A stretch of DNA of 64,000 nucleotides from Chrysopilus asiliformis. Its lineage: Eukaryota; Arthropoda; Insecta; Diptera; Rhagionidae. The notes under the pieces were generated by a model. That model ran no database searches and was not told where the DNA came from. It saw only the letters and a list, made by a program, of their open reading frames with translations. Below, one piece after another: positions 1 to 64,000 of the stretch; within the stretch, counting starts at the first letter, position 1; each line of letters begins with the position of its first letter. The DNA lies in contig OZ035963.1 of NCBI GenBank assembly GCA_964034945.1, positions 33,759,644 through 33,823,643 of the forward strand. Direction: 5' to 3'. The position numbers were made by a program, and so were the translations under genes.

Positions 1-532
1 TATGCTTTGCATAAAAATGAATGAAAGGTTCGAGCGATGGCTGCTTTTGGGTATGATGCACACACACATATAAGTATGCATTTCATTAGTAAGAGAGCGA
101 TATCTCGGTCCCAGCATTAAAGTTGTGTTCTCAAAGCAAATTAAAACCATAATATTTTCTCATTCTTTGGAGCGTTTTACTGAAATTCTGAATTTCGTTT
201 TCTCGAGAGTGATTTTTATTTTCAATTTTTTTCAATTCCTCCAAAGCGAATTGAACCGAAATAATATGAATAGCCAGAATCAGAATTACCCATTTAGAGA
301 AGAGAAACAATCAAGTTCTATGAGATTCAATACACACAAAGAAAGCATAAAAAGAGTATACATGTGAAATCTGTACTGCAAGCAGCATAACAGCGGCAGT
401 GAAAATTTAGATTTTGCTTTTTAAAAACATAATTGAACATAGTTTAACATAACAAAATACCCTATACAATGCTTTAATGTAGCCCTCAGCTTATAACACA
501 GGTTTTGTTCAGATATCACCACAAACTATCGA
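1..532 (+). repeat. Left copy of a ~535-bp duplicated segment
   Basis: This stretch recurs in direct orientation at 35172-35713 with only scattered substitutions and small indels; the match begins at the window edge and stops at about 532, just after 'acaaactatcga'. Both copies hold short open frames, but these are AT-rich, lack introns or domains and are interrupted by indels between copies, so I do not call a gene. The segment could be part of a transposon, since its left limit lies outside the window, or a segmental duplication. Confidence 0.85.
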
Positions 533-689
533 GTTTCATCGATTGCAAATTTGTTATCATGGCAGCAAGCCGACCCCCATTACCAAAATCCAAGACGTAT
601 CCACGTCAAAAAAAATCTCCCAATATTTTTTCTCTCGGAAATTTTTCAATAGCCCCTAAAGTTCAAGAGAGATAGAAACCATTCACGTT

Positions 690-860
690 TAGACTTGCTT
701 CCGGCAACCTCAAGCCGAAATAGAGTATGTTTTTCATATTTAGTGATCATTTTTTCTTGTGTTTGAAAAATAATTACACTAATTTAAAAAATCCGGGACA
801 AAAATTGAGTTTCCGGTACGTCGGGATGCCGGGACAACAAGCCTAAATCCGGGGCTATGA
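690..860 (+). repeat. Dispersed repeat with a counterpart at 57.45-57.6 kb
   Basis: A block with 'ccgaaatagagta', 'atccgggacaaa', 'ccggtacg' and 'ccgggacaa' recurs in inverted orientation at about 57445-57610. No coding potential is seen. The rest of 533-1031 shows no gene. Confidence 0.7.
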
Positions 861-1031
861 TGGGGAAAAATGCAATTGGCTGTTTTTTTTTAATGTTTTT
901 AAACCATTTAGACCCGAAACTATTTAAGTAAGAATTTTGTGAAATTTTCGGTAAAAATATAATTACATAAATTTTTACGTTGCGTTGTTTCTAATTTTCA
1001 AGACGGGGTAAAAATTTCTTTATACAAATAT

Positions 1032-1183
1032 TGTAGTTTTATAATATTTATTTAAGAACAAAAGTAACGATGTTTATAGAATGAAGTAACGAACAACAAA
1101 GATATGATTACAAAGAATTTATAATAAGCAAGTTAAAATATTAGGCACAAGTTGCTTGATTTGATTTAAATTTATTTACAACA
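1032..1183 (-). repeat. 3' LTR of the copia element
   Basis: 152 bp, begins TGTAG and ends ACAACA on the plus strand, preceded by AATAT. Three substitutions separate it from the 6450-6601 LTR, which suggests a fairly recent insertion. Confidence 0.96.
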
Positions 1184-1225
1184 CTTCCCCTCAAACAGCA
1201 TCTTGTGAAGTTGATATCTTGATTA

Positions 1226-4088
1226 TTATTTAATAGTACACAAGCCAAGTGGCTTAATGCACTTGATATGCTTGGGTGCTGATAATCCTTTCGTGAGGAC
1301 ATCAGCTGGCATTTCGTCTGTCGGGATATACTTCACTATAATTTCTTCTTTCTGTATAGCTTCCTTTATGAAGTGATGACGGATGTCTACGTGCTTCGTA
1401 CGGTTATGGAACACAGGATTCTTGCATAGTTGTCCAGCACCTTGGTTATCATTGAAGATTGTCGTTGCTTCCTGCTGACCTAAGATTTCGGACAAGAAAC
1501 GTTTAAGGTGTATCCTTAGATCCTTAGACGTTTCTAAGGTGAAAGAGCCATATATTCGGCCTCTGTGCTTGACATTGCGACTGTTCTTTGCTTTCGAGAC
1601 TCCCAACTTATGGCTGTATTTGCAAAAATAAATACGTACCCCGTATATGATCTTCTGTCATCGATATTTCTGCATCTGCAAATCCTGTAAGCTTCCCTTC
1701 AGACTTTTTAAACACCAAACCTAGATTCTGGCTGCCTTTCAGATACCGAAGTACTCTTTTAGCTACTATCCAGTGTTCCTTACCAAAGTTTGAGTTGAAT
1801 TGACTAAGTACGCTCACTGCATGTGAGATGTCAGGTCGCGTAGATACTGCTAGATACATCAAACATCCGATAAGGTTCTGGTATGGTAGTTTCTCAGCTT
1901 CTTTTCGTTCATCCTCGGTCTTCGGGCACATGTCCTTGGACAATTTCTCATTCGGGTTTATGGGAGTTGTGACTGCCTTACAATCTTCCATGTTGAATCT
2001 GCTCAAAATAGATTTAATATAATTAGATTGTGACATTGTAATATCATGTTTTTCAATATTTTGCTTGAATTCGATTCCGAGGCACAGATTTAGTTTACCC
2101 AAATCTTTCATTTCGAAAAATGTTGACAATTCCGCCTTCAATTGACACAATTTGTTTATATTATTCGAAGCTACCACTGCCTGCCGGACTGCTTCAGTCC
2201 ATATAGCGCCTTTTTTAGTAAACAAACTTTATCTCCTGTAAATTTATTGTATTCGGATCTGTTCGAAATTGCTTTGATTTCTTTGGGAAGTTCCATGTAT
2301 ATTTCTTCTTCGATATCACCGTTCAAGTAAGCACTGATGAAATCTAACTGATGTACTTCAAGTTCTAATTGAACAGCAATTGCCATTAGCATTCGAATAG
2401 ATCCAATTCTAGCCACAGATGAGAAGGTTTCATTGAAATCGATTCCCGGTTTTTGAGTGAAACCTTTCGCCACTAATCTGGCTTTTCGACGATCAATTTC
2501 TCCATTGGCTTTAAATTTCGTGCGCAATACGCATTTAGAACCGATGACTTTCTTCCCTTTAGGGCGCTCAGTAATAACCCAAGTACCATTCCTCTTTAAG
2601 GCTTCGTATTCTTTCTTGATGGCTTCTTTCCACTCATCAGCTTCGGGGTTAGACAGAGCTTCCTCAGTTGTTTGTGGATCACTGCATTCGATTAAGCTGG
2701 CCACATCAAAAAATTCTTCGTCTTCATCAGTTGATGAATTTTCGGAGTTCTCTCCTTCTGGAACTGGTATCATATTAAATAATTTACCTGGTCTACCTGG
2801 CTTTCCAGTCAATATCTTCTTTGGTCGTCCAGGTCCTCGCTTCGAACTGGTCGAGGTCTCATTTCCGGTCTCGTTCACTTCAGATTCATTCGTGGATATA
2901 TTTTCTGTTGGAATTTCTTCATGTTGTGCTTCTTCTTCCTGTTCGGCAGAAACATCCTGTCTATCTTTGATTAAACTATTCGGTTCCTCCTCTGGAACTT
3001 CATTACAGGTGAATTCAACGAATTCTTGCACTGGTTGATAAGACTCAGTGAAGACAACATCTCGACTTCGAAGAATTTTTCTTGATTCGGGGTCCCAAAG
3101 TCTGTACGATTTAGAATGCATTGAATATCCAATAAAAATGCATTTTTTCGATTTGGGTTCAAACTTTCCTTTTCCTGGGGTTTTGTCGAGCATGAATGCC
3201 GTTGTTCCAAACTTTCGAAAATAACTGACAACTGGAGTCCTATTTGTCTACAACTTGAATGGTGTTTCACCACAAATAGTTCTTGAAGGACATTTGTTTC
3301 GGATATGATTCGCTGTGAGTAGAGCTTCGGCCCAAAAACCGGCAGATAATCCAGACTGGATCATCATGCGCCGTGCCATTTCCACTAATGTTCGGTTTTT
3401 CCGTTCGGCTACGCCATTTTGTTGCGGCGTATATTCGACAGTAAATTCGTGCTTGATTACTTCTTGTTTCAGAAAATTTTCGAAATAATGACTTTTATAT
3501 TCTGTTCCGTTGTCTGTTCACAGTGTCTTGATTTTCTTGTCAGTTTTCTGCTCGACAACTGCTTTATACTCCTTGAACTTTTCAGCAACTTCGGACTTCT
3601 TCTTTATAAAATACACCTCGCACCATCTTGACTTATCGCCAAAAAAAAGTAACGAAGTATCGCGAACCTCCAATAGAATTTACGCGCATGGGGCCGCAAA
3701 CATCGCTGGGAACAATCTCTAACACTTCTGTGGATCGAGAACCTGACGGCTTCTGTGACTGCTTCCCTTTGACACATATTTCACACACTGGAAGATTACC
3801 TTCGTCTTTGATATCGATTCTACTCACCTTCTTATGACGGCTGATATTCTTAAGGTCCTGTTCGTTTAGATGACCAAAACGTTCATGCCATTCTTGTAGT
3901 AATGATTTGCCTACTTGCGTTACTCTACTTTCTTCTGAGAATTCGTCAACGCAATAAAGATCCCTTTTTCGATGAGCAACCATTAAAACATCTTCGGATT
4001 CTGGACGTCTGACGATAGCTTCAGTTTTTCGGAAGATTACTTCGAGGTCATGCTCAGCAATTTTTGCTACAGACAGGAGATTGGACCT
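1226..4088 (-). pseudogene. copia pol remnant (integrase, RT, RNase H)
   Basis: Minus-strand pieces in copia order. At 3983-3633 the GAG-pre-integrase zinc-binding region (HERFGHL, then CEIC) leads into the first integrase core Asp in SDVCGPM. At about 3600-3290 other frames show the second Asp (TDNGTEY) and the Glu region (QQNGVAERKNRTL), with a stop just before TDNG. At 3193-2171 come the integrase C-terminal part and the RVT_2 reverse transcriptase, with RKARLVAKGFTQ and the catalytic-Asp segment HQLDFISAYLNG. At 2225-1608 the connection region and at 1606-1226 the RNase H end (DNQGAGQL, KHVDIRHHF). The segment that should hold the YVDD active site is absent: the LYGLKQSG region runs out of frame straight into VVASNN. 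A further frameshift lies near 1607. Confidence 0.95.
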
Positions 4089-4864
4089 TAAATCAGGAAC
4101 GTACCATGTCCCTTCAAGTTTCGCAGTAATACTTTCTTTAGTTTGCCAATGCCACTTCCTTCGATTGTTGTAGATTTTGTGTTCGCCAAATTTAAAATTT
4201 TTGCTTTCGAAGATCCAATTTCTACAAATTTTGCTTTATCTGAACACATATCCGAGGATGCACCGGAATCTAGACACCACTGTTCGCGTTCGGTGTTGAT
4301 TGTCATTGCAACTTCTGACTGTTGGCTGGATTCAACGTTCTTTTGCTCCTGAGATTTTGATTGATTTTTGTTAAAATACTTCGATTTACATTCCTTATGT
4401 CCAAATTTACCACAATTGTGACAAGAAAATTTAAAGTTTTCGCTTCTTGTATGATCGCTTTTCGGTTTTTGATTCCATTTATTAAAATTCTTCTTCACAA
4501 ACATTGCCCCTGGGATACTTTCCTTCACATTTCTTCTACGTGCCTCAAATTCCTCCAAAAGTTTGATTTTCAGAGATTCGGGATCTGGAAGTTTCTCTTG
4601 AGTTTCGATTGCGATTCGAAATGATTCGTATTCCTCTGGAATACTATACAGCAAAAGTACTGTCAGTAAGTCGGCCATGATTTCCAGTCCCATTTCATTA
4701 ATTTTATCTACAACGTCGAAAAATTTTCGAATATGGTCCCTCATGTCATCAGCACCACATTGCATCTTCAAAAGAATCTGCGTCTTCAACAGCATGGCCT
4801 TACGCGCTGGTCCTTTTGATTGATACACACTATGGAGTTTATCCCAAATTTCCATGGACGTCAC
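4088..4864 (-). pseudogene. copia gag-protease fragment
   Basis: This open stretch encodes the C-terminal part of copia Gag and the protease. A CCHC-type zinc knuckle sits around residue 147 (CHNCGKFGH), but the last spacing is H-x2-C instead of the usual H-x4-C, so two residues seem lost. The aspartic protease motif DSGAS follows around residue 198. The N-terminal part of gag lies on the far side of the inserted hAT element, at 6103-6286. The frame ends at 4088, before the integrase part at 3983. Function is lost in this copy through interruption and frameshifts. Confidence 0.93.
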
Positions 4865-4892
4865 ACAATTCTTAATTTGTCTTAACTCAGAC

Positions 4893-6095
4893 CAGTGTTG
4901 TGCCGCGTAGTCTACGTGGTGTAGACTACACCATTGTCTACGCGTAGACTATTACTGTAGACAATGGTCTATTCTCTACGCGTAGACAATGTAGACAATC
5001 AATAAAATAAAGGATAGCTGATTTAGTTTTAAAATCTTATTTTCTTCAATCAATTTTAACATAATAAAGCACAATTTCCAGGAAGCAATCGCCAAATGCT
5101 GTAATGGAGAACTTCAGAGCAAACTTTAGTGGCAATTCTAATTCTTTTCATGCAATCTAAGCGGCTTTTGTTTAATTTTTGCAATTGAAATCACATTGAA
5201 TTCTAAAATCTTTTTGCTTTACACATTTTTCTATATAACGAACCGTTTATTTAAAAAACTGATTCATTTGTATGGGATGGCTTTGCTCATTTAAGAATAT
5301 CTGTTTAATTTTTTCGAAAAACACAAGTCTTTAGCTTAATTCCGTTGAGAGTCATCGTATTTACAGATAGACGGAAATCTATACGGAAGTCATTCAAATC
5401 AAATAAAGTAAATCAAATACCCCTAATATAAAAAATATTAAAAAAAAACCTACCAAAACTAATTCAAGAATTAATTTTTTGCGCTTATATGTATTGTTTC
5501 AAAGGTCAGACCTTTCAAAGGGCAGTCGATTTCGGCTTTGAGAATATATGACTCACTGATGACTTTGTTTTGACAGATATGAGAAAGTCTACATTGTCTA
5601 CGCAAAGTCAACATTGTCTACGCCAAAGTCGACATTGTCTACGCCAAATCTATTGTCTACGCTATTGTCACAAATAATATACAGATGACCGGAGCTCAAA
5701 GAACCTCATGATACAATTTTTAACGATCAGCCGACAGAAGATCAGCCGACAAAAGCTTTTGACTTAAATTTTGAGCGAGAGTGGAGAGATAGTTTCTCGT
5801 CAAATCGTATGCCGAACACACACAAGTGAATGTAATAAATGTGTTGAATTTTTTGTATGATTGGCGCGGCGGTGGGGTTGTATAAAACAAGTTTACAAAA
5901 GCTTGAAGTCATCTCAAACGAACCGAAGACAAAGTTCTCTCCCAGAGGAAAAAGTTTTTCGGCTTTTAAAAGCTCGCTTGATTTGGTTTCATATAACATG
6001 GTTTTCTTTGAGCTCTGGTCATCTGTATATTATTTGTGCTATTGTCTACACTGAAGTGTAGACAATTAAAGTCTACGCGTAGAGGAACAACACTG
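4893..6095. mobile_element. Non-autonomous hAT element inserted in copia gag
   Basis: The ends are CAGTGTTGTGCC and its inverse, agreeing with the hAT terminal consensus CAGNGNTG, and the element is flanked by a perfect 8-bp duplication ACTCAGAC (4885-4892 and 6096-6103), the hAT hallmark. Both subterminal regions are crowded with a direct and inverted motif TTGTCTACGC / GTCTACGCGTAGAC (about 4908-5000, 5585-5665 and 6045-6085), as expected for hAT transposase binding sites. No transposase frame is recognisable in the 1,203 bp. A second TIR element is inserted near the right end (5670-6037). Confidence 0.95.
5670..6037. mobile_element. 368-bp MITE inside the hAT element
   Basis: Terminal inverted repeats of about 36 bp begin ACAAATAATATACAGATGAC and are flanked by a perfect 9-bp duplication GCTATTGTC (5661-5669 and 6038-6046). 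A 9-bp duplication suggests the Mutator-like group, but other superfamilies make 8- to 9-bp duplications, so the assignment is tentative. The short open frames inside are overlapping shadows on both strands with no domain. Confidence 0.92.
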
Positions 6096-6103
6096 ACTCA
6101 GAC

Positions 6104-6286
6104 GGGAAAATTGTTAAGATCAAATCGGATATGGCTTTTGCGTCGTTGGATTCCCATTCTTCGACTTTTGATGCTTCACTTGGTTTAGCGCAGGCTCCAC
6201 TTACTCAGAAGTGCCTCAACTTGGATTTTCCAAGTATCGAAGTTTTCTTTTCCGAGCGGGTCTATTCTAACTGCCGTGTAACTCAT
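6104..6286 (-). pseudogene. copia gag N-terminal fragment
   Basis: A minus-strand ATG at 6286 opens a frame starting MSYTAVRIDPLGKENFDTW, typical of copia Gag N-termini (the F-x-x-W segment). It stops after about 33 residues; similarity resumes in another frame (EEWESNDAKAISDLIL), so there is a frameshift before the reading runs into the hAT insertion. It is the 5' half of the gag seen at 4088-4864. Confidence 0.9.
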
Positions 6287-6435
6287 TTCGATTAATTTTT
6301 ATTACACGTGATTCGTTTTTTTTCTCGATTCTCGAACTTTCGATTTTTCTTTTAAATTTTTTTTAAATTTTTCGTTTTGATTTTAAAACACGATTTTCCG
6401 TACTTTTGTTTATTTTCGCGCAGTCCCAAAACGTT

Positions 6436-6449
6436 CTGGGCCCATAACC
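6436..6449 (-). other. copia primer-binding site
   Basis: On the minus strand the 14 bases next to the 5' LTR read GGTTATGGGCCCAG. This is the sequence used by Drosophila copia, which primes from an internal fragment of initiator tRNA-Met. Confidence 0.85.
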
Positions 6450-6601
6450 TGTAGTTTTATAATATTTATTTAAGAACAAAAGTAACGATGTTTATAGAAT
6501 GAAGTAACGAACAACAAAGATATGATTACAAAAAATTTATAATAAGCAAGTTAAAATATTAGGATCAAGTTGCTTGATTTGATTTAAATTTATTTACAAC
6601 A
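6450..6601 (-). repeat. 5' LTR of the copia element
   Basis: 152 bp, TG..CA ends, followed by the AATAT target duplication at 6602-6606. It should hold promoter and leader start; no unambiguous TATA box can be picked in the AT-rich sequence. Confidence 0.96.
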
Positions 6602-6606
6602 AATAT

Positions 6607-7943
6607 AAACCATTTGTAGAAGGAATAAAGTTTTGATTTGCTTCTCGTTCTTCAAAAATATGGACATGCGACAACACGACTCGTTCGGCATTTCTAATTT
6701 TCAATAACATTTTACTAGTGATTGTAATAGTAACGATATTTTAAACCTTGTATGTAATGTTACTTCTGTCCTCCTCTGTTCCGCCTGAAATCTGGTAACC
6801 CTAATGGCAAAGTATTGCTATTGTTTTGCCCACCTTTCCAATTACAAATTTGCATTTCTAAAGTGATTTAATGGATTTCATATGTTCGATCTATAGAATA
6901 ATTGATGTCTGTATCAAAATCTATGAATGCTTGCATTATCATTTATGTCGATGTAAATCTTTGGGGCGTAAGAAAATATGGAGATTGATGGATAACAGTT
7001 TAATACCGATGACTTTGAAGAGGGTTTCAAAGCGGTAAAAACTCAAAAAAGTGAAACAAAAAGTATATTAGTTGAACCCAATACAATCCTAGTACTACAG
7101 GAAATTGTTTTGGTGGTGACATGACAACGACGATAGTGTCAAGTAAGGCTTTACCCTTGTTGAGTGTGGTTTTTCATTTGGAAACATTTTATCACCATGT
7201 TATATTCTCACATTCAAAACGTTTGTCAGGATTACGCCTCTGAACAGTAATTAGTTTGTTGCTGACAAATTCAAATGACGATAATCTTTTGCAAACAGCA
7301 GCTTTGCAAATTTATTTCTGTAAATTTGTGTTATATTTGATTAATATTGATTTGTGAATTTGAAATCATGTTTTGTAATAAGTCTGTTTATCTAATCATA
7401 CGCTGCTACCTCGGGTAATTTAGTGCTAGTAACTCTAGCAAGTTAAATAATTTTTCACGTCAATATAACTAAAGAAATAAAACAATTCCTGTACTGTTTT
7501 TTTTTTGAATATAAAAATATTATTTGTGAAATATTTAGTTTCGGAAAAAAAGTACCGTTAAAGATAAGTAAGGAAAAAATGCAGGAGATTTTATTTCCTT
7601 TAAATTTGGTTATATGCATTTTTTCATAAAAGCGCATAATTTTCGAGAGATTTTCAAAAACTTGATTTTTTTTCAAATATCTTGAGAACCGTTAACCCAT
7701 TAACGCCCGCTGTACTCAAACGAGTACACCGGATATATCTGTGATAATAAGTTAAATTAGCTTTTGTTGATTCTCATGCGAAACCAAACTGATCGGTATT
7801 TGCATTTCTGAACAAAAAGTTAACTTATGCTACTTTTTTTTATTTTTTAAGTTACCGTATACACAGACGGCAGACAAACAGACCGACATACGAAAATCAT
7901 GTCGATTCAACATTCTAAACGTTTCTTCTATGCGTTACAGATG
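6607..7943. other. Intergenic, no gene seen
   Basis: AT-rich sequence with only short shadow frames. I see no terminal repeats, domains or splice-supported exons here. Confidence 0.5.
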
Positions 7944-7951
7944 TTAGAGAA

Positions 7952-8810
7952 TAGAGATGTTCAAAAAGTAATGAACGATTTAAAAGTAATGATTACTCAC
8001 AAGTAACGATATGAAATCGTTACTAAGAAGAGAAATCATTACTTTTCACTTTCGTTACATCGTTCTTTCTCCCAGCACAAAATTTCTTACACCGCGTCTT
8101 GACGGCGATATCGTCATCAACTCGAGCTCTGATTGGTCAATTATAAAATCTCTGCGATGAAAAATCCCAAGTCAAGACACGGTGTTACACCGTGTTACTC
8201 AAAATGAACATGCGTCGGCCGCTCTGGTCGTGCTTGTTCGTGCCGTGCTTCGGCCCCATTGAATTTTTCTTCTCTGCTTTGTGCGATATTCGTCCCGTCA
8301 GCCCAACAAGTAACGATACTGCTGAAGGAATGATTTCATTTTGTTTCGTTACTTTATGTAACGTTTTCGTTTTCATTACTTTAGCATATCACGAAAAATT
8401 AGAGAGTAAGGAATTTTCGAAGTCTTATTTCGAAAAATTTGTTTAAAAATCATCTTTGTTTCCACTTTTTTTAAAGAATTTTTTCTATTTAAACTATTTT
8501 AAGATTTTGATCCATGAACACTGTTATTGTGGTTTCTGTATCAATGTGAAGATGAACGGAAGTTTATTATCATCTTTTAACCAATTTTTAAGGCTTAATG
8601 AACATAAACGTAGCTATTTTTGCAGAGAAACTGGTTCCCAACTTCGCGACTAATGAATCTCAATGACTTGCGATAGAAAGAATATGGAGTTTACTGAAAT
8701 CACAGGCAAAGTAATGAAGTAACGAGTAACGAAATAAAAGTAATGATTACCGTCATCAAAAGTAATGATTCGTTATCGTTACTTAAAAGTAACGAAACTC
8801 CACATCACTA
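7952..8810. mobile_element. hAT-like non-autonomous element with AGTAACGA motifs
   Basis: A perfect 8-bp duplication TTAGAGAA lies at 7944-7951 and 8811-8818. The imperfect termini are TAGAGATGT on the left and TAGTGATGT (inverse) on the right, close to the hAT consensus. Both subterminal regions are packed with AGTAATGATT and AGTAACGA repeats (7968-8062 and 8708-8793). No transposase frame is recognisable in 859 bp. Confidence 0.9.
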
Positions 8811-8835
8811 TTAGAGAAGAGATTTTTTTCTCAAT

Positions 8836-9326
8836 CAGGGTATTCACAGTCCTCTTTTAAATTGCAAGTAATTTTACCGCTCGGTAATTCTGTCAAATTT
8901 AACAGATTTTTACCGAGACGGTAATTTGGTTCATGTAAAAATTAATTACCGGATTCGGTAATTGTAGACATGCCTTGAGTCGTGTTTTCCGGCCCGGTTA
9001 TTCGGTATCAAGAATCAACCGCGAGTGGCGCTAGTAATGTTTTAGTTGTCAAATTTTCTCGCTGGTTATCTCATCGGACTGCAATTTTTTTCAATTTTGA
9101 TAGCCGTTGCCACAATAGAAATTCAAAAGAATATATCAAACATGGATTTAAAGGTATGTGACATATTTTACAATCAAATTCCCAGTTCATGATTTGGTCA
9201 CGTATCCAATAAAAGCGCTGTTCTCAAATCTGTGCTGTGGGATGTTCATAGCAGAATATTTTCAGTCTTTTAATATTACCGAAAACACCGAATACCGAAA
9301 ATTAAAAGAGGACTGTGAATACCCTG
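8836..9326. mobile_element. TIR element with CGGTAAT subterminal motifs
   Basis: Near-perfect inverted termini begin CAGGGTATTCACAGTCCTCT and extend about 25 bp. Flanks share only AAT, so the duplication length and superfamily are uncertain. TTACCG/CGGTAAT motifs occur at both ends. An ATG at 9141 opens four codons before a GTATGT donor-like sequence, possibly the first exon of a lost gene; nothing more can be supported. Confidence 0.8.
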
Positions 9327-9639
9327 AATATTCTCAGATTTAAAAATAAATCCCCTTTATTACAAAATACAGTGGACGCGCGTTTATATGAACTAATTTA
9401 AATACATTGAGTGCATGTAAGTGGGGTTTTCATATAAACGGGGTTTAACTTTACAGGAGCAGAATCGCCTAAGGTAGCTAATCCTGATTATCAGTTGTCG
9501 ATTTTGCGAGACATCGTCCGTTGGAAAGTTTTTCAAATTGCGACCATAAAGCAATCACAATGTAATGATACTCTGGTAGATCCCACTTTTCATTTGAAAT
9601 ATTGGACTAAAAATTGTATACTTGTCATCTTATCGGAGC

Positions 9640-9764
9640 CCAAAAACTTCACCGATAATTATGTCACCGAATCGATAGTTCAACTTTCGAATATCCTATC
9701 CCGATTTCGACTCCTGAATCTCTAAAAGCTCTAACTCTAACTCCGACTTCGACTCCTGAATGTC
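9640..9764. repeat. Degenerate ACTCCGACTTCG-type simple repeat (left part)
   Basis: Degenerate 6-7 bp repeats such as 'actccgacttcgactcctgaa' variants. The tract continues at 10856-11130 on the other side of the inserted element, which shows that the element landed inside it. Confidence 0.75.
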
Positions 9765-10010
9765 TAAAGGTGCCTGTCCACATGAGAGTAAATGTCGGCG
9801 AGAATCTCTCGATAGCAGCTACTCGCAAATGGACACGTCTCTGAGAGTCGCTCGCAGAAACTCGCAAAAACTCGCGAGCTAGTTTCTGCGAGCAGTCAAA
9901 AGTGATTCTACTCTCTAGTATACACGCCTCCTCTGAACTGCCGAGTAACTCGGCAGATACGAACGGCGTTTGAATTTTGCGAGTCGCTCTCGAGAACTCG
10001 CCAAAGCAAG

Positions 10011-10133
10011 ATGTCAAAAAAATCAAGATATTGGTCACCGGAGGAGATTAAAAAGTTAATCGAACTGTATGAAGTGAACGAAGTTCTGTGGAATGTTAAA
10101 AATGACGAATACCGCGATCGTGTTAAAAAATGA
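10011..10133 (+). pseudogene. MADF-domain protein remnant in the PIF-like element
   Basis: A 40-residue frame starts MSKKSRYWSPEEIKKLIELY and continues EVNEVLWNVKNDEYRDRVKK before a stop. It matches the start of a MADF DNA-binding domain: an acidic-hydrophobic helix 'LIELYE', the 'xLWN' motif and a 'YRD' segment. A full MADF domain is about 85 residues, so only the first helix and part of the second remain. PIF/Harbinger elements usually encode a transposase plus a MADF or Myb/SANT DNA-binding protein needed for transposition, and this fits a relic of that second gene. The stop may be a deletion scar or lie just before a lost splice site. Confidence 0.7.
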
Positions 10134-10209
10134 AAAGCTTCTTTCACTATTCTTCCTATCGTACATACGGGTATCCGAAATAGGTACTGTACTATATGAA
10201 TCTCCTAAT

Positions 10210-10350
10210 GAAATATAATATTGAACTATTGTAACATTTCTGTGTTTATGATTTTTTGTAAATAAGCTTACCAGATACAAAAATCTTAATGTAACCATTA
10301 ATAAAAAATCATAAACACAGAAATGTATCAATTGTTCAATATTATATTTC
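10210..10350. repeat. Hairpin with 48-bp arms
   Basis: Arms at 10210-10257 and 10303-10350 are inverted copies with about three mismatches; they contain 'atttctgtgtttatgatt'. This may be a small MITE inserted in the PIF-like element. Confidence 0.8.
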
Positions 10351-10855
10351 GATCCCGTACAGATATTGTTCTCTCATTTTTGTAGTTTTTTTTTTACGAT
10401 AACCGGTCCGAAAATTTTGATTAAAACCTCTATTTCCGAACTTGTTACCCTACAAAAATTTCTAATTTGTTGCGCGTTTTCAATTTCAATTCTCTTATTA
10501 AACTTTTCCCGGTACCCAAAAGATTTCTCCTTTGAATCCAGGACTTAACCCAGTACTTTGGTTTGGCTGATTTTGTTTGTCTCTTGTTTGTGATGACATT
10601 TCGATTGCTTTCCACTTTCTATCGTCCATCACTCTCAAATGGACAGGGTTTGGAGAGTTCTCGCGAAAGTGCGTTTTGCTAGACACTCGCCGAGAGCTCG
10701 CAATAGAAAAGTCGCGGAAATTTACTCTCAAATGGACAACCTCCAGCGAGTAACTCTCGAGAGTTTTTCAGGATTGGCAGATTTCTCCTTATTCTTGAGT
10801 TTGTATACTTTTCAACTTCGGTATTTAGGTACTCTCATGTGGACAGACACCTTAA

Positions 10856-11130
10856 AGGGTCTAACTTCAACTGCGACTTCGACTCCTTCGGCTAAATGAA
10901 ATCACTGAATCACCTCAAACCCAAAATCAAACGGATTTTGGTCTCAAAACATTGAGGTTTGAACTAAACTAGATGACCAATGGAGGTAGAATAGCCAGTT
11001 CGGACTTAAAGTCGACAAATTTTCTACGACTCCGACTCTTAAGCTCTCTTGTGAAAATTGAACGACTTCGACTCGTAAAGCAATAATGTTGTACCGACTC
11101 TGACTTCTCGACTTCCATTTCGACCCCACA
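10856..11130. repeat. Degenerate ACTCCGACTTCG-type simple repeat (right part)
   Basis: Continuation of the tract at 9640-9764, more diverged, with recognisable 'cgactccgactctt', 'cgacttcgactcg' and 'tgacttctcgacttcc' units. Confidence 0.65.
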
Positions 11131-12520
11131 GCCCTGGATTAGACACATTTTAGCAATGCATACTTCGTCTGGGTATCAGCAGAGTAAATTTTGGAAATTT
11201 TGTAAATAAGTTTGCAAGATTTTTTAATAAATATGAAATTTTCCATTAACCGAATTTTCACAAAGATTTCCAAATACAAAGAAATTTATTTAATCGCACA
11301 TTTAAAATGAAAAATATTTTTACTCGCAGATCTAATCCTAACCAAGTTTTTGAAAATATTAATTTTTTATTACAGTTATTCTCCAATTTATTATAGATAT
11401 AAGTTTACTAACTTGTATATATGTACGTATTTATAGTTTTGTATAATTAAATGTCATAAAGAGTCCAACTAATTTGCCATAATATGAGTAGTTGTTAAAG
11501 ATAAAAGTTTTGGGATTATAAAGCCTTGATGGACATGTCAGTTAACCTTTGATAGTCGACGGATCATAGACCCAAATATATTAAGTAAGTAACAACAAAG
11601 ATGCATGTTCTCGCACATTTTCTCGTCCATATACATTTATGATGTTGGTAGTCATCTGGCAAACACATCTCTGGAAGCGGATTAATGCCGTGCAAAGTGT
11701 TTGTTTATTGGAAATATCAACACAAGGAGCTTCCTGTTATGATACCTTCACCACTCCATAACATACTTTAAGGGAATCACAAAATACAACAAATCTACAC
11801 ATATGGAATTTCTAACATTTATTTATAACATTATCTCTATATCTACATATCTAGGCATTAAGTAGACAGGACAAAAACTCCTACTGTTCACACGTTGTTA
11901 TACAAAGAAGACAAAAAACCCTTTCAGCATACGAAATTGCGATTAATTGAAGAGAGAGTAGATATCTTGTATAACGAACGTATCGTAATTTTAGGAGGAT
12001 GGTAATAAATGTTTATGGTATCCCAAAGAATCAGCTTTTCCCATCAACAGCAATAGGGTTAAAGTTTAAGTAATACATGGATTAGGTCTTGTGGAATTTT
12101 TAATATTAGTTGAAGAGAAATTAAATAAAGCTCTTCGGTTTACCATATCTAAAAGATGGTTTCCACTTTGTTAAACTTATGAGAATATTTAGAACCGATA
12201 GTTTTTTTTTAATTTATAGAAGGCATTATTACCTTTTTTCAACATTATAAAGTACAACTAGTTTTCCTAAAACTTGTCTCGAATAAAAGTGTTGTAACAA
12301 AAAAAAACCCCCATGTGGAAATGATGAAAAGTCTTTTTCGTTTTTCACCTTTTCTACATCTCTATGACAAAAATACAGCACATCTTGGGTTGATTTTCCA
12401 GCGAAACAGAAGTTATCTATCTTTTCATTTCCAGATAGATCACTTTGGCTTCGCCTGAAAATTGACTTAAGGTGGTTTGTGTTTTTGCCACAGATATAAG
12501 AATGGTATTAAAATCACTTT
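11131..12520. other. Intergenic, no gene seen
   Basis: AT-rich sequence without a supported frame, terminal repeat or RNA gene. Confidence 0.5.
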
Positions 12521-12521
12521 T

Positions 12522-13000
12522 TTATACCCGTATGGTGAAACCAAAGGGTATATTAGATTTTCCTTACCGTTTGTAACGCCAAGATCCCGTCATCACACAA
12601 AAAAATGAATTACACCAGTGTGTTTAGAATGATGAAAATATTTAATTTTTGCATGTCCGTCCGTCTGTCTGTCTGTCTGTCTGTCCGTCTGTCCGTCTGT
12701 CCGTCTGTCCGTCTGTCCGTCTGTCCGTCTGTCCGTCTGTCCGTCTGTCCGTCTGTCCGTCCGTCTGTCCGTCTGTCCGTCCGTCTGTCTGTGGCGCGGA
12801 TTGCGGGCGCACGGATTGAACTAGAGATTTGAAATTTTGAGCAGATCCGTTTTTCGGTAAATGCGAGGCTAAGTTCGTTCATGGACAAAAATGAACCATT
12901 AGAGGGGGTACCCCCCATACGAACGAAAACGTTTTTTGTGAATATCTGCTTCTTATCAAAAAAGTGCAAAAACAAAAGTTATTTAGGATATTTTCCTGGC
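12522..13000 (+). mobile_element. DINE-1/INE-1-like (Helentron-type) repeat copy
   Basis: Starts with 'tttatacccgtatggtga' and 'aaagggtatattagatttt', then 'catcacacaaaaaaatgaa', then a GTCTGTCC microsatellite (12657-12795), then a conserved block with 'gcgaggctaagttcgt' and 'ggtacccccc'. The same order appears in reverse at 39425-39935 and in part at 51460-51790. The organisation (box near the end, GTCTGTCCG repeat core) is that of Drosophila DINE-1/INE-1. The long frames across it are microsatellite translations, not genes. Confidence 0.75.
12657..12795. repeat. (GTCTGTCC)n microsatellite
   Basis: About 140 bp of GTCT/GTCC tetramers forming the core of the DINE-like repeat. Both strands stay open because the period-8 unit has no stop. 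Confidence 0.95.
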
Positions 13001-13580
13001 ATATATTTTTTCTGGTTTTTGCATAATAGGTTTTTAATTTTTTTTAAAATACATACGAATTGCACCTTTATATGTCTGCGACAAAATTATTATAGTTGAA
13101 TAATTTTGTCGCTTGATATAAAAGTTCATATTGTATCCGGTTCGTCCTGGATTTTTATAAAACAATGTTTCCTGTAGTTCTTATTATGAGAATTTATTTT
13201 TTATGAAGATTTACGTTTATTTTTAATATCTATGTGTTATTTTGTAAATTAGGTTGATTTTTGCAAAACTTTTCATTTGATTCGCATTCATTTTTCCCGA
13301 AACGCAAACACATGATCAATTGCTGCACGGTTAAAATTATTGGACTAATTTTTAATCCCATTTCTGGAATTCGACATTTTTCTATTAAATTTCAATCCTC
13401 TCAAATGATTAACTACATTTTTAATCAAACTTGTATTATTTTTCAAAACTTTTTTAAAATTTGACAGAGTGTAATAAAAAAAAGTAGTAGGGCAAAAGGC
13501 AAGTAGTGAAAACCGGAGATCTTAAAAAAGCACTTACTTCCACAAAAAAACTACCGCACTATTTACTCGCGTGGTTTTAA

Positions 13581-13840
13581 CACTAAACATACCAGCACTT
13601 AATACATACCTATTTCTACCATGGGCGGTCAAATGACCAGCTGTGGTAGATAACGGTATATGACAAGTATTACTCAAAGTAAACAAAATATAAATAAAAA
13701 ATAATAATAGAATATTAAGTGTATATATAATAAATAGAAAAATTCATGAAGTCAAGTGCGCAAAAACGATAAGATTATATGCGCTTTTTCAATGCAAAAG
13801 TCCATAAGCGGTCAAAAGACCGCTTGTGGTATGTTTAGTG
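13581..13840. mobile_element. piggyBac-like MITE
   Basis: Inverted termini CACTAAACATACCA lie next to TTAA on the left (13577-13580) and TCAA on the right (13841-13844), one change from the TTAA duplication of piggyBac. Subterminal palindromes of the form AGCGGTCAAAAGACCGCT occur at both ends (13622-13645 and 13807-13824). 260 bp, no frame. Confidence 0.75.
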
Positions 13841-13931
13841 TCAAAAAACTGTACATGTACCACCAGTGGTACACGATGTCACGAACGTGTTTATAAAAAA
13901 AATTTTAATAAAATAATAATCTTTCACGAGA

Positions 13932-14910
13932 TTAAATTTTAACCTTTTTTCGGTGTTTTAAAAAGATTAAAATTTGGCCCAAATTTTTTTTAATACCTTT
14001 AGAACAATGTGACCAGGCTGAGATGTTATACCTTTCTCTAGAAAAGACTTGTCCCTCAAATACCCACATTTTCGCATGTGCATCAACCATAGCATCTTTC
14101 CATGGCACCCAGTAAAGACACAACTTGTTTCCTGATGTGGTCAGCATGTTCCGTCCAACATAATTTTTCATCTATTATCATGCCCAAGTATTTACTCAAT
14201 TTTTGTCACCCGTTCCAAAATGCCGTCAATTTTGACATTTAGTGAAATGTCTGACTTGTTTTTCTATCTAAAGATAATAAATGGTTAATCTGTTTGACAG
14301 TGCCCACATTCCAAATTCCTTTAAATTACAATTAATCTGACCTTTCAATAATCTCTGCGAATTGACTTTGTATATCAGACCTGTGTCATCCGCGTAGATC
14401 ACGTAATCACCTTTCAGTTGAGCCTCTTGAATGCTTTGAATAAACAGAAGATAAAGAGTAGGTCCTAGCACTGACTCTTGAGGTACTCCTAGCAAAGATT
14501 ACTTTTTTATCACTGTAAGTATCAGCTAATTTTGTTTGCATCATTCATTTTTCCAGATAAGAATCAAAAAGCTGAAGTGCAATGCCTCTCACTCCCATCT
14601 CCTCTAAAGTTTCTAATAAAATTGCATGATTTTTTAAGATCAATCCATATTGTGCATACACGTTATCCCCGATCTATCCTGAGTTAATTTTACTTAGAAC
14701 TACCGTCATAGCGGATTCCGTACCCCTGTTTCTTTTGAGAAAACCAAATTGATGATAGCCGAAACCTCCAGTTTTAGCTACAAAGTCTGAAAGCCGTTTA
14801 TTTATTACCTTTTCAAAAATTTACTGAACGTACGAATAAGAGATATTGGTCTATAATTTCCAGGATTGCAAAGAGGAACAACAATAGATTTTTTTCAGAC
14901 ATTGTGGAAA
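13932..14910 (-). pseudogene. Non-LTR retrotransposon reverse transcriptase remnant
   Basis: At 14495-14268 the minus strand encodes GVPQESVLGPTLYLLFI followed by YADDT, the reverse transcriptase B/C motifs of Jockey/I-type LINEs (G-V-P-Q-G-S-V-L-G-P and Y-A-D-D). Upstream frames at about 14850-14540 keep typical finger/palm sequence (GGFGYHQFGFLKRNRGTESA) but are frameshifted with stops. Downstream frames at 14250-13932 hold thumb and connector-like pieces. Full LINE ORF2 is well over 800 residues, so this is a short, decayed internal fragment. Confidence 0.85.
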
Positions 14911-15390
14911 ATCTTCTTTTACTTAATGAGATTTGATACAATTGGTGAAATCACAATTGCAAGATTTTTAACATCTAACACCGTTATCCCGTCGTTATGA
15001 TATTTAGTATTTTTTGCTCATAAAAAACAAAATGGATGGCACAGAATAATTTGATTTTACAGCCCAATATAACTATTATCAAGGCCCTGTTATACCAATC
15101 ACTGAAAAATTAAAAAAAAGTCTGAAGCTTACTTACTATGACGATCCTCAATATTTAAAAGGAAAATATCATTTACAAAATAACTAGCAACATATGAAAT
15201 GCAGGGCAAATAAATAAAAGCTATTTTACGACATTTCAAAAACTATTAATTTTAAAAACAGCAGGGCAACGAGTTTTTTATTTTCTCATCAAAACCCACT
15301 GTTTTTGATCGACCTGCAAGCAGCATGGCAAAACTTGCCCTGCGTATGAAATAGACGTAACACCGGATTCGTGATCGGTGACCTGTCGTC
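14911..15390. other. Intergenic, no gene seen
   Basis: No supported frame. A 'cagggcaa..' / 'ttgccctgc' inverted pair near 15252-15346 suggests a small degraded MITE. Confidence 0.4.
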
Positions 15391-15396
15391 GTCAAT

Positions 15397-15535
15397 TTAA
15401 ACATTTAGTGAAATGTCTGACTTGTTTTTCTGTCTAAAGATAATAAATTTGGATTTGCTTTGATTGATGGTTAATCTATTTGACAGTGCTCACATTCCAA
15501 ATTTCTTTAAATCGCAATTAATCTGACCTTTCAGG
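15397..15535 (-). pseudogene. Second, smaller LINE fragment
   Basis: About 140 bp closely matches 14230-14345, the segment just downstream of the YADDT motif, with a 20-bp difference in the middle. It is a partial duplicate or a second copy of the same LINE family. Confidence 0.75.
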
Positions 15536-15825
15536 ACCTTCTGTTACGCATTTTGATATTCCAACACCGGATTCGTGATCGGTGACTTCGGAAACCCCCT
15601 AATGCCGATTTTCCCGGGAAAAACCGGAAAAGGATATTTTCGTTATCCTTACAGGACCTTCTGTTTCCAATTTTGAAAATCTAACATAGGTAAAAACCTG
15701 CTCCTAGCAACGCAGATCATTTTGCCAAAAATTGCGTTAAAATCGGTTCAGTAGTTTTTGAGTTTTGTGATCTCAGACAGACCAACAGACAAACATCCAT
15801 TTTTATATAAGAAGATACGATTTTT
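15536..15825 (-). repeat. 120-bp tandem-repeat family, copy A, with a tail block
   Basis: Contains one to two copies of a unit with 'accggattcgtgatcggtgac', 'ttttcccgggaaaa' and 'ttatccttacaggacctt'. The same family occurs at 28947-29440, 52320-52790 and 53800-53960. A tail follows with 'aaaatcggttcagtagtttt' and 'agacagaccaacagacaaac'; a similar tail is at 40165-40250. Confidence 0.8.
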
Positions 15826-16068
15826 CGATTATTCGACTCGGGGGCAACCCCGCCTAATTCCTCTTACCTACAAAAAATCATTTGATGACCACAGGAAATT
15901 GTTTTTTTATTTACGGACCGTGATTTTGATTCCATGTAGAGATATATGTAATAATTTATTCTTGATATTAAATGAGCTTTTAATTTCATTTGTAATTACT
16001 TTAAAATTGCGTGACAATACTTTTATTACAAAGTCTTTACTTTTTCTGTTGAAAACATATTTCTAAAA

Positions 16069-16757
16069 ATGTTGAAAACTGTGTTCGCATCTATTTTATT
16101 TCTAGCCTTGCCCAACATATGTGCATCTGAGGTAAAAAAAACTGTTTTTAATAAATGCAGATGTTTAAATATTGTAAAATTTAGCAAGCCTATTGCTTGA
16201 AAATCGCCTTTCTAAAATACTGGAGTGATAACAATATACTAAACTTCAGCTTGAGTGTTGATTATTTCGATCGAAGTTTTACTGTGAATGTCTCCTTTGA
16301 TGCAAAACGTGTTATAAAAGATATATACGCGCATAATTTCATCACAGTTCAATCGCATGGCAAGAAATTAATTCTATCGAATAGAACAATCGACATATGC
16401 AAAGTTCTGAATGGAAAAGTCACAGCTGGATTTTCTTGGTTCTTTCTTGGAAGACTTTTGGAATCGAAAACTATACCGCATGACTGTCCAGTTAATCCGG
16501 TAATTTCTATCTGTTTATATGTTAATAAAATCATATCTGAATGTATAAATTACGAAACATTGATTTTTTTTCAGGGATTCTACTCAATTCCAAATTTTTC
16601 ACCGGATTATAGTGCCCTTCCACCAATACTTCCAACTGGAATTTTAGATTATGAATGCCGACTAATGACTAAAGACAATGAAAATTTGAAGATCATGATG
16701 AAGTTAAATCTTAAGCTAAGGTTTACTCGAATCACACGAACAATGACATGCAAATAA
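16069..16757 (+). CDS. DUF1091 (DM8-type) secreted protein, three exons
   Basis: Exon 1 (16069-16131) encodes a signal peptide, MLKTVFASILFLALPNICAS, then a GAG|GTAAAA donor. Exon 2 begins at 16185 after ..ATTTAG and runs to 16499 (donor CCG|GTAATT). Exon 3 is 16575-16757, after a polypyrimidine TTTTTTTTCAG. All junctions are phase 0 and give 186 residues, the usual family length. Exon 2 carries the conserved NRTIDICK and a Cys near its end; exon 3 carries the LPPILPTG turn and the final strands. DUF1091 proteins are small secreted proteins, numerous in flies; most lack known function and some relate to chemosensory CheA/CheB-type lipid-binding folds. The second intron has no in-frame stop, so a naive reading would run through it. 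A minus-strand relative at 58.1-58.5 kb shares the intron positions. The frame looks intact. Confidence 0.88.
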
Positions 16758-19700
16758 TGTAATACATTTGATTTAATTATATAGTTTAATTACATATAAT
16801 TTTCTTTTAAAATTTTCAGCTGTGGGAATTAAATACGGATCCCTGCTACTGTCAAGTTTAAGGGAAAAAAATTCACTTATAGCAGGATGCAGGACAGATC
16901 AATAACTAATTCAATTTAAGTGTTTTTAAAAATCGTATATATAAATATGTGATTGGGTATAAAATGTTAAAAAATTGTTTTGCTTTTTTTTGAAGGGGGA
17001 GATAAATAAATCAAAAAATATCTGTATCAATTGAATATGTATGTAAGAATTTTTTTCTACGTAACTTAACACATTTAGTAGTTACTACACTGAGGGAAAC
17101 CGCCATGTAGTAGAATCAAGAAGTGTCATTTGATTTAACTGATTTTCAACTCCAAAACCAAATGTTCTTTATTTGAACTAAAAGAGAAAGTAGTAAAAAC
17201 AAACACCTAACCATTAAATGTATCTAAAATTAATTAAATGAAAAGTATTAAAAACGAAACCCAACCAGTTAATTTAACTGTCTGGCAGAGAGCTCTTTCT
17301 TACGTCATGCAGTGAAAACAAATAAGCGAGCACTTATTTTGAATTTATATTGGCGAATAGAAAAGAGAACGAGAGAGTATCATCATAGTTTAGAGATATA
17401 TAGTTAGGAAACGCGAAAGAAATTTTTTCCTCAAGAAGAGTACGTTGTCGTCTGTTTCATTTGCTTTGTAAAGACAATGATGAGAGAACTATAGATAAAT
17501 TACGGTTGATAAAATTTCGAAGCAATGAAGAGTCCACCCAGTGACATATAGGCCTGTCTCATTGCCTTCGTCAGTACACGAAATGTTTAGTGTATACAAT
17601 GTGGGGGAGTTGCCATATCTCAATATTAAGCATTATTAAATTTCAATATAGTAGAGTACCTACATGATATGGTATTTCCCATCGCATTGCATAAATAATT
17701 TTGATTTTTCGACGATTTTAATTTTTATACAACTCACACAACATTATAAAAGATTATTAAACCACACAATATGCGCGATATTATTTAAAAACATGAAAAA
17801 AATTTAAAATAATTCAAATTTATTTTTAAAGAGTTGACGATTATAAAGGTTCTCTAGTTAAAATTAAAAAGAGGGTCAATCGCACATTTTAGAAGTGCTG
17901 GCAATTCTAAAAAGAGAAAAATGCCAAAAAGTAAAGTTTGTTGAAATATCGTGTTTTTTAATGCTACAAAATTTGATTCTCGAAGGAATTTTATGTGCTA
18001 TGAAAAGTGTTTAGAGCAGTGCTATAAAAGTGTTTTTTGTAGTCCTGACATTCGTTTGAGGCGAGTATTTAACAGGCAAAAACAAAATGCTACCTTTCCA
18101 ACGACGATGGGAGCCAAAAAAATGTTCTTTCCGGGGTTTTAGTGAAATCTGTGGAACATTCCCTAACTAAACTTATCAAAAACTCTTTTCAGGGCATTTC
18201 AGTGCATTATATTATAATAAAACCAGCGTTAAAAAAATCTCAATGCAGCCCCGTTCCAATGTTATACGAAAATGTAAACATAACGCTGGCGTGATTTCAT
18301 GGTATGTGTGTCATTTGACAGAACTCTTGTGCAGGGTTATCAATGGATTCTGGTGGGTATTTTTGGTTTTTGGTATCAAGTGAAATTGATTTTGATCGAC
18401 CCTGCACGAATCTTCGAAAATGACAGTGTTTTTGTCTCATTCGTGAAATTCATTTAGATGTAAAGGAGTAAAAGGGATTACTATTTCATGTGATTTCCGA
18501 AACTCTTCGTTTTCTATAGTGTTGCTCTTTTGCCTACCGCGAGTGCACGAGAAACTGGGTTCGAGATTTATCTATTAGTTCTTTCATCATTGGTAAAGAC
18601 ACTAATTGCTTTTGTGTGAGAAATGCAAAACTCTCGGGATATTTCGTATTGTCGCCAGAACATTCCATAAAATGTTCCTTGCCAGGCATTTTTTCTGTTT
18701 AAGCAACGTAAAAAGTGAAATAAAAGTGTTTTTTTTTTTGCTAAAAAATCCTATCGCCATTGACAGTTGAAGAAATTGTGAAAGGCCGCTGTCGGCCCTT
18801 GTGCATGTGTTGGTTCAATATTTTGGTTTGTTCTGTGCGAGTATTACAAAATGATTTTTTTCAACAAGTCCATTTGAGCTAAAGGATAAAAAGAGAGAAA
18901 TTATGCTGTCGACTACGGAATGATGCTGTCGACTACTTCTTTCTACAGGCGGCAAACGGAAAACCACGTTTGTGTCATATCTATAGCACAGTATACAGTA
19001 AACAAACTTCATACATAAAATGTGAAAATAACCTGTGTAACCGAAAACGAATAACCCAAAAAAACCTAAATCTAGGCATTCTAATTGGTTAGAAAAATCT
19101 CAAATTATTGGGGTACAAAGAATGAACAAGCAATATGACCACAAAGGAATGTAATAAAAGTGAAACAGAGAAAGAAATATACTGTTAAAGATGAGAGCCG
19201 CAACGACGTTACCAGATTAGTCAGTTGCGAAATGTATTTTTTGCCTTAGAAATTAAATACAATTCTAAAAAAAGTTGCAAAATATGTTCGTTTGAATATA
19301 GAAAATTAGAAATTCAGTCCAAACTGGTACTGCATTTTTTCTCAAACGTCATTATTGCTTTGAAATTAGCATCAAGTCGTTTGTAAAATGATTTTGACGG
19401 ACCGAAGATTTGATATTAATTGCTTTTCTACTATATCCTGACAATTTAAATTTTCTATCCAAATTTTCAACCTAAAATGAAGAATGTTTGTACTTTTATA
19501 AGAAATGGTGGTCAAAACAGATTTCAATTTTTAAATTTCCCTCCTCTGAAATATAAAATCAACAGCAGAAAAATCAGATTCGGCAATGCCGTTTGGAATT
19601 GTTTCTTTTAGTTGCTCTGATTTGATGGGAAACGAGTCGGGTGGATTTCGGTTTCATTATTTTTCTCAATTTCCTGTGAAATGAAGTGAGTGATTTATAC

Positions 19701-20194
19701 AGAAAGTTTATAATTTAGTGTTTCCATACTATTTCGTGTATTCCGCTGATATTTTATTTAGCTTTTAATCTTTATGCCGACTAAATTTCACGCAAAACAC
19801 ATTGCGAAATGCAAAAGATACCGATCAGCTGTGTCGCTTTTGTTTACAAATTTTCGGTTACACGCATATATGGCTGTGCTGTTTGCTCTCGTGTTTTCTG
19901 CCTATGAATATGGTGTGTTTTCTTTACTCTTACATGTTAAATTGGGTTATTTTCGAGTTTGTTTACTGTATACTGTGTCTATAGTAAGTCTCTAATCTAT
20001 GGTATCATCATCGTCGTTGGCGGCACACACAAATGCATTTTCTTTGTTTTTATCAGAGATGAAAATAAGAGTTATTTTTTCTCTCTTTATCTCTCCTTTC
20101 AAGTTTCACTCACGACTAATAACGTTTTCGCTGTGTGAAAAAATATCTCTGAAGGAGATGAGTTTTACTTGTGCGACGAAAAACTCAAGAAGAG
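16758..20194. other. Intergenic repeats, no gene seen
   Basis: AT-rich sequence with scattered low-copy repeats. A segment at 17380-17470 ('aagaagagtacgttgtcg', 'tgtttcatttgctttgtaa') recurs inverted at about 26395-26500, and parts recur at 18560-18640 and 24180-24215. Short frames at 17951, 19774 and 19802 have no supporting domain. Confidence 0.5.
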
Positions 20195-20195
20195 A

Positions 20196-20318
20196 GATAA
20201 ATATTTTCTGTAAATAAATATCAGTTCTAATGAGAGATAAATATTTCCTGAAAATAAATATCAGTTCTAATGAGAGATAAATATTTCCTCAAAATAAATA
20301 TCAGTTCCAATGAGTTTT
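20196..20318 (+). repeat. ~53-bp tandem repeat
   Basis: Two to three copies of a unit 'gagagataaatattt..' / 'aaataaatatcagttctaat'. A two-copy version followed by the same right flank ('gttttatttcgctgagctg') is at 29617-29745. Confidence 0.85.
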
Positions 20319-20397
20319 ATTTCGCTGAGCTGACGAAAAACTCATTTGGTCGATTTTGTATGGTGTGGCTAGTGTACGATAAGAAATTATTATTTAT

Positions 20398-21166
20398 CAG
20401 TGTTGCACTTTCATTTTTTTTAAAAGTAATAAATTGCCTGTCCAAAATGTACTAAATGTAATAGATTGTTAATCCGCCAGTAATAATTGTTGAGCACACT
20501 TTGCAATAGGCTGATTCAGCCCTTTCTTTTACCCAAGAAAACTGTTGCAACCATTCTTTGCGGAATTTTTGGACGTAACACTCTTTGTTTTCTTTCTTCA
20601 GACTAAAGAAAGAAAGAGAAAGCGGCATAACTTGTAAACTTAAAATTTTGGGTTTGACTTACCACGGGATCTCATTTTCTTGATCCGTGGGGGATTTTGG
20701 GGGCAGTGGCTCTACTGGCAGCTCATCGCTTCAGTTAGGTTTGACCCTTTTAAAATGCCTTAAGAGATGTCTTTTAGGTTTTTTGGGCCTACATCATAAC
20801 CAAACAAAATTTACAGGTACAATGCCATTCTGAAAAGCAATTTTAGCGCAAACGAACAACTGGCAAAAGATGTCAACAGGGATGGGACAAGCAAATAGGC
20901 TATATACGAATGGCATTTTATGATGAGTACAATAAACTAATTTCACGAAAAATGATACTAGATTCCAAAACAGAGAGGTAGATTCTTTTTTTAAATCACG
21001 CAGCTGAATCAAAATTAAAGTTTGTTTATAATGAAAGAATCCATACATTTTGAGTTTGGGTCCAAATGTACTAGATTTGGCTAAAAATGGCATACGTAAG
21101 TAATAGGTATTTTCAGAGCTTGAAATGTACTAAATCTATTACGATTGTACTAAAAGTGCAACACTG
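20398..21166. mobile_element. hAT element with a paralogous empty site
   Basis: Inverted termini CAGTGTTGCACTTT are flanked by a perfect 8-bp duplication TTATTTAT (20390-20397 and 21167-21174). The related segment at about 29760-29790 reads straight through 'aagaaattattatttattg' with a single TTATTTAT and is thus the uninserted state. Subterminal GTACTAAAT..TATTA motifs occur at both ends. A 99-codon minus-strand frame (21093-20794) inside has no motif I recognise; a transposase remnant cannot be excluded. Confidence 0.94.
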
Positions 21167-21204
21167 TTATTTATTGTAAAGTAAATGAAAACGATATTTT
21201 TTTT

Positions 21205-21910
21205 TTTACTTTGTATGAAACTTTTTTCTGGGGGGTGGTAGGGGGGGTGATTTCTTTTTTTGGAAAATAGTACGGAGCAAAATAAAATTAGGGAGGAAAT
21301 TTCTGAACAGCACACGACTTTCTTATCGTTTACGATGTTTCTCGCTTTGTTTGATACGTGGTCTTTTTAATATTATGTTGCTTTTATGGGGTGGTGATGG
21401 GTGGATGATGGGTGGGTTAGTAGGGGGTGTGGTGAGGGGGGAAGGGGAAGGGGTGGTGGAGGGGGGGGGGGGATTTTTTTTCCAAAAATTTTTTTTTTTG
21501 GAAAATAGTACGGAGCAAAATAAAATTAGGGAGGAAATTTCTGAACAGCACATGACTTTCTTATACAAAAAAATTTTTTTTTTTTCAGGAAAATACCCTA
21601 GAGCAAAATAAAATTAGCGAGGAATTGTCTGAACAGCACACGACTTTCTTATACAAAAAAAATTTTTTTTAGGAAAATACCCTAGAGCAAAATAAAATTA
21701 GGGAGGAAATTTCTGAACAGCACATGACTTTCTTATACAAAAAAAAAATTTTTTTTAGAGCAACATAAAATTCTTGAGGAAATTTCTGAACAGCACATGA
21801 CTTTCTTGTACAAAAAAATTTTTTTTTCAAGAAAATACCCTAGAGCAAAATAAAGTTAGCGAGGAAATGTCTAAACAGCACACGACTTTCTTATACAACA
21901 AAAAATCGAT
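21205..21910. repeat. Tandem ~80-95-bp repeats with a G-rich block (left arm)
   Basis: About six copies of a unit containing 'gagcaaaataaaattag', 'gaggaaatttctgaacagca' and 'gactttcttatac' lie at 21262-21905, interrupted by a G-rich block 'gggtggatgatgggtggg' (21388-21470). The block and unit recur inverted at 22330-22580 and again at 29795-30140. The Pro/Gly-rich frames here are low-complexity artefacts. Confidence 0.85.
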
Positions 21911-22600
21911 TCTTAAATATAAAAATACACTATTTTAAAGACACGGGTTTTTTATTTTGTATGTTGATTTGGATATAGAATGGGGCATTCAGGAACTAAC
22001 TGAAAAATAAAATTAATTTACCTATGTTGGTGATACACTGAAACATATATTGGACGTGATGTCGTGCAATGAGTTGGGGAAACGGAGCGTCAAAGCGAAG
22101 CGCCATTTTAAATCGTCCCATAGTAAGCCACTGGTTTTACTTTTGAAGCATCGAAATGTAAAAGCTTACGCACGCCTTGACGCGTCATTGTGTTTTCGCT
22201 ATCAAACAAACCAATTCAAACCCTGATTTCAGTGCGGTATTAATGTTTTACTATGTCATCTATGTCCCATTCATACAAATAAAAAACCCGTGTCTCTAAA
22301 ATAGTGTATTTTTATATTTAAAAATCGATTTTTTGTGGTATAAGAAAGTCGTGTGCTGTTCAGACATTTCCTCGCTAACTTTATTTTGCTCTAGGGTATT
22401 TTCCAAAAAAAAAAAATGTTTGGGAAAAAAAATCCCCCCCCCCCCCCTCCACCTCCCCCTTCCCCTTCCCCTTCCCCCCTCACCCCACCCCCTACTAACC
22501 CACCCATCATCCACCCATCACCACCCCATAAAAGCAACATAATATTAAAAAGACCACGTATCAAAAAAAAGCGAGAAACATCGAATATAAGTTTTTGACG
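21900..22600. repeat. Inverted partner arm of the 21.3-22.6 kb unit
   Basis: Sequence from 22265 ('aaaaacccgtgtctctaaa') through 22580 is the inverse of 21350-21960, including 'taaaagcaacataatatta' and the G/C-rich block, so 21340-22580 forms a large inverted repeat. The spacer (about 21970-22260) is unrelated. Confidence 0.85.
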
Positions 22601-22609
22601 ACACATAAA

Positions 22610-22875
22610 TGAGTTTTATTTTGCTCAATATAAATATTCCTCTTCGAATAGAGTTTTTCAAGTCAAGGAGTTTTTCAAAAACTCATTGAGTATAAGTTTT
22701 TCACAACATTTTAAATCTCTTTAAAAAAGAGTTTTATTCTGCTCGGCAAAAATATTCCTCATCAGGACTGAGTTTTATTTTGCTCGACATAAATATTCCT
22801 CATCAGAAGTGAGTGTTATTCTGGTCGATATAAATATTCCTCATCAGAAGTGAGTCTTTATAAAAATTGAGAAAT
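22610..22875. repeat. ~50-bp repeats with GAGTTTTATTTTGCTC
   Basis: Four to five diverged units with 'gagttttattttgctcgac' and 'ataaatattcctcatcag'. Confidence 0.8.
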
Positions 22876-23134
22876 ATTTTCATCTCTGGTTTTTATGCAC
22901 GCAGAATTTCAAAGATGGCGATATGGTTATCCTGATAATTTTTTTTATCAACCTGATAAAGAAAAATTCGTTTTAGGGAAAATATCTTCATCTAGAAATT
23001 AATTTGAGTTATTTTTTGTGAGATTTTTGATGACCCCTTTCCTGATTTTGTTTTGAAATATATGAAAAACTACAATTGCCAGGTACCAATAGTCAAATAC
23101 TCTGTATGATGACAGGCAAAATGTTTATTAAAAA

Positions 23135-23625
23135 AATTCCATTTGTTTAGGAGAAGGGGAAAGGAGTGGTCCGACTGGATTTTGATGTATGGAACGGTTG
23201 TGTAAAATTATATTCTAAATAGGTTTTACCTTTATTTATTTTTTTCAATACGACTCACCGCTTTCGAGATAATTGCAAAAAACTATTTCGTTTATACGGG
23301 GAAGGGGGAAAGGAGTGGTCTAACTGGATTTCGATGTAAAGATAAATTATGTAAAATTATATTCTAAACACATTTCACCTCTATAAATTTTTCGATACGA
23401 AGCACAGCTTTCGAGAAAACAGGAAAAAAGTATTCCATTTGTATGGGAGAGAGGGAAGCAGTGGTCGGATTGGATTTTGATGTACGGATGAAGTATGTAA
23501 AATTCTATTCTAAACACATTTTACATTTAAAAATTTTCCAAGAGGATTCATCATTTTCGAGAAAATTGCAAAGAACTGTTTCGTTTGTATGGAGGAAGGG
23601 GGAAGGAATGGTCCAATTTTGAAAT
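23135..23625. repeat. ~145-bp tandem repeat, three to four units
   Basis: Units contain 'gtggtccgactggattttga', 'tgtaaaattatattctaaa' and 'cgactcaccgctttcgag'. Single diverged units occur at 39520-39660, 47800-47870, 48040-48160 and 52020-52110, next to DINE-like copies, so the array probably belongs to such an element. Confidence 0.8.
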
Positions 23626-23639
23626 ACGAGAAAAAAAAA

Positions 23640-24588
23640 ATGTAACCAAATTGAGAAAAAATAAATGTAACCAAATTCGAAGAAAATTAAAATTTCCCTA
23701 ATTTTTTCCTTTAGTGGTTTTTACGCTTCTTTAATGATTCTCGAGATTTTTGAAAAAATATATTGTTCTTTTTACATATTTCTCGGAAACTAATTGTAAA
23801 CATTGCAGATGAAACTTTTGTGTTGACACATTTTATGAAATTTTATCGCTTACTATTAATATATCAATGTAAGATATTTTTGTATTATTTATTTACATTT
23901 ATATGGGGCGATAACATCTTTCACTGTGATTTCAAGTCCACTCAACTTGCTTTACGAAATGAGTATTGATAGTTACCGCTTGGTGTCAACAACATCATCG
24001 GTCTAGATTGCTATCACGGCCTCTACTGTTGATGGGTTGCAATGTAAAAACTTTATAAATGTTATAATTCATCCATAGTTGGCAATCCATGTAAAACTGT
24101 AGGCGCGAAGCAGGGAAGAAATAAACCTCAATTGAGAAGGCCCAGACGCCCAGACTCTCCGAGAGCTGTAGCGCTGAGGATGATGATAATAGCATAGATT
24201 AGAGAGTTACTATAGATAAGAAGAAAACGCATTTTCCCATATACTTACGGTAGAGGAAATAGTTGCGCTAGTGGAATATTTTCTGATGAAATCGGTATTC
24301 GTTTTCACTCCTTCACGTTCAATTGGAATGCACAATAAGCAAAAAGACTTTTCGATTTGCCATTGTCACTGAGTACACTAAAAGTACAATTTTCACCAAA
24401 AAAATTGCAAAATCTCTAACACAATTTTCGCAGAATTTTTTTTTTTAATGAAAAATACCGTATTTCGTGAAAAAAAGCTTCAAATCAATAATAATTTATC
24501 AGAATTTTCACCAAATATTAAATTATCTCGTCTAATGAGGAAACACAAGACCAATTTCATCATTCACCCTGCACACTGAATTTCATCA
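23640..24588. other. Intergenic, no gene seen
   Basis: No supported frame or terminal repeat; 24180-24215 shares a short low-copy repeat with 26480-26515. Confidence 0.4.
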
Positions 24589-24749
24589 GGGGTGCGTTCC
24601 TTTATTCCCGAGTAAAGTAAAGGTTGGGTTTGTCAAAGTTAGAACAGCTGATTGCCAAAGTTGAAATTTTACCGACGTTAACTTTGATTAAAAGAACGCG
24701 ATTTGGTTAACTTTGACAGCAGTGATGTGCACAACAATACATTAAAAAT

Positions 24750-24872
24750 ATGTCGGACCAACAAATGATCAAAGCAATCTTTTTGGGAGCTGCGGAAGTG
24801 TTTGAAAACCAACAGAAGCTTTATATTGAAAACAATGAAAAAAAACTCATTCGAAACTACGAGACGAATTGA
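24750..24872 (+). pseudogene. Short unidentified frame inside the TIR element
   Basis: A 40-residue frame begins MSDQQMIKAIFLGAAEVFEN and ends at a TGA. It is mixed hydrophobic/charged, helix-like, and has no domain I recognise. Its position near the left end of the element suggests the start of a former transposon gene cut off by deletion. Confidence 0.4.
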
Positions 24873-24980
24873 CAGTTGATTGACAGTTGTAATCGTCTCG
24901 GTTAACTTTATCGCGTTCTTTAATTACAATCAAAGTTAACTTTCTCCAACTCAGATCTCGAGCAGAGTTGAGAAAAGTAA

Positions 24981-25468
24981 TGCCCTAAACACATGTGCAG
25001 ATTTTCTGCATGCAGAGCTGCATGCATATCTGCAGCTAAGACACATGAGCAGATTTTTTTGACATTTAATCGCATCGGCTGCTATCAACAATGGAAGAAG
25101 AATTGGCCAATTTTTATATTGGAAATGGATGGATCACCTTTGGAAATGGATGGATCACCTCATGTTCCTGAAAGACGTAGATAACGTCAATACAAAGTAT
25201 TGAATATTTTCTACTGGACTTTCCTTTTCCTTTTCTTTCCTTTTCCACTGTGTACGAATTTAGTCCATAGTCTCTTTGCTAACCGTCGATTTTGCCAAAC
25301 ACCAAAAAAGAATGCTCGGTTGGCATCACTAATTCTGCGCAGAGAAAGTTGAATTTGAGATACCATGCAGCTCTGCGCTGCATGCAGAATTTACATGTGT
25401 TCCACTTCGTATAAACGTGTGTATTTAAATTCCGCTGCATGCAGAATTCTGCACATGTGTTTAGGGCA
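24981..25468. mobile_element. PIF/Harbinger-like MITE nested in 24589-25604
   Basis: Inverted termini TGCCCTAAACACATGTGCAG match over at least 20 bp and are flanked by TAA (24978-24980 and 25469-25471). Subterminal CTGCATGCAG palindromes occur on both sides. 488 bp; the short frames inside have no domain. Confidence 0.9.
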
Positions 25469-25860
25469 TAACTCTGACAGCTTAACTTTGGCATTTAGGA
25501 ACGGCAGTAAAGTTTACTGAGCGTTAACCGTAGGCATTTAAGAACGCATTTCTTTTTACCGCGGTTAACCATGGTTAACCACGGTTAATAAAGGAACGCA
25601 CCCCAGATAACTCATACGACACAAACACAAACATATCCGGGGCCAGCGCGATTCGTATGAACACACGTTTTCCATTTTACTTTCATTTGTATACCACGCA
25701 AAATGTGTTGCCCGACTCACAAATTGCAGTTTCAAGGCGCGAAAATTTGCAATATATTTTGAATTCATGAAAAGATTATGCTCTATTTACTTAATTACTT
25801 AACGTAATTGTATTACCGTATGTTTTTTTTCTATTTCTAATTATGCAATTTCTAATTTCT

Positions 25861-25864
<4 letters not shown>

Positions 25865-25947
<83 letters not shown>
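25865..25947. repeat. (AT)n microsatellite
   Basis: About 83 bp of uninterrupted AT dinucleotides. Confidence 0.98.
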
Positions 25948-25948
<1 letters not shown>

Positions 25949-26583
25949 GTTCAATTGTTTGACAAAATTAAACAATTTATATCAGAAAACAGATTTGGCT
26001 GAGTTCAATCAATCGACAAGATTTCCTACAACAACAAAACCTGGGAAATTATCGTGTTTGCGAAACTACGAAAAAAAAATAGTTGAGCTTAAAATAATTT
26101 TCCCGATTTAATTTCAAGGTATAAATTACGCGTAAAGCGATCTGTTTAAAATAATTTTTTAAGAAAAATTTAAGTACAGAAATCTCAATACCATGTCAGT
26201 AATCTTACTGAGGGTGGTGTGGAAAGTCACTTTTAAATATATCTTCCGAGCAAAAATTAATATAACTTAAAAATTAATAATGTAATGATATTTTTACAAA
26301 TGCTCTCAAATTGAAATTTTAACTGTCTAGATAAATTTTTCAACAAAAAAATTATTTTCATACACGACAAAAGTAGTATGTGGCAACACAATTTCTCACA
26401 CAAAAGCAATTCATGTCTTACGAAGCAAATGAAACAGACGATAATGTACTCTTCTTCAGGAAAAAATTTCTTTGTCGTTTTTCATCTATAGTAACTCTCT
26501 AATCTATGATAATAGCTTTCAAATGCATAAAAATCTATGAATTTTCCTTACACAAGTGCGGGGCTCCGCTATGATTTCGATTT

Positions 26584-26715
26584 TCAAGTGATTTTTTTGG
26601 AATTCGAAATCCACTTACCGTTTACCCCCTTAAGAGTGGAATTTTGCAAAACTCCACTTCTAAAAGGGTAAATGGCGAATGGATAATGGATTTCGAATTC
26701 CAAAAAATCACTTGA
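26584..26715. mobile_element. 132-bp palindromic MITE
   Basis: Arms starting TCAAGTGATTTTTT and containing GGAATTCGAAATCCA are inverted on the other side (..TGGATTTCGAATTCC..). No duplication is visible. No coding potential. Confidence 0.82.
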
Positions 26716-27611
26716 TGAGCCAGTCAGTCAAGTCAACCACTTTTTTATAATAAATTTGATATTTACTTATAAATGCTCTTTTTTGTTAGTCCAAATTAAA
26801 GATTATAATATTACTTTTGTAGATAGTAATTTAAACGTTGATGTCCTTTAAGTAGGGTACGATTCAACATCATTCACGCCGTGTGATCAACAAATCTTTA
26901 CTTACTGGGATATGGCTCTCCATAGATTAATTCAATTACCGATAATGAATTGTTCTAGCACTTACTTGTAAGCCGTCCCTTGAGGCGGACATTCTAGAAG
27001 AACACAAATTTAATAAAACTTAAGTGGACATCTTTGACAATTAACACCCCATTGTTTGTGCAATCCATTTAAGAATCAAAGTGTGGGTGGATATATGAAC
27101 ACAAATCTTCTTGGGAAAATTAATTAAAGCCAATATTGTAACATATTACCGTATTTGCGAAATTTGGTAGTAGTGGTGTGAATTTTGAAAACATATAATG
27201 TCGAATAAATACCATTGGATAGAAATAAATATTTCATTCCATTCAGTCTGCAAATGAATTTAATGGAGTCCAAATTGATTTATGATGATATAGACATGTT
27301 GTTAATGGCGCTTATGATTATTATTCAAGATATGATATGAATATTATTTAGCATCACATATTAAATTTTCCGCATATGTAATGCTCTTGCTGCAATATCA
27401 CTGTTAGCCGTTAATAAGTATAATACTCTAAAATTCTACCGCTAGATGTTATGTTTGAAATGGAAACACAACAGAAATAAAACTTGTAGCCATTTTAAAT
27501 GGAGAAAACATGTTATTTACAAAGATTTTATGAAATTAGATTACCTGGAGACCAATATAATAGTATGAGAAGAAAAATTCCGAAAGTAAAATTAAACAAT
27601 ATAAACATTGT
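26716..27611. other. Intergenic, no gene seen
   Basis: No supported frame, repeat or RNA gene. Confidence 0.5.
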
Positions 27612-27870
27612 GGGCCTTACCAATGAACATTTATAAAGTCGAGTTTAGTTAGTTTTGAAACTAGCGAATTTTAGTAGTTAACTTTTATATTATTACCAAT
27701 GGCAAATTTAGTTTCGACTCTAACAAAAAAAAAGTATTTTAGTCTATGATTAAGTTGTTACTAATAAGTTAGCGACAACTCGTTGTTAAGAGCCATTAAA
27801 GTCTAGTACTAAAATTCACTAGTTTTAAGACTAAGTAAACTAAACTTTATAAATGTTCATTGGTAAGGCC
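27612..27870. mobile_element. MITE with GGCCTTACCAATGAACATTT termini
   Basis: The first ~27 bp (GGCCTTACCAATGAACATTT..) are repeated in inverse at the right end, with weaker inverted similarity for a further 40 bp (TTTAGT..ACTAAA). It abuts another TIR element whose own end also contains GGGCCTTACC, so the exact border between the two is ambiguous. Confidence 0.8.
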
Positions 27871-28469
27871 ATTGCCTCCTATAAACACAAGGCCTCAATA
27901 TCTCAAAGAGCTTTATCATGACGTCACATCAGTGGTAAAGCTCTTTTCGATGTTGCTATGCAATTCAAATGGAGACAAACGAAAATTCGACTTTATCGGC
28001 TTATATCTCGGAAACTGTTCCTTTGCCGGAAAAACTGTTTTCACTTTCCTATAGAATATTCGATATTCTTGCTTTCAGTCATATGCCTTAGTTACCAAAG
28101 GCGAACAGAAAAAAAGTTATCGAACAAAATCTTAACAAAAGTGTGATTTTTCGTTTTCTCTTCACGTCGCTCTCCACTCCTACACCCCATCTAAAATCAT
28201 ATCGATTTGGGTTTTCGCAAATAATTTAATTGATACATATTCGACATGGTTGGGACATGAACCAAACGACAGATAATTACATTGAGTATAATAGTGCGTA
28301 AGTCAATTTGTTGTCGCATTGATAGTTTCCGAGATATGAGCCAATAAAATCGAATTTTCGTTTGTCCCCATTTGAATTGCATAGGAACATCCAAAAAAGC
28401 TTTACCGCTGATGTGACGTCATTTTTAGATATCGAGGCCTTGTGTTTATAGGAGGCAACGGTAAGGCCC
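27871..28469. mobile_element. MITE with ~170-bp inverted termini
   Basis: Long inverted arms contain TTGCCTCCTATAAACACAAG, 'gacgtcacatcag' and 'tgcaattcaaatgg'. The right end GGTAAGGCCC mirrors the GGGCCTTACC at 27612, consistent with the 27612-27870 MITE having inserted at or near the left tip. Confidence 0.8.
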
Positions 28470-28582
28470 TGTACAAATAACGTTCCTTTACCACGATCTC
28501 CTCAATACGGTTTCGCTATAACATGATCACAAGATGATCTTATGAAAGAATTATCAAGTGCGAGAGAACCACCATAAACTAA

Positions 28583-28783
28583 AGCATGCTACAGACAGAG
28601 CTACATGTCCGTAGACATGTCCGTGAAAACTGAATTTTAAGCGTCTGTAGGCTGGTAGACAGACGGTTGAGCTAGCTCGGTTGAGCTGAGCTAGCTCAAC
28701 CGTCTGTCTACCAGCCTACAGACGCTTAAAATTCAGTTTTCACGGACATGTCTACGGACATGTAGCTCTGTCTGTAGCATGCT
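28583..28783. mobile_element. Perfect palindromic PIF/Harbinger-like MITE
   Basis: A 97-bp arm (28582-28678) and its exact inverse (28688-28784) are separated by a 9-base loop GGTTGAGCT. The pair is flanked by TAA duplications (TAA|AGCATGCT and AGCATGCT|TAA), as in PIF/Harbinger elements. I find no mismatch between the arms. Confidence 0.93.
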
Positions 28784-28946
28784 TAAAGCAAAAATTTACT
28801 GGAGATCTTGCGAGTGCCTTTTGCCTGGTATTGCAATAATTTTACGATTCGACGAAGTTCGTTTTTATGTGTTAAGCGCGGTTTACACGAAGAGAGTTAC
28901 TGGAATCGAGTAGTGTGAATGTACACACACTAGTGTGAATGTAGCT

Positions 28947-29440
28947 GATCACGAATCCGGTATTAGATTTTCAAAATTCGAAACGGAAGGTCCTGTAAGG
29001 ATAATGAAAATATCCTTTTTCCCGTTTTTCCCCGGGAAAATTTGCGTTATAGGGTTTTTGGGGTCGCTGATCACGAATCCGGTATTATATTTTCAAAATT
29101 CGAAACGGAAGGTCCTGTAAGGATAACGTAAATGTCCTTTTTCCAATTTTTCTTGAAACAATTGACACTAAGGGGTTTTCGAGGTCGCTGATCGCGAATC
29201 CGGTGTTCGATTTTTCAAATGCTAAACGGGAGGTCCTGTAATGATAACGAAAATGTCCTTTTCAAATTTTTCTCGCAAAAAAAAAACAGGCTTTGGGAGG
29301 TTTTCAGGGTTGCTTATCACGAATCTTGAGTTGGAATTTCAAAATTCGAAACGAAAGTTATTTATAGTTTTTTGGCATTCTAAAATTTACGCAAAAAAAC
29401 TTTTAGCTGCCAACGAAGGGTCTGCTAATATATATAAATT
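28947..29440 (+). repeat. 120-bp tandem repeat family, four-unit copy
   Basis: Four units, each about 118-120 bp, with 'gctgatcacgaatccggt', 'ttcgaaacggaaggtcctg', 'taaggataacg' and 'ccccgggaaaa'; the last ends in 'cttttagctgccaacgaagg'. The same family lies inverted at 52320-52790. Confidence 0.9.
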
Positions 29441-29616
29441 GTTTTACGATAAATTGTTCACGATAAAATTGTTCACGATAAATTGTTTACTATAAATTGA
29501 CCGGCACCCGATTGGACCATAATAAATCAGTTATAGCTGTGGCAATTTACATTTCTCCCAACCAATCAATAAATACAATTATTGAATTTATCCACGATAA
29601 TTTGCTAAAGTACAAA

Positions 29617-29790
29617 ATAAATATCAGTTCTAATGAGAGATAAATATTTCTTGTAAATAAATATCAGTTCCAATGAGTTTTATTTCGCTGAGCTGACGAA
29701 AAACTCATTTGGTCGATTTTGTATGGTGTGGCTAGTGTACGATTTCAAATAATTTTCAATGCATGATAAGAAATTATTATTTATTGTAAA
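29617..29790 (+). repeat. Paralogue of 20.2-20.4 kb, empty for the hAT element
   Basis: Shares the tandem unit, the 'gttttatttcgctgagctg' flank and 'aagaaattattatttattg' with 20196-20397/21167-, but without the 769-bp hAT insertion. Confidence 0.9.
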
Positions 29791-29794
29791 GGGT

Positions 29795-30145
29795 GGATGA
29801 TGGGTGGGTGATGGGTGGGTTTAGGGGGTGGGGTGAGGGAGGAAGGGGGAAGGGGAAGGGGAGGAATTTTTTTTCCAAATTTTTTTTTTTTTGGAAAATA
29901 GTACGGAGCAAAATAAAATTAGGGAGGAAATTTCTGAACAGCACATGACTTTCTTATCCAAAAAAAAAATTTTTTTTGTATAAGAAAGTCGTGTGCTGTT
30001 CAGACATTTCCTCGCTAATTTTATTTTGCTCTAGGGTATTTTCCTGAAAAAAAAATTTTTTTGTATAAGAAAGTCATGTGCTGTTCAGAAATTTCTTCCC
30101 TAATTTTATTTTGCTCCGTACTATTCCCCAAAAAAAAAATTTTGA
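29795..30145. repeat. G-rich block and inverted 80-95-bp units
   Basis: The G-rich block 'gggtggatgatgggtggg' and units with 'gaggaaatttctgaacagca' appear here in head-to-head arrangement (one forward at 29905-29960, two inverted at 29980-30120). Confidence 0.8.
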
Positions 30146-30613
30146 AATATTTTCATCTCTGTTTTATTCTCGTTGAATTCTTATGCAAGCGACACGAAGC
30201 GGGGGCAAGTGTGTTTGGTGTTTTTTTTTGTGTGTTTGTATTGTGTGTGCGTGTTTTTTGTTTGTGCGTATTTTTTCCTTCCGCAGGTTTTCGATTTGAA
30301 TATTTTGATTGCTAACAATAAATATGTGACATGACAAAATTTTTAGTTTGTTCGTTAATTCAAAATTTATTTTGAACTTTAAACGTTAAAAAAAAACAGC
30401 AAACTAAAAATTTTATCTTGTTATTCCAGACGGAAACTTTCTCAAAGAAAAAAAAAAAACTTTTTCTTTTAAATGAATTTCTAATTAATTTTAAACTCCT
30501 AAATCTTTTGAGTTAATATTATGTACAGAAAACATAAAAACCAATCTAAAATCAGTAAAATATATACAATTTTCTTGTATTCGATTTTTTTTTTGATTTT
30601 TTTTTTAAATAAC

Positions 30614-31760
30614 GCATTTTTTACTTTCTTCTACGGAGTATAATAAAGTATTGTATTCATGAAAAATTTCGACCTCTTAATTTTGCCTAAAAAACATTTC
30701 CCGATCACTCCTGAGTCGATTAGAGTCATATTTAAAAAATGTCTTTCTGTCTGTCAGTCTGTCTGTCAGTCTGTCAGTCTGTCAGTCTGTCAGTCTGTCA
30801 GTCTGTCAGTCTGTCAGTCTGTCAGTCTGTCAGTCTGTCAGTCTGTCAGTCTGTCAGTCTGTCAGTCTGTCAGTCTGTCAGTCTGTCAGTCTGTCAGTCT
30901 GTCAGTCTGTCAGTCTGTCAGTCTGTCAGTCTGTCAGTCTGTCAGTCTGTCAGTCTGTCAGTCTGTCAGTCTGTCAGTCTGTCAGTCTGTCAGTCTGTCA
31001 GTCTGTCAGTCTGTCAGTCTGTCAGTCTGTGTACAAGATTTCTCAAAAACTAATAGAGCTAGCGCCATGAAATTTTATAGGCATGTTGGGTCCTGAAATG
31101 GGACGATCCTATCAACTTTTGGTGGAAATCCGTTAACCGGAAGTATCCAAAATGGCGGTTTTTCAAAAATCGCAATTTCGTTTTTCTCGATTTACTCCCA
31201 AACTACGCGTTTTTTAGTGGCCTTAAGTATGACAAAACTTGGAGAAAATAAAATTTCCCACACTTTTGTCTTTAACTATAACTCGATATCTCCACCTGTT
31301 ATCGAGATAAACCGTTATTTCCAAAAAAACAGTTTTTTGCGATTATCTCGAAAACTAACGGGTTTTTTCTGACTGAATGTATGAAGTGAATTAATGGGAA
31401 CGGCATTCTGCACAATTTTGTTTCTTACAGTTATCCGTTATCTTTTACCGTTATTGAGATATTTTCATTAATATGTAAAAAATCATATTTTTGCGAATAA
31501 TTTGCAAACTAACGGTTTGTCGACAAATCAGTTAAAAGAATAATTAAAGATGTTCACATTTTCTACATTTTTGCCATTTACCGTAAATTGATATCTTTTA
31601 CAGTTCTCAAGTTATCTCAATTTTTGTACGTTTTTGATATTTTTGAATAAACCAAGAATTTATTGGGAGGTCGTCTTAGGTTGACAACGCGATAGGGCTC
31701 TAGCGTAAATTGCGCAGGGTCGTAGATTTTGTAGAAGAAAGTTTTGTGTTGACCACAACT
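30614..31760 (+). repeat. Dispersed repeat with (CTGTCAGT)n core, copy 1
   Basis: Starts 'ttttactttcttctacggag', carries the microsatellite, then about 730 bp of conserved AT-rich sequence ending 'gttgaccacaactg'. Copy 2 at 61373-62333 is nearly identical outside the microsatellite. The two 100-145-codon frames across it are microsatellite translations. Confidence 0.93.
30737..31030. repeat. (CTGTCAGT)n microsatellite, long allele
   Basis: About 290 bp of an almost perfect 8-bp unit; the homologous tract at 61498-61600 is only about 100 bp. Confidence 0.97.
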
Positions 31761-31802
31761 GATATTTTTTATTTATATTGTCACTAAATTGAATTTTACC
31801 AT

Positions 31803-32062
31803 ATCGCTACTCCGGAGGAAGACTGTCACAACTCAAAAATTGTAAATTTTGGGAAATGACGTTTTAAAGTTATTCTGATATTTTGTGTTAGTATTTTTGA
31901 TATTTAGAAAATATCTACAATAACAAGCTTTTGCTTAAGTTACAATTGTGACACTCTTCTACAACTTCTACAACAAAGTATACCATATTTACCACTCTTC
32001 CGCACCTTTAGTACAAATTCGACATTTTTTGAGTTGTGACAGTCTTCCTCCGGAGTAGCGAT
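31803..32062. mobile_element. 260-bp MITE
   Basis: Inverted termini ATCGCTACTCCGGAGGAAGA continue through GACTGTCACAACTC (about 36 bp). No certain duplication. No frame. Confidence 0.82.
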
Positions 32063-32824
32063 GTGACGGTGAGGGGGAGGGAGAGGAAGTAAAAAAATAT
32101 TTTTTTGTCACAAGGAATTACCTTTCGAAAATTTTCAATATCATTTCAATCGGTTAAGCCGTTACAAATTTTTAAAGTTTTTGTGATTTCGAGTTTTCGC
32201 CGACTTTGACCCCCTCCTCGCCGCCTACTGGAATTTATTCCCCGAAACAAAAAAATACGGGTATCTTTTTTTTTAGGTCCCTAACTACATCCAAATGAAA
32301 AAAGTTAAAAAAAAAAAACAAAGGTGACTTTCAAGCTCCATTCAAGTCGAGTATGAAGTTTTTACATATCTCTAACGGTTCATGAGATAATTTGAAAAAC
32401 ATTATTTTTCACATATTTTTTCGGAAACTTTAAATATTGCAGAAGAAAGTCATGTAATATTCACATCTTTTTTTTGAATTGTTTAAATCATACTTTAAAT
32501 TGTTTAAATAAAATGCATTTACTTGCTTTATTAAACTACAATTCTGTGGAAATTTGATAAAACTTGAAACTTACATTCTCAAAGCAATTTAAAAATATGA
32601 ACAAAATATAACAAGATAAAATTTTTAGTTTGCTGTTTTTTTTAACGTTTAAAGTTCAAAATAAATTTTGAATTAACGAACAAACTAAAAATTTTAGCAA
32701 TCAAAATATTCAAATCGAAAACTTACGGAAGGAAAAAATACGCACAAACAAAAAAAAAACACGCACACACAATACAAACGCACAAAAAAAACACTTGCAT
32801 CACGAAGTCTTGTGCTGTTGGCAG

Positions 32825-33177
32825 TAAAGCTCATGGGTGCTACGGCTGGAGTGGCTGCTTTGGGTATTTATTTTTTGGAAGTTGAAATTCAATTTTGTTC
32901 TAGAATGGATTGAATGAAATTGTTAGTCTGCTTATGATTAGTTTGTGGTTTAGTTTTGCTAAGGTTTCACTTCTACCGCGTGTGCACTGCACACACATGT
33001 TTTTTTTTATTATTGTTAAAAACAAAGAATAAAACCGACTTGAAAACAAGATATATGTTTAAATATGCATTAAAAAAAGTCTCAAAACTAGCGATTTTTG
33101 TCTTGAATTTCGGAGACTTTTGAGATTTTTTCTCCTCATTTCAGAGATTTTGGGCTTGAGGTCAGCGGCAACACTGG
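32825..33177. other. Intergenic, no gene seen
   Basis: No supported frame. Confidence 0.4.
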
Positions 33178-33446
33178 GCTAGCCTCCGATTCGTACAAAT
33201 ACTTTCATACAGCTTTTGCTAAGAACAAGCATAGCCACATATAGAATACGAACAATAATCTCTGTTTCACTTTTCCCCTCCAGAAGAATAGGTCTTCTTA
33301 CATAGTTCTCCAAAAAAGGTCTTTCTATATAATTCGGCGAAACATTTTATATATTAAGAAGAATAGGTCTTCCTACATAATTCCGTAATTTTTTGGCATA
33401 CTTTAACTTTGCCTCCTCATTTCAAATATACACGAGCCGCCACTGG
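33178..33446 (-). repeat. Dispersed repeat ending CCAGTGGCGGCTCGTG, copy 1
   Basis: Inverted relative to 38821-39060: both contain 'gcctccgattcgtacaaat' (here), 'cctccagaagaatagg' and 'agtggcggctcgtg' in the same order. A CAGTGGCG-type end is common in hAT elements, so a hAT relic is possible. Confidence 0.75.
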
Positions 33447-34608
33447 TTGAGGATCACTTATGTTTAAAGAAACTGTTCTAAAATAAAAGCTTGAGAAAGA
33501 GGGTTGAAGCTGAAATAGGGCAGGGATCAGAACTCGGCTAAATTGATCGGGTCAGTTGCGTGTAGTTGAGTGGCAAAATTTAGGTGAAAAAACGAAGCTA
33601 GACCTAAATTAGAAATTAAAAAGAAAAGTTCTGCTTGGAAATTTTGCAAACCGAATAGAGAACGGAAAATCATTTTTGTTCCCAATACTTCTTAATAAAT
33701 TCGAAGCTGTGGACAAAAATGTAAAAAAAAGGCACCTGAGTACAACAGGATATAAACACCTTGTTGGAAAAATGGGTTTTTCTTTTGTAAATTTAGTGGG
33801 TTGGAAAATCGAACCAGAAATTAAAAGTGCAAATTTTGGGGAAAATTTAAAGGCCCGAGTAAAAATTAAATCGATCGCGAGATCCTAAATGCGATTCGGT
33901 CCTGAATATTACGCTTTTCTAGTGGCCAGAGAAAAAATAGTGAAAACCCAAGATTTCCACCACACGTGTCGAGAAAATTCTCGAAAGATTCGAGTAACGG
34001 TTGACCGCTAAGAAGGTACCGTAAATTTCATAACGGACCTGATAATCTACGTCATTGTCGACCAGAAAGATCGTCTAGAAGAGAAGTTTCCGGTGAATTT
34101 TCTTGGGAAATCGTTTTGGTTAAAAGACCGTCGTAAAGCTGAAAGCATAAAAAAGGAAATTAGCAAGTGAATTGGCTGCAGTTCGAAGCAGATAGGCAAA
34201 GGGGGTCTCCACTTCGGGGCTCAACTTCCTCAGAAAAAAGGGGAGAAGAGGAGAAGGAACAACGATTTGTGCTAGCGCGTGGCGAATATTTTTTTTTCGG
34301 CAGCAACGCCAACGCTATCGTGTAAATCCGGCGGAGTGGGTCAGCGAGGGAGAAGACAAACCGCATCGATTCATCTTCAATCACCAAAGTAAAAAAGCAA
34401 GGTGTCTGTCTCGTAGAGACGGCCAGAAGACGTGGGTCCGCCTACAACGATCGCCAATAGATCTTTAAGTAAGAAATTTTAGTGAAAAGGAAACTAAAGA
34501 AACAATTTGATTGACCGTAATGTTACGGGATTTGACTTTCCGTTTGGTGAATTTTGGCATCTTGTACCTAAAAATTAAATTTCACTTGCAACACAACGAA
34601 CAATGTTT
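33447..34608. other. Intergenic, no gene seen
   Basis: Two short frames (33676 plus, 34387 minus) have no domain, splice or homology support from inspection. Confidence 0.4.
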
Positions 34609-34757
34609 AATAGGGCATTTTCATAAATGTACTCGGAACTTACGCAAATTGCACAAAACATTTTCTTCGTAAACTAAACGAATAACAAAAACTGGGTTAT
34701 TTATTAAGAAAAATCTTTTGTGTTATTTGCAGAACTTGAATTTATGAAAACGCCCAT
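34609..34757. mobile_element. ~149-bp MITE
   Basis: Imperfect inverted termini of the form TATGGGCGTTTTCATAAAT at both ends, followed by weaker inverted similarity. No clear duplication. Confidence 0.7.
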
Positions 34758-34848
34758 AGATAAAAAACAAATAAAAATAAAATAAAATTACACGATAAAA
34801 GCAACGAAGCAATTTCAATTTAGAGCAACTAAAAACAGTGTTCAAAAC

Positions 34849-35084
34849 CATGGCCGAATTATACAAGGTCTGTTTGACAGCTCAGTTGCTTCTGGCTCTG
34901 ACGTCATCGGCAAGAAATTCTTATACGATTCAATGGGAATTTTCCCTTTTTATATGAAATATTATTGAAATTAGCGCACACACAATCAAAATTAGAAAGA
35001 ATGCACCGATATTTCTTGCCGATGACGTAGCAAAATGGTGGCTGTTAAAAAGCAACCAGCAGACCTGTGTTTAATTCGGCCATG
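34849..35084. mobile_element. 236-bp MITE
   Basis: Inverted termini CATGGCCGAATTA and an inner pair 'gacgtcatcggcaagaaat' on both arms. No clear duplication; no frame. Confidence 0.8.
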
Positions 35085-35171
35085 CGATCGATACACATTT
35101 TTCCTTCTCCCCTCAAGTTAAGATCGAAATTGTTTCTCTTTAAGTTTTCCGCTCTTGTTCAAAACGGTTTG

Positions 35172-35713
35172 TATGCTTTGCATAAAAATGAATGAAAGGT
35201 TCGAGCGATGGCTGCTTTTGGGTATGATGCACACACACATATAAGTATGCATTTCATTAGTAAGAGAGCGATATCTCGGTCCCAGCATTAAAGTTGTGTT
35301 CTCAAAGCAAATTAAAACCATAATTTTTTCTCGTTCTTTGGAGCGTTTTACTGAAATTCTGAATTTCGTTTTCTCGAGAGTGATTTTTATTTTCAATTTT
35401 TTTCAATTCCTCCAAAGCGAATTGAACCGAAATAATATGAATAGCCAGAATCAGAACAACCCATTTAGAGAAGAGAAACAATCAAGTTCTATATGAGATT
35501 CAATACACTGAAAGAAAGCATAAAAAGAGTATACATGTGAAATCTGTACTGCAAGCAGCAGACACAGCATAACAGCGGAGTAAAAATTTTGATTTTGCTT
35601 TTTAAAAACATAATTGAACATAGTTTAACATAACAAAATACCCTATACAATGCTTTAATGTAGCCCTCATCTTATAACACAGGTTTTGTTCAGATATCAC
35701 CACAAACTATCGA
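35172..35713 (+). repeat. Right copy of the ~535-bp duplicated segment
   Basis: Matches 1-532 base for base except for scattered substitutions and short indels such as an added 'cagaca' near 35561. The match ends at 35713 where an AT-only tract begins. Confidence 0.9.
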
Positions 35714-35925
35714 TATATTAATATATATAAATAATAATATAATATTATAAATAAATATATTAATAAATTACATTAATTATATATATATATATTATAAAAT
35801 TTTAATGATGAAAATATTCATATACGAATTGTTTAAAAAAGAAAGAAAAAGAAATATTATTAATTTATATAATAAATAAAATATTTAATTATAAATAAAA
35901 AATAATTTAAATATTAATTACAAAA
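35714..35925. repeat. AT-only low-complexity tract
   Basis: About 200 bp of almost pure A/T, including TATATATA runs; no gene. Confidence 0.85.
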
Positions 35926-36154
35926 CTTACATTTTTTCACATTTTCAATTTTTACTTCCCCTTCCTTACTGTAATTTCGAATATACAAAAAAAAAATATA
36001 GAAATATAAATACACAAAAAACGAGTTGTCAGCAAAAAAAACACTTTTATGATAAAAAATTATTCGAAGGAACCTACTTCGATTTTAATTTTTGTAATTA
36101 ACTTTACTTTGTGGTAGGTAGAGAGCCTTTAACCTAGAGAGTGGCCATGCTACC

Positions 36155-36255
36155 TTAATAGACTGTGCTACTGTGTAGGACAGTCTATTAATTCCAATTA
36201 GAACAGTCTATTAACTCAGTTAGAACAGTTTTTTCTCCAGATTAGAACAGTCTGT
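36155..36255. repeat. Short repeats with TTAGAACAGTCTATTAA
   Basis: Four diverged units of about 25 bp with 'agaacagtct' or 'ggacagtctattaa'. Confidence 0.7.
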
Positions 36256-36714
36256 AAAAAACAACTATGAGTTTCCAAATTGTTTTGATACCTCAAACAT
36301 GCTATTTGTTTCGTACTAAAACATCTGAAAATTATAAATGCTGGATTTGGAGTGGATAGGTTAAAATTAAACAGTCATTTATATATTCAAAGAATATGAG
36401 AACGAGTTTTTATTGAATTCAAATTTTATTATAAATTAAGTCTAGTTAAACTTAAAGAATTTTTTATTTAAACTTAATCCGTTCAAACGAGATTCAAAAT
36501 ACAACATTATAAACAAATAGGTTAATTCATTATTATTCTTAAAATCAATTGTAAATAAAGTAGAAGCAAAATAATCAAAGGGAGAAATTAAACCAAATAA
36601 AGAGAATAAGTTTTAATTGATGAACAAATTGTGTTTTTATTTCATATTAGTTTCGATGATTAAATTTCAGGTGTACAATTTGGAAAATTTATCGATGAAT
36701 GAAATATTGTAGGG

Positions 36715-36998
36715 AGATTCCAAATAGAGTACTTGGAATGCAAGTGGAAATTGAAGTGAACAAAAACGGCAATAAATTCTAAATCGAATATTTAGAATTC
36801 TATTAATTTGATTTTAAAGAAAAGCTGAAAAGGTAAATGAATTCCAAATAGAGTATTTGGAATTAATTTTTAAAGAAAAGAGGAATTTTTTACTAAAATG
36901 TGAAGAAATTCCAAATAAAGTATTTGGAATTTTGTTACTTTAAAGGACAAAAATTAAGTGAAATCAGAGAGAGATTCCAAATAAAGTATTCGGAATTG
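36715..36998. repeat. Tandem palindromic repeat ATTCCAAATA..TATTTGGAAT
   Basis: Four to five units spaced by roughly 60 bp, each with a 21-22 bp near-perfect palindrome (GATTCCAAATAGAGTACTTG and variants at about 36717, 36840, 36904, 36973). Confidence 0.85.
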
Positions 36999-37899
36999 TA
37001 GGGGAAACTGGGGCACATTCGGCATTGCCATTTTCAGTATCAAGAATGCTTCAGAAAGGAGCGATCAAATACGTAAATGCACAATAATGCAATAACTTGA
37101 ATTTAAATAAAGTCTGAGAGTTCTATTTCGGCGCTCAGAAGAGCAAGAGGTATTTTTGTGTTTTTCGGAAGTTTGATGTAATTTTCCCAAGCAGGTACGT
37201 AAGGAATTTTTGAAGTCAATTTCGTCCGACTCTTAAAAAATTTCGCGCAAATAGCATTTAAAAACATTAAGTTTCAATCCCGAAAGTAGAATGCCCTTTA
37301 ATTTACAGTATTTTAGATAAAAAATCTGAAAACATTTAGCTGACACTTTTGGGGCACATTCGGCTTTCGTGATTTTAAGAAGTGAGATTGAATACATCCG
37401 TGATTTTAAGAGAGATTGAATTTAAATTACTAAATTTAAATTATAGATTGAATTTAAATGAATCCTGTCGGCACATTTCGATATTCCACATAATATATTT
37501 TTAATATAAATTTCGATAACTATTTCGTGAAATAGGATTTTTCAATCATTCTTGTATGTGATATGTAATGAATTTTTATTTTTTATTTTATTTTAAAGAA
37601 TTAATAAAATGAATTCAAATCTAATAGTCTTTCAATTAGTAAAATCAAACAAATAACGTATATTCGCCGAATGTGCCCCTTCAAAAGCCGAATGTGCCCC
37701 GGCATGGGGTACATTCAGCAAAATGGCCTCCTTTTTAAAATTAGTAAAAATCGTATATTTCTTTAGAGCTACAAAAAAAATCTATTTCCTATTTAATAGT
37801 AAAATAATGAAAGTTTTTACAAATTTTCAAATTCATCAAACGAATTTGGCAGGAAATGACTTTGAAAAAAACCTGCCGAATGTGCTCCAGCTTCCCCTA
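36999..37899. mobile_element. TIR element with GGGGCACATTCGGC motifs
   Basis: Termini TAGGGGAARCTGGRGCACAT are inverted at the right end (ending 37899). The motif 'ggggcacattcggc' or its inverse occurs at least five times inside (for example near 37010, 37353, 37670 and 37688). Flanks share GAATTG on both sides, possibly a mutated 8-bp duplication. The internal frame at 37723 is low-complexity. Confidence 0.8.
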
Positions 37900-38088
37900 T
37901 TGAATTGAATTTAGGAAGACGACAAAGAAACGATAACGGGAAACATACGCTATTTCCAGACAATGCAATTATCGTTGCAACTTTTAATTTGCACGCAAAA
38001 TATTAAGAATTTTGGGTGGAAATTAAATTCGAAAAAAGAGAAAAAGCGGGGAAAAAACAAAGAGGAGTTGGTGTAGTTTTGATTCCTT

Positions 38089-38600
38089 TAGGCTTGCCAG
38101 ACGTCACTATAAAAGTGACAATTGTCACTTTTCGACCAATTTCTTTCTTTTTTTGTTCTTAGTCACTTTTTCCACTTTTTTCATTTCGCATTTACAGCAT
38201 TTTCAACAAAACAAGTTTATTGTGTTAAATTTTGTAATTAACATAAAGAACTTTCTAAATATAGGGTTTCCCAATAACCCCACCTATTTTTGAAATTTTG
38301 CTAACAAAATATAATTTTAAAGACTTAAATTGTATGCAATTTTATGAATTCGTGCAAAAAGAAAAGGAAATTTAAAAAAAAATAAGGATTCTAGAAAAAT
38401 ACTATGTATAAAAGTTTAATTATGGGACCAAAGTGTAATGTAAAACTGAAATAAACCACATATTATATTTATTTTTCTTTTAATATATATGTCACTTTTT
38501 GTTATCACTTTTTGATTTGTAAAAGTCACTTTTTTGTACGCAATAATCACTTTTATTCTCTCCAAAGACACTTTTTCGGTTTTGACGTCTGGTAATCCTA
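38089..38600. mobile_element. TIR element TAGG..TGCCAGACGTC
   Basis: Inverted ends TAGGCTTGCCAGACGTC and GACGTCTGGTAATCCTA are flanked by a 7-bp duplication ATTCCTT (38082-38088 and 38601-38607). The motif 'gtcacttttt' repeats many times on both sides. 512 bp without a convincing frame. Confidence 0.87.
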
Positions 38601-38820
38601 ATTCCTTCAACCTTACCCGGACATTATTCCTAAGTGTTGGTTGAAAGAATGAGGATTCTCAGGATTATGGCTTTTTGGAACCCTTTCCCCTCAACCAGCT
38701 TTTTCGCAGTTTTTAAAGAATTACAGACCGGTTTTTTTTTAACTGAACCGTTGAAATTTTAGTAAACCGAAACCAAACTGAACCACTTTCAAAAAAAGAT
38801 TGCCGAAATACTGTAACCAA

Positions 38821-39245
38821 ACCAGTGGCGGCTCGTGTATATTTGAAATGAGGAGGCAAAGTTTTTTTTTAGTTCTATAAAATTTTTTATTATGTAGGAA
38901 GACGTATTCCGAATTATGTAGGAAGACCTATTCTTCTGGAGGGGAAAAGTGAAACAGAGATTGGTGTTCGTATTCTATATGTGGCTATGCTTGTTCTTAG
39001 CAATAGCTGTATGAAAGCATTTGTACGAATCGGAGGCTAGCCTCTATGAAGAGAATTTGTAGTTTATGTTTTAGAGAATTCGACATTAGAGAATAGGATT
39101 TTCTTTTAAATTATTATTTTCTTAACATACAGATTTTTATACAGTCCATTATGATATAAAAAATTAAAGGGATACGTTAGAAAAACATTTTTATAAAATG
39201 TTATGAGGAGGCAATGCCTCCGTTGCCTCCCCTAAAAAAAAGTAT
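38821..39245 (+). repeat. Dispersed repeat starting CCAGTGGCGGCTCGTG, copy 2
   Basis: See 33178-33446 for the inverted copy. This copy extends further to 'gaggaggcaatgcctccg' near 39207. Confidence 0.75.
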
Positions 39246-39424
39246 CAACGCCCTAAAAAAAAAGTTGCCAGAAACGCGTTGCAACAAAGCAAATTGCAAT
39301 TTTGCTGACTACTTCAATGAAAACTTTCTGCTTTAATACAAAATTCAGCGATGGAAATCAGTGCAAGATCCAGTCAGAGGTTCTAAACTAATGTGAAAAC
39401 AACAAAAGCTATAATAGCCAATCT

Positions 39425-39935
39425 GACAATTATTGAAAACCCGTATGATGATATTCGTATCAAAATTCGAACAGTTGTATTAAAATTCCACTTTGAAGTC
39501 AAATTTTTCAATAAGATTTTTTTAAATTTATTCCAATTGGATTTTGATATATGGGAGTGTTATGTAGAATCATATCCTAAATAACTTTTGTTCTTGCACT
39601 TTTTTGATAAAATTCACCGTTTTTGAGATATTCAGAAAAAAAGTTTTCGTTCGTATGGGAGGTACCCCCCCTAATGGTCCATTTTTGCCCATTAACGAAT
39701 TTAGCCTCGCATTTTACGAAAAACGGATCTGCGCAAAATTTCAAGTCTGTAACTCAATCCGTGCGCCCGCAATACGCGCCACAGACGGACGGACATGCAA
39801 AAATTAATTATTTTTATCATTCTAAACACACTGGTGTAATTCATTTTTGTGTGTGATGACGGGATATTGGCGTTACAAACGGTAAGGCAAATTTAATATA
39901 CCCTTTGGTTCCACCATACGGGTATAAAAAGTGTA
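39425..39935 (-). mobile_element. DINE-1/INE-1-like repeat copy, inverted
   Basis: Read on the minus strand it starts 'ataccc' at 39926 and shows the same order of blocks as 12522-13000, but its GTCTGTCC core is reduced to about three tetramers, and it continues past the poly-G/poly-C block into a ~145-bp unit. Confidence 0.75.
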
Positions 39936-40149
39936 ACTTTAATTCACTGAATCAACGGAAAAATTTTATGTGAAAAAAAAATTTAAATTAGACAATTTTA
40001 TTTTGTTATACACAACACATATAATAATTTTTCATAGTAGATCAAAACTACGGTGATCAGACATCTCGTATTACGTGAGAAAGTGCAGCATTTCAGTCGT
40101 ATGTTCCGCATTGAATAGAAAACACGTGTTCCATTGGCCTAAAATCTAA

Positions 40150-40255
40150 GCAACATATAGGAAAAAACCGCATCAAAATCGGTTCAGTGGTTTTCGAACG
40201 AAGTCCGGACATACAGACAGACGTTGCCTTTTATATATGTAGAGAAGATCAAAAT
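40150..40255 (+). repeat. Tail block 'aaaatcggttcagtggtttt'
   Basis: Resembles 15735-15825: 'atcaaaatcggttcagtgg', then 'catacagacagacg' and 'tttatatatgtagag'. Probably the end of a retroelement or a Helentron-like repeat. Confidence 0.6.
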
Positions 40256-40796
40256 GATCGGTTCTTGAAAAAACGAATTTAAAAAAAAACAATGCCTTCG
40301 ACTAGTATTCAAATTCAGAAATCTGTACACCGATTCTGAGCATAATCGATACTTATCGCCAGTGGAATGTCGAAAAGAGGGAATTTTTTTAAAGTTAGGA
40401 AATTTTCTTGAAGATCCGCAGCGATGAAGAATTTTTTACCTGCCCGATGTGAATTTTATAAGTTGCAATGCTAATGGTATGTGTGTAAATACATTCTCAT
40501 TATATTAAATTTGTCATATAGAATTTCTTCACTGAATTTTACCACTTTATCATTAGTATTAAGTTTGTACTGAATTTATACTTAATACTATAGCATTAAT
40601 AAATAATTGAATTGAATTGCATTTATAAGTTGCAAGTGTAATAAGTAACCCAAAAATTCTCGATTTGACAGCCGCGAATGTGAGAGGAGTGGACAACGAA
40701 AAGTACCGCGAAAAACTTTAGATAGTGTTTTTAATAATTTACCAAAGACAATTAATTCCGCAGTATCCGTTTATTATTACCTTAGGAGGAATCAAA

Positions 40797-41049
40797 TGCG
40801 AATAATGTGGCGAAATTTACTGGACGCGTCAGATCCTTTTGTGATATTTATGTGTTTGTGAGGTTTATAGAAATAAATGGGCTTCCACAGGCACTAGCAG
40901 TGGAAATCATTGAAATGTTGACTCCGCACATGCCTAATCAAATTTTAATATCGCCTGCTCTTGGTGTTCTGTATGCGCTAAACTTCTACGCAAACGCACT
41001 GTTTTCACCACCTCACAAAGCAAGTGATATCCCTTGGAAATGTCGATAA
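40797..41049 (+). pseudogene. HARBI1-like (PIF/Harbinger) transposase fragment
   Basis: In one frame from 40797 the sequence starts MRIMWRNLLDASDPF; in a second frame it continues with LAVEIIEMLTPHMPNQ and then LGVLYALNFYANA. This pattern, a 'R-N-L-x-x-x-x-D-P-F' lead, a helix ending in L-x-P-x-M and then 'L-x-x-L-x-F-y-A-x-G', is that of the N-terminal region of HARBI1-like transposases, whose full length is about 350-400 residues. The frameshift and the absence of the downstream nuclease domain mark it as a relic. I see no flanking TIRs. Confidence 0.55.
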
Positions 41050-42035
41050 AAACGTTGGAAATGTGGAATAGATTTCCAGACGTCAAACCATTAGTGTTAC
41101 CCGACTGAAGGAAATCGCATTGGAAGTCAAAGCTGCATCAGTGTACTGTATCCACCAACACAATTAAAAAAAAGTTGAATATGTGCACATAAGTCGCTTG
41201 CCGATAATGATCGACAGCTCCCTCAGAATCCCTATACTGGTCCCCTTAATCAAGGCGATAAATTGATAAGGTGGCGGCATTGCAATACAAATTGTGATGT
41301 CACAGTTCCACAAAATAAAATTATATTTAAAAAATCCATTTTTTTTATTTAAAAAAATTTATGTTTGGAATAAATATTTGATAGGTGCAACATATTTTTG
41401 TTAGATTCAAATATTTTTTGTCTTTCAATAAGTGTTTTTATTGGTCTTGCGATTGTCGCCACCTTAGTTCTCTATCGTTTTGATAGTAATTATTTTATGC
41501 ATAATTTATTTTTTTCTTTAAAGCCAATTGCCTATTTTAAATGGCTAAGGGACTCGCCATATAGAATCCGAATATCGCCATTTTTTCGATCTCGTCTTTA
41601 TATGGAAATACTGATTGAAATCCACAAAACAAACGTTTCAAAATTACTCAAATATCTCAAAAAGACAACTCGAATCGGAAAAAAAATTTATTTGATAGCG
41701 AAATAAGTAAAAAAAATAAGATTTTCCGAAAACCGGTATTGAAATGGCCAGAAACCAGTATTACGCTATTGACGGAAGTTTCCATTATTTGGATTTCGGT
41801 ATTGAAAAATTGTCCCAGCTTCGGTAATACCGGTATTGCAAACTCTAGTTTGAGTTTTCTCTGTGTAGGTACATAAATCGATTTTACTTTCAATTTATGC
41901 GGTTCGAACTCGAAAACGGTCTCCTGCGATTCTCGATATTACTTCTTTTTAATAAACATACATATACCAGAATTTGCAAGTCGTCGACAGACGCTACCAA
42001 GGACGGTCTTAAATTCTAAAATAAGTTAATTAATA
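41050..42035. other. Intergenic, no gene seen
   Basis: A 102-codon plus-strand frame (41398-41706) has a hydrophobic start but no motif or splice support; I do not call it. Confidence 0.4.
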
Positions 42036-42543
42036 CAGGAAAATTAGGCGAAAAAAAGCATGAACCTCTTAAAAAATCCTAGTTAACTGGATTTTTGCAC
42101 AGACCTTTATTTTGACATAACAAACAACGTCCCAAAAGTCCATTCCAGAATTGCGCCGGCGTCGTGAGTTATTCAAGGTCAAAGGTCCCAAAAATCAGTT
42201 TTTTACGTTTATCTCACTTTATACGGGTTGCACGTCTTTTTGAGATTCAGATGAATTAATCACAATGAAATTCTCTACAAAAAAGGTTAAATAAGGTTTT
42301 TTTGTAGGGCCAATAGAATTTTATTGTGATTAATTCATCTGAACCTCAAAAAGACGTACAACCCGTACAAAGTAAGATAAACGCAAAAAACTGATTTTTT
42401 GGACATTTGACCTTGAATAACTCACGACGCCGGCGCAATTCTGGAATGGACTTTTGGGACGTTGCTTGTTATGTCAAAATAAAGGTCTGTGCAAAAATCC
42501 AGTTAACTAGGATTTTTTAAGAGGTTAAATCCTAATTTTCCTG
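42036..42543. mobile_element. 508-bp palindromic MITE
   Basis: Arms of about 235 bp (42036-42270 and 42310-42543) are inverted copies with few differences; they begin CAGGAAAATTAGG and include 'attgcgccggcgtcgtgagt' and 'ttcatctgaacctcaaaaa'. The flanks show no clear duplication. Confidence 0.9.
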
Positions 42544-42735
42544 GATTAAATGGCGATCGTGAAGATATCTGTGGCCTCAAACAATAACCTCTTAATCCTT
42601 TCGAGATGACTTCTTGTTTAAATATTTGAAAACTAGTTTTGGGTTTTACGTTAAAAGTGTCGTCAAGAAAGACTCTGTAATTGAAAAATAATTATGACCT
42701 TGGGATTTGGACATGGGGTCCTGGGACTATTTGTT

Positions 42736-45339
42736 CACGGAAAGAATTATTTTCTAAAAACCAAGAAAATTGCTATATAAATCGAGAACATGGGGAATAG
42801 TTCTCGTCCAAGTGAACATTTTCTTGATTTAAAACAATGAGAAACGATTGTAGAAACTCTTGAATTTTGAAAGTTTTAGAATATATTTTCTAAATGTAAG
42901 AAAAAACGGATTAAATTCTGAAAATAATGGTTGAAAAACAATTCTAGAAATCAGATATTATTTCTACATTCCATCATAAATTTCTTATTAAATCTTTGTG
43001 ACCAAGTAAAAATTGATTATTTTGAGAAATGACGGAATAGTATTTTCTGATATATCTAGAAATGGGTTCTTAACACATTCGTTTCTAGAACAAAATCGAT
43101 CAATTATTGCCCGATATTAGAAGTTACCGCTCAGTATTTTCTAGTTGCCTAGAAATTTATTCTTATCATATTCCTTTCAAGAATAAAGTTAGAAAATTAC
43201 TGTTTTAGGTGAAGCGAAATCCATCAAAAATTTCTTGATGTTAGAGCAAACCGTTCAGTATTTTCTACTTGTGCAGAAATAAATTCTTAATACATTCCTT
43301 TCTAGAGCAAAGTTAGAAATTTGTTTTTAAAATTCTAGTAAAAATGATCAAATATTTCTTGATTTTAGAAAATATCTTCTAGTCAGCCAGCAATAAGTTC
43401 TTACAATATTCCTTTGTGGACTCCATAACCCCGCGACTAAAAATTTAGTTGCAAATTCAAAGCGCTGTCGGCCCTTATATTGCAAATATTAGGATACAAG
43501 AATAAAAACAGAAAAATGTATGAAATTTTTTCTTCAATAATATTTTTATTTTTTATTGAATTTTATGACAAATAAGTTACAAAAACTTCTTAATTTTTTA
43601 ACAATTAAATATTTACGGTGTATATACTGTTTGTTCCAACTAGTAGTATATATGGTTGGCATGACAGATCACAAAAACTGGCGTACTTTGCTTTTCTAGC
43701 TTCGATGGCGTCTTTGAGATCCAATTCGGAATCAACTTGAAGTATTAGACCACGTTGTGAGTCGGCTATACTGAGTTTCCAGATTTTTTTGGGATCATCT
43801 TTCCGTTTTACTTGCCCAGTCGGTGTTAAAAAGAAATGGAGACATTGGCATATGGTAAAGTGACAATCATTGACATCTGAAACAAAGAAATGGAATTATC
43901 AGCTAAATAACATTATAATTAAGGCTTTCAATTAATATTACAATAGAAAGGATAATTGTACTTGGATTATATTACGGAAAGTTACGGTATTTTTTTAAAA
44001 AAATATGTTTACCTTTAAATTCGCGTGAAAGAAGGAGTTTCGTTTGATCTTTTTCTGATCCAATTCTTAAAAATTGAGGTACAATTTTTTTCCATCCTTC
44101 AAGAAGCCCGCAGCCGTTTGAAAAGAGGGCATCGAAGCCAATATCTATGTAAATTGAAATAATTGTTACTTTTTTACTTAGATGGAAAATAATGGCTTAC
44201 CAATCGTGCTCCGGACGAATGCCTCAATGCTGGCCATTCGTCTACCAGTTTTTTTTATATTATTAGTTTTTTTTGAACTGGTGGGAACGTAATTTGCTCA
44301 TAGGTTTCCACTGCAGTTCTACACAATCCCATGGTTCGCAATAGTGCTTTAGCCAAATTTTGCCTTGCTGAATCTCTTCACCTTTGTCAATAAATAATAT
44401 TGGTATTCATATTGGTATTGATCCTCCATTCCCCATTCCTTTAACACAGCAAAAAGTTTTTCGTCAACTGGATTATATTGCTGCTCCATGCTAAAAAACT
44501 TTTTCGACTTACTCACCGAACTAACGCACGCTGCCGCGGATTACGAACAACTGAGAACTAACTCCGTGTGTTTTTTGAATTTCATTTTCGTATGTCTCGC
44601 ATTTTTTCGAGTCGGGTGACACGAGACTTCGAGAATTTGAAGATTTGAAAGAACGATCCCAGAAAACATTACTAGATCGATCTTAAAGTTCTGAATTCAA
44701 TCAAATAGTTCCAAATCAGATAGAAAATGCAGTCTTGAAGTAAGAATTAGTTTTCTCGAATCGTTCTCAAAATGATATTTTCAGAGTAGAAAATCTTCTG
44801 ATAGTACATACAAAAATGTTCTCAAATTAAGAAAGAAAGATTTTTATTTTCTAGCTCTAGAATATTCCCCTTAATTCAAGCATTCTGAAATCACATAGGG
44901 CGCCAAACTTAGTTTTACAAACCGAATGAAAACATTTTGCTTTAGAAAATATTTTCTTATTTTAATTCTTGAGTTCTGAATACAAAAAAGTAATGATCCC
45001 ACAAAAATAGTCAATGAAGTCTGAAAAAATAAATCATTTTCTTTAACTCGAGAAAATATTTTCTTATTTTTATCGCTATTTAATTAAATTGCGTATTTCG
45101 TGGATTTACTTTCTTAGATCTAGATTTACTTTCTTAGATCTAGAAAACTTTGTTGATCACTAAAAGATTGATTTAAGAATTGCTTAATTTCTTGAAATCA
45201 GATTTTTTTTTCTCATAATGAGAAAGTGGTACTTGAAACAATATAAAAGTTCTCATTTTAAGTTGATTTTTCTCAAAATTCGATTTTCTCGAATCAAGAA
45301 AACCTGTTTCTAAAAAATAGAAAATTATTATTTTCCGTG
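42736..45339 (-). mobile_element. TIR-bounded 2.6-kb unit carrying a gene of a multicopy insect family
   Basis: The left end CACGGAAAGAATTATTTTCTA is mirrored at the right end (..ATTATTATTTTCCGTG), giving an imperfect ~21-bp TIR that begins CAC; TT lies outside both ends. About 700 bp on each side is filled with degenerate motifs of the form TTTCTTGATT, TTTCTAGAAAT and AGTATTTTCTA in both orientations, as expected for a dense array of subterminal binding sites. The centre (43605-44489) holds a decayed three-exon minus-strand gene. The CAC end and 2-bp duplication would fit CMC (CACTA-like) elements, but no transposase is present and this is inference. Confidence 0.65.
43605..44489 (-). pseudogene. 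Decayed three-exon gene of a multicopy insect family (SAM-like N-terminus)
   Basis: The minus strand starts at 44489 with MEQQYNPVDEKLFAVLKEWG, like the sterile-alpha-motif starts of a multicopy uncharacterised insect family. Exon 1 is broken by at least one frameshift between about 44400 and 44290, then ends in RRMASIEAFVRSTI with donor ATTG|GTAAGC (44201). Exon 2 (44144-44013) encodes GFDALFSNGCGLLEGWKKIV and ends at G|GTAAAC. Exon 3 (43876-43605) follows TTTCAG, shows ILQVDSELDLKDAIEARKAK and, near its end, CQPYILLVG, then stops. The 'Q-P-[FY]-I-L-x-V-G' end and the preceding 'DL..AI' segment match what I know of that family. Splice sites and phases agree across the two later exons. Function unknown. 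Confidence 0.65.
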
Positions 45340-46860
45340 TTCCATTAGTACTTTTGTGTTAATACATAATTAAGCCAATAGATGTTGTGGTATGAAAAAC
45401 TAACAAATTTAATTCATTGAAAAATTATAAATTCATTATACATAGAAATACAGAAAGACGCCAAAAGAATTTTTCACACATCGTCTGGTTTATTTGCATA
45501 CCAGCAGTTGCGAAAGCGTTAAGTCGATTTTAATGTGAAGCTAAACTATGCCTTTTACAGATTCAGCTCACATTGAAAATAGACTGAAATCGACTTAGAC
45601 TGAAATCGACTTAATTTAATAAATAAATAATTTAGAATAGTTTTTTTGTTTTTTGAAAAAATGTTTTATTCATTATAGATTTAGCAACCCTTTTGCAACC
45701 CTCGATTAATCAAAGTGCCCATAGTGCGACGCTCAAATAAGATTTTGTTGTTGTATTTTTTTAGAAGCACGGCAAACTTTATCGCAAATTTGTATGAGGA
45801 TATATATGACTAAGCCAAAATAACAATGTTACATTTATTGCATTCACAATTATAATGAGATTTCAACAACTTTCCTGCCAATCTTTTTTAATACATCAAC
45901 TTTATTCCTGTTATGTAGAAAAGCACAAACAGCATATTTCTCACTATTAAATTCCATACTGTATTACAAAGAGATATGTACGTACTTCTAAATGTAGTGA
46001 GTATACAAAGAACATTTTATCTTGGCGAAATTATCTTAAATGTTTTGCGGTTCTACGCATTTGACCTAAAATCTTTAAGGAGAATCTTTTCTCAGACCTT
46101 ACAGTACATATTTTCTTTAAGGTGAACCGAGACAAGTTTATGCGACAAAGGAAGTCAAGCGAACAGTATCTGGAATGGTACAATGATAAGGACTACGATG
46201 TTTTTCATTCTCTCAACATCAGTACAGATATGCTGTCTAGTGCCGCTTCTATCTTATTGTAAAAGAAAACAAAGACATATGAATCTCTAATGGAGGATAA
46301 AGAATCCTTTTGATGACAATTCATACGATTTTTATCACACGTAGATAATGAGAATGGGGATAAGAGTTAAGTTGTATTGTACGACTATACTAGTCCCTTA
46401 TTATGTCTTGCCGAGTCATTCAATCTGTTTGTCAGTCCCTATCTATCTGTCTTTTATGTCACTAATGTCACAACTATGTATTCTCATAATTCACCGATTG
46501 AATAAGTCTACACTCAAATAAGTGCTTAGTTCTTTTTTTTAGTAGCTGCTTAAAAAAGTACGTAAATTGATATTTTTTTATAATAAATTGATATGTTTGC
46601 ATCTATCTATTGATTGTTAAAAATCAAAACTGAAGTCACATGCACCATACAATAAATATAGGTACCCGAAATGGTTGTTAATACTAAGATTTCTATTTAA
46701 TAAAATATTTAAAAAAAAGTAGAACCGACTTGAGAAAAGGTGCTGTCAAATTTAAGAGCACCATAAAAATTGAAATTACGCTAAAATCAATCGTAATGAG
46801 TATTTTTTTTTGTTTTTTTTTTTTACTCCAAATGATATATCATAAGATTTAGTAGACCGT
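45340..46860. other. Intergenic, no gene seen
   Basis: A small inverted pair (45518-45615, 'gttaagtcgattttaatgtg') is the only structure noted. No supported frame. Confidence 0.5.
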
Positions 46861-46869
46861 TTGTAGCGC

Positions 46870-47220
46870 AAAGAAACAATCATCGGACACAAAAATAAAC
46901 TACACCAGGGTGTTAGGGATGATGAAAGATTTTGATTTATGCATGTCCGTCTGTCTGTCTGTCTGTCCGCCCGTGAACACCATAACTTTTGAAATAATTG
47001 AGCTAGACACTTTAAATATAGTTACGTTTCTCTTAAATGGCGAGGCTAAGTTCTTGAACGGGCGAAATTGGACTAGTATTTCAGGACCGGTTTTCATCGG
47101 CCAAAATTCAATATCTTTTGATACAATGGCAACTTTTGAATGCGGTTTTATTTATTACAATGAAAATTCTGCAAACTTTATTTTCCGTAAAATTTCATCA
47201 CGCTCAGATTATTAGTTTTT
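46870..47220 (+). mobile_element. DINE-like repeat, second subfamily, forward copy
   Basis: Contains 'taaactacaccagggtgtta', a short GTCTGTCTGTC core (46945-46970), 'gtgaacaccataacttttga' and 'ggcgaggctaagttcttga'. The 101-codon frame across it also exists in the inverted copy only as fragments, so it is not a gene. Confidence 0.7.
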
Positions 47221-47789
47221 GAGATATTGTAGATCAAAGTTGAAATTTATATGTAGTACCAAAATTTGCTAGAAAACATGTTTTATCTTTTTTAAAATTC
47301 TTATTATTGGTATTTTTTATGCCTTTCTTTATTAATTTATGATGAAAATTGGTGCATAGTTTAGTTGCTCTAATTAGTTTATTCAGTTTGCAGACTTTTT
47401 TTCCATTTGAAAAATATTTTAAAATTTTTATAAAATTGCAAGAACATAAAAGTAGCAAAGCTGGTTCATACATTTATTAAGAAAAAAAAGATAAAACAAT
47501 TCAATCAAAGGGACTTAAATTATTATTACAACTCGAGTAAAATTAAAATTAAATTTTATATATTTGGTAATTTTTTATTATCATCTATAATTTGCCTAGA
47601 ATTCAATTACGACACACCTACAACCTTATAACAGTTTAAATCTATATTAAAAATTGTATAATTTACTTTTCTATTTGTTACAGTACCTGCATGATCGAGC
47701 CGTGCTTGACTACCTCTAAATCCTCCTTCTGCTGATTTTTTTGGGAAATATATATTCAAATTTTCCTGATATTAATTCTGCAAGTATGC

Positions 47790-48170
47790 TTGGTTTCAAA
47801 GAAATTGCGAAAAACTGTTGCGTTTGTGTGGGGGAGGGGGGAAGGAATGGTCCAATTTTGCCCATTCAAGAACTTAGCCTAGCCATTTGCCAGAAACATA
47901 CCTATACAAAATTTCAAGTCTCTAGCTCAATGCTTTTGAAAGTCATGGTGTTCACGGACGGATGGACAGACAGATAGACAAACGGACAGACGTGCGGAAA
48001 TCAAAATCTTTTGTCATCCCTAACACTCTTGTGTGAGTCGTATTGAAAAATTTATTAAGGTAAAATCTGTTTAGAATTTGATTTTACATAACTTATATAT
48101 ACATCAAAATCCAATCGGACCACTGCTTTCTTCATCTCCTATACAAATGGATTTTTTTAAAATAAACATG
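47790..48170 (-). mobile_element. DINE-like repeat, second subfamily, inverted copy
   Basis: Mirrors 46870-47220: 'aagaacttagcctagccat', 'tcatggtgttcacgg', a GACA-rich core (47965-47992) and 'atccctaacactcttgtg', then a ~145-bp unit (48040-48160). Confidence 0.7.
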
Positions 48171-48293
48171 TTCTCTGTCCTCATATAGAGTATTTGACGA
48201 TTGGCCCCTAGTAATTTTAGCTTTTCTTATGGTTTCCTTTTTACTGTCAGAAAAAGTATTTTCGATTTTTCATTTTAAGAATTTCCTGATATA

Positions 48294-48530
48294 CAGTAGA
48301 ACCTTGGTGTCGACTAGATACTTATAGTTGCACCCTAATATATAAGGGAAAACCATCTAAGCTAAAAGAGTGTGTAAATAAAATAAAATTTTGCTAAATA
48401 AGAAAAAGGGAGAAAAATCGTGCAGATTTCAGATAATAATGGGAATTTCGGATATTAGAGTGAAGCAAAACCATATCCGAGCCGTTGCGAGTCCTGGATA
48501 ATCAGTTGTCGGATAGTCGAGGTTCCACTG
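48294..48530. mobile_element. pogo/Tigger-like MITE
   Basis: Ends CAGTAGAACCTTGG and CCTCGAACC-type inverse (..GAGGTTCCACTG) sit between TA dinucleotides (48292-48293 and 48531-48532). The right subterminal 'ggataatcagttgtcggata' is typical of pogo-group termini. 237 bp, no frame. Confidence 0.85.
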
Positions 48531-48534
48531 TATA

Positions 48535-49310
48535 TTGTTCCGACATCGCGGAAACTAAACTTTTCTCCCAGATTCAATTTGGTTCATAACTTTTATTAAA
48601 AACAAAAAAAAAACTGCAAAATATGCGACGCCTACTCTACTTCGAATATTTCGCATAATTGCAAAAAATCCGTCCCTGCAGCGCACTTCAATTTCACCCA
48701 AAAATAGAAACACATTTTTTTTAATATCTCTGTATTGCTTTTCTGTCCAGTTTTTCCATAATTCGGTTGTGCTTTTATATTTGACTTTTGTAATTGTATA
48801 ACGATTATAATATAACCAAATTGTTAAATTGAAATTTAAAAAAAAATGTTTTTTTCATCGGTCTTACATATAAACTGAAATGTTCATAAAGAAAGGTGAG
48901 AGGTTCGTAATCTCGTATAAAGATGGCAATGTTTTTTTAAAAATGGCTTTCAATTATTACTGATCTTAAACACCGCTCCGCGGTTCATTTCCCCACCGGT
49001 CGTTGTTCGGCCAGCCTGTCCACATCATACGCTTTTAATTCATCTAAATATACTGGTAAAGTATAACAAAAATTCGAAATAAATTTTGAATCACTCAATT
49101 TATTATACATAGTAAAATTTCAAACAAATTTAAAATTAAACAGTGGTAGAGGCTGCATTCCGGAATCCTTATTATACGCCCCGTCCCTGGAGCAACCTCG
49201 CCCATAGCCTCGATAGTAACTCGGACTTCAGTCTCGGATCATACTTTTCAGAGGATGAGTCATTGGGCGAAAATTTTCCTTGAAAGCTGACCTCTAGAAT
49301 GGTGAGACCC
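48535..49310. other. Intergenic, no gene seen
   Basis: No supported frame or terminal repeat. Confidence 0.4.
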
Positions 49311-49314
49311 AGAT

Positions 49315-49478
49315 CTGGAGTGGTATTCCGTAACTTGTTTCAAGCGTTTGTTTCGAGTTAGAAGAAAAAGTAATATTCGCTGTCTTTGTTCCGATCAAGA
49401 TAAATGCCAGGACGAAACAAAGATCGCGAATACTACTTTTTTTTCTAACTCGAAACAAGTTACGGATTACCACTCCTG
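49315..49478. mobile_element. 164-bp MITE, CWGGAGTGG family
   Basis: Inverted termini CTGGAGTGGTATTCCGTAAC and ..GTTACGGATTACCACTCCTG continue through TTGTTTCGAGTTAGAA. Related termini occur at 60110-60150 and 63205-63245. The short minus-strand frame spanning it is a by-product of the palindrome. Confidence 0.85.
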
Positions 49479-49699
49479 AACCCATTTAGGATTGCAGAAG
49501 ATAGCTGATGAGGGGTTTACAGAGGAGAAAGGATAGATATTAGTGGGCGAGATTTTTTCTTGAGGGCTGTCCTCTCTGATGGTAAAAACTGCGTCCAAAT
49601 CCCATCAATGGTTCCAGAGATATCAGTAGAGGGGTAAAAAGGAAAAGAAAATTTGCATTGCCTATAATTATCTCAATGATATTCTGAATTTAACCATAA

Positions 49700-50116
49700 A
49701 GCCTAGTACGCAGTTCGAGTAAAATGAAATTTCCTATACAAATTTAACACTGAGCTTAAATTTAACCTCAGAAATTTTACCAAGCGGTACGCAGTTCGCT
49801 GGTAAAATGATATGAAAAACTCATGTTGCAATGTTGCCTACACTAGATGGCGTAGAAAGTCTCCACTTGATTTTACCAGCATTTTAACTGTTCGGTACAT
49901 TAAATTCGAGGTAAAAATTTGACAGATGAAAATAATAGAGGTTCTGTTTCCAGTTTTCTTAACGAGTGTGGTTTTTTAATTTATATACACAAAAATCAGA
50001 AACTTCTTGCTCGGCTGTCAATGTTTTTTCTCCACAAACAGTTTTTACTTCGGTTTTAATGTGCCAATTTGGAGACCGCGTTAAAATTTCATTTTACTCG
50101 AACTGCGTACTAGGCT
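49700..50116. mobile_element. PIF/Harbinger-like MITE
   Basis: Perfect inverted termini of at least 33 bp begin AGCCTAGTACGCAGTTCGAG and are flanked by TAA (49697-49699 and 50117-50119). 417 bp; no frame. Confidence 0.92.
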
Positions 50117-50119
50117 TAA

Positions 50120-51455
50120 AGTCTCATTAAAATCGGTTCACTAGACTTTGAGAAATCCCGTTATAAAAAACCGACTTTCCGTTATAACATTAATATGATT
50201 GTTGTGAAACTCCAAAAGGATTTTGTACATAAGTCAGGATTTCAAATTTTAGTGAGGATGTTTTTTTTTGTAACTCAGTAATGGTGTTTTTACAAAATTA
50301 TATTAGAAAAAGATAAATTTATGATACCTACTATGGCGATAAGAAACTAATAACCGTATTTGAAATAACATATCTGTCCATTACAAACGAATAGACGCAT
50401 TCAGGATACCAATTTTCGCATTGTCTTGTTTAACCTTAGGTAGGTACATAATACTGAAAACATCTAGGTTATGTATGTATAACAGTTTGTTAGTTCAATA
50501 ACGCCAGCCACCAGCATGAAAAAGGATAATAGGATGAGCTTTCTAACGAGCAATTTATTTCGTTATTATGCGTAAATGATTTGAGGATGTTGTTAGCATG
50601 GGCCTTCTCATTTTCCCACATTATCCTGTCTGGCCTTTGTAGCCTTCAGAGTTTAGATTTACCTCCCACTACTTACCTTTTTATATAAAACACAATCTTA
50701 TATCTATAGATACTTATATGGACATATCTATACACATATATGTATAGATGGTATAACAGTAAAGAAGTATACATTATAACATGCTGGCACAAAAAAGAGG
50801 AGCATTGTTAAGGCTTGTTTCCGTTAACCTCTTGTTCTCTTTTTATATATTTTCTTTTTATTTATCTATTTATTTATTTTGCTGCAAATGAAACGTGTTT
50901 TGTACAGGGGACGTAGAAAAGCTGTACGGAATAAAATTATAGATAAAGGAGGAAGCTCTTTATGTTTTGTTATCCTTTCTGTTACGGAAGGAACGAAAAT
51001 GTGAAGATGGTGTTAGAAACAAGTACTTTATTCAATAAGAAGGATTTCTTGCCTCGATTTTACCCTAACATTTTAGAAACTTCCTAAGGATGGCTAAAAG
51101 ATAAAAGGGTGGTCCTTCACAAAAATTTAAAATGTTGATTTGTAAGAGATTGCTTTTTTCGACAATCAAACTTTAAAATTTCTAATGGTAGGTAATAAAA
51201 GAATACGCCCAAGGGAAATTATCGATTATTGCCTGAATTCTTCTTAAAGACTGAAAGTTACAAAATATTTATTTGAAGTTTCTTAAAGTGCCACTTCATA
51301 TTATCTTCTATAAAGATTTTACATTTTCTACCTATATCTGTTGAAAATTGTCAACTTTAAGGGAAAAAAATCCAACAGGACTTATGCTTTGAATTTAAAA
51401 AAAGAAATACGCCCTAGAATGGTATTTACACAAAGACAAAAGGCTATTCAATGAA
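50120..51455. other. Intergenic, no gene seen
   Basis: No supported frame or repeat border found. Confidence 0.5.
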
Positions 51456-51457
51456 AT

Positions 51458-51795
51458 TTGATTCAAGCAGATTCCTTTTTCGTAAAATGCAAGGCTAAGT
51501 TCGTTAATGGGCAAAAATGGTCCATTAGGGGGGGGGGGGGGGGGGGGGGGGGGGTACCCCTCATCCGAACAAAAAGGTTTTTTGTGAATATCTCAAAAAC
51601 GGTGCATCTTATCAAAAAAGTACAAGAACAAAAGTTATTTAGGATATGATTCTACATAAAACTCCCATACATCAAAATCTGATTGGAATAGATCTTATTG
51701 AAAAGTTTAACTTCAAGAGGAATTTTGATACAACTGTTCGCCGTTTATTTAAACTTAGAAGAATGCCATATCACCATACGGGTTTACAATAATTG
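51458..51795 (+). mobile_element. Partial DINE-like copy with a poly-G tract
   Basis: Matches the right half of 12522-13000 and 39425-39935 ('gcaaggctaagttcgttaa', 'aaaacggtgcatcttatc'), with about 24 G at 51531-51554 where the others have 5-7 G. It ends near 'caccatacgggtt'. Confidence 0.75.
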
Positions 51796-52314
51796 CCAGA
51801 TTGGCAATTAAAGCTTTTGTTATGTTTATATTATTATTTTTCAAATACAATTCAGTTTATTTAATTTTCTTGAAAATAGTTTTTTTTGGTGGTATTTATG
51901 ATGAAATAAATTCAAACAAAAAACTCAACTAAAAAATAAAAAAAAAGGTTTTAAAAAAAATCGATTTGTATGGGTAAGTGATCCAACTGTATTTTAATGT
52001 CATAAATGGATGAGTCATAAATTTCTCAATACGACTCACCGTTTTCGAGAAAAACTGTTTCGTTTGTATGGGGGAGAGGGAAGGAATAGTCCAATTTTGC
52101 CCTTATATAAAAATATCTTATATATAATTTTCATATAGAGTATAACAAGCTATTACTAAAACGTAGTGAATGTGAAATGCCCTTTATGCTGTAGGTTCAA
52201 AACTTTGGAAACGTTTTTTCTGTTGGAATTTCCAACCGTTGTCAGGTGATTTAATTAAATGCTTTAGCGAGAAAAAATTTTTTGAACAAACCTTTATAGT
52301 GTTACTAGCAGACC

Positions 52315-52790
52315 CTACGTTGGCAGCTAAAAGTTTTTTGTATAAATTTTAGAATGCCAAAAAACCATAAATAACTTAAAAAGTTTTGGGAAAAAATGTT
52401 ATCCTTGCAGGACCTTCCGTTTCGAATTTTGAAATTCCAACACCAGATTCGTGATCAGCGACCCCAAGACCCCATAATGGCAATTTTTCAGGGGGAAAAT
52501 GGGAAAAATGATATTTTCGTTATCCTTATAGGACCTTCCGTTTCTAATTTTCAAATTCCAACACCGGATTCGTGATCAGCGACCCCAAAAACCCTCTTAT
52601 GCCGATTTTTCCGGGGAAAAACGGGAAAAAGGATATTTATCCTTACAGAACCTTTCGTGTCGAATTTTGAAAATCTATTATCGGATTCGTGTTAAGCGAT
52701 CTCAAACATAATGCCAATTTTCCCGGGGAAACATGGGAAAAAGGATATTTGCGTTATCCTTACAGGACCTTCTTTCAGATCCAATATTGT
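52315..52790 (-). repeat. 120-bp tandem repeat family, inverted four-unit copy
   Basis: Inverted relative to 28947-29440, starting with 'accctacgttggcagctaa' and followed by four diverged units with 'aggaccttccgtttc' and 'gattcgtgatcagcgac'. Confidence 0.9.
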
Positions 52791-52799
52791 CGAAAATTT

Positions 52800-53040
52800 T
52801 TAATTGCAACTAAAATCACGACATGCAATCGGAAGAAAAGTCCATTATAAAATAATACCCCACAAAAAGTCTCCATGAATTTATCGCCAAAAATAGATTT
52901 TCTTAAAAATATTGCTTACAATATAGCTTTAAATTAGTTTGTTTATAATCTTAAAATTTATATACAATAAATATTTCTGATTAAATATTGTAAAATTTTT
53001 ATTTGTTTTATTTTTTTGAATGACCTAAAAAATCCCGTTT
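52800..53040. other. Intergenic, no gene seen
   Basis: AT-rich, no gene. Confidence 0.3.
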
Positions 53041-53160
53041 CTCTCATTTTCCACGGGATACACTAAAAACGGGATTTTGAAAAACGAGATTTAAAAAAAC
53101 CGGATTTAAAAAAATAACGGGATTTTGATAAAATGGGATTTTTGGAAACAGGATATCGTA
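53040..53160. repeat. Degenerate ACGGGATTTT repeat
   Basis: Six or so units of 'acgggattttgaaaaa' type, 15-20 bp each; the minus-strand SKSRF-like frame is a translation of it. Confidence 0.75.
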
Positions 53161-53544
53161 TCGATCCCAAATAATCACCACCGCTAAAACAATTATAATC
53201 GGAAAACCAAACAACAATTACAGTTGACAAAATATTTAAAACCATAGCAACGAAACATCTTAACAACCAATCAGGCACCGTTCCGCTTAATTTTCACGGT
53301 GGGAATTTTAGTTTTCATTCGTATTTTCCTGTCATCATTCCCACAGTACCCCGCGCCATCCAACTTTCAAAAACAGGCTCTTAAACAGGCTCTTAGATGC
53401 TGGTTTTCAAAAAAAAATGTGTGCAAAATTTCAACTCAATCGGGTGAGTGGATGTGGGTCAAAATTAGAATACAATATTGGACGCTAACAAACAAATAAC
53501 AAGTAAAACTAAAAAAAAACCCAAAAAGGAAAAAAAATTTTTTT

Positions 53545-53720
53545 TTAAAAAAAGCTTTTATTTAAAAAAATGCACTGAAAAGGAAAAAAAATCTCGGCGC
53601 TATGTATCAGAAATAAAAGCGAGATAAATATTTATTTTATTTTATTCATAAAGAATAAAATAAACATGATTTTTTTTTTCTTTTAGTGCGTTTTTTTAAA
53701 TAAAAGCTTTCTAAAAAAAA
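53545..53720. mobile_element. Palindromic MITE with AAAGCTTTTATTTAAA arms
   Basis: Arms 'aaagcttttatttaaaaaaa' plus 'tgcact' are inverted at 53685-53715. No duplication assigned. Confidence 0.7.
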
Positions 53721-53799
53721 ACTTTTTTCAATTTTTTTTTATTTTATCCTTTTTAGTAATTTTGTATTTGATTACTATGACTAAAAATCCAAATGAAAA

Positions 53800-54090
53800 G
53801 GATAGTCACATTATCCTAACAGGACCGTCCGTTATCCTTGCGTTTTTTTAATGCCAAAATCCAAAAATCGAATTCAGGGACCCCAAAGACCACCAGAATA
53901 GATTTTTCCCCCGGAAAATATAAGGATAATCACGTTATCCTTACAAGACCTTACAATTGCGAAGTAGAGAAAATATTGTATTGTCGTCGGACTTACGTCA
54001 GTGTGCAAAATTCCAAGTCAATTGGATGAGCGGAAATGGGTCAAAATTGGAATGCAAGATTTCACCTCGGCAGGCAAACAGATGGAAGGC
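53800..54090 (-). repeat. 120-bp family, single diverged unit plus tail
   Basis: Contains 'ttatccttacaagacctt' and 'aaaatccaaaaatcgaattc', then a tail with 'aatgggtcaaaattggaatg' and 'caggcaaacagatgg'. Confidence 0.65.
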
Positions 54091-54094
54091 AAGC

Positions 54095-56446
54095 TTAAAA
54101 AAACTATTAAAAAGGGTTCCCCTTTAAAATAAAAAACGTATGGTAATACAATTAATAATTTTCAGTCTCGATTTATTTAACAAAACTTCATACATTGAGC
54201 CAATATTTCTAGAGATCTGAACTTTGAAACGTCTATTCTGAGTTCTTCCGAGTGCAGTTTAAATAACAGTAAGCTGCCACGCGACAATATCCAACTTATG
54301 AGGGTGGGTTGAAATGTTTCCGAATAGTACTTGTTCGTTTCAATATATCGAAAAAATACACAACTCTGGACATAACTGTCCTAAACTTTAAAGTAAACAA
54401 AATGGCAATTTCAATAAAAAAAGGACAATAAAGGACAGAGCAGTTTAGAAAAAAAAAACTAAAGCACAAAAAAAAGGACAGTAAAGGGCACGTCATTTCA
54501 GAAAAAAAAAAATAAAGAACAGAACACTCGTCCCCCTTCATCTTATATCAAGTGCTGTCATCACATTACCCCAAACCCGCTCCCTACTAAAGTGTGAGCT
54601 ATTTTATGGCTAGCTCCTTATGTAATTTACAAGATCATAGTATTTGTAGCAGAGGATCTTATTTTAATTTTCTCGAAATCGGTGTATCATACCAAAAAAA
54701 AATAATTACACTCAAAAACTGTGTCCATTATTTTACCCCTAACCAGGACACACGGGTTACTTTTAACGAAAGCCACTCGTAAAATCTATCTCTTTCTTTT
54801 GGCTACTAACGGGATGGATTATAATTATGGATGTCTTTTTACTAATTTGAAAAAAACGTAATTATAGCGAAAAACCCAATTATAAGAATTTATAAAGTTC
54901 TTTTAGATATAGCAGAACACACATTCCATAACACAGAAAAAAACCTCATTTTGTTGTGGGGGTCGTTCAGCAGAACTCATCATCTGCAGCTATACAAAAC
55001 CAAGTCGAATAGCAACTAGAACAAAGGATTGTTCATAAACAGCAAAGACTGTGGAAACCTTGAGGACTAGGAAAAAAAAACTAAATTCTCAAGAAGTACA
55101 AGAATATAATAAAAGGACATTGATCGACATGAAAGTCATAAAATTACGCCCGTAAAAATGAAATTCATGTGATAAACCGAATTTGTTTGTAACACAATTT
55201 TCTGCTGCCGGAATAATGCTATGTGTTAGTGCACATATCTACCCATTTTCTGGGAGATTCCTATAAAAACAAGTGAAATATACGCAACTACATGAACATA
55301 CATTCGCGGTAGAGAAACGGGGCAAAATCGTGAAAATGGAAAAAAGACATTCGCGAGACGGCGATGAAAGCAACAAACAGCATCCCTTATGTTATGTTGC
55401 TTTTAAGTTGTGCAAACATCCTGGCAATTTCCGTCAAATGTGTCGTCCTTGCGTTATTAATTCAACGGATCCTTTTTCCTTTACTTTATGCTTCTGGTGG
55501 GTTAAATTTTGTGAATATATGACGATATCGTCATCTCATGCCTTGTCAGCAGCTTCCATTTAAATTCATTTCCGTATAGGTGAAAGGGCTACAAAATAAA
55601 AAAAGCGTTGGAAAACGGTGAATACGTATATTTGTCAGTTTGCCTTCGTTATTCCTATTTTTGCCTTTTGAGAAATAAGCAATAAAATGCTTTTCCACAC
55701 TTTCATTTTAATTTGCTGTTATGAATATTAAATTTAGAATTGTATGTTTACAAAGAAGCACAATAACAGTTGATGTAATTTCCCTACCAGTATCTGCTTT
55801 TTCAACATTTACTTATACTGGGCAGCTATGGTAAATATACTACAGTATGTCACTGGTAATTTAAATTATACAAAACCTATTTTGAAAATACAACTTTAAA
55901 ATAATTAGGCTAGCCAATATAAATTTTGAATTGTATTTGCTTAAAAAATCGTAATTTAGTATTTTCTTGTAAAAAAAAAAATTGATATTCAACTTCCAAA
56001 TGAAATTCTTTTAATTAGATCCATATTCACCAATTGAAGATTATTACATTTCTCTTTAATTAATATTTACATATTGACCTACTTCGGCGGGTAAAAGCAA
56101 CAACGAAAACCACATCCATGATCTCAATAATTCTTTTGTTTTCCTTTATTTTATACTTGAAAAAGAAATGTAAAGTTCCCTTTGGTACCACAGGAGGAAA
56201 TTCCGAGAAATGTGGATTAAAATTTGTCATATAGTAAAATCCCTAAAAAAAAAAATTATTGTCAAGTTAGTAAATTATAATGTTGTCATATTAATGTAGA
56301 GCTAAACGCGCGGCATTTTCTGTCAAATGTGAGCATCGACAGTAGAGTCGGTTCTGGTACGTTTTGTTACTACGTAGATAATAGCGCCTCTCGTCGTGGG
56401 TTTTGTAACTAAAGATTGGCCGTCGCGATACTTTTCGAGTTCAAAC
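54095..56446. other. Intergenic, no supported gene
   Basis: AGGACA-rich low-complexity sequence at 54420-54530. A 96-codon frame at 55273-55563 has several Cys but no recognisable domain, signal or splice support; I leave it uncalled. Confidence 0.45.
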
Positions 56447-56449
56447 TAA

Positions 56450-56947
56450 GGCGAGAAACACAATTGACGCAGTAACGACGACGCATGCATCAAACGCGTG
56501 TATTCTTACCACTGCAGACACAATTGATACTGCAGCAGCAACGCATGCGTCTGCATCGACGCAGAGTTTTGAAAAATTAAAACGTTGCTGCATGCTGCAA
56601 TAACTCTTAGGCGAGAAACACAATTGACGCAGTAACGACGACGCATGCATCAAACGCGTGTATTCTTACCACTGCAGACACAATTGATACTGCAGAAGCA
56701 ACGCATGCGTCTGCATCGACACAGCGTTTTGAAAAATTAAAACGTTGCTGCATGCTGCAATAACGCTTATCCACATATGCATGTTTTCTTTGAAGATTGA
56801 AGTGTGCGCAATCATAAATTTTTCAAATGACATTTGACACTGCACTGCAGCGCTGCATCAATTGTGTCATCAACCAACCCTGCTGCATGCATCCCATTGC
56901 GTGAACGCACAACGCTGCAGCACGCTGCGTCAATTGTGTTTCTCGCC
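56450..56947. mobile_element. PIF/Harbinger-like MITE with duplicated left end
   Basis: Inverted termini GGCGAGAAACACAATTGACG (23 bp, perfect) are flanked by TAA (56447-56449 and 56948-56950). The left ~160 bp is tandemly duplicated: the terminus recurs internally at about 56610 and the following sequence, including 'acgcatgcatcaaacgcgtg', is repeated with only a few changes. TGCATGC motifs abound. The frames across it are shadows. Confidence 0.9.
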
Positions 56948-56950
56948 TAA

Positions 56951-57444
56951 GCGACAGCGGCGCCATTGCCGTCGTCATTCTTTCTGTCATCACCAATTGC
57001 GTCCCTTGGCATGGACGTCCTTAAGAACCAGCAAGGGGAGGGGGTATTGGTATGTTTTTAAAAACCTTTTAGTTTTTATATTTTTTGAATAAAGGTAAAA
57101 TGACAGGGAAAACGTCGTGTGCTGCGTCGCGTTAAAAGTCGTAGTTTCTTAAGGGACTCACGATGCGTTAACCTGCTATCTTCCAACGTACTATACGCAG
57201 TACATGAAAAATTTGTAGCGTTTACCAATATTGGCGCAAAAGCGTTAACCAATATTGGCGAATACATCATCCACTAGTTTGATCTTTTGGTAAATACAAT
57301 ACTCAATTTTTTAAAATGTTTTTTGAATCCTAATGAATAAACCCTGTGAGTTTCATTAATATACCATTCAAAAAAGGTTACCGGTAGGCAAGAGGTAAAA
57401 AGCATTTAAATAAAAACAGCCCATTGCACAAATAGAGTGAATAC
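56951..57444. other. Intergenic, no gene seen
   Basis: No supported frame; 'accaatattggcg' occurs twice near 57220-57260. Confidence 0.4.
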
Positions 57445-57610
57445 ACGACCCGGAATCCTCGGATTCAGGCTTATTGTCCCGGCGTACCGGAAACCACCTG
57501 TTTGTCCCGGATTTTTTTAAAGTAGTGTAATAACTTTTCAAATATCTACAAGAAAAACAATCACTAAATATGACAAACGTACTCTATTTCGGCTGGAAGT
57601 TGCTCCAAAG
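57445..57610 (-). repeat. Inverted counterpart of the 690-860 repeat
   Basis: Shares 'tgtcccgg', 'cgtaccggaaacc', 'tgtcccggattttttt' and 'gtactctatttcgg' with the inverse of 690-860. Confidence 0.7.
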
Positions 57611-57947
57611 TTCATTTTTTTTGCCTGCGGCACATCTTTTCAACAATTTTCCATAAAATGTGCATTATCTGAAAATATGTGGGCCGCGGCTCATCTTTCT
57701 TTAATGTTATTTTTATTTACCATTTTCATTACGACTATTTATAAAACGTACAGAGTGCGAAAAAATTAAGTTAATTTTTGCTTAGGACTGCGTATCTCTT
57801 GATTTAAATAACTGCGCCGCATTCTGTTTAAAAAGTTGCACATTATTGATTTTTTTCCTCCTTGATTTTAATCTAAATGAAGTTTTCTTTTCTGTATAAA
57901 ATTTGTTACTCATCTTGTTCCGAACTGGTCCAAAAAAGTATGGTCAC

Positions 57948-57968
57948 TCCCCCCCCCCCCCCCCCCCC
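57948..57968. repeat. Poly-C tract
   Basis: About 20 C in a row, within a region where exon 3 of the neighbouring DUF1091 gene would be sought. Confidence 0.9.
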
Positions 57969-58097
57969 TCTTTGGAGAAATTCCTGCAGACGCACTTGTC
58001 CCTTGGGTTTAAAAAATATGACTAGGATGCCCGTTGTTGCCCCCGCATTCTGTTTAGCTCTTAAGGCATCATATTAATAGCTGAAATACGTACCTTT

Positions 58098-58518
58098 TCA
58101 ATCGGACATTTCTGTGGCAATGTTTTTACCGCCCGTAAACCTTGAAACCAATTCAAGCGTATAAAGTTCTTTTCAACATTAAACTCTTTACAGGCATCAA
58201 TTGTCCGATTAATTAAAATCGTCCTCCGTCCAAATGCGGTAATGTATGCGATTCCATCATTACTTAAGTTATCCAAAGTGCGTACTAAGTTAATTGTCAA
58301 ATTAAAAGCCAACTCATCATTTTCGCCTTTTGTCGACAGAGTAAAATTCCCATATTTTTGATCAGAAGAACCTTTAATTGAAATTACTTTACAACAGTAA
58401 TTGGCACCACAAAGGACCTAAAATATTACTAACATAAATTTATATAATAATTTTTATTATTTGTTACCTGTAGGAAATAACTGATAACAGCTGGAATTAT
58501 AATTTTTGTTCTTGACAT
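58098..58518 (-). CDS. DUF1091-family gene, exons 1-2; exon 3 not found
   Basis: On the minus strand an ATG at 58518 gives a short signal peptide, MSRTKIIIPAVISYFLQ, then donor CAG|GTAACA at 58467. Exon 2 begins at 58417 after ATTTTAG and reads VLCGANYCCKVISIKGSSDQ and on, in phase 0, with NLTINLVRTLDNL, the family motif NRTIDACKEF and LPQKCPIEK. At 58098 a strong donor AAG|GTACGT matches the position of intron 2 in the 16.1-16.8 kb gene, which ends CPVNP. If unspliced the frame stops a few codons later. The expected third exon (LPP-x-LP turn) is not recognisable down to about 57.0 kb; repeats occupy that interval, so the gene is either truncated or has a long intron. Product would be a small secreted protein of unknown role. 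Confidence 0.72.
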
Positions 58519-59045
58519 TCTGCTTAATGCACGTAGAAGTATTAAAATGGCTAATAGTTTTATTTACGCAGTTAAATTTATTTTTGTTTAATGAAGTGCG
58601 AAATTTCGTTTCCAACACATGGATTTAATAATAGCAATTTTTAAAATTAATAAATAATCGAAATAATAATCTGACTGAGAAAAAGTATCTGATGTGAACA
58701 GCACATGACTTTCTTATACTGTTTTTGTAAAACTTCCCATAACTGTTTTTTCGAAATACCTTTTTATGAAAATATTTCAAAAACAGTGAAAGATAGCGGA
58801 TTTTGTCATTTTTTCACATGACCTTTTGATTTGTAGCATTTTTCCGAAAACTATTGCATTTTTTGACGGACATTTAAGATAAAAAGGTTTTCTACATGTT
58901 TGCTTTTTACCGAATCTGTCTATAGCGAGCCGTTTCCGATATATTGGACAAAACCAATCTTAAGCGTTAAGTTAATGCTTTTGCGACTTTGACGTCGGTT
59001 TTGACCAACTGCACTCGTTCTTGTATTCCCTTGTCTAAATGAATA
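58519..59045. other. Upstream region, no gene seen
   Basis: Contains a single 'gaacagcacatgactttctt' unit shared with the 21.3-22.4 kb repeats. A promoter for the minus-strand DUF1091 gene must lie near 58520-58600 but no element can be picked with confidence. Confidence 0.4.
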
Positions 59046-59198
59046 CAGGGGCCTTATCAGGGAACTCGAATCGAAAGTGAAATGTACGGAAAATTCTGAA
59101 ACGGTATCAGCTAACTCGATTTCGATCAAATATTTGTCATTCATTTTCGGAAATTTACTCGAATAGGTTTCAGTCGTCGGATTTGAAACTCGACACTT

Positions 59199-59879
59199 AA
59201 GGGGCCTACACACGTTCAATCTTACTTGACAAGTATTATTGATGAAAATTTTCGTCAAGTAACATGGATGGAAATTGCCTCCACACGTAACACTGAACAT
59301 TGACAATGTTTTCGTCAAAATTTTGGTCAGTACATTCGTATATCTTAGCGATCATGGTTGATAAACTTCGTCCTGTCCTGATCCCGATTTTTTAGATTTT
59401 TCTATCTTTTTTAATTTGGCTCTAAAATTTATTCGCAAACTATTTTTTTTTTCACGGGATCAACTGGGGGATGAGGATCCACTTCTCTCATTTTATCTAG
59501 TAGTTTTTCATACTGAAAGAGTATGTTTAAAATCTTTATTAATATAACGCATAGATTTTACTTTCCATCGACACTCATTTTTCCAGTAAATGTCAATGAA
59601 CTCACTGAGGAATTCCCGCGAACATTGCCGAATATCGGACATATTTCCTTGAATAACAGACAGCAACTGCTATATTGACAAGTAACATTTATGAATGCTC
59701 TAAACCATCATTGTTTCTGTCAATGAACATTGATGAAAATCAAAATAATTTTGATCCTCGTCAATGTAGACTTTTTACTTGACAAGACCATTGAAGAGCA
59801 TCCAAACGTACAATGTTACTTGAAACATGAGTCATTTAAGTAAAATTGTCATGTAACATTGAACGTGTGTAGGCCCCTT
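59199..59879 (-). mobile_element. TIR element GGGGCCTACACACGTTCAAT with a MADF remnant
   Basis: Inverted termini AAGGGGCCTACACACGTTCA are exact over 22 bp. Subterminal regions carry many ACTTGAC / CAATGTTA-type motifs. The interior encodes a MADF-like fragment (59642-59508). The flanks show no convincing duplication. Probably PIF/Harbinger-related because of the MADF gene. Confidence 0.78.
59508..59642 (-). pseudogene. MADF-domain gene fragment
   Basis: A 44-codon frame starts MSDIRQCSREFLSEFIDIYW and continues KNECRWKVKSMRYINKDFKH before a stop. It matches the first half of a MADF domain ('F-I-x-I-Y', then 'x-x-W-x-V', then 'Y-x-N-K'). Beyond a possible CTTTCAG acceptor just before the stop, the same strand keeps going with YEKLLDKMREVDPHPPVDPV and KKKI before another stop, which looks like the next MADF helices. 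So this is an exon, or a frame-disrupted copy, of a MADF DNA-binding protein as encoded beside PIF/Harbinger transposases. The gene is incomplete: no downstream BESS-like or C-terminal part is present. Confidence 0.72.
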
Positions 59880-60234
59880 TACATATTATTTTTTCAACAA
59901 AAAAAAAACGGAAAAATGAGTAAACAATTAAAGCTAAATATAAGCACGAATTTATCAAGCTACCAGCAGGTTCCTTGTTTTCGATTAATTTATGGCAGTA
60001 TATTTTACTCGAAACGAAAGTTCTACATGATACCAATGAAATCCGTTTTCGAGTGCGGTGTTCGAGTCGATTTGATTTTCGATTCGAGATACATGATAAA
60101 GCCCCAGTTCTGGAGTGAGATTACGTAACTTGGTTCGACTATTCCGTATCGAGTAAAAAAAAAGTCGAAACGACTTGAATGTGGCATTCCGTGATTGAAT
60201 CGACTCGAAATAAGGCATTACCTAATTCCACTTA

Positions 60235-61190
60235 TAAAGGGTGGTTAAATTTCAAGGGCCGATGTTGAATGTGAACCACACCTAAACGTCAAGTTTTTTC
60301 TGCATTTCATTTGACATTTCTCAATTTCAGACTAACTCAATTTGAACCATGGAAAGATACACAATCGAGCAACGCGTTAAAGTTATTCAGGCTTATTATG
60401 AAAATGGGCGTTCAAATCAAAATGCATATCGTGCACTTCGTGAAATACGGCCCGATGATGCCGCCAGCCCATAAACCGCACCAAACAGTCACTCTTTGTG
60501 GGTGCATTGGTTTTTCGACAATCACTCTTGGATTATCATTCGCCCAAATGCGGCTGTTCTGCTTATTGACGAATCCACTGAGGTGAAAATGTGCCTCATC
60601 ACTGAAGATGATTTTCTTCGAAAATTGATCATCCACTGTTGCCATTTCTTGCCACCATTCTGACCATTGACGACGCTTGAAATGGTCAAGAGGCTTTAGT
60701 TCTTGAGTCAATTGCACCTTGTAAGCGTGTAAATGCAAGTCTTTATGCATAATGTTCATCAACGACGAGCGTGGGAGGTGCAATTGTTGGGCACGACGAC
60801 GAGTTGAGGTGGACGGCTCTTCAGCCACACTATCGCGAACAGCAGCAATATTTTCTGCAGTACGAGCTGTACGAGCATGCACTGGTGTTTTCACATCTCC
60901 TACAGACCCGGTTTGCTCAAATTTTTGCACGATTTTTCCGATTGTACGCACATTTGGACGATTAAATTGACCGAAAAAATCACGAAGTGCACGATATGCA
61001 TTTTGATTTGAACGCCCATTTTCATAATAAGCCTGAATAACTTTAACGCGTTGCTCGATTGTGTATCTTTCCATGGTTCAAATTGAGTTAGTCTGAAATT
61101 GAGAAATGTCAAATGAAATGCAGAAAAAAACTTGACGTTTAGGTGTGGTTCACATTCAACATCGGCCCTTGAAATTTAACCACCCTTTAC
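60235..61190 (-). mobile_element. Tc1/mariner element with 209-bp inverted ends
   Basis: The left arm (60235-60443) and right arm (60980-61189) are inverted copies that differ by one base in a T-run. Each arm starts TAAAGGGTGGTTAAATTTCA and includes the start codon and first ~30 codons of the transposase. TA lies just outside each end (one extra C on the right), fitting a TA target duplication. The single transposase frame runs from the right arm leftwards and ends in antisense arm sequence. Confidence 0.92.
60412..61074 (-). pseudogene. Tc1/mariner transposase, N-terminal two thirds
   Basis: A 220-residue frame starts MERYTIEQRVKVIQAYYENG (paired-like helix-turn-helix, residues ~1-60), continues through a second HTH (TSTRRRAQQLHLPRSSLMNI, ~95-115) and the start of the catalytic domain, KIIFSDEAHFHLSGF, which holds the first Asp of the DD(E/D) triad, then RIWANDNPRVI and VTVWCGLWAGGIIGPYF. 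The second Asp and the third acidic residue, normally ~90-125 residues further, are missing because the sequence after GPYF is the inverted 5' end. The last residues come from antisense arm. Family members are usually ~340 residues. It could bind ends but not cut. The frame itself has no stop or frameshift. Confidence 0.9.
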
Positions 61191-61372
61191 TAGAATACTG
61201 CAAATTAGCGGAAATCTAATACATATAATTGAAACGTCAAATTCGCTTTTCAAAGAATTTCGTGTTTTTAGAAGTAAATAATAGAACCGTAAATTTTAAA
61301 GATGCCATAGTTTTTCTCTCTTAAAGCATGGTTTTTTTCCTCAAGATCCAACATCTTTGTTTTGAGAATATT

Positions 61373-62333
61373 GCTTTTTACTTTCTTCTACGGAGTATAA
61401 TAAAGTATTGTATTCATGAAAAATTTCGACCTCTTAATTTTGCCTAAAAAACATTTCCCGATCACTCCTGAGTCGATTGGAGTCATATTAAAAAAATGTC
61501 TTTCTGTCTGTCAGTCTGTCTGTCAGTCTGTCAGTCTGTCAGTCTGTCAGTCTGTCAGTCTGTCAGTCTGTCAGTCTGTCAGTCTGTCTGTCAGTCTGTG
61601 TACAAGATTCCTCAAAAACTAATAGAGCTAGCGCCATGAAATTTTATAGGCATGTTGGGTCCTGAAATGGGACGATCCTATCAACTTTTGGTGGAAATCC
61701 GTTAACCGGAAGTATCCAAAATGGCGGTTTTTCAAAAATCGCAATTTCGTTTTTCTCGATTTACTCCCAAACTACGCGTTTTTTAGTGGCCTTAAGTATG
61801 ACAAAACTTGGAGAAAATAAAATTTCCCACACTTTTGTCTTTAGCTATAACTCGATATATCAACCTTTTATCGAGATAAACCGTTATTTCCAAAAAAAAA
61901 ACAGTTTTTTGCGATTATCTCGAAAACTAACGGGTTTTTGCTGACTGAATGTATGAAGTGAATTAATGAGAATGGCATTCTGCACAATTTTGTTTCTTAC
62001 CGTTATCCGTTATCTTTTACCGTTATTGAGATATTTAGATTAAAATATAAAAAAAAATATTTTTGCAAATTACTTGCAAACTAACGGTTTTTCGACAAAT
62101 TAATTTAAGGAAGAATTGGAGATGTTAAAATTTTTTACATTTTTGCCATATACCGTAAATTGATATCTTTTACCGTTCTCAAGTTATCTCAAATTTTGTA
62201 TGTTTTTGATATTTTTGAATAAACCAAGAATTTATTGGGAGGTCGTCTTAGGTTGACAACGCGACAGGGCTCTAGCGTAAATTGCGCAGGGTCGTAGATT
62301 TTGTAGAAGAAAGTTTTGTGTTGACCACAACTG
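61373..62333 (+). repeat. Dispersed repeat with (CTGTCAGT)n core, copy 2
   Basis: Nearly identical to 30614-31760 except for a shorter microsatellite (61498-61600). It sits inside a coding exon; ATATT occurs at both junctions (61368-61372 and 62334-62338) and may be a 5-bp target duplication, although copy 1 also shows 'atattttt' after its right end. Confidence 0.93.
61498..61600. repeat. (CTGTCAGT)n microsatellite, short allele
   Basis: About 100 bp of the same 8-bp unit as 30737-31030, with one irregular CTGTCTGT near the right end. Confidence 0.95.
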
Positions 62334-63245
62334 ATATTTTCCTTTTCCTTTAAGAATTTTTCCATAATTTGTGGTTTATTCAGTCTTGCATAACGTCGAC
62401 GTATGTTTCCTTGTACATATGTACATATATGTGCTTCATTTTCCTCGGTTCTAATACTTTCTGGCTGATCCAGCAGATCGTTCAGATTTTCCGTTATAAT
62501 TTGTTCTGCGCTATTATCCTCTGGACTGGTATTTTTTTCTGCCGTTGGAGGACCAAAACTTTTTGCGATTTTAATTCCTCTCACTACCGCTTCAAGTCCC
62601 GCACATTCGATCACAATTTGCTCCACATCGCTAATCTTCTTCCCTTTATACGGTCCTCCACCGGTGCTTTTAATATTTTTCAGGTTATCACGAAGCTTGC
62701 TTTTAACTTTATATTTATAATCGCTCCAAACCTATAGCAGTAAATGCGAAAATAATGTATTACGCATCCTTTCAAAGACAATTGTTATTACCTTCTTCCA
62801 TTCATGAACATTTCTTACTGGTGGTCCACGCTCATTCAATGATTTACCTAATGCATCCCATAAACTTTTCGATTTCTGCCTTCCATTTATAGTTTTCAAA
62901 ATACCTTTAGCCAAATCTCCGTGATCTCTCATATATTCAACCAAATATTTGACTTGTTGACTGTTAACTGGCTGAGATATGTTTTCCTGCATATCCCTGA
63001 AGTATACTCGTACATAATATATTTAAATAATTGAAAAACAATAATCAAAAACAAAGAGAATCTAATAAATTTACATATTTGCACAATTTTCTGACTTCGT
63101 ATTGTTCAACTAGACAGCTAATTAGTTGTCGAATAAAATGAACTCGTATCAAAATAAATGACAGGTCGAAACATAGCTAGCGAATACTATTTTTTCTTCT
63201 AACTCGAAACAAACGCTTGAAACAAGTTACGTAATCTCACTCCTG

Positions 63246-63690
63246 TATTTGATTTCATTGCGAAAACATCTAATTGCTTTAAAAATGAAAAAAATCAATT
63301 TGAATTTTGACACATATATTTTTTTTTAGCTTTATATACTTACACAAATTCAATATTACACCTTTTTATAAAATGTCATTCCAAATTATATGTATATTTT
63401 TTGTGATTTATTGATACAAAAATAAAAAATCTATCAAATTTGTAGTTTTTTTTTGTTATAGTTTTGTTCTGAAATTTTTGGTATAAAGTGCATATAAATA
63501 TATAGATATATACACACATATTAATTAGCTACTGATATTCAACTAAACACCTGAACCTTGGTCTGAACCTAGAAATTGAATAATCACCATTTATTTAAAC
63601 ATAAATAAATTTTAACTAAAATCTGTTAAATGGCAATAACAGTAAAACAGTCGAAATGCAAATGCAAAGAAAAAATGTACCAACAACCAA
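63246..63690. other. Intergenic, no gene seen
   Basis: AT-rich sequence between the TIR and the last exon of the terminal gene; probably 3' flank of the latter on the minus strand. Confidence 0.4.
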
Positions 63691-63695
63691 ACTTT

Positions 63696-64000
63696 TTAAT
63701 TGGATTTAATTTTTTCTTGTTCTTGTGTTGTGTCACCCGGGATCTCATTTAAAGATGAATTGCTCTCGATTATGTTAATGTCACCCTGAAAGAAATAATC
63801 GAAACAAAAAAAAAAAATTCCAATAAATGGAATGCATATTTATGTTGAAAATATCATACTTTAATTTTCTCCCTAACGTTCATGGACCAAGAAACGCTCA
63901 TTAGGCGATATCGTTCCTTTACACGTTCTCGCATTTTCTGTGGGACAACCAGTAATGTCGTGGTCGTATTTCCGACAAACAGTACCAGAAATAAAGCACT
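63696..64000 (-). CDS. C-terminal exons of an unidentified membrane-protein gene
   Basis: Minus strand, running in from the right edge. The penultimate exon (64000-63860, open throughout) reads SALFLVLFVGNTTTTLLVV, a likely transmembrane segment, followed by a basic stretch PQKMRERVKERYRLMSVSW and VREKIK, then donor AAA|GTATGA. The last exon (63785-63696) starts after TTTCTTTCAG and encodes GDINIIESNSSLNEIPGDTT plus an acidic/lysine tail ending KIKSN and a TAA. Both exons are phase 0. The hydrophobic helix followed by positive residues suggests a cytoplasmic C-terminal tail of a multipass protein. I do not recognise the family. Confidence 0.65.

Follow-up and report, generated by a model that had tools for sequence, protein, structure and literature searches.

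A small, probably CMC/CACTA-like transposon with a broken SAM/DUF4769 gene in Chrysopilus asiliformis, and a candidate second gene of its relatives

Transposons of the CMC/CMCT group are recognised by the DDE residues of their transposase and by two motifs that lie between the second D and the E, H(3-4)H and C(2)C (PMC12730594). In plant CACTA elements, as described in the excerpt of PMC2613891 cited here, TNPA binds the subterminal repeats and TNPD is the transposase, and both are needed. For deletion derivatives the two proteins act in trans, and the repeat words and the proteins that bind them diverge together (PMC2613891, same excerpt). For the second protein of the Schistosoma element SmTRC1, the cited portion of the original report states that its authors found no relatives in other elements (PMC1636069).

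The window considered here, the whole stretch of 64,000 nucleotides analysed (Chrysopilus asiliformis, assembly GCA_964034945.1, contig OZ035963.1, positions 33,759,644 to 33,823,643), holds a small, recently moving transposon with a broken gene copy. By itself, this non-autonomous TIR element is nothing out of the ordinary. The family to which its gene belongs can be read as an unrecognised second gene of CMC/CACTA-like elements, a reading that is well supported and that we strongly favour. The features of the locus are collected in Table 1.

Table 1. Features of the transposon unit and its immediate flanks, in window positions
Feature	Position	Strand	Remark
Non-autonomous CMC/CACTA-like element (very probable class), 2604 bp	42736..45339	.	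four exact-ended copies, target site duplications, C2 empty site
Left TIR CACGGAAAGAATTATTTTCTA	42736..42756	+	
Right TIR CACGGAAAATAATAATTTTCTA (minus reading)	45318..45339	-	
Left 2-bp target site duplication, TT	42734..42735	+	TA in the other three copies
Right 2-bp target site duplication, TT	45340..45341	+	TA in the other three copies
Left subterminal array, core TATTTTCT, also TTTCTAGAAA	~42757..43440	.	bounds approximate
Right subterminal array, core TATTTTCT	~44640..45317	.	bounds approximate
SAM-like first-exon remnant, start codon at 44489	~44410..44489	-	32 bp shorter than in C1/C3
Exon-like piece KKLVDEWPALRHSSGARL, then GTAAGC donor-like site	44201..44254	-	
Exon-like piece DIGFDALFSNGCGLL...LLLSREFK (DIGFDALF piece), splice-like sites on both sides	44013..44144	-	
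Last exon-like piece ...CQPYILLVGTNSIYTVNI*, ending QPYILLVG	43605..43876	-	profile E 3.3e-11

Copies, ends and subterminal arrays of the unit

A DNA search of the 429-Mb genome with the whole unit returned six pieces that make up four copies, and genome-wide searches with each end alone led back to the same four places: C4, which is the window copy, and C2, C1 and C3, all in dissimilar flanks. The first and the last of the 2604 bases of the query are the outer ends of all four copies, and the terminal sequences CACGGAAA...TTTCCGTG are exact in each; the left and right TIRs align with one gap. With a slash at the element boundary, the flank repeats read TA/CACGG...CCGTG/TA in three copies and TT/CACGG...CCGTG/TT in the window copy. 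When the flanks of C2 are joined on a single TA, the resulting 118-base query is identical in 118 of 118 bases at all 40 scored places (the best 40 of 868 candidates), an exact match from which it follows that the C2 insertion duplicated exactly TA. Divergence among the copies ranges from 0.23% (C4-C2, 6/2603) to 1.69% (C2-C3) over aligned bases without gaps. The initial annotation had proposed a unit bounded by CAC-type TIRs and had suggested a search for duplications of 2-4 bp; the unit is borne out, four copies ending exactly there, and each copy has a duplication of 2 bp. The inverted termini 5'-CA(C)...(G)TG-3' and the target site duplication of 2-5 bp that characterise the CMC/CMCT group are both found in the unit, which is very probably a non-autonomous CMC-type element.

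The same annotation had also considered that its TIRs might prove to be chance pieces of AT-rich repeats, which would leave the gene an isolated pseudogene. The region is indeed AT-rich (31% GC), and ends of the CACGGAAA type are common, TACACGGAAA being over-represented in the genome at 2209 places against 806 for the reversed control. However, the four copies have their ends at identical bases although their flanks differ, and one empty site matches exactly. Chance TIRs are ruled out by these copies and the empty site, the TIRs are upheld, and we assign the pseudogene reading a negligible probability.

Several copies have a history of their own. The C2 copy (L002) was inserted into a high-copy palindromic repeat, and the identity of that repeat over the 118 bases at the best 40 of 868 candidates suggests that it spread in a burst very recently. 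Later insertions interrupt two of the copies. That of 566 bp in C1 is MITE-like, with ends GGTTCAACCACAATTGAGGC / ...CATTGTGGTTGACC (L003), and that of 6164 bp in C3 contains a minus-strand ORF of 1429 aa with the look of a retrotransposon polyprotein (L040).

Inside the TIRs lie two subterminal arrays. TTTCT and AGAAA together occur 23 times in the left array against 6.5 expected and 22 times in the right against 10.3, counts reached in none of the 500 dinucleotide shuffles from which the expectation was taken, and their number is ordinary in the gene and the flanks. The longer motif TTTCTWGA is found 7 times on the left (0.32 expected, maximum of 500 shuffles 3) and 3 times on the right (0.59 expected, shuffle maximum 4), the latter not convincing. 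Of the initial description, the subterminal repeats stand on both sides, but the exact TTTCTWGA motif on the left only. In a motif-free test, the top 8-mer of the unit, TATTTTCT/AGAAAATA, occurs 10 times against 0.51 expected and was as extreme in 0 of 200 shuffles. Among the controls, the unit interior is ordinary (99/200 at k=7, 147/200 at k=8), and the flanks gave 9/200 at k=7 and 0/200 at k=8, the latter through one word with 3 copies against 0.02. The count of the commonest 7-mer in the unit, 17, falls within its shuffles (95% 15, maximum 22).

Other repeats were recorded along the window. A 464-bp foldback at 42063-42526, 91.5% self-complementary and ~210 bp to the left of the unit, looks like a separate inverted-repeat element. 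By eye, broken copia-like retrotransposon ORFs lie at 1226-4948 and a Tc1/mariner-like transposase ORF at 60412-61077, both on the minus strand. Arrays of an 8-bp unit of TCTGTCNG type occupy 12655-12789 (17 copies), 30746-31030 (36) and 61503-61596 (12), the first two giving rise to spurious long ORFs. A tandem unit of ~121 bp forms arrays at 28944-29282 and 52398-52772 that are seemingly reverse complements of each other. At gathering scores, Rfam gave no match to the window.

The broken gene and its protein family

The gene of the window unit lies on the minus strand. Its ORF at 43608-43895 matches positions 271-344 of 422 in a family profile that was built without the window sequence (E 3.3e-11, with the database size set to 5000). 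The match of the C1 copy to the same profile extends to position 343 and that of C3 to 354, and the C2 copy equals the window copy in the last-exon region. The C-terminal ~70-80 residues are missing from the gene in all four copies, and exon 1 of C4 and C2 has a common loss of 32 bp relative to C1 and C3. Likeness of the window gene to its relatives is ~23-35%. It had been described as a decayed gene of three exons; the decay is confirmed by the profile match and the missing end, but there are four exon-like pieces. A Pfam scan of the window gene gave nothing notable, with one chance-level match and no direct match to PF15992; the gene is tied to PF15992 via the family profile. The loss of the C-terminus in all four copies suggests, by parsimony, that the unit went on moving, in trans, with a gene unable to make the whole protein.

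Judged by its sequences, the family corresponds to Pfam DUF4769 placed behind a predicted SAM domain. The PF15992 profile (256 positions), which Pfam lists without a known function, stops before the C-terminal domain. It matches P0118 and the second protein of the units at C2:110.25M and C5:7.94M; of its 12 matches, 8 fall elsewhere and are weak. For the SAM part, the predicted structure gives a Foldseek E of 1.4 with probability 1.0, and Pfam SAM_2 is reached at E 0.02, under its cut-off. A Foldseek search of the second protein against the PDB and viral models gave nothing at E <= 0.001, the SAM part alone being recognisable. The middle and C-terminal domains have no recognisable fold, which is no proof of a new one, and a PDB sequence search with P0001 found no match. 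The second protein may resemble vertebrate SAMD3-like proteins; a search for SAMD3 together with transposons in the literature gave irrelevant matches only. The gene model P0009 of Drosophila suzukii, a SETMAR-like mariner, starts with ~45 second-protein residues at 91% identity to P0001; here the genes of nested transposons have been annotated as a single one.

Two-gene relatives and their pairing with a transposase

When the genome was searched with the protein of the window gene, relatives came to light that adjoin long ORFs (814-831 aa); the flanks of a minority of the family clusters were read. L036 and L076 represent a unit of ~7.5 kb that starts TA/CACTCAGAG and ends CTCTGCGTG/TA, with a multi-exon family gene and the long open frame 200 bp further on. 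L077, a unit of ~7 kb (TA/CACTGAGAG...CTCTGAGTG/TA), has the same gene pair, and L038, with TA/CACGCAGAG at both ends, holds a family gene and a transposase remnant. L072/L073 have TA/CACTGAAAG ends in two different flanks; L078, which arose in their family by deletion and is found in about a dozen places, is 2.8 kb long and has the ends TA/CACTGAAAA and TA/CACTGAAAG. Ends of the form TA/CACGCAGAG or TA/CACTCAGAG recur at ten more loci. All paired units in which both ends are readable (n=3) have the form TA/CAC...GTG/TA. The initial annotation had named family members without the flanks of the window unit as evidence against its proposal: the relatives do not share the 21-bp TIR, but they do have CAC...GTG ends, duplications of TA and their own arrays.

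The array word differs in each of the three related element families tested. In the motif-free test it is AAATAGTT in L036 (8 against 0.36), TTGATGAA in L078 (15 against 0.64) and AATTTAAA in L077 (13 against 2.05, reached by 2/200 shuffles at k=7, which is weak, and by 0/200 at k=8). TTGATGA in L078 points in one direction on the left (6/8) and in the opposite direction on the right (12/13). The commonest 7-mer of L078, with 21 occurrences, lies above all 300 shuffles (maximum 14), the sole family in which this is so; those of L036 (13, maximum 18) and L077 (18, maximum 32) are within their shuffles.

The transposase of these units is ~820 aa long and of CMC/CACTA type, with DDE and C2C/H3-4H motifs. 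In an alignment of two loci with 44 homologues (taken from 120 listed among 315 found), D306, C418, C421, H624 and E644 are present in 46/46 proteins and D398 and H620 in 45/46. The two-gene relatives have the residue pattern of the CMC/CMCT group and, in prediction, a RAG1/Transib-like fold. Known profiles detect few of the aligned proteins: Transposase_21 (tnp2) matches 2/46 at E <= 0.01 (best 0.0064), Plavaka 3/46 and DUF4218 4/46, and the two transposases for which profile scores are given lie below the curated cut-off.

How often the two genes stand together was counted after rows on the same strand and no more than 6 kb apart had been joined into clusters, and clusters up to 8 kb apart had been paired. 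At least 54 transposase rows (the best 54 of 115 candidates scored) gave 44 clusters, and the 99 family rows that were kept (150 of 206 candidates scored) gave at least 86; left out were 49 of 148 family rows that cover query residues 5-67 only and are short pieces, in high copy number, of the L036 family. With the first query, a family cluster lies no more than 8 kb from 26 of the 44 transposase clusters listed, against 0.15 expected at random, a figure that applies to this query set. Strands agree in 26/26 pairs, with the family gene upstream of the transposase in 22 and downstream in 4. An independent query, the Calliphora vicina protein P0002 (best 82 of 157 candidates scored), pairs with 20/44 transposase clusters, all on the same strand. 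The two queries united pair 29/44, always on the same strand, and leave 15/44 unpaired among the matches listed; the longer units that the initial annotation had envisaged, with a DDE transposase beside the family gene, were found and carry CMC motifs. Viewed from the family, 26/86 clusters lie within 8 kb of a transposase and 60/86 do not (first query, among the matches listed); the gene pair is not obligatory at present sensitivity. The window unit and L078 indicate that some of the family clusters without a transposase are TIR units. Cluster counts are lower bounds, since only part of the candidates was scored, and copies of one family are counted repeatedly, so that the clusters are not independent and represent fewer independent lineages. 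Outside the L036/L038 family, the paired transposases are ~29-39% identical to the query.

These counts bear on whether the family gene could be a host gene captured as passenger cargo, in a Pack-type manner, and have no role in transposition. Such cargo would be in keeping with the 60 family clusters in which no transposase was detected and with the window copies, which moved while their gene was broken. A single capture would not, however, recur as the pairs do, on the same strand throughout, beside divergent transposases and in two gene orders. In Lucilia cuprina, moreover, a gene model runs from the transposase into the family gene and joins both in one reading unit, and a broken gene in a non-autonomous copy fits either view. 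We consider capture as cargo quite improbable. The initial annotation had accounted for the copy number of the family in insects by cargo or by a further gene in a DNA transposon, for which it named the CMC group as possible; this proposal is supported. Of the two options we prefer the second gene, since the pairs recur in two gene orders and with transposases that, outside one family, are ~29-39% alike.

The window unit is without a transposase gene, and relatives of its gene sit in transposase-bearing units. A genome-wide search with the TIR pattern returned the four copies, one further site at C1:25664697 (TA in front, no inverted partner within 1.5 kb, no array) and no longer element; no transposase with CACGGAAA ends was found in this search or at the ~100 of 2209 TACACGGAAA places listed. 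Among these places there are four inverted pairs ~1.0-1.7 kb apart (L079-L086), read at their ends and in their subterminal parts, which are TA/CACGGAAAA-ended, have different subterminal sequence and form a wider group of CACGG-ended units. Among the places listed on C1, TACACGGAAA also occurs in outward-facing pairs ~290 bp apart (2779138/2779430, 7768630/7768941 and 13469736/13470024), which suggests another short repeat with the word inside its ends.

That no transposase lies inside the window unit would suit membership in another TA-target lineage, ESTA-like or Mirage-like, that shares the second gene alone with EnSpm-like elements. Against this, two-gene elements of the same genome share with the unit the 2-bp TA duplication, the CAC...GTG ends and the subterminal arrays, and the ends CACTGAAA of L072 and L078 can be set beside CACGGAAA of the unit. 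We regard a separate lineage as unlikely. Both ESTA and Mirage fall inside the wider CMCT group, so the CMCT placement stands even if the unit belongs to one of them.

A possible role of the second protein and comparison with known systems

Taken together, a CMC unit with a broken second gene, moved in trans by two-gene elements, is a likely description of the window unit. The TIRs and the two subterminal arrays would be the cis-sites that it has kept, and what appears to be a second gene, for a SAM domain, DUF4769 and a C-terminal domain, would be broken. Intact two-gene elements would supply the proteins that move it. In these, the DDE transposase of RAG1/Transib fold would cut at CAC...GTG and insert with a 2-bp, mostly TA, duplication, while the SAM/DUF4769 protein would bind the family-specific subterminal repeats, most likely as the counterpart of TNPA. 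SAM domains are a class often used for self-association, and SAM-SAM contacts may gather the element ends. We infer from the sequences movement in trans, DNA binding, oligomerisation and a need of the second protein for transposition.

The CAC...GTG ends, the transposase class, the family-specific words and the fast-diverging SAM gene lead us to read the second protein as TNPA-like. By this analogy, a role as an end-binding factor is plausible, and we hold it with a little less than even confidence. A broader and more tentative proposal is that DUF4769/SAM proteins might be the animal answer to TNPA: fast-diverging, polymer-forming and end-binding, with words and protein changing together, and with orphan-only elements, the window unit among them, that live on, and perhaps restrain, intact pairs. 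If this proposal were true, much of an uncharacterised insect gene family would be transposon genes.

An insect protein family of unknown function thereby gains a name and a testable job. It offers a candidate second protein for animal CACTA-type elements, which was proposed in 2006 and, in the cited portion of that report, was not found conserved (PMC1636069). DUF4769 is listed in a ladybird study that tabulates gene-family change and selection (PMC8805230, cited for this table), and counts of it in gene-family studies may be counts of transposons. As one genome holds several element families, subterminal words could be matched to binding proteins within it. The literature searched, with subscription journals and Repbase outside its scope, contained no link between CACTA-type or CMC-EnSpm elements and SAM or DUF4769 proteins; as far as we can see, the pairing with the second gene is new, and the element class itself is known.

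The elements described here share with Transib/RAG transposons the transposase fold and the C2C/H3-4H motifs, and ProtoRAG also has a second gene. They differ in the target site duplication, which is 2 bp here and 5 bp in Transib/RAG. Like the SmTRC1/TRC group, as presented in the cited portion of PMC1636069, they belong to animals, are of CACTA type, duplicate 2 bp and have a second product for which a likeness to TNPA is proposed; unlike them, the insect units here begin with CAC, whereas the ends of mosquito TRC begin with CCC (PMC1636069, same portion), and the second protein, unlike that of SmTRC1, is a conserved family in flies. With plant CACTA/EnSpm elements (En/Spm, Tam1, Tgmt*) they have in common CAC...GTG ends and a DDE transposase of the CMC group, and also a second protein encoded in the element (TNPA/TNP1 in plants), family-specific subterminal repeats and non-autonomous copies moved in trans, as far as the excerpt of PMC2613891 describes the plant side. 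Unlike the plant elements, they have a duplication of 2 bp, mostly TA, in place of 3 bp, a second protein of the SAM/DUF4769 kind, and genes that, judged from the DNA, seem to be separate, with a single open frame for one of them, rather than products of alternative splicing.
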